DNA of 64,000 nucleotides from Hydrogenobaculum sp. Y04AAS1 (GTDB lineage Bacteria; Aquificota; Aquificia; Aquificales; Aquificaceae). Location: the NCBI RefSeq assembly GCF_000020785.1, contig NC_011126.1, positions 1,426,001 through 1,490,000 on the forward strand. Direction: 5' to 3'. Positions 1 to 64,000 of the stretch are shown here, in pieces. Under the pieces are notes generated by a model, which saw only the letters and a list, made by a program, of their open reading frames with translations, had not been told where the DNA came from and did not search any database. The translations under genes were made by a program, and so were the position numbers. The number at the start of each line of letters is the position of its first letter. The stretch's first letter is position 1.

Positions 1-640
1 TTATACAGTCTTTTTCTTCGCAGGGTCTATCCCTTGATACTAAAATAGCGTTCATGCCTGCTTCTTTTGACGCGTTTATTTCTTCTTTAACATCGGATAA
101 AAATAAAAACATTTGTGGATCTATTTCGGTAGCTGAAGCTATCTTTATATAAGAGTTTTTATCTTTTTTAGAACCCATTGTTGTATCAAAAAATCCGTCA
201 AAAAAGTTTGTTATATCCCCGTATACTGAATATCCAAAAAATAGTTTTTGGGCTTTTATAGACCCAGAAGAATAAGCAAAAATTTTGTATCCTTTTTCTT
301 TTAACTCTTTTAGTTTGATATAAGCATCTTCGTATATATGGCCTTTTAGCTCACCACTTTTAAACCCCTCTTCCCATATATGCCCTTGTAGCTCTTTTAA
401 AAGTGTATCTTTTATATCTTTTTCAATAAAATCTTTGAAAACTAAAACGGCTGTTTGTAAATCTATGTTTTTTTCAAGCTTTTGAGATAAGGATTTTACA
501 ATATTTTTTACGTGTTCTTCTTCCCAGTGTGTTTGTAAATAGTCTTTTAAGCGTTTTTTTGAGTATCCAAACATCACATCTTTTACGTAGTTTATAGAAG
601 ATGTGGTGCCCTCAATATCTGTAAGAATAGCTTTTATCAT
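1..640 (-). CDS. mtnC: Enolase-phosphatase E1 (acireductone synthase), 3' end cut by window edge
   Basis: HAD-superfamily enzyme of methionine salvage. It enolises and dephosphorylates 2,3-diketo-5-methylthiopentyl-1-phosphate to the acireductone. I translated this strand from the ATG at 640 and read 213 residues to the window edge with no stop. The HAD motif DIEGTT is at residues 8-13, followed by SSINYVKD. A YSSGS motif and a late FLSD motif fit HAD motifs II and IV. The family is about 220-230 residues long, so only the last few codons should be missing. The start overlaps the mtnD stop as ATGA (637-640), and gene order mtnB-mtnD-mtnC implies one operon. Confident. Confidence 0.92.
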   Translation of the reverse strand, partial: MIKAILTDIEGTTSSINYVKDVMFGYSKKRLKDYLQTHWEEEHVKNIVKSLSQKLEKNIDLQTAVLVFKDFIEKDIKDTLLKELQGHIWEEGFKSGELKGHIYEDAYIKLKELKEKGYKIFAYSSGSIKAQKLFFGYSVYGDITNFFDGFFDTTMGSKKDKNSYIKIASATEIDPQMFLFLSDVKEEINASKEAGMNAILVSRDRPCEEKDCI

Positions 641-1188
641 AGAGAGGCTATGTCATCATGGCTTGGAATCTTTAAAGATATATCAGAGCCTGTAAAATCT
701 GCTACCCAACCCTCAGGTATCAAGAAAAATCTTATAGCTTTGAAAAAAGGCTTTGAACCCATATCAAACCAATGTTTTGTATAAGCTGGTACACTTATAA
801 AGTCCCCTTTTTCACAAAAAGCCACATAAACTTTATCATCTATATGAAGATAAAAAGTACCTGACCCATCTACAAAAAACCTCACTTCAAAATCAGAGTG
901 CGTATGTTCTTTTAAAAACACGTTTCTTAACTCATCTTTTTTAGGATTTTCTGGTATTAGGCTTACTACATCCAAAGATTTAAACCCAAACTCTTTTATT
1001 ATTCTATTTATATCCTCTTCATAAGCTTTTATTACCTCTTTTTGACCAGCATCCCAGGAAAGTTCATTGTCGGCTTTCCACCTTTCAAACCTTACACCCA
1101 ATGCTGCCAATCTCTTTGATACTGCCTCATATTCTTTTATAAGCTCTAAAACGCTACCTTCTTCATTGTAAATCACAAGATGACTCAT
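637..1188 (-). CDS. mtnD: Acireductone dioxygenase
   Basis: Cupin metalloenzyme that oxidises the acireductone made by MtnC to the 2-keto acid precursor of methionine plus formate (or, with Ni, to CO-releasing products). With the start at 1188 the protein has 183 residues. Metal ligands are visible as H95, H97, E101 (HTHSDFEVR) and H139 (KHWFDMG), the ARD-type cupin pattern. I chose this start rather than an ATG at 1227 because it follows an AGAGGTG ribosome binding site and makes a 4-nt ATGA overlap with the mtnB stop. The metal, and so the reaction outcome, cannot be told from sequence. Confidence 0.93.
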   Translation of the reverse strand: MSHLVIYNEEGSVLELIKEYEAVSKRLAALGVRFERWKADNELSWDAGQKEVIKAYEEDINRIIKEFGFKSLDVVSLIPENPKKDELRNVFLKEHTHSDFEVRFFVDGSGTFYLHIDDKVYVAFCEKGDFISVPAYTKHWFDMGSKPFFKAIRFFLIPEGWVADFTGSDISLKIPSHDDIASL

Positions 1189-1796
1189 AGGGCACCTCTT
1201 TGCAAATGCATACTTTTTAACTCGCAATCAAACAAAAAATCAAGGGCTTCAAGTTTTACGTAAGCATCCATTGTATCTTTACCCCAAGCGTAAATGCCGT
1301 GAGATTTTAATAAAAATCCATATTTTACTTCACCTTTTTCTATGGCTTTTTTTACAATATCTGATAGCTTCTTCATGTCTTGCATGTTGTCAAAAATGGG
1401 TATTTCCACAACAGTCTCGTGGGTATCTATTCCGTCAAAAGCTTTTAAAAGCTCATAATCTTTAAGTAAAACCTTGTCTTTTAATAACCTTGATATCAAA
1501 GTAGCGTTTATAGTATGAACATGGAAAACTGCGTTTATATCAGGAAAATTTTTATATACTACAATATGAAGGAGCGTTTCAGCCGAAGGTTTTTTCTTGC
1601 CATCTATGGTTTTGCCTTCGTAATCCACAATGACAAAATCTTTCTCGTTTATATATCCTTTGTGAGTTCCAGAGGCTGTAATACATATTTTCTTATCGTC
1701 AATTCTAAATGACAAATTACCGGCGGTAGCTGGAAGCCATCCTCTTGTGTGAAACTCCTTTGCAATCTTTATAACATCAGCTACTTTTTCTTCCAT
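1185..1796 (-). CDS. mtnB: Methylthioribulose-1-phosphate dehydratase
   Basis: Class II aldolase-fold zinc enzyme, 203 residues. It dehydrates 5-methylthioribulose-1-phosphate in methionine salvage. Visible motifs are TAGNLSFR (25-31), the zinc-binding FHVH (H92, H94), E73 in PSAETLLH, and a third histidine at 166 in KSHGIYAWG. It is the first gene of the mtnBDC operon. A TATAAC-like box lies 8 nt before the ATG with no Shine-Dalgarno sequence, suggesting a leaderless message. The family also contains fuculose- and rhamnulose-phosphate aldolases, but the mtnD/mtnC neighbours settle the assignment. mtnA and mtnK/mtnN are not in the window. Confidence 0.92.
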   Translation of the reverse strand: MEEKVADVIKIAKEFHTRGWLPATAGNLSFRIDDKKICITASGTHKGYINEKDFVIVDYEGKTIDGKKKPSAETLLHIVVYKNFPDINAVFHVHTINATLISRLLKDKVLLKDYELLKAFDGIDTHETVVEIPIFDNMQDMKKLSDIVKKAIEKGEVKYGFLLKSHGIYAWGKDTMDAYVKLEALDFLFDCELKSMHLQRGAL

Positions 1797-1855
1797 AATT
1801 AAAAGTTATAGTATATTCTTTGTTTTAGGGATTGTCAAGTGAGTGCATAAATATC

Positions 1856-1883
1856 TTGCAAAAAATCAAAAATTTATTATATT
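1856..1883 (+). promoter_or_regulatory. Sigma70-type promoter of the Asn/Gln-rich small gene
   Basis: A TTGCAA -35 candidate (1856-1861) is followed after 16 nt by a TATATT -10 candidate (1878-1883). They sit in an AT-rich leader ahead of a very strong AAGGAGG ribosome binding site at about 1891. Assigned by motif only. Confidence 0.5.
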
Positions 1884-1904
1884 TATTTTTAAGGAGGATG
1901 AAAT

Positions 1905-2144
1905 ATGGCAAATGTAAATGCTAATGTAAATGTTATTGGTGCTTATAACGCTTACGGTGCAAATCACCATAATAAGGTAAACGAGCAAGCTAACAATCAA
2001 AACACGGCTCAAAATACAGCTCAAACTGCAGCTATTAGCAAAAGCAATCAAGTTAAAAATCAAAATACTCAAGAACAGCAAAATAATCAGAACCTTCAAA
2101 ATAACCCACAGCTTACAGCAACTGTATTGAACCTTTATAGATAA
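1905..2144 (+). CDS. Asn/Gln-rich small protein of unknown function
   Basis: 79 residues, of which 21 are Asn and 12 Gln (about 42% together). There is no Cys, Trp, Phe or Asp. The first 20 residues have an N-x-N-x/NAY rhythm. I see no signal peptide or membrane segment. It is very likely a real gene: an AAGGAGG ribosome binding site stands about 7 nt before the ATG, there is a plausible promoter upstream, and it ends 6 nt before murD. Such strong Shine-Dalgarno sequences are uncommon among single genes in this window. Composition suggests a disordered, possibly structural or surface protein. I recognise no family and assign no function. Confidence 0.7.
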   Translation: MANVNANVNVIGAYNAYGANHHNKVNEQANNQNTAQNTAQTAAISKSNQVKNQNTQEQQNNQNLQNNPQLTATVLNLYR

Positions 2145-2150
2145 AGCTTA

Positions 2151-3386
2151 GTGGCGTATCTTGTTTGGGGAAAAGGAAGAAGCGGTTTAGCGGCTTTTAA
2201 CCTTTTAAAAGCAAAAGGTTTTAAGGCTTATATAGGGGACGATAAAGAAGATAAAAATCTTTGGCAAGATGTCTGGAATGAGATAGACACAGTAGTTTTA
2301 TCGCCTGGTATACCACCTTTTCATCCTCTTTGGAAAGAGGCTATAAAATCTTCAAAAGAAGTAATAGGAGAAACCGAATTAGCTTATAGATTTTACAAAG
2401 GTAAAAATATAATAGCAGTAACAGGTACCGATGGCAAATCTACCACTGTGCATCTTATACATCATTTCACCTCTTTTAAAGAAGGAGGTAACTTCGGCAC
2501 ACCTTTTAGCGAAATAGTCCTTGATAACGATAAAGAGAATGTAGCGCTAGAAGCATCTTCTTTTCAAGGGAAAACCTTGGATACGTTTAGACCAAACGTA
2601 GGTGTATTTTTAAACTTTTCGAAAGATCACCTTGATTGGCATCCAAGCTTAGAAGACTATCTTTTGTCAAAACAGAAGATATTTAAAAATCAAACACAAG
2701 AAGATATATTGATATTAAATGCCCAAAAACCAGTATGCGATACTCCTTCTTTAGCTAAAAAGATATTTTTTGGTGAAAATGGGGATTTGAAAGTTGTGGG
2801 AAGTGATGTATATTACAAAGATGAACTTTTGATAGAGAATATATCTCATCCTTCTTTAAAAGGTCTTCACAATCTTTATAATATTGCGGTTGCTAGTTTT
2901 GTGGCTTTTAGTATGGGTATAAGTTTAGAAGAGATAAAAAAGAACTTAGAAACCTTCGAAGCACTTCCTTTTAGATACCAATACTTAGGAAACTTTGAAG
3001 GTATCGATATATGCAACGATTCTAAATCCACAACGGTAAATGCCCTTATGAGCGCTTTAGAATCTACCAAAGCCCCTATTCTTCTTATAGCTGGTGGTAT
3101 AGATAAAGGAGGGGATTTTTCTTCTATTGAGGCTTACAAAGATAAGATTAAAGCCGTATTTTTGTATGGAAAAGATAAAAATCTAATAAAAGATCAAATT
3201 GAGCATTTTTTAAAAGTGTATGTATTGGAGGATTTGGAAAGCGCTCTTCTAAAGGTCAAAGAGCAGGCAAGAAAAGGTGATACTATACTTTTTTCTCCAG
3301 CTTGCGCTTCTTTTGATATGTTTGAAAGTTATAAGCATAGAGGTGAGGTTTTTAACGAGCTTGTAAAAAAGCATTTTAATAGTTGA
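2151..3386 (+). CDS. murD: UDP-N-acetylmuramoyl-L-alanine:D-glutamate ligase
   Basis: Cytoplasmic peptidoglycan enzyme that adds D-glutamate to UDP-MurNAc-L-Ala using ATP. 411 residues, slightly short for MurD. An N-terminal Rossmann-like domain starts YLVWGKGRSG. The Mur ligase ATP loop is GTDGKST (92-98), with Asp where many members have Asn. Later motifs NFSKDHLDWH and CNDSKSTT match the MurD central domain. It starts with GTG at 2151, 6 nt after the small Asn/Gln-rich gene. Its TGA is the last triplet of a 14-bp unit that is duplicated in tandem and also supplies the stop of the convergent flavoprotein gene. Confidence 0.9.
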   Translation: MAYLVWGKGRSGLAAFNLLKAKGFKAYIGDDKEDKNLWQDVWNEIDTVVLSPGIPPFHPLWKEAIKSSKEVIGETELAYRFYKGKNIIAVTGTDGKSTTVHLIHHFTSFKEGGNFGTPFSEIVLDNDKENVALEASSFQGKTLDTFRPNVGVFLNFSKDHLDWHPSLEDYLLSKQKIFKNQTQEDILILNAQKPVCDTPSLAKKIFFGENGDLKVVGSDVYYKDELLIENISHPSLKGLHNLYNIAVASFVAFSMGISLEEIKKNLETFEALPFRYQYLGNFEGIDICNDSKSTTVNALMSALESTKAPILLIAGGIDKGGDFSSIEAYKDKIKAVFLYGKDKNLIKDQIEHFLKVYVLEDLESALLKVKEQARKGDTILFSPACASFDMFESYKHRGEVFNELVKKHFNS

Positions 3387-3400
3387 ATTTTAATAGTTGA
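3373..3400. repeat. Perfect 14-bp tandem duplication at two convergent stop codons
   Basis: The unit ATTTTAATAGTTGA occurs twice without a gap (3373-3386 and 3387-3400). The first copy ends with the murD TGA. The second contains the TAA of the flavoprotein gene on the other strand (3390-3392). Confidence 0.85.
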
Positions 3401-4571
3401 TGTATGGAAGCTTTGGTACTTTTTTCATTTTCACCAATTTAAAGTGCATACCCCAAAGTTTTTTGAGGTAATGCCCTATCACAGGCATAGGTAAGAATAT
3501 TGCTTTTTTATCGTTTCTATAAACAAGCCCGGCTCCTTTTGTGCCCATGTCCATAAGGCATATTATACTCATATGCTCTTTATAGCTTTTTGGTGCTCCT
3601 TTAGCTTTATCTTCTTTTAGAGCTATATTAAAAGCGCAAACTCTTGCCATTGCTTCGGCAAGATGTCCTTGTTTGGCTTTCCAATCTGGTCCTTCTAAAG
3701 CGGCGGAATCACCTATAGCGTATACATAATCAAAATCAATTACTTTTGTGGTATCGTCTATTTTTATAAACCCAGCTTCGTTTTGTGGTAAATCGGATTC
3801 TTTTATAGCTTTATGCCCATCAGTGGCTGGTATAAAGGCTATAACATCTGCTTCTATCTTTTCACCATCTTCTAACACTACGCCATCTTTTTGAAACTCT
3901 TTTATCTTCTTACCGGTTTTTATGTTTATATTTAGTTTTTTGAGCATATCCATGGCGCTGTTGTAAGCTTTTTCTCCAAGTCTAATACCTGGTTTATCCA
4001 TCGGCGCAAAAAATGTTATTTCAAAGTTCTCTCTTAGATTTAGTTTTCTAAGGTAATCGTCTAAGTTTAATAAAAGCTCAAAAGCAGGTCCTCCTCTTAC
4101 ACCAGATGGGTCTTTTGGATTGCCACCAAAACCTATAGCTATTTTACCAGAACCTTTTAAAACAAGCTTTTGGATTGCTTCTCTTAGTTCTAATGCTTGA
4201 GTGGGTTCTGAGCATATAGAGTAAGCGTATTCCATGCCTTTTGGATTTACTTTAGATCCCCCAAGGGCTATCACAAGATAATCAAAATCTTTTAAACTAC
4301 CATTCTCTTTTAGTACTACTTCCTTTTCTTTGGCTTTTATAGACAAAACTTCATCTTTGATAAATCTAAAGTTATGTATTAAGGCTAAGTTGTTTAGATT
4401 CATCTTTATATCGTTAAATTTTATCCTCTCTACAGGTATCCATATAGCCAGTGGATATATATAGTAGTAATCTCTATTTGAAACAAGCGTTACGTCAAAA
4501 CCATATTCACTAAGCAAAGAAGCTACCTCTACACCAGCTATACCACCGCCTAATACCAATACCTTTTTCAT
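3390..4571 (-). CDS. Sulfide:quinone oxidoreductase-like FAD-dependent oxidoreductase
   Basis: 393-residue flavoprotein of the SQR/NDH-2 branch of the pyridine-nucleotide-disulfide oxidoreductase fold. The FAD-binding GGGIAG is at 8-13, a second dinucleotide region follows residue 95, and AIGDSA (285-290) is the C-terminal FAD contact. Cys120 and Cys338 fall near the outer two of the three redox cysteines of classical SQR. I see no equivalent of the middle one (around 150-165, where the sequence is GFGGNPKDPSGVRGG). It may therefore be a divergent SQR type or a related quinone reductase. A basic, aromatic C-terminus suggests membrane association. A TATATT box 8 nt before the ATG suggests a leaderless message. 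Confidence 0.78.
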   Translation of the reverse strand: MKKVLVLGGGIAGVEVASLLSEYGFDVTLVSNRDYYYIYPLAIWIPVERIKFNDIKMNLNNLALIHNFRFIKDEVLSIKAKEKEVVLKENGSLKDFDYLVIALGGSKVNPKGMEYAYSICSEPTQALELREAIQKLVLKGSGKIAIGFGGNPKDPSGVRGGPAFELLLNLDDYLRKLNLRENFEITFFAPMDKPGIRLGEKAYNSAMDMLKKLNINIKTGKKIKEFQKDGVVLEDGEKIEADVIAFIPATDGHKAIKESDLPQNEAGFIKIDDTTKVIDFDYVYAIGDSAALEGPDWKAKQGHLAEAMARVCAFNIALKEDKAKGAPKSYKEHMSIICLMDMGTKGAGLVYRNDKKAIFLPMPVIGHYLKKLWGMHFKLVKMKKVPKLPYINY

Positions 4572-4682
4572 ATTAAGTTAATATACTCTTACTTTGTATT
4601 ATTTTCTATGCCAAAAGCCATAAAACTAAATCCCTATATGATTTCACAATTAAATCAGTCTTATTGCAATATAATAGTTTTG

Positions 4683-6128
4683 ATGAACTTTAAAAATGTC
4701 TTCTTAATAAATGTGTTTTTTCTGATCTTTAGGATAACGTACGTGCTTTTTTACCCTATATCCTTGGACCCAGAAGAAGTTCAGTATTGGGACTGGGCTA
4801 GACATATAGATTTTAGCTACTACTCAAAACCTCCTTTGGTGGCATATTTAAACTTTGTCTCGATGCATCTTTTTGGTATAAACAATTTAGCTGTTAGAAT
4901 ATGGCCCATTTTGTTTGCTTTTATAATGTTAAACTTTTCTTATTTTTTTGTTAAAAAAATATATGGTCCATCTGCTGCCTTCTGGTCTTCTGTTATACCA
5001 AACACCGTCATAGGCTTTAACATAAACGCAATACTGATGACCACCGATGCGCCTTTTTTGTTTTTCTGGGGACTTAGTGTCATAGCAATGTACGAAGCCC
5101 TTCATAAGAATAAATTAAGAGACTACATATACCTTGGCATATTTGCAGGACTTGCTTTTTTAGCAAAGTATACCGCTGTTTTTTTGGTGCTTGGTTTTAT
5201 TTATGCTTTTATATATAAAAAAGATGTTCTTAAAAGCTTTAAACCTTATCTTTCAATGTTAATAGCTACAGTACTTGGCATTCAAGTGATAATATGGAAT
5301 GCTTTTCATCACTTCGATGGGTTTAAGCATGTGGGGGCTTTGGCGGGAATAGAAGATGATGCTAGTGTTAAAGCCCTAAGGGTTTTGAATTTCCTAGGAG
5401 GGCAAATTGGAGTGTTATCAATAGTCTGGTTTTTTGTATTTTTATACGCTTCTTTTAAAAGCCTAAAACAAAAAGACCACAATGATATGTATTTTATCAT
5501 TTTATCTTGGCCTATTTTGCTATTTTTTGCTATTCTTAGTATAAATACAAACGTACAAGCCAATTGGCCAGATTTTGCTTACTTTAGTGCGTTTATTTTA
5601 ATATCAAAATATTTTGAGGCTTTTAGAAAAAAGATACTTTATATAGGTTTTTCTATGCTTATAACAATACTTGTGATGTTTACACCAATTCTTGATTTAA
5701 TAGGTCTTGGTAATATTTTAAAACCCATTCACGATCCTACAAAATTTTTGGCAGGCTGGGATAAGCTTGGTGCTTTTGTATCAAGATTTTACAAACCTGG
5801 GGATTTGGTGTTTAGCGATTACTATCAAATAGCTGGGGAGCTTGCTTTTTATATGAAAGACCATCCTGAAGTGTTTTGTATAAATTTAGGTACAAGGATG
5901 AATGAGTTTTATCTATGGCAACCTCTTATGAAAAACGATATAGGGCACGATGGGATCTTTGTAAGCGTTCATCCGATAGATGACAAAGTTTTATCTGGCT
6001 TTAAAAAAATAATATATCAAACCACTTACACCGTTTACTGGAGATCTAAACCTGTAGAAACCTACTATATATATGTATTAAAAGATTACAACGGGCATAT
6101 AAAACAGGTAAAGACACGTAGTTATTAA
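4683..6128 (+). CDS. GT39/PMT-type integral membrane glycosyltransferase
   Basis: About 481 residues with multiple hydrophobic segments. It is a polyprenyl-phosphate-sugar-dependent transferase of the dolichyl-phosphate-mannose-protein mannosyltransferase/ArnT superfamily. The signature is LDPEEVQYWDWAR followed by YSKPPLVAY in the first periplasmic loop, where the acidic pair is catalytic in the family. Donor and acceptor are unknown; lipid A, lipoprotein or cell-wall glycans are all possible. I chose ATG 4683 because a TATAAT (4670-4675) ends 7 nt before it. An in-frame ATG at 4608 would add 25 non-conserved residues. It converges on bamA with only one base between the stops. Confidence 0.82.
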   Translation: MNFKNVFLINVFFLIFRITYVLFYPISLDPEEVQYWDWARHIDFSYYSKPPLVAYLNFVSMHLFGINNLAVRIWPILFAFIMLNFSYFFVKKIYGPSAAFWSSVIPNTVIGFNINAILMTTDAPFLFFWGLSVIAMYEALHKNKLRDYIYLGIFAGLAFLAKYTAVFLVLGFIYAFIYKKDVLKSFKPYLSMLIATVLGIQVIIWNAFHHFDGFKHVGALAGIEDDASVKALRVLNFLGGQIGVLSIVWFFVFLYASFKSLKQKDHNDMYFIILSWPILLFFAILSINTNVQANWPDFAYFSAFILISKYFEAFRKKILYIGFSMLITILVMFTPILDLIGLGNILKPIHDPTKFLAGWDKLGAFVSRFYKPGDLVFSDYYQIAGELAFYMKDHPEVFCINLGTRMNEFYLWQPLMKNDIGHDGIFVSVHPIDDKVLSGFKKIIYQTTYTVYWRSKPVETYYIYVLKDYNGHIKQVKTRSY

Positions 6129-6129
6129 A

Positions 6130-8778
6130 TCAATAAAAATATCCTATTGATATATAGTATTTTATAGAAGAGTTTATGTTTGGTATTTTTGTGATGGGTT
6201 TTGCTACATCAAATCTTACAGGGCCAATCGGTGTATATACAAATACACCAGCACCAACATCTTGTTTTATATTTTTTGTAATACCAGATATGTTGTTGGC
6301 TACGTTGCCGACATCTGTGAAAAGTGCCAAGTTAAAGGGGCTTTTGATGGGAAAATCTATCTCGTTTCTTAAAAACCCGTAATATTTTCCGCCTTCTGGA
6401 GAACCTATATCTTCAAAGTTATAACCCATCATATCCTTAAGACCACCTAAGAAAAACCTTTGGTATATAAGGCCGTCGTTTTCTGCTCCAAACCCAAATT
6501 TAAAACTATAAAATATCTTATCTATTATATGTATAAGATAGTATGTATTTATATTAAAACTGTTGTAACCGGTTTGTAGGCTTTTGGTGAAACTAACGTT
6601 GTCATAGCCTATTTTTGTGGGGTTTATGGATCTATTTTTGTAATCTCTTGTGAGGTTGAAGCTAACGGTTTCTTGATTTGAATATCCGTTGTCTTGAATA
6701 GGAGCGTTGTAAACATAGTCTCTTGTCCTGGAATAGCCTATGCTAAAGGTATAATAATTTCCTATCCTTCTTCCTATATCAAGGTTTATGCCTTTTGATA
6801 AAAAGTAATAGCTGTTGTGTATTTCAAAATCCCTTTGATAGAAAATATCCCCTAAGTAATTTTTAGAAAATAAAAATTTGTCAGATATACCAAGTTTGTA
6901 AGTGGTGTTTAAGCTGGATATGTTGTAGTTGAATATCGCCATCGCCGGTGTGCCAAATAAATCTGCCCACATCAAGGAACTATCTAATATCAACCTTTGT
7001 TCTGTGTTGTAACCTGCTTTTACTCTAAAAAACCCTCTTTTACCCTCTTGGAGTTCTATGAGTCTATCCACTTTCTTTTGTTTTTTATTTAAAAACGTTT
7101 CTAAGTTTACTGCACTAAATATTGAGCTTTCTTGTAGATTTTTTATCGCCCTTCTTTCGTCCTCTAAGGAGTAATACTTTGGTAATGCTGCCATATATTG
7201 GATGCTATGCTCTAATGTGTGGTTGTAGCCATATATCACCGTGTTTCCGTTTTCGTATCTTTTACCTAAGTTTATATCAAACGTATATATGTATTTGTAA
7301 TAATGTTTGCCTATAGTTTTTACCTGTGCCACTGGCTTTATTTTTACGTCAAAATATCCGTATTTCTTAGCGGTTAAGATACTATCTTTGTAAAGGTCTT
7401 CTATGTCTTTTGCATTGTATTCTCTTGGAGTTTTATAGCTTTTAAAAATATCTAGGATGTGTCTGTTTTTAGTGCCTTTTACTATGATACGGCCTAATAT
7501 AATCTTATAACCTTTGTTTATGTTTATATTTATGTTTGCTTGATAGTTTGGCAACTTCTCTACGTTGTATTTGTAGGAAAATCCATATATGTATCCTTCT
7601 TTTTTAAGTTTTTTGTGATATTCTTTTACGAGAGCTTTTATTTTAAATAAATCCAAATAATTATCTTTAACTTTATAGTGCTTTTTTATAAAATCTTCCA
7701 AAGCTTTGCAGTTGGAAGATATATTGTTTAGTTTGTACCTTTGACCCTCTTCTATGTAAAATATGGCGTTTGTATACTCTTTGTTTACCTTGTAGTGGAT
7801 TTTTGCATCAAGATAACCCATATCTTTGTAAAATCTTAAGATGTTTCCTTTTGCTTGTTGTAGTGTAAATATATCTATATCGCTTATATTTGCCACCTTT
7901 TTTAAGATTTTATCGTTAAAAGCTTTGTTGCCTTCAAAAGAGATACTCCCTAAAGGTCTTTGATAGACTTTGTAATAAATATCTACTACACCACCTTCTC
8001 CAAGGGCTACTTTTGTAAAAGGTATTGGATAGTTTAAAAATTTTGAGATATCGTTTACAAAAACCCCCACTATATGAAATATGTTATGTTTTATATTTTG
8101 TGCTCCAAAGATAGCCTTAAAAGGTCTTTTTGTGATAAGCGTTTTTAGCTTTTCTTGATATACAAAAACCCTCGCGTTTTTACCAAAGTGTTTTCTTACT
8201 ATGTTGTATATTTTGTTTAGGTTTTTGATGTTTGCTATATCACCTATTGGAAGATTATCATTTTTGAACTTTTTTCCATTTACAAAAACATCCTTTATAA
8301 AGTAGAGATTTCCCTCTTTTATGTTGATATATACATTTAAATATCCATCTTTGCTTTCTGTTATTTTGTCTTTTACCTTTGCTTTCAAAAACCCATGATC
8401 TTTGTAAAACTCCTCTAAAAACTCTTTTATTAGCTTTTCTTTTTTTCCAATAGACTCTTTTACAGGTGTGCCAGGTCTTATATTTGCTATCGGTATGAGG
8501 TCTATAGCATGGTAAAAGGTGTTGCCGGTTATTTTTACATGCTTTATTATTGGATATCTTTCTATGTATAAAATAGGTTTATCTTCTTTAAAGCCCAAAA
8601 CTTTTACATCTTTTACATAATCTATATTTTTTATAATACCTATCATTCTTTTTAGATTCTCTTTTGTGATAACTTTTGAGAAGTTATTTTTTGCCAAAGG
8701 ATAATTTGATGTTATAATAGCTTCTCCAAAAGCTTTGTTTATTAAAAGTAAAATAACTATTAACATTATTTTTTTCAT
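6130..8778 (-). CDS. bamA: BamA/Omp85-family outer membrane assembly protein
   Basis: 882 residues: an N-terminal signal peptide (MKKIMLIVILLLINKAFG), a long periplasmic region with several POTRA-like repeats, and a C-terminal D15/Omp85 beta-barrel from about residue 560. The last residue is Tyr in an alternating aromatic strand (YYISIGYFY), typical of outer membrane beta proteins. Size and POTRA number fit BamA better than TamA. The L6-loop motif that is usually VRGF/Y reads DMMGY here, so the conserved Arg aligns with Met784. The promoter is probably TATAAT at 8786-8791, 7 nt from the ATG. Confidence 0.85.
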   Translation of the reverse strand: MKKIMLIVILLLINKAFGEAIITSNYPLAKNNFSKVITKENLKRMIGIIKNIDYVKDVKVLGFKEDKPILYIERYPIIKHVKITGNTFYHAIDLIPIANIRPGTPVKESIGKKEKLIKEFLEEFYKDHGFLKAKVKDKITESKDGYLNVYINIKEGNLYFIKDVFVNGKKFKNDNLPIGDIANIKNLNKIYNIVRKHFGKNARVFVYQEKLKTLITKRPFKAIFGAQNIKHNIFHIVGVFVNDISKFLNYPIPFTKVALGEGGVVDIYYKVYQRPLGSISFEGNKAFNDKILKKVANISDIDIFTLQQAKGNILRFYKDMGYLDAKIHYKVNKEYTNAIFYIEEGQRYKLNNISSNCKALEDFIKKHYKVKDNYLDLFKIKALVKEYHKKLKKEGYIYGFSYKYNVEKLPNYQANINININKGYKIILGRIIVKGTKNRHILDIFKSYKTPREYNAKDIEDLYKDSILTAKKYGYFDVKIKPVAQVKTIGKHYYKYIYTFDINLGKRYENGNTVIYGYNHTLEHSIQYMAALPKYYSLEDERRAIKNLQESSIFSAVNLETFLNKKQKKVDRLIELQEGKRGFFRVKAGYNTEQRLILDSSLMWADLFGTPAMAIFNYNISSLNTTYKLGISDKFLFSKNYLGDIFYQRDFEIHNSYYFLSKGINLDIGRRIGNYYTFSIGYSRTRDYVYNAPIQDNGYSNQETVSFNLTRDYKNRSINPTKIGYDNVSFTKSLQTGYNSFNINTYYLIHIIDKIFYSFKFGFGAENDGLIYQRFFLGGLKDMMGYNFEDIGSPEGGKYYGFLRNEIDFPIKSPFNLALFTDVGNVANNISGITKNIKQDVGAGVFVYTPIGPVRFDVAKPITKIPNINSSIKYYISIGYFY

Positions 8779-8799
8779 CTTTTTAATTATAATAAAAAT

Positions 8800-9726
8800 T
8801 TAGGATTCTAAATATTTTAAAACGTTTTTAAAATAATCTGGCATATCTATCTCAAATTCCATTGGTTTTTGGCTTTTAGGATGAAGAAAGCTTAGCTTGT
8901 AAGCCACCAGCAAAAACCTTTTACCTATCATATGTTCAAGGGTTTTATCAAAATAAGAGTGCTTGTAGCCATAAAGCGTATCCCCAACGATAGGATGTCC
9001 TATGTAAGACATGTGGACTCTTATTTGATGGGTTCTTCCAGTGTATATTTTTATGTCTAGCAAGCTTGCATTTTTCAAAGGTTTTTCTAAGCTGTATTTT
9101 GTTATAGCCAGTTTTCCCTCGTTTGCCACTTCAAATTTTAATCTGTTGGTTGGATGTCTTCTTATAAAAGTTTCTATGGTTTGCTCTTTAAACCTTGATA
9201 TACCATATACTATAGCTTTATAGTGTTTATCTACCTCTTTATTTTTAAACATCAAAGATAGCTTTTGATGGCTGACATCGTTTTTTGCTATTACCATAAG
9301 CCCATGAGTATATCTATCAAGCCTATGCACAATGCCCGGTCTTTCTACCCCACCTATTACAGACAAATCTCCAAACTTAGCAAGTAAAGCGTTTACTAAC
9401 GTGTTTTCATCGTGTCCTGGTCCTGTATGAGAAGGCATGCCAGAGGGTTTTACCACCACAGCCAAATCGTTATCTTCATAGAGTATATCTATATGTATAT
9501 CTTGGGCTTTTACATCTAATTTTTTTGGAGGAGGTATTTCAAACTCTAATACATCGTTTTCAAAAACCTTTTTTGAGCTTTTAAAAACCTTTTCACCGTT
9601 TATCAAAACACCGTTTTCTTTTATTATCCTTTTTATATACTCCCTTGATATATCTTTATATATGTTTGATATTAAAACGTCTATACGTTCACCGGCTATA
9701 TCAGGGGTTATTTTTATCTGCGGCAT
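8800..9726 (-). CDS. rluD: RluA/RluD-family 23S rRNA pseudouridine synthase
   Basis: 308 residues. An N-terminal S4 RNA-binding domain (about 10-60) is followed by a pseudouridine synthase domain with the catalytic motif HRLDRYTHG (Asp137). GRTHQIRVH later in the chain is also characteristic. It isomerises uridines in 23S rRNA; RluD-type domain order suggests helix 69, but site specificity is inferred only. The start overlaps the 3' end of a 55-residue gene by 26 nt, so the two are translationally coupled at the end of the gpmA operon. Confidence 0.88.
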   Translation of the reverse strand: MPQIKITPDIAGERIDVLISNIYKDISREYIKRIIKENGVLINGEKVFKSSKKVFENDVLEFEIPPPKKLDVKAQDIHIDILYEDNDLAVVVKPSGMPSHTGPGHDENTLVNALLAKFGDLSVIGGVERPGIVHRLDRYTHGLMVIAKNDVSHQKLSLMFKNKEVDKHYKAIVYGISRFKEQTIETFIRRHPTNRLKFEVANEGKLAITKYSLEKPLKNASLLDIKIYTGRTHQIRVHMSYIGHPIVGDTLYGYKHSYFDKTLEHMIGKRFLLVAYKLSFLHPKSQKPMEFEIDMPDYFKNVLKYLES

Positions 9727-9868
9727 CTTTTTTGATAAGGATTTTTATCTCATGCGGTTCTTCTTCTAAGTTTAGGGCTTTTATAAAACCTATTATTGTG
9801 CTTTCTAAAGCCTTTGATGGAAACTCTTTCAAGCGTATTTTCTTATCGTTTATCTCAAGTTCTATCAT
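9701..9868 (-). CDS. Small conserved-looking protein of unknown function (55 aa)
   Basis: This short gene was found by reading the 140-base gap between its neighbours. The protein begins MIELEINDKKIRLKEFPSKA and ends KKDAADKNNP. Its ATG overlaps the stop of the upstream 83-residue gene as ATGA (9865-9868), and its last 26 nt overlap the start of rluD. Two such overlaps in a co-directional operon make a chance ORF unlikely. Composition is charged and soluble, with a beta-rich start and a helical middle. I recognise no family. Position inside gpmA-x-y-rluD suggests a housekeeping accessory role, without further evidence. Confidence 0.72.
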   Translation of the reverse strand: MIELEINDKKIRLKEFPSKALESTIIGFIKALNLEEEPHEIKILIKKDAADKNNP

Positions 9869-10116
9869 ATAATCTCTTCTTTTTTGGCTGCTACGCTAAG
9901 AAGCTGAAGCTGTTCTTTTAAAACGTTTAAAGATTGGATAGTCATAAAAAAGCCGTGTTCTACATTTAAAATAGCCTTTGCAAAGTTTGGGCTTTCATCT
10001 TCTAAAATTCTTAATTCTCTAAAAAGCCTATAAAACTCATCTATGTCTGTACCGCATTCTAATATCTTTTTTATGACTTCTTTAGATAGTTCTACGGCCT
10101 TTTCTTTGGTATTCAT
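9865..10116 (-). CDS. Small helical protein of unknown function (83 aa)
   Basis: 83 residues, predominantly alpha-helical by composition, with heptad-like Leu/Ile spacing in ELSKEVIKKIL and LNVLKEQLQLLSV. It has one Cys (CGTDIDEF) and no signal peptide. It is coupled to gpmA upstream by an ATGA overlap (10113-10116) and to the 55-residue gene downstream by another. I cannot name a family with confidence. It is real by context. Confidence 0.75.
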   Translation of the reverse strand: MNTKEKAVELSKEVIKKILECGTDIDEFYRLFRELRILEDESPNFAKAILNVEHGFFMTIQSLNVLKEQLQLLSVAAKKEEII

Positions 10117-10856
10117 GCTTTTGTTTGATTTGCCACAGATTCTATGGCTTTTTTAAGGGTTTCCTCATCTGCTAAGTATCTTTTGCTTTTTATATTTAAA
10201 TTATCATCTACTACATAAACAAGTGGTATACCAGTGGGTATATTTAGTTTTACTATCTCATCTTTGCTCAAATCTTCAATGTATTTTACTATGGCTCTAA
10301 GGGAGTTTCCGTGAGCGGCCACCAATACGCATCCTCTTTGAAAAAGAGTGGGTGCTATAAAATCTTGAAAGTAAGGAAGCGTTCTTTCTAAGGTATCTTT
10401 TAAGGATTCTGAGGATGGTAAATCTTGACATCTTATATGCTTATACCTTGGGTCGTTGCATGGGTGGTTTGGGTCATCTTTGGGAAGTGGAGGTGGAGGA
10501 ACATCGTAGTTTCTTCTCCATATGTTTACTTGTTCTTCTCCGTGTATTTTTACCATTTCTTTTTTGTTTAGGCCTTGAAGTGCTCCGTAATGTCTTTCGT
10601 TTAGTCTCCAGCTTTTAAAGACATCTATATAATGAAGGTTCATTGTATCAAGGGCTATGTTTAACGTATTTATGGCTCTTCTAAGATAAGACGTAAAAGC
10701 GGCTTTTGGTGTTATGCCAGCCTCAAGCATAGCCTTACCGGCATTCTTAGCTTCTTCTTTACCTTGATCGCTTAAGTCTACATCTATCCAACCTGTAAAC
10801 TTGTTCTCTAAATTCCAAAGGCTTTGTCCATGTCTTAAAAGCACCAACGTATACAT
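10113..10856 (-). CDS. gpmA: 2,3-bisphosphoglycerate-dependent phosphoglycerate mutase
   Basis: 247 residues. It interconverts 3- and 2-phosphoglycerate in glycolysis and gluconeogenesis. The phosphohistidine motif is LLRHGQSLWN (His9), followed by FTGW and SYLRRAINT. The second catalytic His is in AAHGNSLRA. The insert VPPPPLPKDDPNHP is typical of dPGM. First gene of a four-gene operon with two small proteins and rluD. A TATAAT box on this strand (10863-10868) lies 6 nt before the ATG with no Shine-Dalgarno sequence, implying a leaderless transcript. Confidence 0.95.
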   Translation of the reverse strand: MYTLVLLRHGQSLWNLENKFTGWIDVDLSDQGKEEAKNAGKAMLEAGITPKAAFTSYLRRAINTLNIALDTMNLHYIDVFKSWRLNERHYGALQGLNKKEMVKIHGEEQVNIWRRNYDVPPPPLPKDDPNHPCNDPRYKHIRCQDLPSSESLKDTLERTLPYFQDFIAPTLFQRGCVLVAAHGNSLRAIVKYIEDLSKDEIVKLNIPTGIPLVYVVDDNLNIKSKRYLADEETLKKAIESVANQTKA

Positions 10857-10875
10857 GAAAATATTATACTATGTT

Positions 10876-11445
10876 TTAAGTAAGTTTTGGATATTCGCCT
10901 TTTTCTATGGCAAAAACATCTTCTACAGCAAATTTGTTTTGTTTTAGAAACTTGTAAGTTTCAAAAGCCTTTTCTTTCGATGAAAAGCCAAATACAATAC
11001 CGCAATGCGGATATATCTCTTTTGGCACTGGTAGTTTTACGTAGGAGTTCATGTTCTTTTCCTGCAAAAATTTGTCTGCTCTAACACCTTCTGACACAGA
11101 GACAAAAGTTATTAGATATTTTGGCTTACCAAAAGGTATTATATCAAGAAAATGTTTTATTGTATGAAGCTTAACACCAAGGGCTATAAATTTAATTTTG
11201 TCTATGAGTTTTTCTCCTTTAAAGCCTTTGCCCCTTTCTATTATAGCTACGTAGTATCCATTTTCCTCTTTAAAATCTATAAGCTTGTTGCCGGTTTCAA
11301 AAGACCACGTTTCTATGTCTTTTTTGAAAGCTTTGTCATCCGCCATAACCATGAGCTTTTCGCCTACAGGTATATCCTTCAACTTTCTTGAAACTATCGT
11401 AAGAGGTAACGGACAGAACAATCCTCTCGTATCCACTGTCTCCAT
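10876..11445 (-). CDS. TusA sulfur-carrier domain fused to a DUF3343-like domain
   Basis: 189 residues in two parts. Residues 1-72 are a TusA/SirA-like domain with the persulfide motif FCPLPL (Cys11). Residues about 95-189 resemble DUF3343, with the conserved VPKEIYPHCGIVFGF segment and Cys148. Both families are linked to sulfur or selenium relay. The fusion would put two candidate thiols on one protein, perhaps passing sulfane sulfur between them. In a sulfur oxidiser TusA can shuttle persulfide sulfur in the cytoplasm. The exact acceptor is unknown. A good AGGTGAG ribosome binding site precedes the ATG. Confidence 0.8.
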   Translation of the reverse strand: METVDTRGLFCPLPLTIVSRKLKDIPVGEKLMVMADDKAFKKDIETWSFETGNKLIDFKEENGYYVAIIERGKGFKGEKLIDKIKFIALGVKLHTIKHFLDIIPFGKPKYLITFVSVSEGVRADKFLQEKNMNSYVKLPVPKEIYPHCGIVFGFSSKEKAFETYKFLKQNKFAVEDVFAIEKGEYPKLT

Positions 11446-11507
11446 AAGCTCACCTCACAAATATACAAATATAAACATACAATTTTAAAATAAAAGGATA
11501 AAAATCA

Positions 11508-12629
11508 TCATAAAATACTTCTTAAAGCTTTTAAAATCTCTATACTGGCAATGTCTTTTGGCATTTTTGGTATACTCTTGACATCATCTTTTGTAATTAC
11601 ATAACCTTCAAATTCCTCAGAGCCCATAACGGATATAGGGTTTGCCACTACTGCGTCTAAATTTTTGTTTATTAGCTTTGATTTGGCGTTTTCTATAAGA
11701 TGTTCTTTTTCCTCTAAAGCAAAGCCTATAAGTTTTTGATATGGTTTTTTTCTAATCCCCAACTCTTTTAATATATCTTTTGTTTTTAAAAGCTCCAATA
11801 CAATTTTATCTTGGGTTTTTTTGATTTTCCCGTTGTGCTTTGATGATACCTTGTAATCTGAGATAGCGGCGTTCATTACAACAATATCGTACCTATCAAA
11901 TATCTCCAATATCTTTTGGTAGGCTCTTTCCACATCCATATTTGATACATCTAAAAAGTCTGCTTTAGCACCCAAAGATAAAAGTCCCATTGTAAGGTAT
12001 CTTGCCATTTTACCGGAAGATCCATTTGATATAAACCTAACGTCATCTATATACTCTTTTGTAGCCCCTCCTATCACCAAAGCTTGATTGTTTTTAAAAA
12101 TAGGCTCTTCGTTGGCACTGTATATATAAAACAAAAGCTCTTGGGGTTCTACCATTTTGCCTATGCCTTCTTCGTTGCAAGCAAGAAGCCCATAGATCGG
12201 TTCTATGACTTTAAACTTGTAGTTTTTTATACTGTCTATGTGTTCTTTGGTAATATCTTTTTCATACATTACCGTGTTTGCCGATAGAGCCAAAAGTATA
12301 TAACCTTTATACGCTAAAGCTGTGGTAGTAAGCAAATTGTCGGCTATGCCGTATCTTAGCTTTGATAGCGTATTTATAGTACAAGGGGCTATCATAAATA
12401 TATCTGCCCACCTTGCTAAATCTATATGACAAAGGGGTTTTTCTTTCCAGTTTGAGTCTGTGTATACTTCATCTTGGGATAGGGTTTTTACTATCATAGG
12501 GCTTATAAACTCTTGTGCAAAGTTTGTCATGATGGTCTTTACGTTGTGATTTTTCTTTTTTAAAAGCCTAATGAGTTCTAAGGTTTTATAGCAGGCTATT
12601 CCGCCGGTAATACCAATTAGTATGTTCAC
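11508..12629 (-). CDS. coaBC: Bifunctional phosphopantothenoylcysteine decarboxylase / phosphopantothenate:cysteine ligase
   Basis: 373 residues; coenzyme A biosynthesis. The N-terminal CoaC half carries GITGGIACYK, the catalytic His68 in CHIDLARWAD, and Cys151 in GLLACNEEGIGKM. The C-terminal CoaB half starts near 175 with LVIGGATKEYIDDVRF and SNGSSGKMAR. The gene begins only 21 bases after the stop of the tnpB gene on the same strand. The usual upstream region has therefore been replaced by the insertion element, and no obvious Shine-Dalgarno sequence is visible. Expression may depend on read-through from the element. Confidence 0.92.
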   Translation of the reverse strand: MNILIGITGGIACYKTLELIRLLKKKNHNVKTIMTNFAQEFISPMIVKTLSQDEVYTDSNWKEKPLCHIDLARWADIFMIAPCTINTLSKLRYGIADNLLTTTALAYKGYILLALSANTVMYEKDITKEHIDSIKNYKFKVIEPIYGLLACNEEGIGKMVEPQELLFYIYSANEEPIFKNNQALVIGGATKEYIDDVRFISNGSSGKMARYLTMGLLSLGAKADFLDVSNMDVERAYQKILEIFDRYDIVVMNAAISDYKVSSKHNGKIKKTQDKIVLELLKTKDILKELGIRKKPYQKLIGFALEEKEHLIENAKSKLINKNLDAVVANPISVMGSEEFEGYVITKDDVKSIPKMPKDIASIEILKALRSIL

Positions 12630-12650
12630 TGGTTTTCCGCCGACTTACAC

Positions 12651-14324
12651 CTAACAAAAGCTGACATTTTCTACCAACCTGTTAGATTGCGGCGCCTCCG
12701 TGTTATAAAACACAGACTTACCCGACACACTATTTTGCAAACTCTTTAAGAGCTCACAAAATTCGTAGTCGCTTTTGATTTTAATGGGATTACAAAGCTT
12801 AAATAGTTTGTCTTTTAACCAAACAAAACATTTACCAGTACCTATTTTGATATGGTTTACGGCAGCGTTAATATCAGCATTGAATACTTTGTTTATAACA
12901 GTATCCAAGAATAAACCTCTCTTAACACGCTTTCCTTTGAAAGCATTAGTCAAGTGAGGACTATCTAGAGCGTTATCAACGCGTTTCGATGCTGATAAAC
13001 AGGCAGAAGCACCCCTTAGCTCTAAGAAATGCTTGGAGCACACTTGGATACTCTTTATATCATCACTTATACAACTTGTCTTAGATGTGTATCTCTCGTC
13101 TATATAATGCAAACCATACTCTTGGGCTTTTTGCTCTATGTATCTGATTAGCTTTATAAATGGTATTTGAATGAGGTTCTGTTTTACAGCTTTACTTAGT
13201 TCACACTCTCCATTGCTCTTTAGCTGTGCTAAGTTTTTAGATATAAAAAGTTCAAAAAGTTCAGATACTCCATTTAGGTGTAAATACTCAACTACACGCT
13301 TAGCCATTTTATGAAATTGATCTGTAAAAAACCTATTTCTTTTTGAGTATAAGAACGAAATAAATTTACCAATTCTCTTACCTTTCTCTGTATATTTAAC
13401 AGGATATTTTGTTCCTGTTTTTGATACACCCCATTCTAATACCTCTTTAGATTTTGATTCATTAAGCTTAGCTACAAGTCTATTAAACTTTGCATTGTAA
13501 TGTTTAAAAGGCTTGCCGTCTACTATTAATGACGGAGTATTTTCATCGTCTATAAACACTGCCATTAGATTGTTTATCCCTATATCTATGCTGGCGTATT
13601 TAAGTTGCTTTGTTTGTGTTTTCTTAAGTTCTTTCAAATAACTAATTTGTAGATACAAATCTCCATTATCGTATATAACTCTTGCTGAGTATAACTTGTT
13701 TATATCTGTTAGCTTTTTAACCTGCTCTTTATTTATATGTATATAAACTATGCTATTAGACAAATTAATACCTACTAAATTTTTCTTTTCTAAATGTGCA
13801 AAAGATAAAGAACAGTATTTATCCAATTCTACGGAATAGTTTGTTAATTTAGAAAGCTTCTTTGGTTTAGGAGGCTTAGGCATTCCTTGAAATAAACTTG
13901 GATTTTGTTTGCATAACTCTAAGTTAGTAAAATAAGTTTTAAAGTTTGCTTTTACTCTGTTTATGATATGAAGTAAGTTATGTGATTTTAATTTCTTGGC
14001 AGTTTCTTTCAATGCTTGCCAAAGTTGATTGTCTTTGTATTTGTTTTTGAGATACTCTACCTGTGTTAAGTGCTTAGAGTTGTACTCATACAAAGCATTT
14101 CTCATAAGTTGTGGAGAAGTTAGCAAATTAAAGTCGTTTGTATCTTTATCTTCTTTATATAGATTGTAGTTTTGGTTGATAAGTATTAGCAGTATATTTT
14201 CAAAGTGCTTGTATGCGAATAAGATATTCTTTAGTTTCTTTTCTAATTTATCAGACTTTATTCTAATAGAAAAGGTTCTTAACTCGGTATTTTGAGCTAG
14301 AGATTGTTTGCTATTCTTTTTCAT
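12651..14324 (-). CDS. tnpB: TnpB RNA-guided nuclease-type protein of an IS607-like element
   Basis: 557 residues, OrfB/TnpB family. Residues that fit the RuvC triad are Asp247 (SIDIGINN), Glu410 (DERYTSKTS) and Asp483 (FNADINAA). The segments IPFIKLIRYIEQKA and GKRVKRGLF match the TnpB subgroup that lacks a CxxC zinc ribbon, so absence of a zinc finger is not decay. About 35 residues (425-460) between TSKTS and GKRVKRG look like an insertion. The N-terminal wedge/REC-like region is long. An RNA guide would be expected to overlap the 3' end. It is associated with a truncated tnpA whose reading frame overlaps the start. Probably intact. Confidence 0.85.
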   Translation of the reverse strand: MKKNSKQSLAQNTELRTFSIRIKSDKLEKKLKNILFAYKHFENILLILINQNYNLYKEDKDTNDFNLLTSPQLMRNALYEYNSKHLTQVEYLKNKYKDNQLWQALKETAKKLKSHNLLHIINRVKANFKTYFTNLELCKQNPSLFQGMPKPPKPKKLSKLTNYSVELDKYCSLSFAHLEKKNLVGINLSNSIVYIHINKEQVKKLTDINKLYSARVIYDNGDLYLQISYLKELKKTQTKQLKYASIDIGINNLMAVFIDDENTPSLIVDGKPFKHYNAKFNRLVAKLNESKSKEVLEWGVSKTGTKYPVKYTEKGKRIGKFISFLYSKRNRFFTDQFHKMAKRVVEYLHLNGVSELFELFISKNLAQLKSNGECELSKAVKQNLIQIPFIKLIRYIEQKAQEYGLHYIDERYTSKTSCISDDIKSIQVCSKHFLELRGASACLSASKRVDNALDSPHLTNAFKGKRVKRGLFLDTVINKVFNADINAAVNHIKIGTGKCFVWLKDKLFKLCNPIKIKSDYEFCELLKSLQNSVSGKSVFYNTEAPQSNRLVENVSFC

Positions 14325-14388
14325 CCCACTTTCTCAATGTAGTTATCGATATACCTGTAAGCTTAGAAAATTTTCTTATCTTGTACAT
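14311..14388 (-). pseudogene. Truncated IS607-type tnpA (MerR-like helix-turn-helix only)
   Basis: A 25-codon frame starting MYKIRKFSKLTGISITTLRK and ending WDEKE-stop. It matches the N-terminal MerR/excisionase-like helix-turn-helix of IS607-family serine transposases (consensus: I-x-x-x-S-K-L-x-G-V-S-x-x-T-L-R-R-W-D-x-E-G). The serine recombinase domain that should follow is absent. The tnpB ATG at 14324 lies inside the last codons. This is a relic that identifies the element family and leaves it without its own transposase. It could still encode a 25-residue peptide, but I see no reason to assume function. Confidence 0.75.
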
Positions 14389-14454
14389 ACTTTAAATGTA
14401 GCATAAGATCTAATTTTTTTCAAGCATAAAAGAGTAGAAAAAAGAAGGAAAGTA

Positions 14455-15903
14455 CTAACAGTTAGGAGCCTCAATCTTGCACACTTGAAGCACTTCCTCT
14501 GTGGATGTGATACCATTTAATATTTTTTCTATGCCATCATCCAACAGACTTTTGTATTGTATATGGCTTTTAATATACTCCCATGAGGGATTTTGAGATA
14601 TTAGACTCTTTAGTCTATCATCTGCTTTTATCACTTCAAAAAGTCCTATACGCCCTTTATAGCCAGACTGCATACAGTGTTCGCAACCAAGCCCCTTGTA
14701 AAATGTATAATCTCCTTCTTTTAAACCTAACTCCTTGATCTCTACGTAAGAAGGTTTGTAAGAAGTTTTACAGTAAGGACATATTTTTCTTACAAGCCTT
14801 TGGGCTATAAGTCCTTCTATGGAAGAAGCTATTAGAAAAGGTTCTATCCCTATATCAAAAAGTCTCGTAACGCTTGATAAAGCGTTTTGGGTATGAAGGG
14901 TAGAAAGTACCAAATGTCCAGTAAGAGCCGCTTGGATAGCTATTTCAGCGGTTTCTCTGTCCCTTATTTCTCCTATCATAATAATATCCGGGTCTTGCCT
15001 TAATATAGACCTAAGCCCAGATGCGAATGTAAGACCAACTTTCGGATTTACTTGAATTTGTGATATGCCTTCTACTTGATATTCCACTGGGTCTTCTATG
15101 GTTATTATATTTTTTGATGGGCTTTTTAATCTCTTTAAAAAAGCGTATAAACTAGTGGATTTACCACTTCCTGTGGGTCCTGTGACAAGTATTATGCCGT
15201 ATGGTCTTGAAAGTATGTCCAGTATATCCTCATAAGCTTCTTTTGAAAGCCCAATTTCTTCCAAATCAAGAGGCGTATTTGATTGATCCAATATTCTAAG
15301 CACTACCCTTTCCCCAAACAAAGAAGGTATCGTAGAAACCCTTATATCTATCTCTTTTTTTGAAATCTTTATTCTAAATCTTGCATCTTGAGGCAATCTT
15401 TTTTCGGCTACGTTCATATTTGCTATAACCTTTATACGGGAAAGTACACTTTGATAAAAGCCGTTGGTAAGCTCCTCCACTACCACCAGCTTGCCATCTA
15501 TCCTCATTCTCACCAAAACGTTTTTCTCGTAGGGCTCTATATGTATATCAGAAGCTCCTGTTTTTATGGCTTTTAATAAGATGTTGTTTACAAATATAAT
15601 AGCGGGGCTTTCAAGCTCATCTTTTGCAATGTCTATAGTTTCAAACTCCAGCTTCACATCTTGATCTTCTAAAGTTTGATAGGACTGGGATAAGAAGTTG
15701 TTCCAATGTTCTAAGAACTCTTCTTCGTTTAAAACCGCAGTTTTTATCTTTTTGTCTAAATAAAAATATAAGATATTTTTTACAAAAGCCAAATCTTGAT
15801 TGCTAGATACCTCTATCGTTAGAGTGTATTGGTCTTCTTTTATGGGCATAAACCTCAAGTGTTTGGCTAAATCTAACGTGCTATTTTCCACATAGCCTTG
15901 CAT
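14455..15903 (-). CDS. gspE: GspE/PilB-family secretion or pilus assembly ATPase
   Basis: 482 residues. A degenerate N-terminal domain precedes the core, in which Walker A is GPTGSGKST (242-250). The Asp box GEIRDRETAEIAIQAALTGH and the His box LSTLHTQNA follow. A CPYCKTSYKP/GCEHCMQSGYKGR tetracysteine zinc region follows, as in GspE and PilB. It powers type II secretion or type IV pilus extension at the inner membrane. No other secretion gene is adjacent. It is the last gene of an apparent rpoD-htpX-ferredoxin-gspE run, 1 nt after the ferredoxin gene. Confidence 0.9.
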   Translation of the reverse strand: MQGYVENSTLDLAKHLRFMPIKEDQYTLTIEVSSNQDLAFVKNILYFYLDKKIKTAVLNEEEFLEHWNNFLSQSYQTLEDQDVKLEFETIDIAKDELESPAIIFVNNILLKAIKTGASDIHIEPYEKNVLVRMRIDGKLVVVEELTNGFYQSVLSRIKVIANMNVAEKRLPQDARFRIKISKKEIDIRVSTIPSLFGERVVLRILDQSNTPLDLEEIGLSKEAYEDILDILSRPYGIILVTGPTGSGKSTSLYAFLKRLKSPSKNIITIEDPVEYQVEGISQIQVNPKVGLTFASGLRSILRQDPDIIMIGEIRDRETAEIAIQAALTGHLVLSTLHTQNALSSVTRLFDIGIEPFLIASSIEGLIAQRLVRKICPYCKTSYKPSYVEIKELGLKEGDYTFYKGLGCEHCMQSGYKGRIGLFEVIKADDRLKSLISQNPSWEYIKSHIQYKSLLDDGIEKILNGITSTEEVLQVCKIEAPNC

Positions 15904-15904
15904 C

Positions 15905-16195
15905 TTAATCTGTTTGAAGCTCTATAACATCTGTGTCTTTTACTATTTCAAGTTGGCAGGTAAGCCTTCTATCCTCGTCGTATTCTCCTATACGCCACAA
16001 AGTATCTGATTCTTTTTCGGACACTTCGTTTAAAGCCTCAAGACCTCGCAATACCGTAGCTACACAAACTCCACACTGGCCATCGGTGCATCCAAATTCA
16101 ACACCAGCCTTTTCTATAAGGTCATGAATATCTTGAAATTTTGTTCCTACGTCAAAGTTTCCTATAACCTTTTTATTTACGATAAGTTTCGCCAT
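15905..16195 (-). CDS. Plant-type [2Fe-2S] ferredoxin
   Basis: 96 residues. Cluster ligands are Cys36, Cys41, Cys44 (GCTDGQCGVC) and Cys80 (RRLTCQ), the plant/vertebrate-type spacing. It is a cytoplasmic one-electron carrier; the redox partner is unknown. It sits 14 nt after htpX and 1 nt before gspE, co-directional with both, so it shares their transcript. The ribosome binding site (AAAGGAGATG) is good. Confidence 0.9.
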   Translation of the reverse strand: MAKLIVNKKVIGNFDVGTKFQDIHDLIEKAGVEFGCTDGQCGVCVATVLRGLEALNEVSEKESDTLWRIGEYDEDRRLTCQLEIVKDTDVIELQTD

Positions 16196-16209
16196 AATAC
16201 ATCTCCTTT

Positions 16210-17055
16210 CTAAATTTGTCCCATTTCTTTTGCTATTTCAACGAGTTTTTTTATGCGTTCCTCTGTGGGTGGATGGGTAGAGAAAAGCTGTCCTATGCTT
16301 CCCATTGGATTTTCTATAAATAATGCAGCTGTGCCTTGATTTACTTCTATAGGCACTCTTTCTACATAATCATGTATTTTCTTTAAGGCTTTTGCTAAAG
16401 AAAGTGGGCATCCGCATATATGAGCTCCCGTTGTATCTGCAGCAAACTCTCTTGATCTTGATATTGCAAACTGTATTATAGAAGCTATGATAGGAGTTAT
16501 GATAATAAGAAGCAAAGCCACTATAGGGTTTGAATTTCTTTCTCTGTCTTGTCCTATGCCAAATATAAGACTAAATTGAAAAATATTTACAAGGGCGCTT
16601 ATGGCACCAGCTATAGTGGCTGCTATTGTTGCTATAAGTATGTCTCTATTTTTTATATGAGAAAGCTCGTGAGCTAAAACGCCCATTATTTCATCTTCGT
16701 TCAAAAGCCTTAAAAGCCCCGTAGTAACTACCACAGCGCTATGATGTTCATCTCTTCCAGTAGCAAAGGCGTTTGGTTGATCCATATCTATTATGTATAA
16801 CCTTGGCATGGGCAAGTTTGCCCTTTGGGTTAGTTTCTTTACTATGTTAAAAAGGGTAGGTGCTTCTTGTGGAGTTAGCTCTTTTGCTCCATACATGGAA
16901 AGTATTATAGAATCTGAATAATAATAGCTTATAAAGTTTGTAAAAGCCGAAAAAATAAGTGCGAAAAGAAGGCCAATTTGACCTCCAATCATATAACCTA
17001 CAGCTAAAAATACGCCTGTTAAGATACCAAGCAATATTGCTGTTTTGAACATCAT
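16210..17055 (-). CDS. htpX: Membrane zinc metalloprotease HtpX (M48)
   Basis: 281 residues. Two N-terminal transmembrane segments (about 5-50) come before the zinc site HELSH (129-133). Two further hydrophobic stretches follow, and the third ligand is in [11 protein letters not shown]. This is the HtpX architecture: an inner-membrane protease for misfolded membrane proteins with a cytoplasmic active site. Its start overlaps the rpoD stop as ATGA (17052-17055), so translation is coupled to the housekeeping sigma factor. Confidence 0.93.
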
Positions 17056-18788
17056 ATTATTTCAAAATCTTTTAAATACTTTGCTCTACTTGGATGTCTT
17101 ATCTTTCTTATAGCTTTTGATTCTATCTGTCTTATTCGCTCTCTGGTAAGATTAAACATAGTCCCTACTTGTTCCAGCGTGTGCTCTATACCGTCTACCA
17201 ATCCAAATCTATACATAATTACTTCTCTTTCTTTATCTGAGAGTGTATTGATAATCTTTTCTATTTGCTCCCTTAGAAGTCTTCTGGCTGTGGCTTCCTC
17301 TGGGTTTGATATGCTTGAGTCTTCTATGAAATCTTTAAGATGGGTATCTTCGTCATCTCCTATAGGTGTTTCAAGAGATATAGGCTCTTGAATGGACTTC
17401 AATATTTTCCTTACTTTTTCTGGAGACATGTTTAGAGCTTTTGCTATTTCTTCGGGGGATGGTTCTCTACCATACTCTTGGAATAGTTTTTTGGATACTT
17501 TAGAAATTTTGTTGATAGTTTCTATCATGTGCACTGGTATACGTATAGTTTTTGCTTGGTCAGCTATAGCTCTTGTAATAGCTTGTTTTATCCACCATGT
17601 GGCGTATGTAGAAAATTTAAAACCTTTTTTGTAATCGTATTTATCAACAGCCTTCATAAGTCCCATATTGCCTTCTTGTATAAGATCTAAGAAATGAAGG
17701 CCTCTGTTTATGTATTTTTTAGCTATCGATACTACAAGCCTTAGGTTTGATTTTACCATCATGTCTTTTGATTCTTTTACGCGTTTTCTACCTTGCTCTA
17801 TAATGTTTATAATTTTGTTAAGCTCCTCCGGTAACACTCCCAAACGTCTTTCTATGTCTTCTATTTCTCTTTGAAGGGCTAAGTAGTTTGACCTGCTTAT
17901 CTCAAAAGTATGAAAAGGCATGTGTTTTTCTATTTTATTCAATAGTTCTTTGTTTTTATCGTAGTAAGATAAAAGTTCTTCCACATTTGGATGTACGGCT
18001 TCAAACCTTCTTTTTTGTATAGTTAAAGAATTTAATTTGCTCTTGTAGTCTTTGCATAGTTTTATAAACTCATCAGCTATTTTCTCGTATCTTGAAAACT
18101 TGATGTTTATACTTTTTAACGTTTTATTCATTTCAGCGTGAGCCTTTAAGTATTCTGCTTTTGTTTTCTTATCTTTGTATGTTAAAAATAATGTCCTTTT
18201 TTCTATTACTGTTTTATATTTTTTAGCAAGCTCTATGCCCTTTTCTATAAACACAGAATCTACGTGTTCTGCTTCCTCGTACTCGTCGTAGTCTGTGTGT
18301 TCTTCTTGCATATCAAGTATCTCTTGAGATCTCATCTTTCCATCGCAGACTTTAGCCCAATATCTTAGCACCATATCCACTAAAAAAGATGTCCTTAATA
18401 GTCCTCTTCTTAGCTGCTTTCTACCCATTTCTATGTATTTTGCATGTTCTATTTCATCTGCTCTTCCAAGAAGAGCTATCTTGCCCATCTCTTTTAGATA
18501 GTATCTTACGGAATCGTTGTTCTTTAAATCTGCCTCTACTATGCTAGCAGATACTATCATCTCGTCGTCTTCTTCTAAAATCTCATTATCGGTTTCGTGG
18601 TGTATAGCGGCTTCAGCTTCATCTTCTAAAATCTGTATACCCTTTTCAGACAAAATGTCGAATAAAGACTCTAGTTCATCGGACTCTACCAAGTCCTCAC
18701 TGACATACTCGTTTATGTCGTCGTATGTTACGTAGCCTTTTTCTTTGCCGATTTCTAAAAGATGCTCTTTGCCTTTGGCTTTTCCCAT
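17052..18788 (-). CDS. rpoD: Primary RNA polymerase sigma factor
   Basis: 578 residues. An acidic N-terminal region 1 ([16 protein letters not shown]) is followed by a non-conserved spacer. Region 2 includes [20 protein letters not shown] and [14 protein letters not shown], region 3 follows, and region 4 ends with [20 protein letters not shown]. The complete region 1.1 and the -35-binding region 4 mark it as the housekeeping sigma. It follows dnaG, the classic macromolecular-synthesis pairing, and is followed by htpX. AGGAGGT lies just upstream of the ATG. Confidence 0.96.
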
Positions 18789-18831
18789 ACAACCTCCTTT
18801 AACACTAAGCTATTTAAAATATAAATAAAAG

Positions 18832-20439
18832 TTAACTTTTACCATGAGAAAAATAATACTTCTTTATATAAGATTTTCTACTAAGTGTATTTTTGATGTT
18901 CATAAGTTCTTCTTTGGTAACGGCGTTTTGTTCTTTGGCAGTCTTTAATAGGTATTTTTCAAGAGCATCTTTTGTAAGGTAATCAACAGATTCAAGCAAT
19001 TTTAACTCTTCGTCGCTTAGTTCTTGTTGATACTTTATTTTTTCTGCTATTATTATGGAGTTTTTGTCAAGCCAGTCTATGTCTAAAGGGTTTATGTCTA
19101 CTATATCACACTCTTTTAAGGCTTTTAAGAGTATCCTATCTTTCATAGGTATTTTTTCGTAAGAGATATCACCTTGCTCTTTATTTTCTACAAAACTTTT
19201 TTTACCAACGTATTGATCTATTATATGTTTTGGCAATCCTACCGCTAAGAGTTTTTGACTATATTGGAATATGTCTTCTGGTTCTTTGAGATAAGAAACC
19301 AACTCTAAGGCTGTATCTATGTTTTTTGACTCTATGTTTAAATCTATTATGTTTTTTGATGTTTTTAAAAGCTCCAAAACGCCGTCTTTTCCAAACTTCA
19401 TACCAAATTCGTCTGGGTCTTTAGCGTCTTTTATCTCTACGTAAAAGGCCTTTATACCTTTGGCTATTAGATATTTGGCGGCTCTTAAACTTGCGTTTTT
19501 TCCTGCATTGTCGTTGTCAAACATTATATACGCTGTCTTGGCGTATTTTGATATGGTCTTTGCATGCTCTTCGGTAAATGCCGTTCCAAGGGGAGCTACC
19601 ACGTTTCTTACGCCTATCTGATAAAGTCTTATAACGTCAAAATAGCCCTCTACCAGTATTACCTCTTCCTTTTCTTTTATGTAAGGAAGGGCTATGTCTA
19701 TACCAAATAGAAGTTGTGATTTTTTAAATATAAAAGAATCTGGCGAGTTCAAATACTTTATGGCAGATTTATCTTCGTATAAAATCCTACCGCCAAATCC
19801 CACAACGTTTGAAGATGCATTTTTTATAGGTATTACAAGCCTTCCTTCAAATATATCCCTTATGCTATTTGAAGATTTGTGTAGGTTTTGTGTGCTTTTG
19901 TAAAGTTCGAGATAATGTTCTGATGTATTTTGCAAAAATTCCAACACCTTGTAATGGTTCGGTGAATAGCCTATCTCATAGATTTCTACCGTTTTTGGGT
20001 TTATCTCTCTTTTTTGAAGGTATTGCATAGCCTTTGGGCTTTTTGTCAGTTCTTCGTGGTAAAAGTTAGATACTAAACTCATGACTTCGTATATCTTGTG
20101 GTTTTTTTCTTCACTTTTTATATTGATGGGTAGGTTGTATTTAATGGCTAATTTTGAAAGAGCTTCCATATAGGAGATATTTTCATGCAAAGATACAAAT
20201 TTTACCACATCCCCACCTTTACCACACCCAAAGCACTTCCAAATTTGCTTTTGCTCTGATACAGACAAAGAAGGTGTTGAGTCATCGTGAAAAGGGCATT
20301 TTCCCAAATAGTTGCTGCCGCTTCTTTTTAGTTCTATGTAGGAAGATATTTCTTTTACTATATCTATCTTTTTTATGGCATCTTCTATTGATATGTTGCC
20401 AGCTTTGTTCTTTTCCAACATATAAGCTTTGTTTAACAT
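18832..20439 (-). CDS. dnaG: DNA primase
   Basis: 535 residues. The N-terminal CHC2 zinc domain reads CPFHDDSTPSL, then CFGCGKGG. The catalytic core has the toprim motif VEGYFDVIRL and FDNDNAGKNAS. The C-terminal region is short and diverged from the E. coli DnaB-binding domain, as is common outside Proteobacteria. It synthesises RNA primers at the replication fork. The gene directly precedes rpoD with a 43-nt gap. Confidence 0.95.
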   Translation of the reverse strand: MLNKAYMLEKNKAGNISIEDAIKKIDIVKEISSYIELKRSGSNYLGKCPFHDDSTPSLSVSEQKQIWKCFGCGKGGDVVKFVSLHENISYMEALSKLAIKYNLPINIKSEEKNHKIYEVMSLVSNFYHEELTKSPKAMQYLQKREINPKTVEIYEIGYSPNHYKVLEFLQNTSEHYLELYKSTQNLHKSSNSIRDIFEGRLVIPIKNASSNVVGFGGRILYEDKSAIKYLNSPDSFIFKKSQLLFGIDIALPYIKEKEEVILVEGYFDVIRLYQIGVRNVVAPLGTAFTEEHAKTISKYAKTAYIMFDNDNAGKNASLRAAKYLIAKGIKAFYVEIKDAKDPDEFGMKFGKDGVLELLKTSKNIIDLNIESKNIDTALELVSYLKEPEDIFQYSQKLLAVGLPKHIIDQYVGKKSFVENKEQGDISYEKIPMKDRILLKALKECDIVDINPLDIDWLDKNSIIIAEKIKYQQELSDEELKLLESVDYLTKDALEKYLLKTAKEQNAVTKEELMNIKNTLSRKSYIKKYYFSHGKS

Positions 20440-20484
20440 CGTAAATAAGCTAAACCGACTTTTAAAATTGTCAATGATGTTTTG

Positions 20485-23253
20485 TTAAGTATCATCTATC
20501 AGCGTTTCTACGCTTTTTCTCTCAAAGAGATTTGAAACTTTTGGTAGTATCGTGGTTTTTACTACCTCTTTTACGTTGTCGCTTTCGTTTAGTTTCCTGG
20601 CACATCTTATGGTATCTCTCATAGAAAATACGAAATCTATGGCTTCTTCAGATTGCCCAGACTGATAATCTCTGTAAGCTTTTCTAATAGAAGACGCTAT
20701 CTTTAAAAGCTCAAAAATTTTGTAGAGATTCCTTATGGTAATTTGAGATACGTTTATTGCTTTATCGTGGTTTATACCGTTTATTTTTTCGTACCATAGG
20801 TATATGAAGTCTTCTTTTGTAAGACCCTCGAACCCCGTTATATAATCTTTTAGTATGAGGGCTTCGTCTGGATAGTAAAAGCCTTTTTCATCTTCAAAAG
20901 GTGGATAATCTATGTAAAGGATATCTGCCCTTGATTTTATATCCTGAGGTAGCTCTGATACGCCCAAATAGTTTTGAGGGTTCATAGCTCCCACAAAAAG
21001 CACATTTTTTTCTGCTTTTACTATACTATCGTAAGATAAATACATATACCTTCTATAGTCAAACAAAGGGTTAAAAACTTTAACAAGAGATGTGGGTAGT
21101 GTGTTTATCTCATCGAAAAAGATTATGGCGTTTGGGGTTTCTAAAGCTTTTATAAGGTTTGATTTTGTCCTTTTTGTGCCTATTTTTGGGTCGTATTCGT
21201 ATACAAACGTTATATCCTCTTTCTCCATTTTCGAATGACAAGGTATTATAAAAAGAGGTCTTCTGGTAAGGGCTGAGTAAACCTCTATAAGGAAGTTTTT
21301 ACCTACACCGGCATCCCCTTCTATAATTACTATTCCTTCGTTATATTTTAGTTGCTCATTTAGGGCTTTTGATAGCATTGCCAAATTTTGCACAAACCAA
21401 GGCGTGTCTTCAAAGCTCACGGTGGGATTTAAGATAGAGCTATCTTGATAGCCAAAAAGCCCATTTAATTTTGATAGATATCTTGCTATCCATTTTGGTT
21501 TATGCCTCATCTCATCTATAGTAAGGTAGTTGTTGTATCTTTTTGGTTCTCTGGTGATACCATCTTCTCTTACAAAAGAGACCTTTGAATAAAGTTTCTG
21601 TTCTATAACGAGCTTTTCTTCCAACTTTAGTTGCCATCTTAGTTTTTTTCTTATGTTTTGAGGTATCTCTACCTTTACATCCGCTATTTTTACCGTGTTG
21701 TTGTCTATTTCGATTTTGTACTTTTCTAACCTTCTACTTATTATAAACCTTTGTATTAGCTTGCTTAACCTATCAAAAGCCTCTGGCTGTATATCTCTTG
21801 GTAAACTTAAAAAAACCTCTCTTGCCCTTTTTACCTCTTCCAAAGACTCCGCTTCTATTTGGCTTGCTATAGAGTTTTTTGATATCGCTTGCTCTACTTC
21901 TTTAATATGTTTTTCTATAAGATTTTTAAGAGATTCTAAAGCTTCTTTTTGAAGTTTTTCAAAAGCCTCTTGATATCTTTCGTCTAAGTTTTTGCCAAAC
22001 TCTTGAAGCTCTTCGTAAATTTTTGCGTTTATGTTTGGTATTTGGCTTTTAAAAGCCTCAAATTTTAACTCTATAATTTTTTGGTAAAGCTCTTCTTCAG
22101 CTTTTTCTATAAGCTCTCTTATATCTTTAAAAGGATAAGACATCAAGGTCTTAAGTTCTTTTAACTCGGGTATATCTTCTGTTTCGTTGTTGTTTAACCT
22201 TTTTTTGAAGTCTCTATAAAGCTTTTGAGCGTTTTTTCTTATAGCTTCTTGGCGTTCTTTTGGATAGTATAGATCAAGCAAATTTGTATCAAACTTTCTA
22301 AGGTAGTAAAGTTTGTTTTCCCTATCTACAAAAGATGTATATATAGAACCATCTGGAGATACTTTCACTACGGAGTATCCGCCGTCTTCTAATACTCCCA
22401 TCTCTTGGCCAAGTTTCGTATCAAAAAATGTTAGTCTGTTTTCTTCCTTGTCGGCTATGAGTGCTATATGTTCATACACATCTATATCGTTTGGATTGCA
22501 AGAGAGTGGGTATCTAAAAACTTCTGTTTTTGTATCTACGTTGTATCCTATCAACTCGTTGCCTACCAGATATAAAATATCATCTTTAAAAGTAGCACAA
22601 GAAGATGGAATGTTTAGCTCCTGTAAAATGTTTCCGTTTACGTCGATAACAACCGTTTTTTTTGGACCAGAGATGATGATATTTCTATTTATTAGGATTT
22701 TTATAAATTTTATTTGATCAAAATCTTGAAGTCTTATTATATTTTTTGGTTCTATGACACCTTTATCAAAATCAAGTTCTACTATTACTACCTGATTTGA
22801 TAAGCTTCCGTATATAAGAAGACCGTTTCCTATATCTAAGCCTCCGGCCGGTCTTAAACCCTCTTGGGTAAGTTTTATGCTTTTCCAGGATTTTGGATTG
22901 TATGGATCTATCATCTCATGCACTGAAACATAAGGTGGACTTGATATTGCAAGAAATCTATCTCTAAATACGATATTTACTACCGCTTGGGATGGTGGTC
23001 TTGCTGGAAGTCTTACCAAAGCCCCGTTGTATTTGTACAAGCTAAAAAGCCCGTGTCTTCTACCTGCCAAAAACCAATAACCGTCCTCGGAGGTGGCCAT
23101 TGTTTCTACCCAGTACTCTTCTATACGTGCATCTTTGTCTTGTTCTAAGTATCCAGGTGTAATTTCTATATCCTTTATGTATATTGATTGAGACTTAGTT
23201 TTTGGGTTTTCTTCTTTTTGTTTTCCTAAAAGCTTTTCCAATATACCTTTCAT
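20485..23253 (-). CDS. Large AAA+ ATPase (MoxR/AAA_5-like) with N-terminal propeller-like region
   Basis: 922 residues. Residues about 30-330 carry repeated beta-rich segments (WFLAGRRHGLF, LAISSPPYVSVHE, LLIYGSLSNQVV, ILYLVGNELIGY) that look like a beta-propeller. Residues about 340-540 are strongly charged and helical, probably coiled coil. An AAA+ domain follows, with Walker A EGDAGVGKN near 646-653 and Walker B IIFFDEIN near 708, then GAMNPQNYLG and SRADIL as in the MoxR/dynein-related AAA_5 group. The ATPase part suggests a chaperone that remodels a target bound by the propeller. No VWA-domain partner gene is adjacent. Function unknown. Confidence 0.7.
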   Translation of the reverse strand: MKGILEKLLGKQKEENPKTKSQSIYIKDIEITPGYLEQDKDARIEEYWVETMATSEDGYWFLAGRRHGLFSLYKYNGALVRLPARPPSQAVVNIVFRDRFLAISSPPYVSVHEMIDPYNPKSWKSIKLTQEGLRPAGGLDIGNGLLIYGSLSNQVVIVELDFDKGVIEPKNIIRLQDFDQIKFIKILINRNIIISGPKKTVVIDVNGNILQELNIPSSCATFKDDILYLVGNELIGYNVDTKTEVFRYPLSCNPNDIDVYEHIALIADKEENRLTFFDTKLGQEMGVLEDGGYSVVKVSPDGSIYTSFVDRENKLYYLRKFDTNLLDLYYPKERQEAIRKNAQKLYRDFKKRLNNNETEDIPELKELKTLMSYPFKDIRELIEKAEEELYQKIIELKFEAFKSQIPNINAKIYEELQEFGKNLDERYQEAFEKLQKEALESLKNLIEKHIKEVEQAISKNSIASQIEAESLEEVKRAREVFLSLPRDIQPEAFDRLSKLIQRFIISRRLEKYKIEIDNNTVKIADVKVEIPQNIRKKLRWQLKLEEKLVIEQKLYSKVSFVREDGITREPKRYNNYLTIDEMRHKPKWIARYLSKLNGLFGYQDSSILNPTVSFEDTPWFVQNLAMLSKALNEQLKYNEGIVIIEGDAGVGKNFLIEVYSALTRRPLFIIPCHSKMEKEDITFVYEYDPKIGTKRTKSNLIKALETPNAIIFFDEINTLPTSLVKVFNPLFDYRRYMYLSYDSIVKAEKNVLFVGAMNPQNYLGVSELPQDIKSRADILYIDYPPFEDEKGFYYPDEALILKDYITGFEGLTKEDFIYLWYEKINGINHDKAINVSQITIRNLYKIFELLKIASSIRKAYRDYQSGQSEEAIDFVFSMRDTIRCARKLNESDNVKEVVKTTILPKVSNLFERKSVETLIDDT

Positions 23254-23372
23254 AGCATAATAAATTTATAAAAAAAAATAATTGATGTTATAACTTTAGC
23301 TTTAATGATTATAAGAATTTCTTTATATAAGAAAATCCTAATATAAGTTATATTTAAAAACTGTATGTTTTG

Positions 23373-23405
23373 TGGTATACTGTTAATTTTAGATTGATAG
23401 GAGGT
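23373..23405 (+). promoter_or_regulatory. petABC promoter and ribosome binding site
   Basis: An extended -10 element TGGTATACT (23373-23381; TATACT at 23376-23381) with no good -35. It is followed about 17 nt later by an AGGAGGT ribosome binding site 5 nt before the petA ATG at 23410. The 150 bases between the divergent AAA+ gene and petA otherwise hold only AT-rich sequence. Confidence 0.6.
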
Positions 23406-23409
23406 ACTT

Positions 23410-23961
23410 ATGGAAGCGTCAAGACGCGATTTTATGCAATATGTTGTAGGTGCCTTTGGTGCTGTGGCTGCAGTAGGAGCAGCTTATCCCATACTTAAAA
23501 GTTTGGGACCAAACGCAGCAGCAGCTTTACAATCAAAGGTAGATTACGATGTATCTCAATTAAAACCGATGGATGTGAGGGTCACATCTTGGAAAGGTTT
23601 TCCGGTGTTTGTTATGATGTTGCCAACACCTTTTAACTGGAATGGTCCAGAAAGAAACAACAAATACAAAAACCACAACAGGGATATACTTGGCAACCAC
23701 AACGTTTACGCTATCATAGGCAAATGCACTCACCTTGGTTGTATTCCTCTGTGGAAACCAGATGGTGATTCTGCTATGAATCCTTCCAATGTTCCAGTAT
23801 TTCATTGCCCATGTCATGGTAGTATATATACACCTTGGGGAGATAACATATCTGGCCCAGCGCCGTTACCTCTTGGTATACCACCACAAGCTTTAAACGG
23901 CAATACGCTGGAGATAGGTACTCCAGGCTTTGTTAAGAAATTCTGGGATCCTTATACTTGA
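23410..23961 (+). CDS. petA: Ubiquinol/menaquinol-cytochrome c reductase, Rieske iron-sulfur subunit
   Basis: 183 residues. A twin-arginine-type N-terminus (SRRDFMQYVVG) leads into a hydrophobic anchor. Cluster-binding motifs are CTHLGC (Cys106, His108, Cys111) and CPCHGS (Cys133, Cys135, His136). It carries the high-potential 2Fe-2S centre of the cytochrome bc1 complex, passing electrons from quinol to cytochrome c1 on the periplasmic side. The Cys pair that usually forms a bridging disulfide is present as the middle Cys of each motif. First gene of petABC. Confidence 0.96.
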   Translation: MEASRRDFMQYVVGAFGAVAAVGAAYPILKSLGPNAAAALQSKVDYDVSQLKPMDVRVTSWKGFPVFVMMLPTPFNWNGPERNNKYKNHNRDILGNHNVYAIIGKCTHLGCIPLWKPDGDSAMNPSNVPVFHCPCHGSIYTPWGDNISGPAPLPLGIPPQALNGNTLEIGTPGFVKKFWDPYT

Positions 23962-23979
23962 TAAAAAGGAGGAATAGGA

Positions 23980-25182
23980 ATGGGTCTTGCTAAATTTATT
24001 GAAGAAAGAACACATTTGAGTGAAATATTTCAGTCCCAGATGGTGGACTACAAAGTCCCCAAAAACCTCACGTTTCCATATGCTTTTGGCGTATTGGCGA
24101 TAATCGCTTTTACTGTGCAAATAGTATCTGGAATGATACTTCTGATGTACTATAAACCTTATGATACACTTGCCTTTGATAGTGCCGCTCTTTTCATATG
24201 GAAAGTTGTACCATACGGGTGGCTATTTAGAAGCATACACGCTGCTGGGGCAAACTTTTTCTTAGCGGTTGTATATCTTCACATGTTTACCGGCATATAT
24301 TACAACGCTTACAAGAAGCCAAGAGAGCTTGTTTGGGTAATGGGATTTATAATATATTTCTTGTTACTTCTTACCGCTCTTACTGGTTATGTCTTGCCTT
24401 GGGGTCAGCTCTCTTACTGGGCCACAGAGGTTACTGTTGAAATCCCAGGTGCTATTCCAGGTGTAATAGGCGAGACCATATCTCTTCTCATGAGAGGCGG
24501 TTATACCCTTGGAAACTTAGCCATTGGTAGATTTTTTGCTTTACACGTGCTGATATTACCTCTTATACTTCTTGGTGTTGTAAGTATACACCTATTCTTA
24601 GTTAGAGCTGCTGGTATATCAAACCCAGATGGTAAACCATACGATAAGAAAAAAGAAGGTGTGCCATTCCATCCTTACGTCACTCTAAAAGAAGGTGCTG
24701 TAGCAATGTTCTACCTTGCTTTGTTCTTCTTCTTCGTGTTTTTCTACATGAAAGAATTCTTACCAGCCACAAACTGGGAACCAGCTAACCCACTCCAAAC
24801 ACCAGCTGAAATAGCCCCAGAATGGTACCTAAAAGGTTATTACGCTATATTTAGATCTATACCTAACAAATTTATTGGTTTTGTAACCTTCAACTTAGTT
24901 TTAGCTCTTATACTTCTTCTACCCTGGCTTGATTTTTCTCCTATTAGAAGCGCAAGAAGAAGACCTCTTTTCTTTGCTATGTATATTGTATTTATATTTG
25001 CTGGTGCTGGTCTTACAATAATAGGTACACTTCAAGCCACACCTCAAGTAGCTAAAGTTGGTTTATTCTTCACAGCGCTATTGTTCTTGTTCTTTATATC
25101 TTTGCCAATCATATCATTTATAGAGCTTGGTTATGCTAAAGCTAAAGGTGAAGTAGATTATGCTAAAGGGGGTGAACAATGA
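23980..25182 (+). CDS. petB: Cytochrome b subunit of the bc1 complex
   Basis: 400 residues with eight or more hydrophobic segments, a full-length cytochrome b rather than the split b6/IV form. Heme-ligand histidines are visible in RSIHAAGANFFLAVVYLHMF and in FALHVLIL...SIHLF. The Qo-site PEWY motif is at APEWYLKGYY. It holds the low- and high-potential hemes that bifurcate quinol oxidation. The ribosome binding site AAGGAGGAATAGG lies upstream. Its stop overlaps the petC start (ATGA, 25179-25182). Confidence 0.96.
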   Translation: MGLAKFIEERTHLSEIFQSQMVDYKVPKNLTFPYAFGVLAIIAFTVQIVSGMILLMYYKPYDTLAFDSAALFIWKVVPYGWLFRSIHAAGANFFLAVVYLHMFTGIYYNAYKKPRELVWVMGFIIYFLLLLTALTGYVLPWGQLSYWATEVTVEIPGAIPGVIGETISLLMRGGYTLGNLAIGRFFALHVLILPLILLGVVSIHLFLVRAAGISNPDGKPYDKKKEGVPFHPYVTLKEGAVAMFYLALFFFFVFFYMKEFLPATNWEPANPLQTPAEIAPEWYLKGYYAIFRSIPNKFIGFVTFNLVLALILLLPWLDFSPIRSARRRPLFFAMYIVFIFAGAGLTIIGTLQATPQVAKVGLFFTALLFLFFISLPIISFIELGYAKAKGEVDYAKGGEQ

Positions 25183-25889
25183 GCTTAGGTAATATTTTGA
25201 AGACGATATTTTTTACCGCTTTTGTCGCAATATTCTTCTTCATCATATGGGTAAAAAATCCTTTTGTGCAAGAACAAGAGTATCCACTCCCAGCAAATTA
25301 CAGAGCTATGATTTACAGCGATAATCCTCAAATAATAGCTGCTGGACGTCAGATAGTCACTCAACAATGCGCCGCTTGTCATTCTTTAAGATATGATGGC
25401 GTGTATCCGTTATCTGTAAAATCAGATCCAAACTTTCCTCGTATAATAAAACAATTTGCAAAACCTATACCTTCAGATAGTCTTTTGGCACCATTCCATC
25501 AAAAAACCAAAGGTTTTGCTATGTATCTTCCACAAGATGTCTACGATGCTGCTTTTGTGTCAGAGCTTCATACTCTTAAAAGCCAATTTGGTAAAGTGCC
25601 ACCAGACTTGTCTACTATGTACCTTGCAAGAGGACCAGAGTACTTGTTTAATTGGGTTCAAAACCCTGGCCAAATCATTCCAGGTACTGCAATGCCAGCT
25701 ATATTGCACGGCCAACCAAAAGAAGCTGCTGAAGTGGTAGCTTATCTAAGAGCTGTGGATACGCCCACACCAGCTGAACAAACAAGACGTTTTGAAATGG
25801 GCGTAGCAACGCTTGCTTTCCTAATATTCTTTGGTATAGCAATTTACTTATACAGAGGCAGATTCTTAGATAAAATGGGCTTACACTGA
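25179..25889 (+). CDS. petC: Cytochrome c1 subunit of the bc1 complex
   Basis: 236 residues. An N-terminal membrane segment (about 8-25) leads to heme site CAACH (64-68). A probable axial Met is in PGTAMPAIL, and a C-terminal anchor TLAFLIFFGIAIYLYRG comes before the basic end. It accepts electrons from the Rieske protein and passes them to a soluble cytochrome c. It is translationally coupled to petB, and the operon ends in an intrinsic terminator just downstream. Confidence 0.94.
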   Translation: MSLGNILKTIFFTAFVAIFFFIIWVKNPFVQEQEYPLPANYRAMIYSDNPQIIAAGRQIVTQQCAACHSLRYDGVYPLSVKSDPNFPRIIKQFAKPIPSDSLLAPFHQKTKGFAMYLPQDVYDAAFVSELHTLKSQFGKVPPDLSTMYLARGPEYLFNWVQNPGQIIPGTAMPAILHGQPKEAAEVVAYLRAVDTPTPAEQTRRFEMGVATLAFLIFFGIAIYLYRGRFLDKMGLH

Positions 25890-25897
25890 TAACAATT

Positions 25898-25930
25898 ACC
25901 CTCCCTTTTGGGAGGGTTTATATAAAATTT
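25898..25930 (+). terminator. Intrinsic terminator of petABC
   Basis: A 7-bp GC-rich stem CCCTCCC (25899-25905) pairs with GGGAGGG (25910-25916) around a TTTT loop, followed by a T-rich tract. It begins 9 nt after the petC stop. It is the clearest rho-independent terminator in the window. Confidence 0.9.
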
Positions 25931-25995
25931 TTATTAAAATCTTAAAAACTTTATAAATTTCGCTTACTTTTGATATTTATATCTATTTTATATCG

Positions 25996-28575
<2,580 letters not shown>

Positions 28576-28597
28576 TTACCAATGTTTTAATCTTTGG

Positions 28598-29425
28598 TCA
28601 ATAAAACCTTCTTAACAAGTCATTCCACTCTTCAAAGTTTTCATTTAAATCTTTTTGGATTTTACTTGAATCGAGGGCTGAAAAATCTGGCCTTCTCGCT
28701 GGTAAGTTAAATACCTCTTTGCTTACCGGTATTATGATTTTCTTTATGCCGTAAACCTTTAAAATTAACTTTGCCCATTCGTAACGAGAAGCATAGCCGT
28801 TTGGGACAAGATGATATAGACCGCTTAAGTTTTTGTCTATCGCCTTTAGTGTTTTTTCTACCAAAAAGTCTGCAGGCGTTGGTACAGAGAACTCATCTAT
28901 CGCTATTTTTAAAATATCGTTGTTTTTAGCCCAGTTTAAAAGCTTATAAACAAAGTTTTGTGTGCCATCCCCATATACCCAGCTTGTCCTAAATATCAAA
29001 TAGCTTTCTAAACCTTCCTCCAAAGTCCATATTTCACCGGTGAGTTTACTCTTTCCATATTCGTTGATCGGATTTGGCATATCTTCTTCTTTGTATAGTC
29101 CTTCTTTTTTTCCATCAAACACGTAATCTGTTGAGTATGTTATAAAGTAAGCGTTGTATTGTTTGCAAAGGTAAGCTAAACTTTTTACCCCGTAGGCGTT
29201 TGTTTTGTAGGCATTTGGGAAATCTGTCTCGGCTTTATCTACAAAGTTGTAAGCACTACAGTTTAGTACTATATCTGGTCTGTAGGAATCAAAGACCTCT
29301 TTTAATCTGTCAAAATCTGATATATCGCAATCTTCTTTATCAAGCCCCAACGTATCTTCATTCTGAAGTGCATTTAAAAACGCTTTTCCCAGCTGTCCAT
29401 TTTTACCAAGTATAAGGTATTTCAT
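28598..29425 (-). CDS. rfbD: dTDP-4-dehydrorhamnose reductase
   Basis: 275 residues, short-chain dehydrogenase fold. NAD(P)-binding GKNGQLG is at 8-14, with STDYVFDG and the catalytic YGKSK. It makes dTDP-L-rhamnose, the last step of the pathway. Its ATG overlaps the rfbB stop (29422-29425). This is the only complete rfbD in the window; the second cluster near 61 kb keeps only its first 11 codons. The inverted repeat ends inside this gene at 29392, so the rest is single-copy. Confidence 0.93.
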   Translation of the reverse strand: MKYLILGKNGQLGKAFLNALQNEDTLGLDKEDCDISDFDRLKEVFDSYRPDIVLNCSAYNFVDKAETDFPNAYKTNAYGVKSLAYLCKQYNAYFITYSTDYVFDGKKEGLYKEEDMPNPINEYGKSKLTGEIWTLEEGLESYLIFRTSWVYGDGTQNFVYKLLNWAKNNDILKIAIDEFSVPTPADFLVEKTLKAIDKNLSGLYHLVPNGYASRYEWAKLILKVYGIKKIIIPVSKEVFNLPARRPDFSALDSSKIQKDLNENFEEWNDLLRRFY

Positions 29426-30432
29426 ACGCTATATACCTTATCCCAATACTCTTTTAGGTATTTGAGTTTTTTCTCTACCCATGCCATATTTTCTATATAC
29501 CATTTTACAGTTTTTTCTATACCTTCTTCAAATGTAGTTTTTGCTTCCCAGCCAAGCTCATTTTTTATCTTTGTAGTATCTAAAGAGTATCTAAAATCAT
29601 GCCCTGGTCTATCCTTTACAAACTCTATAAGATCTTCATTTTTATGTAAAAGTTTTAATATAGTTTTTACCACATCTATGTTTCTTCGTTCTTGATTGCT
29701 ACCTACGTTGTAAATCTCACCAATTTTGCCTTTTTCCATTATCTCAAATATAGCCTCAGCACAATCTGAGACATAAAGCCACTCTCTTACATTCTGCCCA
29801 GTGCCATATACAGGTATCTTTTCGTTGTTTAGGGCCTTTAAGATGACAACAGGTATAAGCTTTTCTGGATATTGCCAAGGACCGTAGTTGTTGGAGGGTC
29901 TAACGGTGATAACTGGAAGCTTGTAGGTTTTATAGTAAGCTCTTCCAAGCATATCAGCAGCTGCTTTTGATGAAGAGTAAGGGGAGTTTGGAACAAGGGG
30001 TGAATCTTCTTTGAACGTTCCCTCTTGCCCAAGTTCTCCATAAACCTCATCTGTGGCTATGTTGATAAATTTATCAACACCTATATCTTTTGCTACATCA
30101 AGAAGCACTTGTGTGCCTTCTACATTTGTCTTTATAAAAGGGCTTGCATCCAATATACTTCTATCCACATGGGATTCTGCTGCAAAATGAACTACAACCT
30201 TTGGCTTTTCAGTTTTAAAAATATGCTCTATAAACTCTTTGTTGGTAATATCTGCTTTGTAGAATGTTATAAACCGTGACAGACTTGTATTGTTTTCTAC
30301 TCCTTTTAGTCTTTCCAAATCCCCAGCATATGTTAGCTTATCTACCACAACAATCTCATATCCTATTCTTACGCCTTCTCTTACAAACTCACTGCCTATA
30401 AAACCAGCTCCACCTGTTACAAGTAATTTCAA
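29422..30432 (-). CDS. rfbB: dTDP-glucose 4,6-dehydratase, copy 1
   Basis: 336 residues. GGAGFIGSEFV (7-17) binds NAD, TDEVYG carries the catalytic acid pair, and YSSSKAAAD provides Tyr and Lys. It converts dTDP-glucose to dTDP-4-keto-6-deoxyglucose. It starts with ATG (or possibly TTG 3 nt earlier) right after rfbC. Compared with the copy at 60038 it has six extra residues around NNTSLSRF and about ten differences in the first 60 residues, with scattered differences after that. It keeps the Asp in RYSLDTTKI that copy 2 has lost. Confidence 0.94.
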   Translation of the reverse strand: MKLLVTGGAGFIGSEFVREGVRIGYEIVVVDKLTYAGDLERLKGVENNTSLSRFITFYKADITNKEFIEHIFKTEKPKVVVHFAAESHVDRSILDASPFIKTNVEGTQVLLDVAKDIGVDKFINIATDEVYGELGQEGTFKEDSPLVPNSPYSSSKAAADMLGRAYYKTYKLPVITVRPSNNYGPWQYPEKLIPVVILKALNNEKIPVYGTGQNVREWLYVSDCAEAIFEIMEKGKIGEIYNVGSNQERRNIDVVKTILKLLHKNEDLIEFVKDRPGHDFRYSLDTTKIKNELGWEAKTTFEEGIEKTVKWYIENMAWVEKKLKYLKEYWDKVYSV

Positions 30433-30435
30433 AAT

Positions 30436-31008
30436 TTATCCTCCGTATAAAAAGTTGTTGTCTGCTTGTTCTAGTGTTGGTAGATTTTTATCTTTATCAG
30501 ATAAAATAACCTCTTTTATATTTTCTAAAGGCCATTTTATGTTTATGGTTTTATCGTTCCATATTATACCTTTGTCGTGTTCTTTTGAATACTCGGCCTC
30601 AGATACTTTGTATATGATCTCAGCTTCTTCTGAAAGGGTCAAAAACCCATGGGCAAAGCCCTTTGGTATAAAAAGCATCAGTTTATTTTCTTCTGAGAGC
30701 TCATACCCTACCCATCTGCCGTAAGTGGGGCTATTTTTTCTTATATCTACAGCCACATCAAATATTTTACCCTTTATACATCTTACAAGCTTTCCTTGAG
30801 CTTCTGGTTCTTTTTGGTAATGAAGGCCCCTTAATACTCCTTTTACAGATTTTGAATGATTATCTTGGATAAAGATATCTGTTATGCCGTTTTTCTCAAA
30901 CTCAGATTTTTTATAGCTTTCTAAGAAAAACCCTCTTTCGTCTTTAAAGACCTTTGGCTTTATCAGTATCACCTCTTTTATATCTGTTCTTATAAACTCA
31001 AAAGGCAT
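30436..31008 (-). CDS. rfbC: dTDP-4-dehydrorhamnose 3,5-epimerase, copy 1
   Basis: 190 residues, cupin-like fold. The motif [18 protein letters not shown] carries the catalytic His, and [15 protein letters not shown] is diagnostic. It epimerises C3 and C5 of the 4-keto sugar. The stop is 3 nt from rfbB, and the start overlaps rfbA by 11 nt. Six residues differ from the second copy at 59462 (for example E69/A, V75/I, R/G in TYG-WVGY). Confidence 0.94.
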
Positions 31009-31882
31009 GATCTTGGGCTATCTCCATCAAGTATTTTCCGTAATCTGTCTTTCTCAAATTGTGTGCTAGTTCTAAAAGTTTTTCTTTTGTGATCCATCCG
31101 TTTTTGTAGGCTATCTCCTCTATACATCCTACCATAAGACCAGTACGCTTTTCTATTGTTGATATAAACTCAGAGGCTTCCATAAAACTATCGTGGGTTC
31201 CAGCATCAAACCAAGCAAAACCCCTTCCTAGTATATAAGCGTATAGCTTATTAGCTTTCAAATAAGCTTCGTTTACAGATGTAATCTCAAGCTCTCCTCT
31301 ATGAGAAGGTTTTATATCTTTTGCTATATAAACTGCATCTTTATCGTATATGTACATACCAACCACTGCATAATTGGATTTTGGATGCTTTGGTTTTTCT
31401 TCTAAAGAGACCACCTTACCATCTTCTGATATTTCTGCTATACCAAAGCGCTCTGGGTCTTTTACATGATAGCAAAATATAGATGCCCCGTTTTCTTTTA
31501 AAATCCTTTCTTTTGCCAAGTTTACAATCTTGGGCAAATCATGTCCAAAGAATATGTTGTCTCCCAAAAGATAAAGCACATAATCATCTTTTATAAAATC
31601 CTTTGCCAGAATAAGCCCTTCTGCTAAGCCCCTTGGTTTTTCTTGAATGATATAAGTTATATTTATACCAACATGAGACCCATCTTTTAACAAGAGTTTA
31701 AAACTCTCCAAATCTTGTGGGTTCACCACAATAGCTATATCCCTTATACCAAGAAGCATCACCAGCGACAGCGGATAATATATCATAGGTTTACTGTATA
31801 TAGGCAAAAGATGCTTGTTTAACACTTCTGTAGTGGGATATAGCCTTGTACCAGAACCCCCAGCCAGTATAATAGCTTTCAT
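30998..31882 (-). CDS. rfbA: Glucose-1-phosphate thymidylyltransferase, copy 1
   Basis: 294 residues. The nucleotidyltransferase signature GGSGTRLYP is followed by [16 protein letters not shown]. It forms dTDP-glucose, the first step toward dTDP-rhamnose. It is identical in protein sequence to the copy at 58588. It is transcribed away from a divergent ABC ATPase across 31 bases that hold overlapping promoters. A TATAAT on this strand lies 8 nt before the ATG, so the operon message is probably leaderless. Confidence 0.95.
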
Positions 31883-31913
31883 ATTGATTTATTATATAAT
31901 ATACTTAGTTTTT
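31883..31913. promoter_or_regulatory. Overlapping divergent promoters of rfbA and the ABC ATPase (copy 1)
   Basis: The 31 bases between the two start codons contain the near-palindrome TTATTATATAATATAC. It offers TATAAT on both strands: about 8 nt from the rfbA ATG, and TATACT or TATAAT 8-13 nt from the ABC ATG. The same region recurs at 58557-58587. Confidence 0.55.
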
Positions 31914-32591
31914 ATGCTTTTAAAAGTAGAAAATTTAAACGTATTTTATAAAAATAAACATATTTTAAAAGATGTTAGTTTTGATATAGAAGAAAATGAG
32001 ATATTTTCTATAGTGGGAGAATCTGGTTCTGGTAAATCCACCATTGCAAAAGCTATAATGGGACTTATTGATTATAAAGGGCTTATTGAGTATAAGGGTA
32101 AGGATATATTTATGATATTTCAAGACCCAGGCAATTATTTGGATCCTCTTTTTAACGTATATTCACAGATAAAAATGGTAAAAGAGGCTATAAAAGAAAA
32201 CGCTGGCATAGATGTAGATAAAGCTATAAACCTTGTAGGGCTTGATGTAAATGAGTTAAAGAAAAAATATCCCCATCAGCTTTCAGGGGGTCAAAAGCAA
32301 AGGGTGATGATAGCGATGTCTTTGGCAAGAGGCTCTTCCTTGGTGATAGCCGATGAGCCTACATCTTCTTTAGATGTTTTGATACAAAAAGACGTTTTGT
32401 GCGCTTTTAAGAACATGAAAGATTATTTTAGTTCAATCATCATAACCCATGATATAGATGTGGTTTATTATATAGCGGATAAGGTGATGGTGTTAAAAGA
32501 TGGTATAGTGCAAGAGATATCTAAAAAAGATGAGTTTTTTAAAAGCCCAAAAAGCGAATATGGTAAAAAATTGCTAGAGAGTTTTTATTGA
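31914..32591 (+). CDS. Dpp/Opp-like ABC transporter ATP-binding protein, copy 1
   Basis: 225 residues from ATG 31914; an upstream in-frame start would run back through the rfbA promoter and is not credible. Walker A is GESGSGKST, the signature LSGGQKQR, Walker B VIADEPTSSLD, then an H-loop ITHD. The QDPGNYLDPLF segment is typical of oligopeptide/nickel importer ATPases (DppD/OppD). It lacks the C-terminal extension of those proteins, and no permease or binding protein is nearby. An identical copy is at 57879. Partner unknown. Confidence 0.85.
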   Translation: MLLKVENLNVFYKNKHILKDVSFDIEENEIFSIVGESGSGKSTIAKAIMGLIDYKGLIEYKGKDIFMIFQDPGNYLDPLFNVYSQIKMVKEAIKENAGIDVDKAINLVGLDVNELKKKYPHQLSGGQKQRVMIAMSLARGSSLVIADEPTSSLDVLIQKDVLCAFKNMKDYFSSIIITHDIDVVYYIADKVMVLKDGIVQEISKKDEFFKSPKSEYGKKLLESFY

Positions 32592-32623
32592 TTTTAACAT
32601 AATTATAGCAAGAAGCCCTCACC

Positions 32624-32654
32624 TTGTATAAGTTCACTACATCGTGAACACATA
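32624..32654 (+). repeat. Palindromic repeat unit A (GTTCAC-N6-GTGAAC)
   Basis: TTGTATAA precedes GTTCACTACATCGTGAAC, a perfect 6-bp inverted repeat with a 6-base loop. Related copies lie at 35363-35390, 36363-36394 and, in reverse orientation, at 35793-35824. It sits immediately beyond the 3.2-kb repeat arm. Confidence 0.6.
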
Positions 32655-32810
32655 AACCGTGGTATACTTGTCCCACAAAAAAATTATAACACATTATCAT
32701 AGGACCACCTCGGAATTCTTTATACCATTACCATTAACCGTGGCATACTTGTAAGCTACTTCAGCAGGTGTTCTATAACCTAACAAATAATGAAACCGTG
32801 TTATACTTGT
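32655..32810. repeat. Three copies of a 17-bp motif (AACCGTGnnATACTTGT)
   Basis: Copies at 32655-32671, 32736-32752 and 32794-32810 differ only at the two middle bases (GT, GC, TT). Spacing between starts is 81 and 58 bases, so this is not a regular CRISPR. A similar AAATCGTGATATACTT lies at about 38476. The motif contains a TATACT-like box. Confidence 0.6.
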
Positions 32811-32920
32811 AGGTCTGAAATGCACTGACAGTGCTCTGATGCGATTATTTAAATAAATATTCTTGTCTATAGATGTTTCAATAAGTGAAGTAAGCCCGTT
32901 CCTACATTAAATCAACAGAA
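32697..32920 (-). pseudogene. Transposase C-terminal relic (integrase-core/rve_3 type)
   Basis: Reading this strand gives an open frame containing NNRIRALSVHFRPTSITRFH, then YLLGYRTPAEVAYKYATVN, and ending NSEVVL-stop near 32697. The xLGYRTPAEV block is the hallmark C-terminus of DDE integrase-core transposases (IS3/IS481-like). The catalytic D, D and E blocks are not present upstream, so this is a 3' remnant. It marks an old insertion in the accessory zone. Confidence 0.55.
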
Positions 32921-32989
32921 GATTCTGTCATAAGACACAAAACTATTGACAAGTCTCTTTTGATAACATGTTTAAGTTTAAGGTACATA

Positions 32990-33252
32990 AATATTTTAAC
33001 TCCCCCTTTTACTATAGAAGAGCTAAAAGATTTACCATTCACAGCAAAAGCTATAGAACAGTTAGAACAAGAGGCTACTTTGAAAGGATTAGCTCAGGCC
33101 AAAAAGATAACGTTAAGAGCGCTATCCTTATTAAGTTTAAAGTGCTGCCAAAAGAGCTTGAAGAAAAGATAGAAAGCACAGATGATATAAAAGCTTTGGA
33201 CGAGATGTTTAAGAAGGTTATACTAGCTAGTAAGATTGAAGAGATTTTGTAA
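32990..33252 (+). pseudogene. Frameshifted DUF4351 C-terminal module of an Rpn-type gene
   Basis: The fragment encodes PPFTIEELKDLPFTAKAIEQ in one frame up to LAQAKK, then shifts frame to continue VKSAILIKFKVLPKELEEK and ends IEEIL-stop at 33252. The break is at a run of A: five A here against six in the intact copies. The module matches the C-termini of the genes at 33436, 34494 and 36465. No nuclease domain precedes it. It is a decayed relic unless programmed slippage occurs at the A-run, for which there is no evidence. Confidence 0.75.
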
Positions 33253-33293
33253 GTTAGCCGATTTAGTAATGACTTCTAAAATCTATTAAAATT

Positions 33294-33378
33294 GTTCCAT
33301 ATAAACCATGTGGTTTTTAACAACTCCGCCGATTTCTAAAATGCGATTTTATCGCTCTGTTCCATATAAACCATGTGG
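33294..33378. repeat. 20-bp direct repeat, two copies 65 bp apart
   Basis: GTTCCATATAAACCATGTGG occurs exactly at 33294-33313 and 33359-33378. Between them, 33339-33358 carries (on the minus strand) AGAGCGATAAAATCGCATTT. This matches the hairpin core of the 78-bp array at 35.5 kb. Two copies only. Confidence 0.65.
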
Positions 33379-33435
33379 GCCAAGAAGAAGAAAACGCATC
33401 TTTTAAATACTTTTGATTTGTAGTAAAATAGATCT

Positions 33436-34407
33436 ATGGATATACAGCCTCATGATTCATTTTTTAAGCAGATATTTTCTGATCCTAGGAGAGTAAAGAC
33501 GCTTCTTGATATCTTTGCTAAAGATGTAGCTAAAAGTATACATTCTATAACGCCTGTTAATACAGAAAAGTTTTCTTCTAAATCTCAAAAGTTTATGCTT
33601 GATTTACTTTTTAGCTGCAAGGTAAAAGATCAAGATGCTTACATAAGGATAGTGCTTGAACATAAATCTTATCTTGATAAAGAACTACCTATTCAGCTTT
33701 CATACTACAACGCCGCCATCTGGGAAGAGGCTATAAAAGAAAAAGAATATTATCCTCCTATTATCAATATTGTTTTTTATCATGGAAAAGGAGAGTGGAA
33801 CATACCTACATCTTTACCAGTATTAGAAGACCAGAACTTGGAAAAATACGTATCTAAACTAAATTATATACTTATAGATCTAAACAAAGTATCAGATGAT
33901 GAGCTAATAAATGAAGCCTACATAGATTTTTGCTTTACATCTGCTGTTATTGCAATGAAGCATGTACATGAGAATATAGAAAAGATTAAAGCAGTATTTA
34001 GGCCACTGGTGGAATACGTTCAAATTCATGAAGATGAAGAAGGATATCATTGTTTATTTTTCTCATTTAACTATATTTCATATGTGAAAGGTGATACCAA
34101 AGAGGCAGAAAACGCCTTGAAAGAACTTATAGGAGGTGATAAGAAAGCTATGACACTGATAGAAAAATGGATTATGGAAGGATTGGAAAAAGGTAAGCAA
34201 GAAGGCTTACAAGAAGGATTAGAAAAAGGTAAGCAAGAAGGATTAATTAAGGCTAAAAAAGATGACATTAAGAGTGTTATTCTTATCAAGTTTGGAGTAT
34301 TGCCAAAAGAGCTTGAAGAGAAGATAGAAAGTACAGATGATATACAGATTTTAGATGATATGTTAAAAAGGGTTGCACTGGCTGGCAATATTGAAGAGAT
34401 TTTGTAA
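33436..34407 (+). CDS. Rpn-family nuclease / transposase_31-like protein with DUF4351 C-terminus
   Basis: 323 residues. Residues 1-235 form a PD-(D/E)XK-type domain: PHDSFFKQIFSDP near the start, then Asp56 (FMLDLLF) and Glu75-x-Lys77 (VLEHKSY), the expected catalytic set. After a hinge with repeated GLEKGKQEGLQEGLEKGKQE, the C-terminus is a DUF4351-like module ending IEEIL. Rpn proteins are DNA endonucleases linked to recA-independent recombination and phage defence. A TAAAAT box 6 nt before the ATG suggests leaderless transcription. An in-frame internal Shine-Dalgarno sequence precedes Met239. Confidence 0.85.
   Translation: MDIQPHDSFFKQIFSDPRRVKTLLDIFAKDVAKSIHSITPVNTEKFSSKSQKFMLDLLFSCKVKDQDAYIRIVLEHKSYLDKELPIQLSYYNAAIWEEAIKEKEYYPPIINIVFYHGKGEWNIPTSLPVLEDQNLEKYVSKLNYILIDLNKVSDDELINEAYIDFCFTSAVIAMKHVHENIEKIKAVFRPLVEYVQIHEDEEGYHCLFFSFNYISYVKGDTKEAENALKELIGGDKKAMTLIEKWIMEGLEKGKQEGLQEGLEKGKQEGLIKAKKDDIKSVILIKFGVLPKELEEKIESTDDIQILDDMLKRVALAGNIEEIL
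34131..34152 (+). promoter_or_regulatory. Internal Shine-Dalgarno and ATG inside the first Rpn gene
   Basis: AGGAGGTGAT (34131-34140) is a near-perfect anti-16S complement, 9 nt before an in-frame ATG at 34150. Initiation there would give an 85-residue product made of the hinge repeats and the DUF4351 module only. Confidence 0.5.
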
Positions 34408-34493
34408 GTTAGATAATTTGTTCCCTTAGATTGTGAGCATATAAGCTTACTATATCCTAATCACAATTTAAGCATGTCTTTTATAATATATAA

Positions 34494-35354
34494 ATGGATC
34501 AACAAAACCGTCATCCCCATATAGATATAACCATAAAGAATATAATACTTCCTCTTTTGGAAAGTAAGCTAATGAGAGATATAATAGGTATAAAATATAA
34601 GCGGGAGTTAGACTCGGTGTTTAAAACAACAAAAGAAAGAAGAGTGGATCTTCTTCTTGAGTTAGAAGATGATTCTATTCTTCATATAGAATTCCAGACA
34701 ACAAACGATAAGACCATGCTTTATAGGATGTTTGAGTACTATAGCCTCATCAAAATGGAATACAAAGAAAAGACTATACACCAAAAGCTTATATATCTTG
34801 GTGAAGACAAATGCAACATGAAAAACACTTTAAAAGATTCAAAGCTTTATTACGAATATGAGCTGATAGACCTAAAAGATTTTCAATGTGATGATCTGTT
34901 GGAATCTGATAATATGGCAGATATAACCTTTGCATTTTTGTGCAACGTGAGAAATAGAGAAAAGCTATTTCATAAAGCTCTATCCAAATTAAGAAAATTA
35001 CCAGAGCAAGAAAGATCTGAATGGACTGGAAAGATATTGACATTGTTAAAGGTAAGACCTAAATTAAGAGAAGGATTTAAAATATTGCTTAAGGAGGAGC
35101 CTATGTTAGAGATACCACCTTTTACTATAGAAGAGCTAAAAGATTTACCATTCACAGCAAAAGCTATAGAGCAGTTAGAGCAAGAGGCTACTCTTAAAAC
35201 CAAAAAAGATGACATTAAGAGTGTTATTCTTATCAAGTTTGGAGTATTGCCAAAAGAGCTTGAAGAGAAGATAGAAAGTACAGATGATATACAGGCTTTA
35301 GACGAGATGTTTAAAAAGGTTATACTGGCTGGCAAAATTGAAGAGATTTTGTAA
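34494..35354 (+). CDS. Second Rpn-type PD-(D/E)XK protein with DUF4351 C-terminus
   Basis: 286 residues. The N-terminal nuclease-like domain differs from its neighbour: Asp52 (RRVDLLLEL) and Glu66-x-Gln68 (HIEFQTT), a DExQ variant common in this superfamily. The middle part (LSKLRKLPEQERSEWTGKIL) precedes TIEELKDLPFTAKAIEQ and a DUF4351 module ending IEEIL. Promoter TATAAT (34482-34487) ends 6 nt before the ATG. An internal AAGGAGGAGCCT is followed by in-frame ATG 35103. The last 359 bases are duplicated at 36424-36806. Nuclease activity is inferred. Confidence 0.82.
   Translation: MDQQNRHPHIDITIKNIILPLLESKLMRDIIGIKYKRELDSVFKTTKERRVDLLLELEDDSILHIEFQTTNDKTMLYRMFEYYSLIKMEYKEKTIHQKLIYLGEDKCNMKNTLKDSKLYYEYELIDLKDFQCDDLLESDNMADITFAFLCNVRNREKLFHKALSKLRKLPEQERSEWTGKILTLLKVRPKLREGFKILLKEEPMLEIPPFTIEELKDLPFTAKAIEQLEQEATLKTKKDDIKSVILIKFGVLPKELEEKIESTDDIQALDEMFKKVILAGKIEEIL
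35091..35105 (+). promoter_or_regulatory. Internal Shine-Dalgarno and ATG inside the second Rpn gene
   Basis: AAGGAGGAGCCT directly precedes in-frame ATG 35103. It would produce an 83-residue C-terminal protein beginning MLEIPPFTIEELKDLPF. The same arrangement is retained in the free-standing fragment at 36531. Confidence 0.55.
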
Positions 35355-35362
35355 GCTCATAT

Positions 35363-35390
35363 ATATAAGTTAAGATAGACTGTGAACAGA
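35363..35390 (+). repeat. Palindromic repeat unit B (degenerate)
   Basis: TATAAGTTAAGATAGACTGT followed by GAACAGA is a diverged copy of the unit at 32624. It begins 9 nt after the stop of the second Rpn gene. Confidence 0.45.
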
Positions 35391-35789
35391 GTGCGTGAGC
35401 ACGTTTCAAATGCCCGTCTTCTTAACAGACACTTATTATACGATGTAAAAAATGCTTCCAGCACACTAGAGCGATGCAATCGTATTTCAACTCTAAGGAA
35501 CATTCACAGCCTCTCAATAGCTCAGAAAACGGCTATGAGCACACTAGAGCGATGCAATCGCGTTTCGATGCTAAGGAACAGGCGTTACCATGTCAAAGCT
35601 AAGAGAACGGCGCAAGGCACACTAGAGCGATGGTATCGCATTTCGACTCTAAGGAACAGGCAAAGCATCTCAAGAGCTCAGAGAACGGCGCAAGGCACAC
35701 TAGAGCGATGCAATCGCGTTTCGAATTTAAGGAACATTCACATGCACTCAATAGCTCAGAGAAATGCTTACAGCACACTACCTTGTTAA
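35382..35789 (+). CDS. Possible 26-residue-repeat protein encoded by the 78-bp array (doubtful)
   Basis: A GTG-started frame of 135 codons crosses the array and encodes four repeats of the type STLERCNRISTLRNIHSLSI-AQKTAM, ending STLPC-stop. It is very basic, with Arg spaced regularly. Against coding: no Shine-Dalgarno sequence, no near -10 box, a GTG start, and Arg codons CGA/CGC where nearby genes use AGA/AGG. The same DNA hairpin also occurs in non-coding sequence at 33339-33358. I think the array is more likely a DNA or RNA structural repeat. Confidence 0.25.
   Translation: MNRVREHVSNARLLNRHLLYDVKNASSTLERCNRISTLRNIHSLSIAQKTAMSTLERCNRVSMLRNRRYHVKAKRTAQGTLERWYRISTLRNRQSISRAQRTAQGTLERCNRVSNLRNIHMHSIAQRNAYSTLPC
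35460..35787 (+). repeat. 78-bp tandem repeat array (four units plus a partial)
   Basis: Units begin at about 35460, 35538, 35616 and 35694, with a partial fifth at 35772; the period is exactly 78 bases. Each unit opens with CACTAGAGCGAT and carries the hairpin GCGAT-nnn-ATCGC followed by TTTC and a TAAGGAAC block, then a variable stretch and an (A)GCTCAGAGAAC block. Because 78 is divisible by three, one frame stays open across the array. Divergence between units is 10-25% and is highest in the middle of the unit. Confidence 0.9.
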
Positions 35790-35792
35790 AAG

Positions 35793-35824
35793 TATGTGTT
35801 CATGATGTAGTGAACTTGTATACA
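35793..35824 (-). repeat. Palindromic repeat unit C (inverted copy of unit A)
   Basis: On this strand the sequence reads AAGTTCACTACATC-A-TGAACACATA, one base different from the core of the unit at 32624-32654 but in the opposite orientation. The two therefore bracket about 3.2 kb of Rpn and repeat-array DNA as inverted copies. Confidence 0.6.
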
Positions 35825-35852
35825 TTGACAATCTAAATTTATTTTATAAAAT
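35825..35852 (+). promoter_or_regulatory. Promoter of the toxin-antitoxin operon
   Basis: TTGACA (35825-35830) is followed after 16 nt by TAAAAT (35847-35852). Then comes AAGGAGG just before the antitoxin start. The -35 matches the consensus exactly, the best match I noticed in the window. Confidence 0.6.
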
Positions 35853-35876
35853 TAATATTAATAGAAGGAGGCATGT

Positions 35877-36077
35877 ATGAAAACTAAGTATCCAATTAGA
35901 GATTCAACAGACGAAACAAAAAGCAAGAAGGAGACTTTATATCTTCTTAGTATTCCTGGTATGAAAGAGAAAATTATAGAAGGCTCAAAAACGCCCATAG
36001 AAGAATGTGAAGACATAGATGATATCAACTGGGAAGAAATAGCAAAAGAAGCTAACAATCAAGTCAACCATATCTAA
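35877..36077 (+). CDS. Putative antitoxin of a RelE/YoeB-like pair
   Basis: 66 residues, acidic at the C-terminus (TPIEECEDIDDINWEEIAKE) and basic near residues 15-22. A second ATG 4 nt upstream is out of frame. It lies 31 nt before a RelE/YoeB-like toxin gene, has its own consensus promoter and a strong AAGGAGG, and is the right size for an antitoxin. I cannot place it in a named DNA-binding family (no clear AbrB, RHH or Phd motif), so the call rests mainly on position. Confidence 0.6.
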   Translation: MKTKYPIRDSTDETKSKKETLYLLSIPGMKEKIIEGSKTPIEECEDIDDINWEEIAKEANNQVNHI

Positions 36078-36108
36078 ATTTTTCAAAATAGGAAGATAAA
36101 CGGTTTAA

Positions 36109-36360
36109 GTGTGGAAAGTTGTAATTACTAAGCAAGCTAAGAAAGACTTAGTGAATATATACCGCGCCGGTTTGAAATCTAAATTCGAAAAATTAGTAGA
36201 AGAAATCAAAAAAGATCCATATACTTCTCAGTGTGAAAAGCTTATTGGAGATTTAGAAGGTTATTACTCATGTCGCATAAATAGAAAACATCGTTTAGTC
36301 TACGAAATTGATGATGAACAAAAAATTGTAAAGATAGTAAGTGTATGGAATCACTATTAG
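36109..36360 (+). CDS. RelE/ParE-superfamily toxin (YoeB/Txe-like)
   Basis: 83 residues. KLIGDLEGYYSCRINRKHRL followed by VYEI and the C-terminal VSVWNHY match the YoeB/Txe group, where the conserved Arg-x-x-x-x-H-R-L-V-Y block and terminal HY are part of the ribosome-dependent mRNase active site. It starts with GTG after AGGAAG. The catalytic-type residues (R in SCRIN, H in KHRL, H-Y at the end) are all present, so the toxin looks intact. Confidence 0.8.
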   Translation: MWKVVITKQAKKDLVNIYRAGLKSKFEKLVEEIKKDPYTSQCEKLIGDLEGYYSCRINRKHRLVYEIDDEQKIVKIVSVWNHY

Positions 36361-36362
36361 TA

Positions 36363-36394
36363 TTGTATAAGTTCAGATAGAGCGTGAATACATG
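36363..36394 (+). repeat. Palindromic repeat unit D (degenerate)
   Basis: TTGTATAAGTTCAGATAGAG followed by CGTGAATACATG, a diverged copy of the unit at 32624. It lies directly after the toxin stop and before the duplicated DUF4351 fragment. Confidence 0.5.
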
Positions 36395-36423
36395 CCTCAC
36401 AAATTAAGCCCGTCTTTAAGGAG

Positions 36424-36806
36424 AATTACCAGAGCAAGAAAGATCTGACTGGGTTGGAAAGATATTGACATTGTTAAAGGTAAGACCTAAATTAAGAGAA
36501 GGATTTAAAATATTGCTTAAGGAGGAGCCTATGTTAGAGATACCACCTTTTACTATAGAAGAGCTAAAAGATTTACCTTTTACAGCAAAAGCCGTAGAGC
36601 AGTTAGAGCAAGAGGCTACTCTGAAAGGTAAGCAAGAAGGATTAGTTCAGGCTAAAAAAGATGATGTTAAGAGTGCTATTCTTATTAAGTTTAAAGTGCT
36701 GCCAAGAGAGCTTGAAGAAAAGATAGAAAGTACGGATGATATAAAAGCTTTGGATGAAATGTTTAAGAAGGTGATACTTGCTGGCAAAATTGAAGAGATT
36801 TTGTAA
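36424..36806 (+). pseudogene. 5'-truncated copy of the second Rpn gene (DUF4351 part retained)
   Basis: The segment corresponds to bases 34996-35354 of the upstream Rpn gene, starting at LPEQERSDWVGKIL and running through the DUF4351 module to IEEIL-stop. It has an insertion of a GKQEGLVQA hinge. The nuclease domain is missing. AAGGAGGAGCCT still precedes in-frame ATG 36531, so a 91-residue free-standing C-terminal protein could be made (36531-36806). Whether it is a dead fragment or a functional small inhibitor-like protein cannot be decided from sequence. The module has stayed open, which is notable. Confidence 0.7.
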
Positions 36807-36909
36807 ATTAATTGAAACCATTAAGCAATAACGTTTTTAAGCTTTTACTTGCCAAAATGGCTAAAGAAATATGCCGATAGGCTCCAAAACTTTTGATTAA
36901 AGATAGCAA

Positions 36910-38445
36910 CTAAAATAAAAATTTCTCCCACTCAAAGCCCACAATGTTTTTATCTTTCTTGCTAAATTCTATCCCTATTAGATAGATCTCTTTGTACTTG
37001 CCCATGTACTTCTCATAATACCTTTTCTCTTTTATCTGTTTTAAAGCATTCCCTTCCTCTTTGTCCTCTACTACCTTAAACTCTATTATATAAACGCTGT
37101 CCTGGTTAAAGACACTTAAATCTATCTGGCCTTTGTTGGTGTTGTCTTCTGCTATCACATTTAGCCCTGCTCCGTTAAAAAGCGCATATACGATAGATGC
37201 ATAAAATCCCTCATAGGAGTCTATGTCGTTTTTCCTATACCAATCGTGGGGTATGCTTGCAAAAAATCTATGTAAAATGTCTTTTAGTTTTTCTACTTGT
37301 TTTGTCTCAAAAGCCTCTATTAGACCTATATCAGTTTTATATTTTGCTGAGATATCTTCTATTATATAGGTTAGAAAATAACTATTGAAGCTTTTTCTCA
37401 CTTCTAAGTTTGGATAGGACAATATGTATATTCCGTATTTTTCTTTAAAATCTTTTATTGTAAGATAACCAGATTGAAACAGAAGATTTTCTACTCTTAT
37501 ATTATCCACATCAAGATTTGATAGTATCTCATCTCCTACTTCAAGGTTCTCAAGCTCTGGTATGTAGTATCTGTTTTTCATAAACATCTTAATAAGAAAT
37601 GTAGGCGTTGCTGTTTCAAACCAGTAAGGTTTAAACATTTTCTTATCAAACAACAGCAGTATGTCAAAAGGATTGTAAACACTCTCTCCAAGCCAACTAT
37701 AACCGTTATACCACTCTTTTATCTTCTCTTTATCAAAATCTTTCAATCTATCTTCAAAAACACTTTCAAGCTCAGATTGGGTATATCCACATACTGTAGA
37801 AAAGTTTCTATCTACGGTAATATCGTTTAGCTGGTTTAACCCGCTAAATATAGATACTTTTGAAAACCTCGATACCCCTGTAAGAAATACAAGTTTAAGA
37901 TAAGGATCAGAGGGTTTTAGTATCTCAAAAAACTTTTTTAGTATATCTCTATTTCTTCTTGCTTTTTCTATGTCTTCTATTACATCAAGTATTGGTTTAT
38001 CGTATTCATCTATAAGTACCACTACTTTTTGATTGTATTTTTCGTATAATTTTTGGATGAGCTCTTGAAACTTTAGAGGTATGAGTCTTTTGGTGAGTTT
38101 TATATGGTGTAGTTTTGCTGTATCATCTAAAAACGATTTTAAAGACTCTAAGAGATTTTCCTCCGTATCTGGATAAGCTTGACTTAAATCAAACTTTATC
38201 ACTGGATACCTTTTCTCCCAATCCCAATTATCATACAGATAAAGCCCTTTAAATAATTCTTTGTTACCAGAAAACGCTTCTTTTAGTGTATCAAGAAAAA
38301 GAGATTTTCCAAATCTTCTGGGACGAGATAGAAAGTAATATCCACCGTTTTCTAATTTTTTAACAAACACTGTCTTGTCTACATAATAATAGTTGTTGTT
38401 TCTTATTTTCTCAAATGTTTGTATGCCTATTGGTAAAAGCTTCAT
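36910..38445 (-). CDS. AAA-ATPase-like / PD-(D/E)XK nuclease superfamily protein
   Basis: 511 residues. The N-terminus YYVDKTVFVKKLENGGYYFL leads into the P-loop PRRFGKSLFLDTL and then the Walker B-like VVVLIDEYDKPIL, as in the AAA-ATPase_like family. The C-terminus holds a PDDEXK_9 domain with GQIDLSVFN and IIEFKVVED. The family is common in genomes rich in mobile DNA; its role is unproven. Extended -10 TGGTATAAT (TATAAT at 38452-38457) ends 6 nt before the ATG. It closes the accessory zone. Confidence 0.85.
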   Translation of the reverse strand: MKLLPIGIQTFEKIRNNNYYYVDKTVFVKKLENGGYYFLSRPRRFGKSLFLDTLKEAFSGNKELFKGLYLYDNWDWEKRYPVIKFDLSQAYPDTEENLLESLKSFLDDTAKLHHIKLTKRLIPLKFQELIQKLYEKYNQKVVVLIDEYDKPILDVIEDIEKARRNRDILKKFFEILKPSDPYLKLVFLTGVSRFSKVSIFSGLNQLNDITVDRNFSTVCGYTQSELESVFEDRLKDFDKEKIKEWYNGYSWLGESVYNPFDILLLFDKKMFKPYWFETATPTFLIKMFMKNRYYIPELENLEVGDEILSNLDVDNIRVENLLFQSGYLTIKDFKEKYGIYILSYPNLEVRKSFNSYFLTYIIEDISAKYKTDIGLIEAFETKQVEKLKDILHRFFASIPHDWYRKNDIDSYEGFYASIVYALFNGAGLNVIAEDNTNKGQIDLSVFNQDSVYIIEFKVVEDKEEGNALKQIKEKRYYEKYMGKYKEIYLIGIEFSKKDKNIVGFEWEKFLF

Positions 38446-38542
38446 AATGTAATTATACCACAGCCTTAAGAATTTAAATCGTGATATACTTCATCATAAA
38501 TTTTATCATTGTATTTTTTTTACTCTGTAAGAGATTTTTGAT

Positions 38543-40546
38543 ATGAAAATTTTACTAGAAAATGGAAGCATAAATATATATAGTTTTGATAAAGAATATG
38601 TGATAATTGGCTATCATCAAGACCCTGAGAAAGAGATAAGGCTTGATTATATAGAAAAAAACAACATAGAACTTCTAAAAAGTAGGCTTTCAGGTCAAGC
38701 GGTTTATGTGGATGAAGAGACTATTGGGGTAAGAGTAAAAGGCACCAAAGAGCTTTTTTATGAGAGGTTTTTAAAAGCTTTTAAAAATATAATAAAGGAT
38801 GTAAATATAGAAGGCACTCAATTGAAAGTAGGTCAAAAAAGGCTTTCAGTGGTTCATGGGGATATTGAGGATGGTGCGTTTGAGATATTTTTGCCCTTTT
38901 CTTTAAATATAGAAAAAACGCTAAAGAGTATACATATGCCGGTGGAGAAACTCACCTCTTACGGTATAAAAGCAGCGGATGATAGGCTTACAAGCGTAAG
39001 AAAATCTATAGAAAAAGACATATCAAAAGAAGAGTTTATCAATATGCTTCTGAACAGCTTTTACGATGAGTTTGGGGCTTTTGATATAAAAGAAGAAGAA
39101 CATGTTTATTTTGAGACAGATAAAAACTTTATCTTTGAAAATGCAAAGCCAAAAGAGGGCTATACATATGGGCTTTATAGATGCAAAGGTGGTACTTTTA
39201 GAGTTTATATAAAAGCATCAGAGGGTGTTTTAGAAGATATTTTTATAAACGGAGATTATATAATATCACCAAAAGATTATATTAAAAGCTTAGAAAACTT
39301 CTTAAAAGGTAAAAAGATAGACATTATAAAAGATGAGCTTGATTTATTTTTAGAGTCTAGAGCTTTTAAAAGCATAGATATATCAAAAGAAGATATAAAA
39401 GAAGCGGTTTTGTTTACAATAAGAAAACTTGATGCAAAAGATTTTGGTTTAAACGAAGATGCACTTATTGCAAGTATAGGAGGAGATTTAAAAGAAAACC
39501 TTCAAAAGGCAAAGGTGATGCTGCTTCCTTACTGCGCCAAACCAAGATGGTGTGATTATAGGCATCTTGATGATTGCGGGGAGTGCGGTGGATGCACGGT
39601 AGGAGATGCCTATAGGCTTGCCTACCAAAAGGGTATGATACCTATTACCATTACATCGTTTGAGCTTTTAAGAGATACGCTTCTTTGGTGTGCTGATAAT
39701 GGTTATACTTATATAGGGCATTGCTGTTATGAGTTTTACGAAAAGCGCTACGAGGCTTTTCAAAAGGCCTCTATGTTTGGAGCAAATGGAGTGCTTTTTG
39801 ATATAGTAGGTACCACTTGCTATAGTCTTGGTGTGGAAGAAGAAGAAAAAGCTTATCATGGTGAGTTTAGTGTAGAGCTTGATCTCATAAAAGACGATCT
39901 TACTAAGTCTTTGGCTTTTAAAGAAGATGAAAAAGAATTTAGCAAATCTCATCAGAGCTTTGATTTTTCAAAATACTTTTTAGACTTTAAACCCCCTTAC
40001 TACAAAAAACCAAAAGCAGTGCCGACCCCAGAAGAAGATAGAACAAGAAGCGCCATGCAAATAGATGTCTTCAAAGGTGAGGCCACCATCAAAGACAGCG
40101 TAGTCTCTTACAAAGAAGCATTTAAAGAGCTTGCAAGCCTTATTAAGAGCTCAAAAAACCCAACGGTAGTAGTAGGACCTCTTTTATTTTGGGATTTTAA
40201 CGAAAAAGACCTCCAAGAAAAAGCCTATATCACAAGGCTCTTGATAGAAAAGATAAATGCCAATGTGAAGATACTACCAGATTATAGACCAAAACTAAAA
40301 AACTACGATCCAAACGTCGAGATGGACCCACCAAACCCCCATGAAGCCATACTTCATGGCAATCACGATATCACCATTCTGATAGGAACGCACTGCTACA
40401 GGACAGATTTTGTGATAAGGCTTCTAAAAAAACATACCCCCACCAAGGTGGTAGCTTTGTGTGGGCTTTATGGGCATCCAGAGGCGGATTTGTCTACAAG
40501 CTTTACAGATGCTAACAAACTAAAAGAGCTTTTAGATATGCTTTGA
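38543..40546 (+). CDS. Fusion protein: lipoate-ligase-like, DUF116 and CdhB-like domains
   Basis: 667 residues. Residues 1-260 resemble lipoate-protein ligase, including VIIGYHQDP and RLSGQAVYVD in place of the canonical RRxSGGGAV, and an LplA C-terminal-like block (YGLYRCKGGTFRVYIK). Residues about 320-440 fit DUF116: Cys331, Cys337, Cys345, Cys348, Cys351, then Cys383, Cys394, Cys395 and Cys426, likely Fe-S ligands. Residues about 515-667 resemble the acetyl-CoA decarbonylase/synthase epsilon subunit (CdhB): VVVGPLLFWD, ITILIGTHCYRTDF, YGHPEADLSTSF. Sulfur oxidisers with lipoate-binding proteins have unusual lipoate assembly enzymes, but a role here is speculative. It is monocistronic, convergent with the wzt-like gene (no gap). 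Confidence 0.7.
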   Translation: MKILLENGSINIYSFDKEYVIIGYHQDPEKEIRLDYIEKNNIELLKSRLSGQAVYVDEETIGVRVKGTKELFYERFLKAFKNIIKDVNIEGTQLKVGQKRLSVVHGDIEDGAFEIFLPFSLNIEKTLKSIHMPVEKLTSYGIKAADDRLTSVRKSIEKDISKEEFINMLLNSFYDEFGAFDIKEEEHVYFETDKNFIFENAKPKEGYTYGLYRCKGGTFRVYIKASEGVLEDIFINGDYIISPKDYIKSLENFLKGKKIDIIKDELDLFLESRAFKSIDISKEDIKEAVLFTIRKLDAKDFGLNEDALIASIGGDLKENLQKAKVMLLPYCAKPRWCDYRHLDDCGECGGCTVGDAYRLAYQKGMIPITITSFELLRDTLLWCADNGYTYIGHCCYEFYEKRYEAFQKASMFGANGVLFDIVGTTCYSLGVEEEEKAYHGEFSVELDLIKDDLTKSLAFKEDEKEFSKSHQSFDFSKYFLDFKPPYYKKPKAVPTPEEDRTRSAMQIDVFKGEATIKDSVVSYKEAFKELASLIKSSKNPTVVVGPLLFWDFNEKDLQEKAYITRLLIEKINANVKILPDYRPKLKNYDPNVEMDPPNPHEAILHGNHDITILIGTHCYRTDFVIRLLKKHTPTKVVALCGLYGHPEADLSTSFTDANKLKELLDML

Positions 40547-41275
40547 TTATACACCGCATAAACTCACTACAGTATCTACCTCCCCTCTTTGGATCAACCT
40601 ACCTTTGTCTATATAAATAGCTTCATCGCACATCTCTTTTACACTTGTCATATCATGGCTTACAAACAATATCGTTTTGTTTTTTCTTTTAAACTCTTTT
40701 ACCTTTTCTTTGCTTTTTTTCATAAAAGATATATCACCTACCGATAGTATCTCATCCAAGATTATAATATCTGGGTCTATACTAAAAGCCGTAGAAAAAG
40801 CAAGCCTTGAATACATACCAGAAGAGTAAGTCCTTACAGGTTCATCTATCACATCTTTTAACTCTGCAAACTCTATTATCTCATCTATTTTCTTGTATAT
40901 TTCTTTTTTGGAAAGCCCAAGGATAAGACCGCTTATGATGATGTTTTCTCTACCGGTGAGCTCCGGATGAAAACCAGTGCCAAGCTCCAAAAGAGGCACT
41001 AAGCTTCCTTTTACCTTTACGCTTCCAGAGGTGGGTTTTATGATGCCAGATATTATTTTAAGAAGGGTAGATTTACCAGCACCGTTTTTTCCTATTATAC
41101 CCAAAGTGCTTCCAGATACCATATCAAAGCTTATATTATCAAGGGCTTTTACTATCTGCTTTTGGGGTCTACCGTGTTTTATAAAATCCACAAAAGCAGA
41201 CTTTATGGAAAAATATTTTTTCGTATGTCTTTTAAAGATCTTTGTAACATTTTTTACCTCTATCACAACACTCAT
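40547..41275 (-). CDS. wzt: Polysaccharide ABC exporter, ATP-binding subunit (Wzt/TagH-like)
   Basis: 242 residues. Walker A GKNGAGKST, signature YSSGMYSRL, Walker B IIILDEILSVGD and H-loop SHD. The altered signature and GTGFHPELTGRENI are typical of O-antigen and teichoic acid exporters. It lacks the C-terminal carbohydrate-binding domain of full-length Wzt, so substrate recognition probably needs another factor. Its start overlaps the permease stop (41272-41275). It pairs functionally with the dTDP-rhamnose genes nearby. Confidence 0.88.
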   Translation of the reverse strand: MSVVIEVKNVTKIFKRHTKKYFSIKSAFVDFIKHGRPQKQIVKALDNISFDMVSGSTLGIIGKNGAGKSTLLKIISGIIKPTSGSVKVKGSLVPLLELGTGFHPELTGRENIIISGLILGLSKKEIYKKIDEIIEFAELKDVIDEPVRTYSSGMYSRLAFSTAFSIDPDIIILDEILSVGDISFMKKSKEKVKEFKRKNKTILFVSHDMTSVKEMCDEAIYIDKGRLIQRGEVDTVVSLCGV

Positions 41276-42084
41276 ATATACTCTGCGAAAACATCCTTTT
41301 TAGAGTGAAAATAGTTAAACCCTATTATATAAACTACTATGGATATAAAAAATAACAATATCAAAAGCTCGGGTCTTGGCATTAGGTTGTTATAAAAAAT
41401 ATCGTGGTATACCTTTATAAGATAAGCTACTGGGTTTAGGTATATTAGCTTTTGGTATTTAGAAGGTATTTGTGTATCAAAATACATAACCGGCATACAA
41501 AAAAACAAAAGCTGTATAATGGTCTGCATAATCTGTCTAACATCTCTATAAAATACGTTCCATGTGGCTGGGAAAAACGCTACACCTGCTGTGAGAAAAA
41601 ATTGTATTATTACCACCACCGGAAGGAAAAGCACTATAAAACTTATCTTAACATGGAAAAATATTAAAAATAAAAACAGTACAGGTATCGATAAAAGATA
41701 GTTTATAAGGTTAGAAACTACTTTTGTGATTACCACTATCTCAGCAGGTAGCGTAGATTTTGTTATCAAAGCCCCAGCAGAAACCACAGAATCGGTGGCC
41801 TCCATCACAGAAGAGGAAAACCAATTCCAGGGCAATATACCGCTAAAAAAATAAACTGGATAATTTTTTGCAGTATTTTTAAATATCACCACAAACAAAA
41901 ATGTATAAACCAAAAGATTTAAAAGAGGGTTTAGCATACTCCACAAAAAACCAAAAATAGAGCCCCTATACCTTATTTTTAGCTCTTTTAAAGCCAAAAC
42001 GTATATGAGGTAGTGATACTTATAAAGAAGGTAAAACGGATATATCAAAGCATTTTGCTTCATTTCCATACTATTATAACTCAA
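41272..42084 (-). CDS. wzm: Polysaccharide ABC exporter, permease subunit (Wzm/TagG-like)
   Basis: 270 residues with six hydrophobic segments. YRGSIFGFLWSMLNPLLNLL is the ABC-2 membrane signature, and VFYRDVRQIMQ follows the middle segments. It exports undecaprenyl-linked polysaccharide across the inner membrane with the ATPase encoded next to it. The protein may begin at one of two Met codons (1 or 6); both lack a clear Shine-Dalgarno sequence. Confidence 0.87.
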   Translation of the reverse strand: MSYNSMEMKQNALIYPFYLLYKYHYLIYVLALKELKIRYRGSIFGFLWSMLNPLLNLLVYTFLFVVIFKNTAKNYPVYFFSGILPWNWFSSSVMEATDSVVSAGALITKSTLPAEIVVITKVVSNLINYLLSIPVLFLFLIFFHVKISFIVLFLPVVVIIQFFLTAGVAFFPATWNVFYRDVRQIMQTIIQLLFFCMPVMYFDTQIPSKYQKLIYLNPVAYLIKVYHDIFYNNLMPRPELLILLFFISIVVYIIGFNYFHSKKDVFAEYI

Positions 42085-42138
42085 AGCATCTGTATAAGTT
42101 GTATGTTATAAGTTTATTTATGAAAAATATGTTTTATA

Positions 42139-43314
42139 CTAAGGCACAAGGCTTTCGTCTTCAAACAAGGAAGCTTTGTATATAAGCTCTATCTCTTTTT
42201 CTGTAATCTCAGCGGGGTTTATATTAAAAGCGTTCCTACCGGTAAAGTACACATCCTCTGCAAGAATACGAGGAAGATCTTCATCTGGGACTATACCAAG
42301 CTCTTTGAGGCTAAGAGGAAGATTTAGCCTTTTAGTAAGGTTTTTCAGCGTTTCAAGAAGATGATACTCATCTTTTAAACCAAGCTCTACGGCAAGTTTT
42401 CTATATTTTTCAGGCGCTCTTTTTATATTGTAAAGGGTCACATAATATCCTAAAGCCGATAAGCCTTTTGCATGGGCCACTTGAGGGTATCTACCAGATA
42501 TAGGATGTTCCATAGTGTGGATAATACCAGCCCTTTTTTGATCTATTGCTATACCTGCAAGCATAGCTCCGTAGCTCATGTTTTCTCTAGCTTCTTTGTT
42601 GGTGCCGTCTTCATAGGCTATTTCAAGCCATTTTAGTATAAACTTTAAAGCTATGACATCCAAGTCTTCTGCAAGGCGGTTGTTTAGCTTGTTGGTATAA
42701 GATTCTAAAGCATGGTAAAAAGCATCCATACCTGTGGTGGCGGTAAGATCTTTATCCATACTCATGGTAAGTTCTGGGTCTACTATAGCCACCTTTGGAT
42801 AGTTTAGAGAATGGGCTATCGCAAGCTTTTCTTTTCTATTGGGGTTTGATATTACAGAGTATTTGTTTACTTCAGAGCCAGTACCGGCAGTAGTTGGTAT
42901 AGCTATAACAGGTCTTGTGTAATAGGGGATTGATTTTGGACCCTCTGGGTAAAACACGTATTCCCAGGCAAAACCTTCGTTAGAAGATACTATGGCTATA
43001 GCTTTAGCCGCATCTAATATAGAACCGCCCCCAAGACCCATGATAAAATCTACTTTGTTCTCAGCAGCTATTTTTGCTCCTTTATTTACACTTATATCTG
43101 TGGGGTTTGGTTCTATCTCATCGTATATAATGACATCTCTTATATTGTTTAAAATGAGGTTTGATATAACCTTGTCTAAGTATCCATGCTTTTTAGAAGA
43201 CTTACCTGTTACAATAAGCCCTTTAAAACCAAACCTTCTTGCCACTTCACCTACTTTTGACAAACTACCGTATCCAAAATGTATATCCACAGGCATGTAA
43301 TAATTAAACACCAT
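42139..43314 (-). CDS. Iron-containing alcohol dehydrogenase family protein
   Basis: 391 residues, group III metal-dependent dehydrogenase. NAD-binding GLGGGSILDAAKAIA is followed by the family motif AIPTTAGTGSEV. Metal ligands are in TTGMDAFYHALE and HTMEHPISGRYPQVAHAKG. It probably reduces an aldehyde or oxidises an alcohol such as butanol or 1,3-propanediol; the substrate is unknown. It begins 10 nt after the pyrK-like gene and is in the same operon. Confidence 0.88.
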   Translation of the reverse strand: MVFNYYMPVDIHFGYGSLSKVGEVARRFGFKGLIVTGKSSKKHGYLDKVISNLILNNIRDVIIYDEIEPNPTDISVNKGAKIAAENKVDFIMGLGGGSILDAAKAIAIVSSNEGFAWEYVFYPEGPKSIPYYTRPVIAIPTTAGTGSEVNKYSVISNPNRKEKLAIAHSLNYPKVAIVDPELTMSMDKDLTATTGMDAFYHALESYTNKLNNRLAEDLDVIALKFILKWLEIAYEDGTNKEARENMSYGAMLAGIAIDQKRAGIIHTMEHPISGRYPQVAHAKGLSALGYYVTLYNIKRAPEKYRKLAVELGLKDEYHLLETLKNLTKRLNLPLSLKELGIVPDEDLPRILAEDVYFTGRNAFNINPAEITEKEIELIYKASLFEDESLVP

Positions 43315-43324
43315 AAACCACCTC

Positions 43325-44074
43325 TTAAAGTATTATTTCATCGCTTTTAAAAACAGGACCTTCTACGCAAGTTCTCACATAACCATCGCTGGTTTTTACC
43401 ACACACCCAAGACAAACCCCGTACCCGCAAGCCATAGGATTTTCCAAAGAAAGATAAGCATCAAACCCTTTTTGTTTTGAAATATTTTGAACAGCTTTTA
43501 ACATAGGACTTGGCCCGCAGGCATATACGTTGGCATTTTCTATATCCTTTAGAGCATCCGTCACAAAACCTTTTTTACCAAAACTCCCATCGTCTGTGTA
43601 AACCTCTATAGGAATAGAGTATTTTGAAAACCAATCAAGCATAACAAGATACTCCTTTGACCTTGCTCCGTAGTATACTTTAAAATCTAAGTTTTTTTCT
43701 TTTAAAAGCCTACAAAACAAACTAACCCCAGATATACCAATACCACCAGCCAATACAACGTTTAACTTATCCCTTGAGGCTTCAAAAAGCCCATTTCCAA
43801 GAGGCATCAGCACATCCACAAACTCCCCTTCCCTCAAAGTGCTCATAACGGTAGTCCCTTTTCCTATTACATCGTAGTATATATAAATAGCATCTTCTTC
43901 TACATCTGCTATAGCAAATGCCCTTCTATTTAAAGGATCAAAACTATCGTTTGGTTTTATCATAACAAAATGCCCCGGTTTTATATCGTAGCTATGGTTT
44001 AGCTTTAGCACCATCAAATATGTATGCATTCCCACTTTTTCATTTTTTAGGATTTTTAACCTTACATCTTCCAT
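43325..44074 (-). CDS. pyrK: Dihydroorotate dehydrogenase electron transfer subunit (PyrK-like)
   Basis: About 249 residues from ATG 44074. FAD/NAD reductase domain: NRRAFAIADV for FAD, AGGIGISGVSLF for NAD, and CGPSPMLKAV. The C-terminal [2Fe-2S] site has four Cys in CGYGVCLGCV and TCVEGP. I chose this start because TATAAT (44081-44086 on this strand) ends 6 nt before it. The upstream in-frame start would include the promoter and 26 unconserved residues. pyrD is not adjacent, and the partner here is an Fe-ADH gene, so other flavin reductases of the family cannot be excluded. Confidence 0.82.
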   Translation of the reverse strand: MEDVRLKILKNEKVGMHTYLMVLKLNHSYDIKPGHFVMIKPNDSFDPLNRRAFAIADVEEDAIYIYYDVIGKGTTVMSTLREGEFVDVLMPLGNGLFEASRDKLNVVLAGGIGISGVSLFCRLLKEKNLDFKVYYGARSKEYLVMLDWFSKYSIPIEVYTDDGSFGKKGFVTDALKDIENANVYACGPSPMLKAVQNISKQKGFDAYLSLENPMACGYGVCLGCVVKTSDGYVRTCVEGPVFKSDEIIL

Positions 44075-44133
44075 AAAAATATTATACTGTCTAAAACCCC
44101 AACAAGGTGTTATATTATTATTGGAGGAAACAA

Positions 44134-44586
44134 ATGGGTATAAACATACCAATGGCTATTTACGATAAGTTGGTAGAAAAGTTTGGTAAAGAGACTGCCG
44201 TTGAAATTGCAGAACTTATTGAAGATACCCAAGACTATTTAGAAGAAAAAGTAGTAGAAGAAACTAAAAAAAGAAAGATAGAGCTAAGGGATGAGCTAAG
44301 AAAAGAGCTAGCTACAAAAGAAGATATACTGCTTGTAAGACAGGAGATAGAAACAGTAAGGCAGGAGCTAAAAGGAGAGATTGAATCTTTAAGGCAAGAG
44401 CTAAAAGGCGAGATTGAAGCACTAAGGCAAGAAGTAAAAGGAGAGATTGAAGCACTAAGACAGGAACTAAAAGGAGAGATAAAAGTCCTAAAAATGTGGA
44501 TTTTCTTTTTGGGAGCTTTGATGGTGGTGCTAAATCAAAACTCTTTGGAGTTTATAGCAAAAATATTGGGTAATATATTTAAGTAA
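44134..44586 (+). CDS. Coiled-coil membrane-anchored protein with 11-residue repeats (DUF1640-like)
   Basis: 150 residues. A helical head (MGINIPMAIYDKLVEKFG) leads to a coiled coil with four tandem 11-residue units of the type RQELKGEIEAL (DNA units of 33 bp from 44359 to 44490). A C-terminal membrane segment (MWIFFLGALMVVL) ends the chain. It resembles the DUF1640/CCDC90-like family, membrane-tethered coiled coils of unknown role. ATG 44134 is preceded by TTGGAGGAAAC, so I preferred it to the ATG at 44107. It starts a run with the YggS-like gene and tilS. Confidence 0.75.
   Translation: MGINIPMAIYDKLVEKFGKETAVEIAELIEDTQDYLEEKVVEETKKRKIELRDELRKELATKEDILLVRQEIETVRQELKGEIESLRQELKGEIEALRQEVKGEIEALRQELKGEIKVLKMWIFFLGALMVVLNQNSLEFIAKILGNIFK
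44359..44490 (+). repeat. Four 33-bp tandem repeats within the coiled-coil gene
   Basis: Units start at 44359, 44392, 44425 and 44458, each encoding an R-Q-E-[LV]-K-G-E-I-[EK]-x-L variant. The units are nearly identical at the DNA level, suggesting recent expansion or ongoing copy-number change. Confidence 0.9.
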
Positions 44587-44587
44587 T

Positions 44588-45262
44588 ATGCTAAAAGAGC
44601 GTATTGAAGAGGTTTATGAAAAAATAGAAAAAGCCGCTTTGAGGGCTTCTCGTAAAAAAGAGGACATAAAGCTTTTAGCTGTTACAAAAACGGTACCTGA
44701 AGATGTTATAAAAGAGGCTTACAGCCTTGGTATTAGGCTTTTTGGAGAAAACAAAGTCCAAGAGTTTTTAAGAAAATACGAAGCTTTAAAAGACCTTGAT
44801 ATAGAATGGCATTTTATAGGAGCTATTCAGACCAACAAGGTAAAGTATCTAAAAAATAAAGTAAAACTTATACACTCAGTGGATAGAAAAGCCATTGTGG
44901 ATGAGATTTCAAAACGAATGGAGCATATTGATATTCTTATAGAGGTAAACGTAGGTCAAGAGAGTTCAAAATCTGGTGTAGAAGAAAATCACCTTAAAGA
45001 GCTAACCGAATACGTACTTTCAAAACCAAACATAAACTTAAAAGGACTTATGTGTATACCACCTTATTTTGAAGATACAGAAAAAGTACGTCCTTTTTTT
45101 GCAAAGCTAAGAAACTTAAAAGAAGATTTAGAAAAGACATTTAATATAAAACTACCTGAACTATCTATGGGCATGTCCCATGATTTTGAATTAGCTATAG
45201 AAGAAGGTGCCACAATAATAAGAATAGGCACATATCTCTTTGGCCAAAGACAATACACATAA
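44588..45262 (+). CDS. YggS/PROSC-family PLP homeostasis protein
   Basis: 224 residues, single-domain PLP-binding TIM barrel. KLLAVTKTVP carries the PLP Lys, then FGENKVQE, WHFIGAIQTNK, and the C-terminal LSMGMSHDFELAIEEGATIIRIG. The protein has no catalytic partner domain and buffers pyridoxal phosphate. It starts 1 nt after the coiled-coil gene, and its TAA shares bases with the tilS ATG (TAATG). Confidence 0.93.
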   Translation: MLKERIEEVYEKIEKAALRASRKKEDIKLLAVTKTVPEDVIKEAYSLGIRLFGENKVQEFLRKYEALKDLDIEWHFIGAIQTNKVKYLKNKVKLIHSVDRKAIVDEISKRMEHIDILIEVNVGQESSKSGVEENHLKELTEYVLSKPNINLKGLMCIPPYFEDTEKVRPFFAKLRNLKEDLEKTFNIKLPELSMGMSHDFELAIEEGATIIRIGTYLFGQRQYT

Positions 45263-46182
45263 TGAACCTTGCAAGAAAGATTTTTGAAGCCAACAAGCTT
45301 TTTAATCTAATAGAAAAAGGCGATAAAATACTCATTGGTTTTTCTGGTGGTGTGGATTCTATGGTGCTATCTTGTCTTATGTATAAATTAAAAGACGCTC
45401 TTGGTATTGAGATTGGACTGGCTCACTTTAACCACCATCTAAGAGAAGATGCCGATGAAGATGAGGCTTTTTGTATAGATTTTGCTAAAAGCCTAAAATT
45501 ACCTATATATGTAGAGAGCTTTGATATAAAATCTTTAAAAGGCAATATAGAAGAAAACGCCCGTAAAAAGCGCTATGAGTTTCTACAAAAGACTTCAAAA
45601 AAAGAAGGCTACAATAAGATAGCTACAGCCCATCATCTTGATGATTTGGCAGAAACGATGATCCTTTGGTTTGTAAGAGGCGGAGGACTAAAAGGTCTAT
45701 CTGGTTTTAAGGCTTATAAAGAAAATATAATAAGACCACTTATCACCGCCACGAAAGATGAGATTAGAGCCTTTGCAAAAGAGCAGCATTTGAACTGGAA
45801 AGAAGATTATACAAACTACGATGAAACTATATCAAGAAACCTCATAAGGCACAAGGTAATACCTATTTTAAAAACCATAAATCCAAATTTCTTATCTACA
45901 GTGCTACAAGAGTCTATAATCCTTCAAGATGAGGAGGCGTTTTTGGAAGATTATACAGAGCATGTTATAAAAAATATAGATGTTTTTGATGTTAAAAGCC
46001 TAAAACAAGAGCCAAGAGCTATACAAAGACGCATTGTAAGAAAAACCTTTGGCACAAAAACCTTCCAAAAAACAGAATTGGTTTTAAGGCTTTTAGAAAA
46101 TGCAAAAAAAATAAAGCTTTCAAAGGATAAAAGTCTCGTAGTAAAACATGGGAAAATTAAAGAGATTTATGATAAAATATAA
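45262..46182 (+). CDS. tilS: tRNA(Ile)-lysidine synthetase
   Basis: 306 residues. The PP-loop SGGVDSMVLS is near residue 30, followed by HFNHHLREDADEDE, ATAHHLDDLAETM and NWKEDYTNYD, all TilS signatures. It converts C34 of tRNA-Ile(CAU) to lysidine so that the tRNA reads AUA. The length fits the short TilS form without a full C-terminal domain. Coupled to the yggS-like gene by TAATG. Confidence 0.93.
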   Translation: MNLARKIFEANKLFNLIEKGDKILIGFSGGVDSMVLSCLMYKLKDALGIEIGLAHFNHHLREDADEDEAFCIDFAKSLKLPIYVESFDIKSLKGNIEENARKKRYEFLQKTSKKEGYNKIATAHHLDDLAETMILWFVRGGGLKGLSGFKAYKENIIRPLITATKDEIRAFAKEQHLNWKEDYTNYDETISRNLIRHKVIPILKTINPNFLSTVLQESIILQDEEAFLEDYTEHVIKNIDVFDVKSLKQEPRAIQRRIVRKTFGTKTFQKTELVLRLLENAKKIKLSKDKSLVVKHGKIKEIYDKI

Positions 46183-46212
46183 TAATTATTTGAAGATAGA
46201 GGTGGAAGATTT

Positions 46213-47091
46213 ATGCCAAAATTATCGCCAAGGGATATAAAGAGTAAGATCGCTGGTATAAAAAATACGATGCGTATTACAAACGCCATGAAGGTGGTTT
46301 CTGCCGCTAAGCTAAGAAAAGCCCAAGAGGCTATATTCAAAGCAAGGCCATACTCCGATAAGCTTTATGAACTAATGGCACACCTTTTTGCCCATATAGA
46401 TACGTATTCGCATCCGCTTTTTAAAAGAAGAGAGTTAAAAAACGTAGATCTTGTAATAATAAGTGCAGACAGAGGTTTGGCTGGGGCTTTCAACACAAAT
46501 CTATTTAAGAAAGTGGATAGCTATCTAAAATCTTGCCCAAGCCAACGTATAAACCTTCATATAGTAGGTAAAAAAGCCAATCAGTATTATTCCAAAAGAT
46601 CTTACCACATAGTTAGCTCTTATCAAGATGTATTTAAAAAAGAAATAAACTTTGATATAGTAAAAGAGCTTGGCGCTAAACTTATATCAAGATACAAAGA
46701 GGAAGAGACAGATCATATAGTGCTTTTTAACAACGAGATGATAACAAAAGCCACATACGCCCCAAAAGAAAGGAGGTTTTTACCTATCACTTACGAAGAT
46801 GTCCACATCCAAGAACCAAAGTTAGATCACAATACCATATACAACATAGAAGGCAACGAAACGGATATACTTGATGGCATCATAAGCATATACATGAACT
46901 ATCAGCTTTATAGGGCTATGTTAGAATCAAACGCCGCCGAGCACTTTGCCCGTATGGTAGCCATGGACAATGCCACCAGAAACGCATCCGACCTTATCAA
47001 AAAATGGACACTTATCTTCAACAAAGCCCGTCAAGAGTCCATCACCGCAGAGCTAATAGACATAGTAACAGCAGCAGAAGCTATGGACTAA
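46213..47091 (+). CDS. atpG: ATP synthase F1 gamma subunit
   Basis: 292 residues. The N-terminal helix reads DIKSKIAGIKNTMRITNAMK and the C-terminal helix contains MDNATRNASDLI, the conserved rotor-shaft segments. SADRGLAGAFN is the usual central motif. It is the central stalk of the F1 motor. No other atp gene is in the window, consistent with the dispersed ATP synthase genes of Aquificales. GAGGTGG lies upstream of the ATG. Confidence 0.95.
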   Translation: MPKLSPRDIKSKIAGIKNTMRITNAMKVVSAAKLRKAQEAIFKARPYSDKLYELMAHLFAHIDTYSHPLFKRRELKNVDLVIISADRGLAGAFNTNLFKKVDSYLKSCPSQRINLHIVGKKANQYYSKRSYHIVSSYQDVFKKEINFDIVKELGAKLISRYKEEETDHIVLFNNEMITKATYAPKERRFLPITYEDVHIQEPKLDHNTIYNIEGNETDILDGIISIYMNYQLYRAMLESNAAEHFARMVAMDNATRNASDLIKKWTLIFNKARQESITAELIDIVTAAEAMD

Positions 47092-47141
47092 GCTAATTTA
47101 TTGCATAGAAGTTTATAAGCTTTTAAGTATATTAAATTTTG

Positions 47142-47561
47142 ATGATTCCTAAGGTATCTATAGGTGTAGAGTTTATAGCTAGCGAAGAAGATATACTAAA
47201 GTCTGTCCCAAAAGAAGTAGGGGCTTCTTTGACGTTTCTTGGTATAGCAAGAGCTTCAAAAGAAGATGGGGATATCGTAGAGCTTTTCTATGAAGCCCAT
47301 GAACCCATGGCTTTAAAAATTTTTCACGATATAAGATTAAAAGCCATAAAGGATTTTTCTCTTATAGACGCCTATATCTATCATAAGATAGGTAGTGTAA
47401 AAGTAGGAGAGGTGTCTTTTTTTGTGCTGGTGCTTGGATCTCACCGAGATGAGGTTTACAAAGGTTCAAGGTTTATTGTGGATGAGGTAAAAAAAGAAGC
47501 ACCTATATGGAAAAAGGAGGTTTTCAAGGATGGAAGCTCAAAATGGGTCATGGGTGCATGA
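47142..47561 (+). CDS. moaE: Molybdopterin synthase catalytic subunit
   Basis: 139 residues. Signature blocks YEAHEPMALK, HKIGSVKVGEVSFFV, SHRDEVYKGSRFIVDEVKKE and APIWKKE (active-site Lys) match MoaE. It transfers sulfur from MoaD thiocarboxylate to precursor Z. I used ATG 47142; a TTG immediately before would add one Met. It overlaps moaA by 32 nt in another frame. MoaD is not in the window. Confidence 0.93.
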   Translation: MIPKVSIGVEFIASEEDILKSVPKEVGASLTFLGIARASKEDGDIVELFYEAHEPMALKIFHDIRLKAIKDFSLIDAYIYHKIGSVKVGEVSFFVLVLGSHRDEVYKGSRFIVDEVKKEAPIWKKEVFKDGSSKWVMGA

Positions 47562-48513
47562 GATAACATATCTTCGGATATCTATCACCGACAAATGCAA
47601 TATGAAATGCTCTTACTGTAGACCTATCAATATAGATTATATATCCCACAAAGATATGCTATCTTACGAAGAGATAAGAGATATAGTTTTTGTAATGAAG
47701 GATTTTGGACTTAAAAAAGTAAGAATCACAGGTGGAGAACCCCTCGTAAGACCTCAAGTGTGGAATCTTGTATCTTTATTAAAAGCCACAAACTTAGAAT
47801 CTATTTCAATGACCACCAACGGCACATATCTAAAAGAATATGCAAAGCTTCTAAAAGAAGCTGGTCTTGATACTATAAATATAAGTTTAGATACATTAGA
47901 TGAAAACAAGTTTAAACATGTCACCAAAAGCGATATAAAATCCGTTTTAGAAGGCATTTATGAGTCTTCATCTTTGGGTTTTAACATAAAATTAAATACA
48001 GTTTTGATAAGGAATTTCAACGACTCTGAAATAATACCCCTTGTGGAGTTTGCAAAGGATGTAAGAGCAAGGATAAGGTTTATAGAACTAATGCCAGTGG
48101 GAAAGCTTGATTTTTTCAATAGATCAAAGATATTTTACAATGATGAGGTTTTTAAGCTTTTAGAAAAGACCTACGGAAAATTAACGGCATTAGCACCAGA
48201 TGGTTCTAAAAGCGCCAAAAGGTTTTTAATAGAGTCTATAAACACAGAAGTGGGTTTTATAAGTCCAATATCAAGTCCTTTTTGCGATGGGTGTTCAAAG
48301 CTAAGACTCACTCCAGAGGGTACTATCATGTATTGTCTTAGGACAAACAGCGGTATAAATATAAAAAAGATTATAAGAGAAGAGGGTTTAGAAGCTTTTA
48401 GAAAACTAATGCCAGATATCATAAGACAAAAAAATATATCCAACGAATACATTATAAACAACGATTATAGTTTTTTGGATTGCAACAGAGCCATGACATC
48501 AATAGGTGGATAA
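47530..48513 (+). CDS. moaA: GTP 3',8-cyclase (radical SAM)
   Basis: 327 residues. The radical SAM cluster motif is CNMKCSYC (residues about 20-27), followed by RITGGEPLVR. The C-terminal second cluster is formed by CDGCSKLRLTPEG and a later Cys in YCLRTN. First step of molybdenum cofactor synthesis. The start overlaps the 3' end of moaE and follows an AAAAGGAGG site within it. Confidence 0.94.
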   Translation: MEAQNGSWVHEITYLRISITDKCNMKCSYCRPINIDYISHKDMLSYEEIRDIVFVMKDFGLKKVRITGGEPLVRPQVWNLVSLLKATNLESISMTTNGTYLKEYAKLLKEAGLDTINISLDTLDENKFKHVTKSDIKSVLEGIYESSSLGFNIKLNTVLIRNFNDSEIIPLVEFAKDVRARIRFIELMPVGKLDFFNRSKIFYNDEVFKLLEKTYGKLTALAPDGSKSAKRFLIESINTEVGFISPISSPFCDGCSKLRLTPEGTIMYCLRTNSGINIKKIIREEGLEAFRKLMPDIIRQKNISNEYIINNDYSFLDCNRAMTSIGG

Positions 48514-48525
48514 AATAGGTAACTG

Positions 48526-49761
48526 ATGAAGTTTAAAGTTATAAACTTAGGCTGTAGGATGAATCAGTTTGATGGGGATTTCATAAGCTCTTGGCTTTTA
48601 AAACATGGTTATGAAAAATCAGAAATACCAGATATTTATATCATAAACACCTGCAGCGTTACCTCTCAAGCCGATAGAAGCTCAAGACAAGCCATTTACC
48701 AAGCCAAAAAAGAAAATCCAAACGCTATAGTAATAGCCACAGGCTGCTATGCCCAAACTCAAAAAGAGGCTTTGGAAAAAATAAAAGAAGTGGATATAGT
48801 ACTTGGAAACGCCAACAGAACAGATATATTAGAAGCTATAAAAAACCATTTGGACACAAAACAAAAACTCTCTCACGTAGATAATATCTTTAGACAAAAT
48901 GATATAGCCTTTCAAGAGGATATTATATTTGAAAACCACAGGCCTTTTTTGAAAATCCAAGAAGGATGTAACAGTTTTTGCAGTTTTTGTATAATACCTT
49001 TTGCCAGAGGTAAATCAAGAAGCGTAGATGAAGAGCTTATTATCAAAAGCGTACAAAACCTATACGAAAAAGGCTATAAAGAGGTAGTCCTTACCGGCAC
49101 ACAACTAAGCCAATATGGACAGGATAAAGGCACTTCACTTTATAAGCTTTTAAAAAAACTTTTAAAAATACCAATGTTTATAAGGCTTTCTTCTATGAAT
49201 GTAAATGAGATTAAAACAGATAAAGAGCTTTTAGATCTTATAACAGAAGAGCCAAATATTATGCCGCATTTTCACCTTTCTCTTCAAAGCGCCAGCGATA
49301 AGCTATTAAAAGCCATGAGAAGAGAATACACACTAAAAGAGTATGAAGAAGTGGTAAGTTATATAATTAAAAAAAGACCAATAAGTGCAATTGGTACAGA
49401 TATAATAGTAGGTTTTCCCACAGAAAACCACGAAGATTTCAATATCACCTACATTTTTTTAAAAGATTTCCCTTTTGCTTACCTTCATATATTTACATAT
49501 TCCGATAGGCCCCTTACAAAAGCCCAAAAATTAACGCCAAAAGTAGATTCAAACACCAAAAAAGAGCGCTCAAAGCTTCTTCATAACCTTGATCAAGAAA
49601 AAAGGGAGCACTTTAGAGCATCTATGAAAGGTAAAACCCTAAGAGCCGTCACCATATCCCATGATAAAGCCCTTACAGAAAACTATATAGAACTAACCCC
49701 AAAAGACTTAAATATAGATAAATTTGAAAAAATAAATGATATAATAATGATACGCTTATGA
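48526..49761 (+). CDS. mtaB: tRNA methylthiotransferase, MtaB type
   Basis: 411 residues. The N-terminal UPF0004 domain has three cluster Cys (NLGCRMNQFD, NTCSVT, GCYAQ). The radical SAM motif is CNSFCSFC in QEGCNSFCSFCIIPFARGKS, and a C-terminal TRAM-like region follows. The N-terminal form GCRMNQ with two cluster-binding domains fits MtaB (2-methylthio-t6A37) better than MiaB or RimO. It is 12 nt after moaA and overlaps the next gene by ATGA. Confidence 0.9.
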   Translation: MKFKVINLGCRMNQFDGDFISSWLLKHGYEKSEIPDIYIINTCSVTSQADRSSRQAIYQAKKENPNAIVIATGCYAQTQKEALEKIKEVDIVLGNANRTDILEAIKNHLDTKQKLSHVDNIFRQNDIAFQEDIIFENHRPFLKIQEGCNSFCSFCIIPFARGKSRSVDEELIIKSVQNLYEKGYKEVVLTGTQLSQYGQDKGTSLYKLLKKLLKIPMFIRLSSMNVNEIKTDKELLDLITEEPNIMPHFHLSLQSASDKLLKAMRREYTLKEYEEVVSYIIKKRPISAIGTDIIVGFPTENHEDFNITYIFLKDFPFAYLHIFTYSDRPLTKAQKLTPKVDSNTKKERSKLLHNLDQEKREHFRASMKGKTLRAVTISHDKALTENYIELTPKDLNIDKFEKINDIIMIRL

Positions 49762-50045
49762 AGATACTGGCAAGAAGTGTAAAGGTAGAGCCCTTAGATG
49801 CAAAGATAGAGCGCTGTAAAGACGGTGAAAACTCTAAGTTTTACTGCCTTAAAGTTTTGATAACGTTTTCAAACGGTACCACAAAAGAATATATCATGAG
49901 AGCCCACAACGAACCAAAAACCTTAGAGCGTTTTATAAACAACGAAAAAGGCTACAAAGATAAGTTTCAAGATAAGTTTGGTTTAACAGATAAAAAAGAG
50001 ATTGTATATATATCAAACGTACCAGAAGAGGCTGTCTCTAAATAA
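49758..50045 (+). CDS. Protein of unknown function (95 aa)
   Basis: 95 residues, soluble, alternating beta and helical segments (KFYCLKVLITFSNGTTKEYI), with two Cys (20 and 30) not in a cluster motif. It is translationally coupled to mtaB by an ATGA overlap and converges on the SIMPL-domain gene one base beyond. I do not recognise a family. Its coupling to a tRNA-modifying enzyme is the only hint. Confidence 0.75.
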   Translation: MKILARSVKVEPLDAKIERCKDGENSKFYCLKVLITFSNGTTKEYIMRAHNEPKTLERFINNEKGYKDKFQDKFGLTDKKEIVYISNVPEEAVSK

Positions 50046-50046
50046 A

Positions 50047-50685
50047 TTATCTACAAGATATATCAACAAAAGCCCGCATGCTTATATTTTCTTTAGACTT
50101 TACAGGTGTTGGTAAAGCCTTTGCCATAGCAAATCTCATCGGTAGCACCGGATGGTTTTGGGCATAAGAAATGCTTTTCACAAAACACTCTTTTTGAAAA
50201 ATCTTAGAAAAGTTTGAGGCGTAAACCAAAGATTTTTTGGCCAAATCCTTTATAAGATAGTTCTTTGTAGCATCTATATCTTTTTTTGGTACTATAAAAC
50301 CAGTATATGTTATCTCGTAGTTTATACCCTTTAAAGCGTTTAATATTTTTGTTTGGTTTTTTGGGCTTTTCATATAAAAACTATAATCGTTTATACCTTT
50401 ATAACCCTCGCATACATATTTATTTTTAGAATAAAAGCAGTTTCTTAAAATCCTAAAACTACCGCCTTTGTAAGGTATATTTAAACCTCTAATCAAATGA
50501 TCGACTTTGCCAAGGTAGGCTATCACATCAGCACTATTTTGGGCGCTATAATTTATCTCTATATCAAGCTTATAAACGCTAGGCGTAATACTTTTACTAT
50601 CTCCTATCATAATCTTTATATCTGGATAAGCATAAGACAACGCACAAAAACCCAAAACAAAAATTAAGAGTTTAAAAGTTTTCAT
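50047..50685 (-). CDS. Exported SIMPL-domain (DUF541) protein
   Basis: 212 residues from ATG 50685. A signal peptide MKTFKLLIFVLGFCALSYAY is followed by a SIMPL/DUF541-like domain: VYKLDIEINYSAQNSADVIA, YEITYTGFIVPKK, ATKNYLIKDLAKKSLVYASN and a Cys-containing end. Periplasmic, function unknown in the family. I rejected the upstream start at 50769 because it would run through the divergent pyrG promoter. TATAAT at 50692-50697 (this strand) lies 6 nt from the ATG, again a leaderless layout. Confidence 0.75.
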   Translation of the reverse strand: MKTFKLLIFVLGFCALSYAYPDIKIMIGDSKSITPSVYKLDIEINYSAQNSADVIAYLGKVDHLIRGLNIPYKGGSFRILRNCFYSKNKYVCEGYKGINDYSFYMKSPKNQTKILNALKGINYEITYTGFIVPKKDIDATKNYLIKDLAKKSLVYASNFSKIFQKECFVKSISYAQNHPVLPMRFAMAKALPTPVKSKENISMRAFVDISCR

Positions 50686-50734
50686 GATTTTATTATAGCA
50701 ATTTCTCAAACTAAATAGCATGATATAATAAAGA

Positions 50735-52339
50735 ATGCACGTTTCAAATAGCAAATTTATCTTTGTCACAGGTGGTGTTTTATCTTCTCTTGGTAAAGGT
50801 GTGGCTTCAGCTTCTATTGGAGCTCTGCTTGAAGGTTTGGGGCTTAGTATAACCCTTCAGAAGTTAGATCCTTATTTAAATGTAGACCCTGGGACCATGA
50901 ATCCATATCAACACGGCGAGGTATTTGTAACAGAAGATGGTGCCGAAACAGACCTTGATCTTGGGCATTACGAAAGATTTACCAATACAAACTTATCTAA
51001 ACTAAACAACATAACCGCTGGAAAAATATACAACAGTGTTTTGGAAAAAGAGAGAAAAGGTGCGTACCTTGGTTCTACCGTACAGGTGATACCCCATGTA
51101 ACCGACGAAATAAAATCTATGATACTAAAAGCATCAAAAGACAAAGATATAGCTATAGTGGAAATAGGTGGCACCGTTGGAGATATAGAGAGTTTACCGT
51201 TTTTAGAGGCTATAAGACAGCTTCAGCTTGAAATAGGAAAAGAAAACACGCTTTTCATACACTTAACCTATGTCCCCTACATCTCTGTGGCTGGTGAGTT
51301 AAAAACAAAACCAACCCAGCACTCCGTAAAAGAGTTAAGGGCAATAGGTATACAACCAGATATCATAATATGTCGCTCCGAAGTAGAGCTTCCTCAAGAT
51401 GTAAAATCAAAAATAGCGATGTTTTGCAACGTAAAACCAGAAAATGTAATATCTGCCTACGATGTGGATTACATCTATAAAATACCTCTTATTTTAAAAG
51501 CTCAAAACTTAGATAAAATCATCATTGATGCTTTTAGATTAGAAAACAAAGAACCAAATCTTACAAAGTGGGAAAACATAGTATCAAGCTTAGAACATCT
51601 AAAAGATTCTGTAGATATAGCCATAGTGGGAAAGTATATAAAACTAAAAGATGCTTACAAAAGTCTTATAGAAGCTCTCATACATGGAGGCATTGAACAT
51701 AAGTTAAAAGTAAATATGATATGGGTTGATTCTGAAAATTTAAATGAAAAAGATTTAGAACATGTAGATGGTATTTTGATTCCAGGTGGTTTTGGCGAAA
51801 GAGGAATAGAGGGGAAGATAAGAGCTCTTAACTACGGCAGAACCAAAAACATACCAACATTTGGTATATGTCTTGGTATGCAGCTTATGGCTGTGGAGTT
51901 TGCCAGAAACGTTTTAGGCTTTAAAGATGCAAACTCTACGGAGTTTGATCCAAATACATCAAACCCTGTTATAGATATAATGGAAGAACAAAAGGGCATA
52001 GAAAACTTGGGCGGGACTATGAGACTTGGAGCTTACGAATGCCTTATAAAAGAAAATACAAAAGCTTATGAGATTTACAAAGAAAACCTCATATACGAAA
52101 GACATAGGCATAGATACGAATTCAACAACAAATACAAGGAACATTTTGAAAAACATGGTTTTATAGCTTCTGGCATATACCCTAAAAAATCTTTGGTGGA
52201 GATAATAGAGCTTCAAAACCATAGATGGTATATAGGTTGTCAGTTTCATCCGGAATTCAAAAGTAAGCCCTTTAAAGCTCATAAATTGTTTGCATCTTTT
52301 ATAGAAAATGCATATATTTATAAAAAGGAAAGGAGTTAA
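50735..52339 (+). CDS. pyrG: CTP synthase
   Basis: 534 residues. The N-terminal synthetase domain begins [14 protein letters not shown] and includes [11 protein letters not shown]. The C-terminal class I glutamine amidotransferase domain has the nucleophile in FGICLGMQL and the His/Glu pair in [10 protein letters not shown]. Converts UTP to CTP. TATAAT (50724-50729) ends 5 nt before the ATG. The gene is followed 3 nt later by the flagellar gene with its own ribosome binding site. Confidence 0.96.
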
Positions 52340-52342
52340 GAT

Positions 52343-53104
52343 ATGGCTTTGGATTATCAACCGATGTATGTGCTTGCCAGCGGGATGAGTTTAGAACAAA
52401 GAAGGCTAGATGTAGTAGCCAACAACATAGCCAATGCAGATACACCTGGTTTTAAAAAAGATTTCCTATCGGCTTTAGCCTACTACACGCCAGATGCTAC
52501 CAAAGAACCCGGCAACGCCCCAGATAACCCTTCCAACAACTATGTATATCCTATTATGGAAAAAATATACACAAACTACACAGAAGGACCTATAAAGAAA
52601 ACCGACAATCCTCTTGATTTAGCCATAAACGGTAAAGGTTTTTTCAAAGTTATGAACGATAAAGGCGAAATATTTTATCAAAGAAGAGGAGATTTTCAAC
52701 TGGATAAAAATGGTTATCTCGTAAACCATTACGGTATGAAGGTATTGGGACCCAAAAACCAACCCATCCAAATACCACCTATTGCCACATCTATACACAT
52801 TTCACCCCAAGGAAACGTGTTTATTACCACCCAAGGTACCAACGAAACACCTTCTCAAGTAGGTACCATAGGCTTAGTAGACCTCACAAACCCAGAAAAA
52901 GCTGGTAACGACCTTTATACAGCCCAAAACGCCACTCCAGACACCACATCTACCCTCATACAAGGGGCTTTGGAAGGCTCCAACGTAAATCCAGTAAGGG
53001 AGATGGTACAGCTTATCGACCTTTCAAAAGCCTATCAAGTCTATGGAAACCTTGTGAAAGGCCTAGAAACCACGCAGTCTAAAGTCTCAAACAACTTTGG
53101 TTAG
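52343..53104 (+). CDS. Flagellar basal-body rod protein (FlgF/FlgG family)
   Basis: 253 residues. The N-terminal rod signature is MSLEQRRLDVVANNIANADT. The middle motif NPLDLAINGKGFFKV is diagnostic for FlgF/FlgG/FlgE. The C-terminal LEGSNVNPVREMVQLIDLSK leads into the coiled tail. Length is near both FlgF and FlgG, so I do not choose. It forms part of the periplasmic rod. AAAGGAGT lies 5 nt upstream. No other flagellar gene is nearby. Confidence 0.88.
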   Translation: MALDYQPMYVLASGMSLEQRRLDVVANNIANADTPGFKKDFLSALAYYTPDATKEPGNAPDNPSNNYVYPIMEKIYTNYTEGPIKKTDNPLDLAINGKGFFKVMNDKGEIFYQRRGDFQLDKNGYLVNHYGMKVLGPKNQPIQIPPIATSIHISPQGNVFITTQGTNETPSQVGTIGLVDLTNPEKAGNDLYTAQNATPDTTSTLIQGALEGSNVNPVREMVQLIDLSKAYQVYGNLVKGLETTQSKVSNNFG

Positions 53105-53107
53105 TTT

Positions 53108-53977
53108 TTAGGATTTTAAGATAAAGGTTTTTATAACGGTTATTATGGCTTCATGGATTATTATAAAAAAAGCCAAAAACGTGTAAAATATACCAGAGGA
53201 CATTTTGATATTTGATATGAAGTAAAATCCCAATAAAATAAAAAAGGGTGTCAGCAAAATATTTAATACATCAAAAAGTATGTCTTTTTTAACGATCTTC
53301 TTGGAGATAGTAGAAGATGTTAGCTTATAAATCTGTATTTTGAGGCTTTTAAAATCTACCACGTAGTCTTTTGAATTCTCTTCTGATACAACCTCACCAT
53401 CTTCTGCATAAAGAACACCCTCTTTGTAGTAGGCTTTTTTCATATATATGTATTTGCCGTCTTGCGATACAAACATATTTTCAAAGGAATCCTTCGATTT
53501 GTTGTCAAAATAAACTGCATAATCCCCTACATGTTCAAAGGTCTTTGGAGGTATTGCTTCTATAACCCTTTTGGCAAACTCTTCCATAAGATAGTTTTTA
53601 GCGTAAGTGATATCTTCGTTTGTAATGAAAAATGAAAACGAAAACCCTAAGAAAAGAGGTATAGCCACTGCGTAAAGGCTTTGCCTTAATATATAAAGAG
53701 GACTTACCCCAAATATATAAAAAGCTTGAATTTTATTTTGGCTAAAAAGCTTATAAAAAAAAGAAAAAACGCTTATAATAACACCTAACGGTAAAAAGTA
53801 TATAAAATAATAAGAAAACCAAGAGGCTAAAAAACCCAGAGCGGTTAAACCATTAACATAACTAAGCACATAAACCAAAGAAAAAGATTCTATGGAAAAA
53901 AATATAAAACATATTATCATGGTGTAAAAATATACGTTTACAAGCAAACCTTTGAGGAAAAACAAAAAAATTCTCAT
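53108..53977 (-). CDS. LptF/LptG-family lipopolysaccharide export permease
   Basis: 289 residues, shorter than the usual 350-390. Transmembrane segments lie near residues 5-30, 45-75 and 100-120, followed by a beta-rich periplasmic domain (AVYFDNKSKDSFENMFVSQD) and two C-terminal membrane helices. Matches the YjgP/YjgQ pattern with a reduced periplasmic domain. Transfers LPS from the inner membrane to the Lpt bridge. Which of F or G cannot be decided. It lies on its own between a convergent and a divergent gene. Confidence 0.78.
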   Translation of the reverse strand: MRIFLFFLKGLLVNVYFYTMIICFIFFSIESFSLVYVLSYVNGLTALGFLASWFSYYFIYFLPLGVIISVFSFFYKLFSQNKIQAFYIFGVSPLYILRQSLYAVAIPLFLGFSFSFFITNEDITYAKNYLMEEFAKRVIEAIPPKTFEHVGDYAVYFDNKSKDSFENMFVSQDGKYIYMKKAYYKEGVLYAEDGEVVSEENSKDYVVDFKSLKIQIYKLTSSTISKKIVKKDILFDVLNILLTPFFILLGFYFISNIKMSSGIFYTFLAFFIIIHEAIITVIKTFILKS

Positions 53978-54037
53978 AAAAGAATTATTTTAGCATAGAA
54001 GCTTGCCACAATCTAATGACTATAGTATAATAATGCT

Positions 54038-54682
54038 ATGTTTAAGGATTTTAACTTTAGCATATACCTTGTAACGGATGACGCTTTTTTTGTGGATAGA
54101 GACGTTGTAAGAACGATAGAGCAGGCCATAGAAGGCGGTATAACAGCTGTGCAGTATAGGTTTAAAAACAAGCCTTCTAGAAAAATGTATGAAGAGCTTT
54201 TGGTATTAAGAGATATCACTAAACAAAACAAAGTAGCCCTTATAGTAAACGACAGGGTAGATTTGGCCATAGCTGTAAAAGCCGATGGAGTGCATGTGGG
54301 ACAAGAGGACTTACCACCAGATGTTTGCAAAAAGATAATACCAGAAGATATGATAGTAGGATATTCGGTAAACAACTTAGAACAGCTAAAAGATGCTATG
54401 ACAATGCCAATAGACTATATAGGGTTTGGCTCTGTTTTCCATACAAAGACCAAAAAAGATTACAAATACGTAGGACTTGAAGCCCTTTGTAAAGCCACAA
54501 ATATCACATCTATACCTATTATAGCAATAGGAGGTATAACACACTACAATCTAAAAGATGTATTAAAGTGCAAAGTAAAAGGAGTGGCGGTGGTATCTGC
54601 GATACTTGGTTTTGAAGATGTAAAAAGAGCAGCATCTGATTTTAAACAAATGTACAAAGAAAGCTTAAGTATGCAAATATGA
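54038..54682 (+). CDS. thiE: Thiamine-phosphate synthase
   Basis: 214 residues, TIM barrel. AVQYRFKNK, LIVNDRVDLAIAVKADGVHVGQEDLP and GFGSVFHTKTK are the ThiE signature blocks, with IAIGGITHYN near the end. Condenses HMP-PP with the thiazole phosphate. TATAAT (54026-54031) lies 6 nt before the ATG, a leaderless layout. The stop overlaps the metF start (ATGA). Confidence 0.94.
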   Translation: MFKDFNFSIYLVTDDAFFVDRDVVRTIEQAIEGGITAVQYRFKNKPSRKMYEELLVLRDITKQNKVALIVNDRVDLAIAVKADGVHVGQEDLPPDVCKKIIPEDMIVGYSVNNLEQLKDAMTMPIDYIGFGSVFHTKTKKDYKYVGLEALCKATNITSIPIIAIGGITHYNLKDVLKCKVKGVAVVSAILGFEDVKRAASDFKQMYKESLSMQI

Positions 54683-55542
54683 AAATAATAGAGCTTCTTA
54701 AGAATAAAAAGGGGGTATCTTTTGAATTTTTTCCCCCTAAAAGCCAAAAAGACAAAGAAGCTCTTTTGGAAACTGCAAAAGAATTAAAGGTTTTTGAACC
54801 AAACTTTGTATCTGTAACCCATGGAGCAAGTGGCAACTCCATATCCCAAAAACCACCCATAGAATACACAAAAGAGACGGTGCTTGAGTTAAAAAACTCC
54901 CTTGGTTTAAACATAATGGCTCATCTTACGTGCATATCTCATACAAAAGATGAACTTATAAGTATATTGGGCTTTTACAAAGAAAACAGCATAGACAACA
55001 TACTAGCTCTTAGAGGTGATATACCAAAAAACGGTGAAAAAAGAGGCTGTTCTCATGCATCAGAGCTTATAGATCTTATAAAAACATATTTTGATGAGAG
55101 CTTTTGCATAGGGGTGGCAGCCTACCCGGAAGGACATCCAGAATCTCCAAACATGGAATGGGAAATAAAATATTTTAAACAAAAGGTAGAAAAAGGAGCA
55201 AGTTTTGCCATTACACAGATGTTTTTTGACAACAGCTATTACTATGAGTTTTTAGACCTATGCCACAAAGCCAACATAAATATACCCATAATACCTGGGA
55301 TTATGCCTATTACAAACATAAAACAAATATCTAAGTTTGCAAGTATGTGCGGTGCCACCATTCCCTCTTATATCACAGATGCGTTGGAAAACCTAAACGA
55401 AGAAGATGTAGTAAAAAAAGGTGTTGAAATAGCTATAAATCAATGCGAAGATCTCATAAAAAACGGTATAAAACATATTCACTTTTACACGCTAAACAAA
55501 TCAAAAGCCACACTTCAAATACTAAAAGCTATAAAACTATGA
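54679..55542 (+). CDS. metF: 5,10-methylenetetrahydrofolate reductase
   Basis: 287 residues. VSFEFFPPKSQKDKEAL is the MetF start, with Glu in the FEFFPP motif acting in catalysis. ALRGDIPKNGE and SFAITQMFFDNSYYYEF are also conserved. It makes 5-methyl-THF for methionine synthesis. Length is normal. It follows thiE with a 4-nt overlap and converges on the copper ATPase gene with one base between the stops. Confidence 0.95.
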   Translation: MKIIELLKNKKGVSFEFFPPKSQKDKEALLETAKELKVFEPNFVSVTHGASGNSISQKPPIEYTKETVLELKNSLGLNIMAHLTCISHTKDELISILGFYKENSIDNILALRGDIPKNGEKRGCSHASELIDLIKTYFDESFCIGVAAYPEGHPESPNMEWEIKYFKQKVEKGASFAITQMFFDNSYYYEFLDLCHKANINIPIIPGIMPITNIKQISKFASMCGATIPSYITDALENLNEEDVVKKGVEIAINQCEDLIKNGIKHIHFYTLNKSKATLQILKAIKL

Positions 55543-55543
55543 T

Positions 55544-57820
55544 TTAAGCTTTTGAAAGCCTCATAGCGTTTAGCACTACGCTCACCGATGAAAACCCCAT
55601 CAAAAGCCCAGCAAACTGAGGTTCTATGTAAATGCCGTATTTAGAAAAAATACCAGCGGCAAAGGGTATCATGACAGCGTTGTAACCAAAAGCCCAAAAT
55701 AGATTTTGTTTTACATTTTTCATAAATTTATCCGTAAGGTCTAAAAGATATATTATTTTTTCAAGGCCACCACTTGACACTACAATATCTGTACTTACTT
55801 TGGCAGCATCTAAAGCTTTTGAAACAGCTATACCAATATCAGAAAGCGCCATAGCCTTTGCATCGTTTATACCATCTCCCACCATACAGACTATATGATT
55901 TTCATCTTTTAATCGTTTAATAAGGTTTGATTTATCAGTAGGACTCATAGAAGCAAAGTAGTACTCTATACCAAGAGTATCGGCTATATATTTAACGTTG
56001 TTTTCGGTGTCTCCAGAACAAAGTATGATTTTCTTTTTTCTTTGTTTTAAGCTTTTAATAAAATCTTTAGCGTATGGGCTTATAGCATCTTCAAGATAAA
56101 AAATGCCCATGAGACTCTCTTTTGTGCCTATACCTATAGCTTTTTTGTTTATATCTTTATCCCAAAAAGAAACATCTGTTATATAAATATCTTCACACTT
56201 TATACCAAAACCTTCTATCTCCTCACACGTTAAATTTATATCCATATTGTAATCTTTACAGTGTTCATAAAGGGCTTTTCCTATCGGATGGTTTGAAAAC
56301 CTTTCGGCATGTTTTATCAAAGAGCATACTTTTTCCTTATCCTCTTTTATATCCTCTTTTACAACTTTAAATGTACCTTCTGTTAAAGTACCAGTTTTAT
56401 CCAACACAAAAGTATCGGCTTTGTAAAGGGTTTCTAAAGAAGCGGCGTTTTTTATCAAAATACCATTCTTAAAAGCCATAGAAACTGCCACCATAACAGA
56501 TATAGGCACCGCTATACCCATAGCACAAGGACACGATATCACAAGTGTAGATACAGCATAGTTTAAAGCCTCTTCTGTGGGTACGCCTATTATTTTCCAT
56601 ACCACAAACACAAAAGAAGATATTAAGATAATAGCCTGCACAAAGTAAGAAGAGACCGTGTCGGCTATTCTTTGAATGTTTGGTTTTTTTTCAAGGCTTA
56701 GGTTTGAAGCCCTTACAAGCTCATTTATAAAAGATTTCTCAGCTATATTTACCACAACCCCCTTTATATAACCGCTTTTTACCAAAGAACCAGATATTAC
56801 GTTGTCTCCTTCTTTTACAAAAACAGGCTCAAACTCCCCGTTTATAAAAGATGTATCGATATAAGCGCTTCCTTCTTTTACAATTATATCCAAAGATACC
56901 CTGTCTCCAGCTTTAAATAAAACAATATCCCCCTCTTTTAAAGAGTAAGAGTCTACAACCACTTCTTCAGTACCTTTTAAAACCCTTGCACTTCTTAGAT
57001 TTAAAGATGTAAGATTTTTAAGATAAGCGCTTGCTTTTTTCTTTAGCCTATACTCTATGAGTTTTCCTATTAAAACAAAAGATACCAAAAAAGTGGGTGT
57101 TTCAAAAAACGTGTTTCCTTTTAAAAGCCCAAATACCACAAAAGAACTATACACTATAGATACAAAGCTTCCTAAAGCCACCAAAAGATCCATATTACCA
57201 GTTTTGGCTTTTAAAGAAGCGATAGCCCCTTTGTAAAAATCTTTGGCAGTGTAAAACTGAACAGCTATTGCTAAAACCATCTCTATATAATCTTTGTAGG
57301 CTATAGAGCTGTAGTTAAGAGCCATTATAAGAATACCCGATGCTATGCCAAAAGCTATTTTTAGAACTATCTCTTTTGATCTGTCAAGTTCTAAAATAGA
57401 GGCTTCATACCCTTTTGATCTTATGAAAGCCATTATATCTTCAGAGGAAATAATATCTTTATCGTATTCTATGTAAAGGGTTTGTTTTATATTGTCTAAA
57501 ACTGCCTTTTTTACACCATTTAAGGATTCTAAATCCTCTTTTGTAAGTAAAGCACAAGAGTCAGTGGAGCAATCTACTTTATCAAGGTATAGGTTTAAAA
57601 CACCAGACTCTTCTACTACTTGGGCCTCGTATCCAAGCTCTTTTATTTTTTTAACGACATCTTCTTTTGATAAAATATTTTCATCAAAGCTCACTATAGC
57701 CCTTTCTAAAACCAAAGACACATCAACATCCTCTACACCTTTTGTCTTTTTAAGACCTATCTGTATAGTCCTTTGGCAGTTTACACAGGTCATCCCGCTT
57801 ATTTTGAACACTTTTCTCAT
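55544..57820 (-). CDS. copA: P1B-type heavy-metal-transporting ATPase (CopA-like)
   Basis: About 758 residues. The N-terminal HMA domain has GMTCVNCQ. A second HMA-like domain (about 75-145) has DCSTDSCALL instead of CxxC. The membrane motif is SCPCAMGIAVP, then DKTGTLTEG (phosphorylated Asp), a KAxHHP-like SNHPIGKALYE and GDGINDAKAM. CPC indicates Cu(I) as the usual substrate. I chose the ATG at 57820; a TTG start 9 nt upstream is less likely. It exports Cu from the cytoplasm. No CsoR or CueR regulator is adjacent. Confidence 0.9.
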   Translation of the reverse strand: MRKVFKISGMTCVNCQRTIQIGLKKTKGVEDVDVSLVLERAIVSFDENILSKEDVVKKIKELGYEAQVVEESGVLNLYLDKVDCSTDSCALLTKEDLESLNGVKKAVLDNIKQTLYIEYDKDIISSEDIMAFIRSKGYEASILELDRSKEIVLKIAFGIASGILIMALNYSSIAYKDYIEMVLAIAVQFYTAKDFYKGAIASLKAKTGNMDLLVALGSFVSIVYSSFVVFGLLKGNTFFETPTFLVSFVLIGKLIEYRLKKKASAYLKNLTSLNLRSARVLKGTEEVVVDSYSLKEGDIVLFKAGDRVSLDIIVKEGSAYIDTSFINGEFEPVFVKEGDNVISGSLVKSGYIKGVVVNIAEKSFINELVRASNLSLEKKPNIQRIADTVSSYFVQAIILISSFVFVVWKIIGVPTEEALNYAVSTLVISCPCAMGIAVPISVMVAVSMAFKNGILIKNAASLETLYKADTFVLDKTGTLTEGTFKVVKEDIKEDKEKVCSLIKHAERFSNHPIGKALYEHCKDYNMDINLTCEEIEGFGIKCEDIYITDVSFWDKDINKKAIGIGTKESLMGIFYLEDAISPYAKDFIKSLKQRKKKIILCSGDTENNVKYIADTLGIEYYFASMSPTDKSNLIKRLKDENHIVCMVGDGINDAKAMALSDIGIAVSKALDAAKVSTDIVVSSGGLEKIIYLLDLTDKFMKNVKQNLFWAFGYNAVMIPFAAGIFSKYGIYIEPQFAGLLMGFSSVSVVLNAMRLSKA

Positions 57821-57878
57821 ATTTACCAATCTATATTTAAATCAATGATAAATCAAGCAAAACATTTAAATGTTAAAA

Positions 57879-58556
57879 TCAATAAAAACTCTCTAGCAAT
57901 TTTTTACCATATTCGCTTTTTGGGCTTTTAAAAAACTCATCTTTTTTAGATATCTCTTGCACTATACCATCTTTTAACACCATCACCTTATCCGCTATAT
58001 AATAAACCACATCTATATCATGGGTTATGATGATTGAACTAAAATAATCTTTCATGTTCTTAAAAGCGCACAAAACGTCTTTTTGTATCAAAACATCTAA
58101 AGAAGATGTAGGCTCATCGGCTATCACCAAGGAAGAGCCTCTTGCCAAAGACATCGCTATCATCACCCTTTGCTTTTGACCCCCTGAAAGCTGATGGGGA
58201 TATTTTTTCTTTAACTCATTTACATCAAGCCCTACAAGGTTTATAGCTTTATCTACATCTATGCCAGCGTTTTCTTTTATAGCCTCTTTTACCATTTTTA
58301 TCTGTGAATATACGTTAAAAAGAGGATCCAAATAATTGCCTGGGTCTTGAAATATCATAAATATATCCTTACCCTTATACTCAATAAGCCCTTTATAATC
58401 AATAAGTCCCATTATAGCTTTTGCAATGGTGGATTTACCAGAACCAGATTCTCCCACTATAGAAAATATCTCATTTTCTTCTATATCAAAACTAACATCT
58501 TTTAAAATATGTTTATTTTTATAAAATACGTTTAAATTTTCTACTTTTAAAAGCAT
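57879..58556 (-). CDS. Dpp/Opp-like ABC transporter ATP-binding protein, copy 2
   Basis: Protein identical over all 225 residues to the ABC ATPase at 31914-32591, with the same Walker A GESGSGKST and signature LSGGQKQR. It is divergent from rfbA copy 2 across the same 31-base promoter region. The next gene inward is copA rather than the Rpn zone. Whether both copies are expressed cannot be told. Confidence 0.85.
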   Translation of the reverse strand: MLLKVENLNVFYKNKHILKDVSFDIEENEIFSIVGESGSGKSTIAKAIMGLIDYKGLIEYKGKDIFMIFQDPGNYLDPLFNVYSQIKMVKEAIKENAGIDVDKAINLVGLDVNELKKKYPHQLSGGQKQRVMIAMSLARGSSLVIADEPTSSLDVLIQKDVLCAFKNMKDYFSSIIITHDIDVVYYIADKVMVLKDGIVQEISKKDEFFKSPKSEYGKKLLESFY

Positions 58557-58587
58557 AAAAACTAAGTATATTATATAATAAATCAAT

Positions 58588-59472
58588 ATGAAAGCTATTA
58601 TACTGGCTGGGGGTTCTGGTACAAGGCTATATCCCACTACAGAAGTGTTAAACAAGCATCTTTTGCCTATATACAGTAAACCTATGATATATTATCCGCT
58701 GTCGCTGGTGATGCTTCTTGGTATAAGGGATATAGCCATTGTGGTAAACCCACAAGATTTGGAGAGTTTTAAACTCTTGTTAAAAGATGGGTCTCATGTT
58801 GGTATAAATATAACTTATATCATTCAAGAAAAACCAAGGGGCTTAGCAGAAGGGCTTATTCTGGCAAAGGATTTTATAAAAGATGATTATGTGCTTTATC
58901 TTTTGGGAGACAACATATTCTTTGGACATGATTTGCCCAAGATTGTAAACTTGGCAAAAGAAAGGATTTTAAAAGAAAACGGGGCATCTATATTTTGCTA
59001 TCATGTAAAAGACCCAGAGCGCTTTGGTATAGCAGAAATATCAGAAGATGGTAAGGTGGTCTCTTTAGAAGAAAAACCAAAGCATCCAAAATCCAATTAT
59101 GCAGTGGTTGGTATGTACATATACGATAAAGATGCAGTTTATATAGCAAAAGATATAAAACCTTCTCATAGAGGAGAGCTTGAGATTACATCTGTAAACG
59201 AAGCTTATTTGAAAGCTAATAAGCTATACGCTTATATACTGGGAAGGGGTTTTGCTTGGTTTGATGCTGGAACCCACGATAGTTTTATGGAAGCCTCTGA
59301 GTTTATATCAACAATAGAAAAGCGTACTGGTCTTATGGTAGGATGTATAGAGGAGATAGCCTACAAAAACGGATGGATCACAAAAGAAAAACTTTTAGAA
59401 CTAGCACACAATTTGAGAAAGACAGATTACGGAAAATACTTGATGGAGATAGCCCAAGATCATGCCTTTTGA
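58588..59472 (+). CDS. rfbA: Glucose-1-phosphate thymidylyltransferase, copy 2
   Basis: 294 residues, identical to the copy at 30998-31882, including GGSGTRLYP and the C-terminal IAQDHAF. TATAAT (58574-58579) lies 8 nt before the ATG. First gene of a second rfbACB cluster that lacks a complete rfbD. Overlaps rfbC by 11 nt. Confidence 0.95.
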
Positions 59473-60034
59473 GTTTATAAGAACAGATATAAAAGAGGTG
59501 ATACTGATAAAGCCAAAGGTCTTTAAAGACGAAAGAGGGTTTTTCTTAGAAAGCTATAAAAAATCTGAGTTTGAGAAAAACGGCATAACAGATATCTTTA
59601 TCCAAGATAATCATTCAAAATCTGTAAAAGGAGTACTGAGGGGCCTTCATTATCAAAAAGAACCAGCAGCCCAAGGAAAACTTATAAGGTGTATAAAGGG
59701 TAAAATATTTGATGTGGCTGTAGATATAAGAAAAAATAGCCCCACTTACGGCGGATGGGTAGGGTATGAGCTCTCAGAAGAAAATAAACTGATGCTTTTT
59801 ATACCAAAGGGCTTTGCCCATGGGTTTTTGACCCTTTCAGAAGAAGCTGAGATCATATACAAAGTATCTGAGGCCGAGTATTCAAAAGAACACGACAAAG
59901 GTATAATATGGAACGATAAAACCATAAGCATAAAATGGCCTTTAGAACATATAAAAGAGATTATTTTATCTGATAAAGATAAAAATCTACCAACACTAGA
60001 ACAAGCAGACAACAACTTTTTATACGGAGGATAA
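59462..60034 (+). CDS. rfbC: dTDP-4-dehydrorhamnose 3,5-epimerase, copy 2
   Basis: 190 residues. It differs from copy 1 at six positions (for example A69, I75 and a Gly in TYGGWVGY). The catalytic RGLHYQKEP block and [15 protein letters not shown] are intact, so it should be active. Confidence 0.94.
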
Positions 60035-60037
60035 ATT

Positions 60038-61026
60038 TTGAAATTACTTGTAACAGGTGGAGCTGGTTTTATAGGCAGTGAGTTTGTAAGAAAAGCTGTA
60101 AAAAGAGGATATGAGATTGTTGTGGTAGATAAGCTAACCTATGCTGGGGATTTAGAAAGACTAAAAGAAGTAAAAGAGAATATAACATTTTACAAAGCAG
60201 ATATTACCAACAAAGAGTTTATAGAGCATATTTTTAAAACTGAAAAGCCAAAGGTTGTAATTCATTTTGCAGCAGAATCCCATGTGGATAGAAGTATATT
60301 GGATGCAAGCCCTTTTATAAAGACAAATGTAGAAGGCACACAAGTGCTTCTTGATGTAGCAAAAGATATAGGCGTTGAGAAGTTTATCAACATAGCCACA
60401 GATGAGGTTTATGGAGAACTTGGGCAAGAGGGAACGTTCAAAGAAGATTCACCCCTTGTTCCAAACTCCCCTTACTCTTCATCAAAAGCAGCTGCTGATA
60501 TGCTTGGAAGAGCTTACTATAAAACCTACAAGCTTCCAGTTATCACCGTTAGACCCTCCAACAACTACGGTCCTTGGCAATATCCAGAAAAGCTTATACC
60601 TGTTGTCATCTTAAAGGCCTTAAACAACGAAAAGATACCTGTATATGGCACTGGACAAAATGTAAGAGAGTGGCTTTATGTTTCAGATTGTGCTGAGGCT
60701 ATATTTGAGATAATGGAAAAAGGCAAGATTGGTGAGATTTACAACGTAGGTAGCAATCAAGAACGAAGAAACATAGATGTGGTAAAAAATATATTAAAAC
60801 TTTTACATAAAAATGAAGATCTTATAGAATTTGTAAAGGATAGGCCAGGACATGATTTTAGATACTCTTTAGGTACTACAAAGATAAAAAATGAGCTTGG
60901 CTGGGAAGCAAAAACTACATTTGAAGAAGGTATAGAAAAAACTGTAAAATGGTATATAGAAAATATGGCATGGGTAGAGAAAAAACTCAAATACCTAAAA
61001 GAGTATTGGGATAAGGTATATAGCGT

Positions 61027-61030
<4 letters not shown>
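60038..61030 (+). CDS. rfbB: dTDP-glucose 4,6-dehydratase, copy 2
   Basis: 330 residues. The start is TTG AAA or ATG-equivalent at 60038. NAD site GGAGFIGSEFV, TDEVYG and YSSSKAAAD are intact. It lacks six residues of copy 1 near residue 50 and reads RYSLGTTKI where copy 1 and the family have Asp (RYxxDxxK). The stop overlaps the ATG of the rfbD remnant. It is probably functional, but the D-to-G change deserves attention. Confidence 0.92.
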
Positions 61031-62800
<1,770 letters not shown>

Positions 62801-62858
62801 AATTAACATTTGTATATGTATAAGTTCAGATATGCTATAATAAATAAGCATGGTAAAT

Positions 62859-63014
62859 ATGAAAGCTGTTATCCTGGCAGGGGGTTCTGGTACAAGACTA
62901 TACCACACTACAGAAGTGTTAAACAAGCATCTTTTGCCTATATACAACAAACCTATGATATATTATCCGCTGTCGTTGGTGATGATTCTTGGTATAAATC
63001 TTGAAGATGCATAG
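62859..63014 (+). pseudogene. Third rfbA copy, truncated after about 46 codons
   Basis: It encodes [40 protein letters not shown], then [11 protein letters not shown]-stop. It matches the first 45 residues of RfbA with five or more substitutions (for example H for P in RLYP), then diverges. A TATAAT-like box precedes it (TGCTATAAT), so the 51-residue peptide could be transcribed, but it lacks most of the enzyme. It shows that this site has undergone repeated recombination. Confidence 0.85.
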
Positions 63015-63060
63015 ATTAATTTTGTGTATTAATTTTATAAGCTTTTAATTAGGAATGTAT

Positions 63061-64000
63061 ATGAAGAGAACTTGTTTAATGATTTTAGGGATGCATAGAA
63101 GTGGAACATCAGCTGTAGGTGGTGTTTTGCAAAATCTCGGTGTCTCGATGGGGAGAGAATTATTGCAACCAGCTTTTGATAACCCTAAAGGATTTTTTGA
63201 AAATGAAAATATTGTATTTTACAACGAATCTAAACTTCTTCCATATTTTAAAAGTTCTTGGCACAAGTTAGAGCCTTTAGATATAGAAAAAAGATTATCA
63301 AATATTCCCAAAGATTTAATAGAAGAAGCATCAAGAATTATAGAAGAAGATTATAAAAATCTTGATATTTTTGGCATTAAAGATCCAAGAATGTGCATAT
63401 TAATGCCATTTTGGGAGAAGATCCTTAACGATTTAAATATAGAAATTAAGTGTATTTTGCCATACAGAAATCCCTTTGAGGTTGCAAATTCTCTAAAAGT
63501 AAGGGATGGTTTCCAGACAGAAAAAGGCTTGTTGCTTTGGGCAAAGCATGTTCTATATGCTGAATATTATAGCCGAAATTATAAGCGAGTATTTATTGGC
63601 TACGATAATCTTTTAAATAATAGCTTTGAGACAATAGAATTAATCGAAAAAGTTCTTGATATTCGTTTTCCAACTCCTTTTGAAAAGGTAAAGGATACTA
63701 TTAATGATTTCTTGGAAAAGAAATTAAAGCATCAAAACTTACAACTACCTGATTCACATGATGTTTTATCAGAATTTATTGTAAAAATAGCTAAACTATA
63801 TGAATATTTAATTGTTAATAAATCAAACTGTACAGATGAGATTTTGTGCGAATTTAATATTTTAAGAGAGGAGTATAGAACTCAAGTTTCTAATTACCGT
63901 GCGGTTTCAAATCTTGGAAACGCAGAAGAAAATAAATTATTTGTAGTAAAAAGCGACAAGAAGTATTTTGCAACCGCAGATGATATACACCCAGAGATAG
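63061..64000 (+). CDS. Sulfotransferase family protein, 3' end beyond window
   Basis: 313 codons are open to the window edge with no stop. The N-terminus MILGMHRSGTSAVGGVLQNL is the PAPS-binding 5'-phosphosulfate loop of the sulfotransferase family. IKDPRMCILMPFW and LPYRNPFEVANSLKVRDGF supply the 3'-phosphate-binding Arg/Ser region. Codon use differs from upstream genes (more CGA, GCA and CAA), suggesting transfer from another lineage. The acceptor is unknown; the neighbouring rfb and sat/cysC genes suggest a sugar or polysaccharide. The C-terminal part after about 230 seems to be a helical extension and may belong to a longer multi-domain protein. Confidence 0.78.
   Translation, partial: MKRTCLMILGMHRSGTSAVGGVLQNLGVSMGRELLQPAFDNPKGFFENENIVFYNESKLLPYFKSSWHKLEPLDIEKRLSNIPKDLIEEASRIIEEDYKNLDIFGIKDPRMCILMPFWEKILNDLNIEIKCILPYRNPFEVANSLKVRDGFQTEKGLLLWAKHVLYAEYYSRNYKRVFIGYDNLLNNSFETIELIEKVLDIRFPTPFEKVKDTINDFLEKKLKHQNLQLPDSHDVLSEFIVKIAKLYEYLIVNKSNCTDEILCEFNILREEYRTQVSNYRAVSNLGNAEENKLFVVKSDKKYFATADDIHPEI

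Follow-up and report, generated by a model that had tools for sequence, protein, structure and literature searches.

A conserved A-run at the ligase/DUF116 junction of an Aquificaceae fusion gene predicts a short and a long product

Throughout the Aquificaceae, a single gene joins a lipoate-ligase-like part (LplA/LplB), a cysteine-rich DUF116 part and a PORdelta/CdhB-like part. What is new here is a conserved run of adenines, nearly always nine (A9), at the boundary between ligase and DUF116, which on the sequences alone predicts two products of one gene. It is very likely that both are made, by slippage or by ribosomal frameshifting, and quite probable that Hydrogenobaculum has re-split the arrangement into two genes; the combined reading of two products and a re-split we regard as likely. 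We infer programmed transcriptional slippage from the constancy of the run, the nearby stops in the other frames, the lack of RNA structure and the matching layout of the Thermus dnaX gene, in which slippage yields about half full-length product (PMC5009743). RNA polymerase would slip at the A9 between the LplA/LplB and DUF116 parts, giving a short product of about 360 residues, a complete lipoate (or octanoate) protein ligase whose end lies no more than a few codons from the run, and a long product that continues from the ligase into the nine-cysteine, probably Fe–S-binding DUF116 part and the PORdelta/CdhB-like part. Hydrogenobaculum would have lost the A9 and abandoned slippage, obtaining the short product from a separate 343-residue gene and keeping a long product whose ligase part has no catalytic residues.

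The window, which is the whole 64,000-nucleotide stretch of Hydrogenobaculum sp. Y04AAS1 DNA analysed here, comes from a complete genome of 1.56 Mb and contains the Hydrogenobaculum form of this gene (Table 1). The original prediction described one chain with lipoate-ligase-like, DUF116 and CdhB-like parts; the open reading frame, Pfam and NCBIfam bear out these parts and their ranges. The E value for the LplA-B_cat match (PF21948) is 9.8e-12; Lip_prot_lig_C aligns with residues 213–286 slightly below its cut-off (E 9.5e-5), and TIGR00545 matches with E 1.6e-17 at a score of 63.5 against a curated cut-off of 280. CO_dh scores 112.9 bits (cut-off 21). The DUF116 match (PF01976, residues 320–371) is weak in this protein (E 1e-4, 22.2 bits; cut-off 25), but most relatives score above that threshold (36 bits, E 2.5e-9 in genome G011). 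The predicted folds were recovered in part: AlphaFold2 and Foldseek returned a lipoate-ligase fold (6jom, E 3e-15) and a CODH/ACS epsilon-like fold at the C-terminus (9c0s_C, E 3e-4), but the DUF116 part was modelled with low confidence. The nine cysteines that had been assigned to this part (331, 337, 345, 348, 351, 383, 394, 395 and 426) are all invariant in an alignment of 25 sequences, and it probably binds an Fe–S cluster. Since the same three parts occur in the same order throughout the Aquificaceae, a chance architecture is ruled out, and the three-part chain is almost certainly real.

Table 1. Parts of the fusion gene in the window and the LipS1/LipS2 loci of Hydrogenobaculum
Feature	Position	Strand	Details
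LplA-like / DUF116 / PORdelta(CdhB)-like fusion, Hydrogenobaculum form	38543..40546	+	667 aa; ATG start; single ORF
Degenerate LplA catalytic-like part, residues 1–180	38543..39082	+	Pfam LplA-B_cat 16–173; alignment; N-terminal segment of relatives missing
Lost lipoate/ATP loop	38684..38713	+	RLSGQAVYVD, against RRITGGGAIYFD in relatives; alignment
Catalytic-Lys position, residue 100	38840..38842	+	Lys to Arg: KRLSV, against KKISG in relatives; alignment
LplB-like accessory part, residues 208–290	39164..39412	+	NF053749 LplB, E 3.5e-10; LplB-like match at residues 210–289; Foldseek 3r07_C, TMt 0.79
Counterpart of the A9 slippery run of relatives	39446..39469	+	A-run absent at this site
DUF116-like part, residues 310–475	39470..39967	+	Nine invariant Cys; Pfam; alignment
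CO_dh/CdhB-like, PORdelta/FORdelta-like part, residues 510–667	40070..40543	+	PF02552, E 1.8e-32
LipS1/LipS2 loci of Hydrogenobaculum	G000:C1:528277-529206 (L150:8148-9263); G000:C1:999097-999909 (L112:8055-9053)		

Whole-chain relatives, usually 724–760 residues long, occur across the Aquificaceae, the closest named ones being Hydrogenobaculum metagenome-assembled genomes at 85–87% identity. DUF116 is present in 51 of 136 Aquificota genomes, once per genome and in none outside the Aquificaceae; likewise, the fusion is absent from the searched Aquificota genomes beyond this family. Genus g3 (G006, G015, G022 and G028) is without the gene, and G011 has LplA and DUF116 only, as two overlapping reading frames, with the C-terminal part missing. 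Other phyla were searched for the architecture solely by a contig scan of GTDB, whose reach is limited to close relatives. The plasmids searched contained one ligase only, which is unrelated, and the viral contigs searched held no relative of the fusion. An Aquificaceae-type fusion gene with 85% identity to L026 also lies on a contig labelled Acidobacteria (L050, RFFP01000022.1), which is probably mis-binned. No gene neighbourhood is conserved: no other family lies near the gene in more than nine of about 39 loci. In the window, the gene is flanked by a 511-residue protein resembling an AAA-ATPase-like/PD-(D/E)XK nuclease family (36910–38445, minus strand), with no link to the fusion seen, and directly downstream by an ABC-2 type exporter pair, ATPase and permease, resembling Wzt/Wzm (40547–42084, minus strand).

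Translation of several related loci gave ligase reading frames that stop at one common point, beyond which DUF116 goes on in the −1 frame. This point coincides with an A-run present at all 47 distinct junctions from outside Hydrogenobaculum (45 A9, one A8 and one A10); the four junctions without a run, completing the census of 51, are those of the four Hydrogenobaculum, and no A-run was found at the corresponding site of the window gene. DUF116 continues in frame after 38 of the A9 runs and the A10, and in the −1 frame after seven A9 runs and the A8. The length stays at nine even though the codon phase varies, DUF116 being in frame 0, 1 or 2 relative to the end of the run, and the encoded residues vary as well (EKKR, EKKS, EKKT, DKKK, IKKKE and GKKN). 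Only two runs of at least nine A were found in 330 other reading frames of the same contigs (320 kb), and of 121 KK pairs elsewhere in the fusion genes, 18 are encoded by AAAAAA. When residues and local codon use are taken into account, an A9 has a mean chance of 0.06, which drops to 0.002 in two genomes among the richest in GC, these per-sequence values being non-independent because the sequences share ancestry. After the run, stops follow in both other frames, all within eight codons and with a median of two, against a null median of 18. In the tree of the downstream part, the −1 state requires eight changes, and well-supported branches make at least three of these unavoidable; the run shows a single loss, in Hydrogenobaculum, which is nested inside the A9-bearing clade.

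Could the run instead be a by-product of a lysine-rich linker, with the frame breaks as assembly errors or pseudogenes and the gene as an ordinary constitutive fusion? The linker is indeed rich in lysine, and the −1-frame loci all belong to metagenome-assembled genomes, the genes read from single-contig genomes being in frame. However, the A9 persists where AAA makes up only about 17–25% of lysine codons, its length is constant over phases and residues, and the stops in the other frames are unusually near. At the −1-frame loci, DUF116, and the C-terminus where present, are open and conserved, and seven of the eight have exactly nine A; this last count also led us to reject homopolymer sequencing error as their source. 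We therefore consider the by-product explanation very improbable. Annotation of the −1-frame loci would give two genes or a pseudogene, yet they are probably functional.

The same two products would also arise by −1 programmed ribosomal frameshifting at the run (A_AAA_AAA or A_AAA_AAG, as in E. coli dnaX). Slippery heptamers occur within the A9 in every phase, and the off-frame loci always place DUF116 in the −1 frame, as this mechanism would have it. Nevertheless, a heptamer requires only seven A, but nine are maintained in any codon phase; no RNA structure was seen downstream of the run (mean z 0.09), and an SD-like motif lies upstream in 18 of 45 cases, which makes it an inconsistent signal. 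Moreover, the in-frame genes carry stops in both other frames, as does the Thermus dnaX slippage gene (PMC5009743). Frameshifting thus seems unlikely, though it retains a modest chance, and programmed slippage is the mechanism that we favour.

The Hydrogenobaculum side of the argument rests on the ligase part. The degenerate loop predicted for the window protein was confirmed, but as a trait of the whole architecture the degeneracy did not hold, being confined to this genus. The aligned intact relatives have IALDxIMLxL, RRITGGGAIYFD and RPRNDIEVxGKKISG, whereas every aligned Hydrogenobaculum copy lacks the N-terminal segment and reads S(K/R)LSG(Q/P)AVYVD and TQLKVxQKRLSV, with R at the catalytic-lysine position. 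Accordingly, the RRxxGGGA(V/I) loop and the catalytic lysine of NDxxxxxxKxSG, both present in the aligned intact relatives and in the 343-residue paralogue, are absent from the window protein. Its identity to relatives is about 33% in the ligase part, 73–85% in DUF116 and 49–72% in the C-terminus, and the branch leading to the fused LplA of Hydrogenobaculum is about 5.4 changes per column long. Judged by these motifs, the ligase part looks dead as an enzyme. Comparison within the genus gives dN/dS values of about 0.15 for the fused LplA, 0.04 for DUF116 and 0.03 for the C-terminus; the first of these indicates that purifying selection still acts on the ligase part and that it is no decaying remnant.

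Hydrogenobaculum also has a separate ligase gene of the same type as the fused LplA. Its 343-residue product retains the motifs, matches the intact fused LplA at 45–48% identity across 342 residues, and ends just before the point equivalent to the A-run junction. No true stand-alone gene of this type was found in the other Aquificota genomes searched, where the ligase reading frames of G011 and G017 are −1-frame cases and were not counted. In the tree, the 343-residue ligase forms a long branch at the base of the fused-LplA clade, which appears compatible with duplication and with acquisition alike. One genus swapping a slippage site for two genes provides a natural control and argues that both products are needed.

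Ligases such as the predicted short form attach lipoate or octanoate to GcvH/LbpA-type carriers. For the long form, the job can require no ligase catalysis, since Hydrogenobaculum retains it without the ligase residues. Its distribution offers a lead: across the searched genomes, the fusion and LipS1/LipS2 are present together or absent together, with two exceptions in incomplete genomes: G008, 69% complete, has LipS1/LipS2 but yielded no fusion, and G011, 76% complete, has LipS2 but yielded no LipS1. This match involves very few independent gains or losses, and LipS2 was searched in 37 of 61 genomes. LipS2 scores about 205 bits; because this is under the curated cut-off of 270, we named it from similarity and context (it is two genes from LipS1 in G010). 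An NCBIfam search would miss the Aquificota LipS2 for the same shortfall. In Hydrogenobaculum, LipS1 adjoins lbpA in the shdr cluster and LipS2 lies elsewhere in the genome. No LipA match over the cut-off was found in this genus, which appears to depend on LipS1/LipS2 alone; most other Aquificaceae have LipA as well as LipS1/LipS2. In G007, a second type of lipoate ligase lies about 2.5 kb from LipS2 (L118:9614-10651 and 13133-14251) and may be a LipS partner ligase.

The original prediction offered two functions, of which one was a redox-controlled lipoate or thiol enzyme of sulfur oxidation, a single bifunctional enzyme acting with sHdr/LbpA. Its lipoate connection stands in that fusion-bearing genomes carry LipS1/LipS2 (save that LipS1 was not found in G011), and the expected shdr-lbpA clusters do occur in the fusion-bearing genomes examined at cluster level. 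The tie to sHdr/LbpA fails in genus g3, which has neither LipS1/LipS2 nor the fusion despite a complete shdr-lbpA cluster (G015, L148:3409-19988); there, LipA, encoded about 6 kb from the cluster, probably serves LbpA. Together with the loss of catalytic residues from the ligase part of the window protein, this makes the sulfur-oxidation enzyme improbable, and the fusion appears to track LipS1/LipS2 and not sHdr/LbpA as such, albeit through few independent events. The other function, maturation in C1 metabolism (CODH/ACS), drew on the CdhB-like C-terminus, for which the PF02552 match and the epsilon-like fold were indeed found. The role itself is scarcely credible: CdhC is absent from all 41 Aquificota genomes searched, and TIGR00315 (cdhB) gives the window protein 20.7 bits against a cut-off of 101. 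The CdhB-like domain serves as PORdelta/FORdelta in Aquificaceae; in the source genome, the two other such proteins are encoded within the clusters for the five-subunit ferredoxin oxidoreductases of pyruvate and 2-oxoglutarate and are 32–33% identical to the fusion C-terminus. This part is PORdelta/FORdelta-like and does not point to CODH/ACS. The POR/FOR delta subunits are exclusive to Aquificaceae and their function is unexplained (PMC10052474).

We tentatively suggest that the long form assists LipS1/LipS2 in lipoate assembly as an accessory protein. Its LplA-like part might act as a docking unit that holds the carrier protein (LbpA/GcvH-like) or a ligase, and its DUF116 and PORdelta-like parts might supply or gate electrons. 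A fuller and still more speculative picture would have the A9 yield a ligase and a ligase tethered to an Fe–S/DUF116–PORdelta module, which would pass electrons at the ferredoxin level to LipS1/LipS2 on the carrier protein, with Hydrogenobaculum re-split and its pseudo-ligase kept as the scaffold of the long form. The long form is thus a candidate for a missing electron-delivery or scaffold part of this pathway, and possibly a first experimental handle on DUF116 and the PORdelta/CdhB-like domain, neither of which has a known function. We found no paper treating DUF116 together with lipoate and none joining slippage with lipoate, and the text of the GeneTack survey does not name the fusion gene. 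To our knowledge, conserved productive slippage is uncommon in chromosomal metabolic genes.

Among known systems, the closest in layout is Thermus thermophilus dnaX (tau/gamma), which like the Aquificaceae fusion has a nine-base homopolymer in a long reading frame with nearby stops in both other frames. In Thermus, the long and short products are made by transcriptional slippage, which for the Aquificaceae gene is predicted from sequence; the gene and its function are different here, the frame has changed several times, and one genus seems to have exchanged slippage for two genes. The relatives of the window protein share with Lpl(AB)/sLpl(AB) the LplA and LplB-like parts, the motifs RRITGGGAIY and RNDIEVxGKKISG and the lipoate-ligase fold. 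Unlike these ligases, the fusion adds DUF116 and PORdelta-like parts, an extension that we know of no description of in sLpl(AB), and the catalytic motifs are gone from the window copy. The middle part has the cysteine-rich pattern of DUF116 (PYCAKP...C...CGECGGC...GHCC); it differs from a typical match in its weak score in the window protein and in being the only DUF116 in the Aquificota genomes searched. Finally, the C-terminus belongs to PF02552, as do the PORdelta/FORdelta subunits of the Aquificaceae five-subunit 2-oxoacid:ferredoxin oxidoreductases, but, in contrast to these, it is joined to a ligase and encoded outside the por/for clusters.
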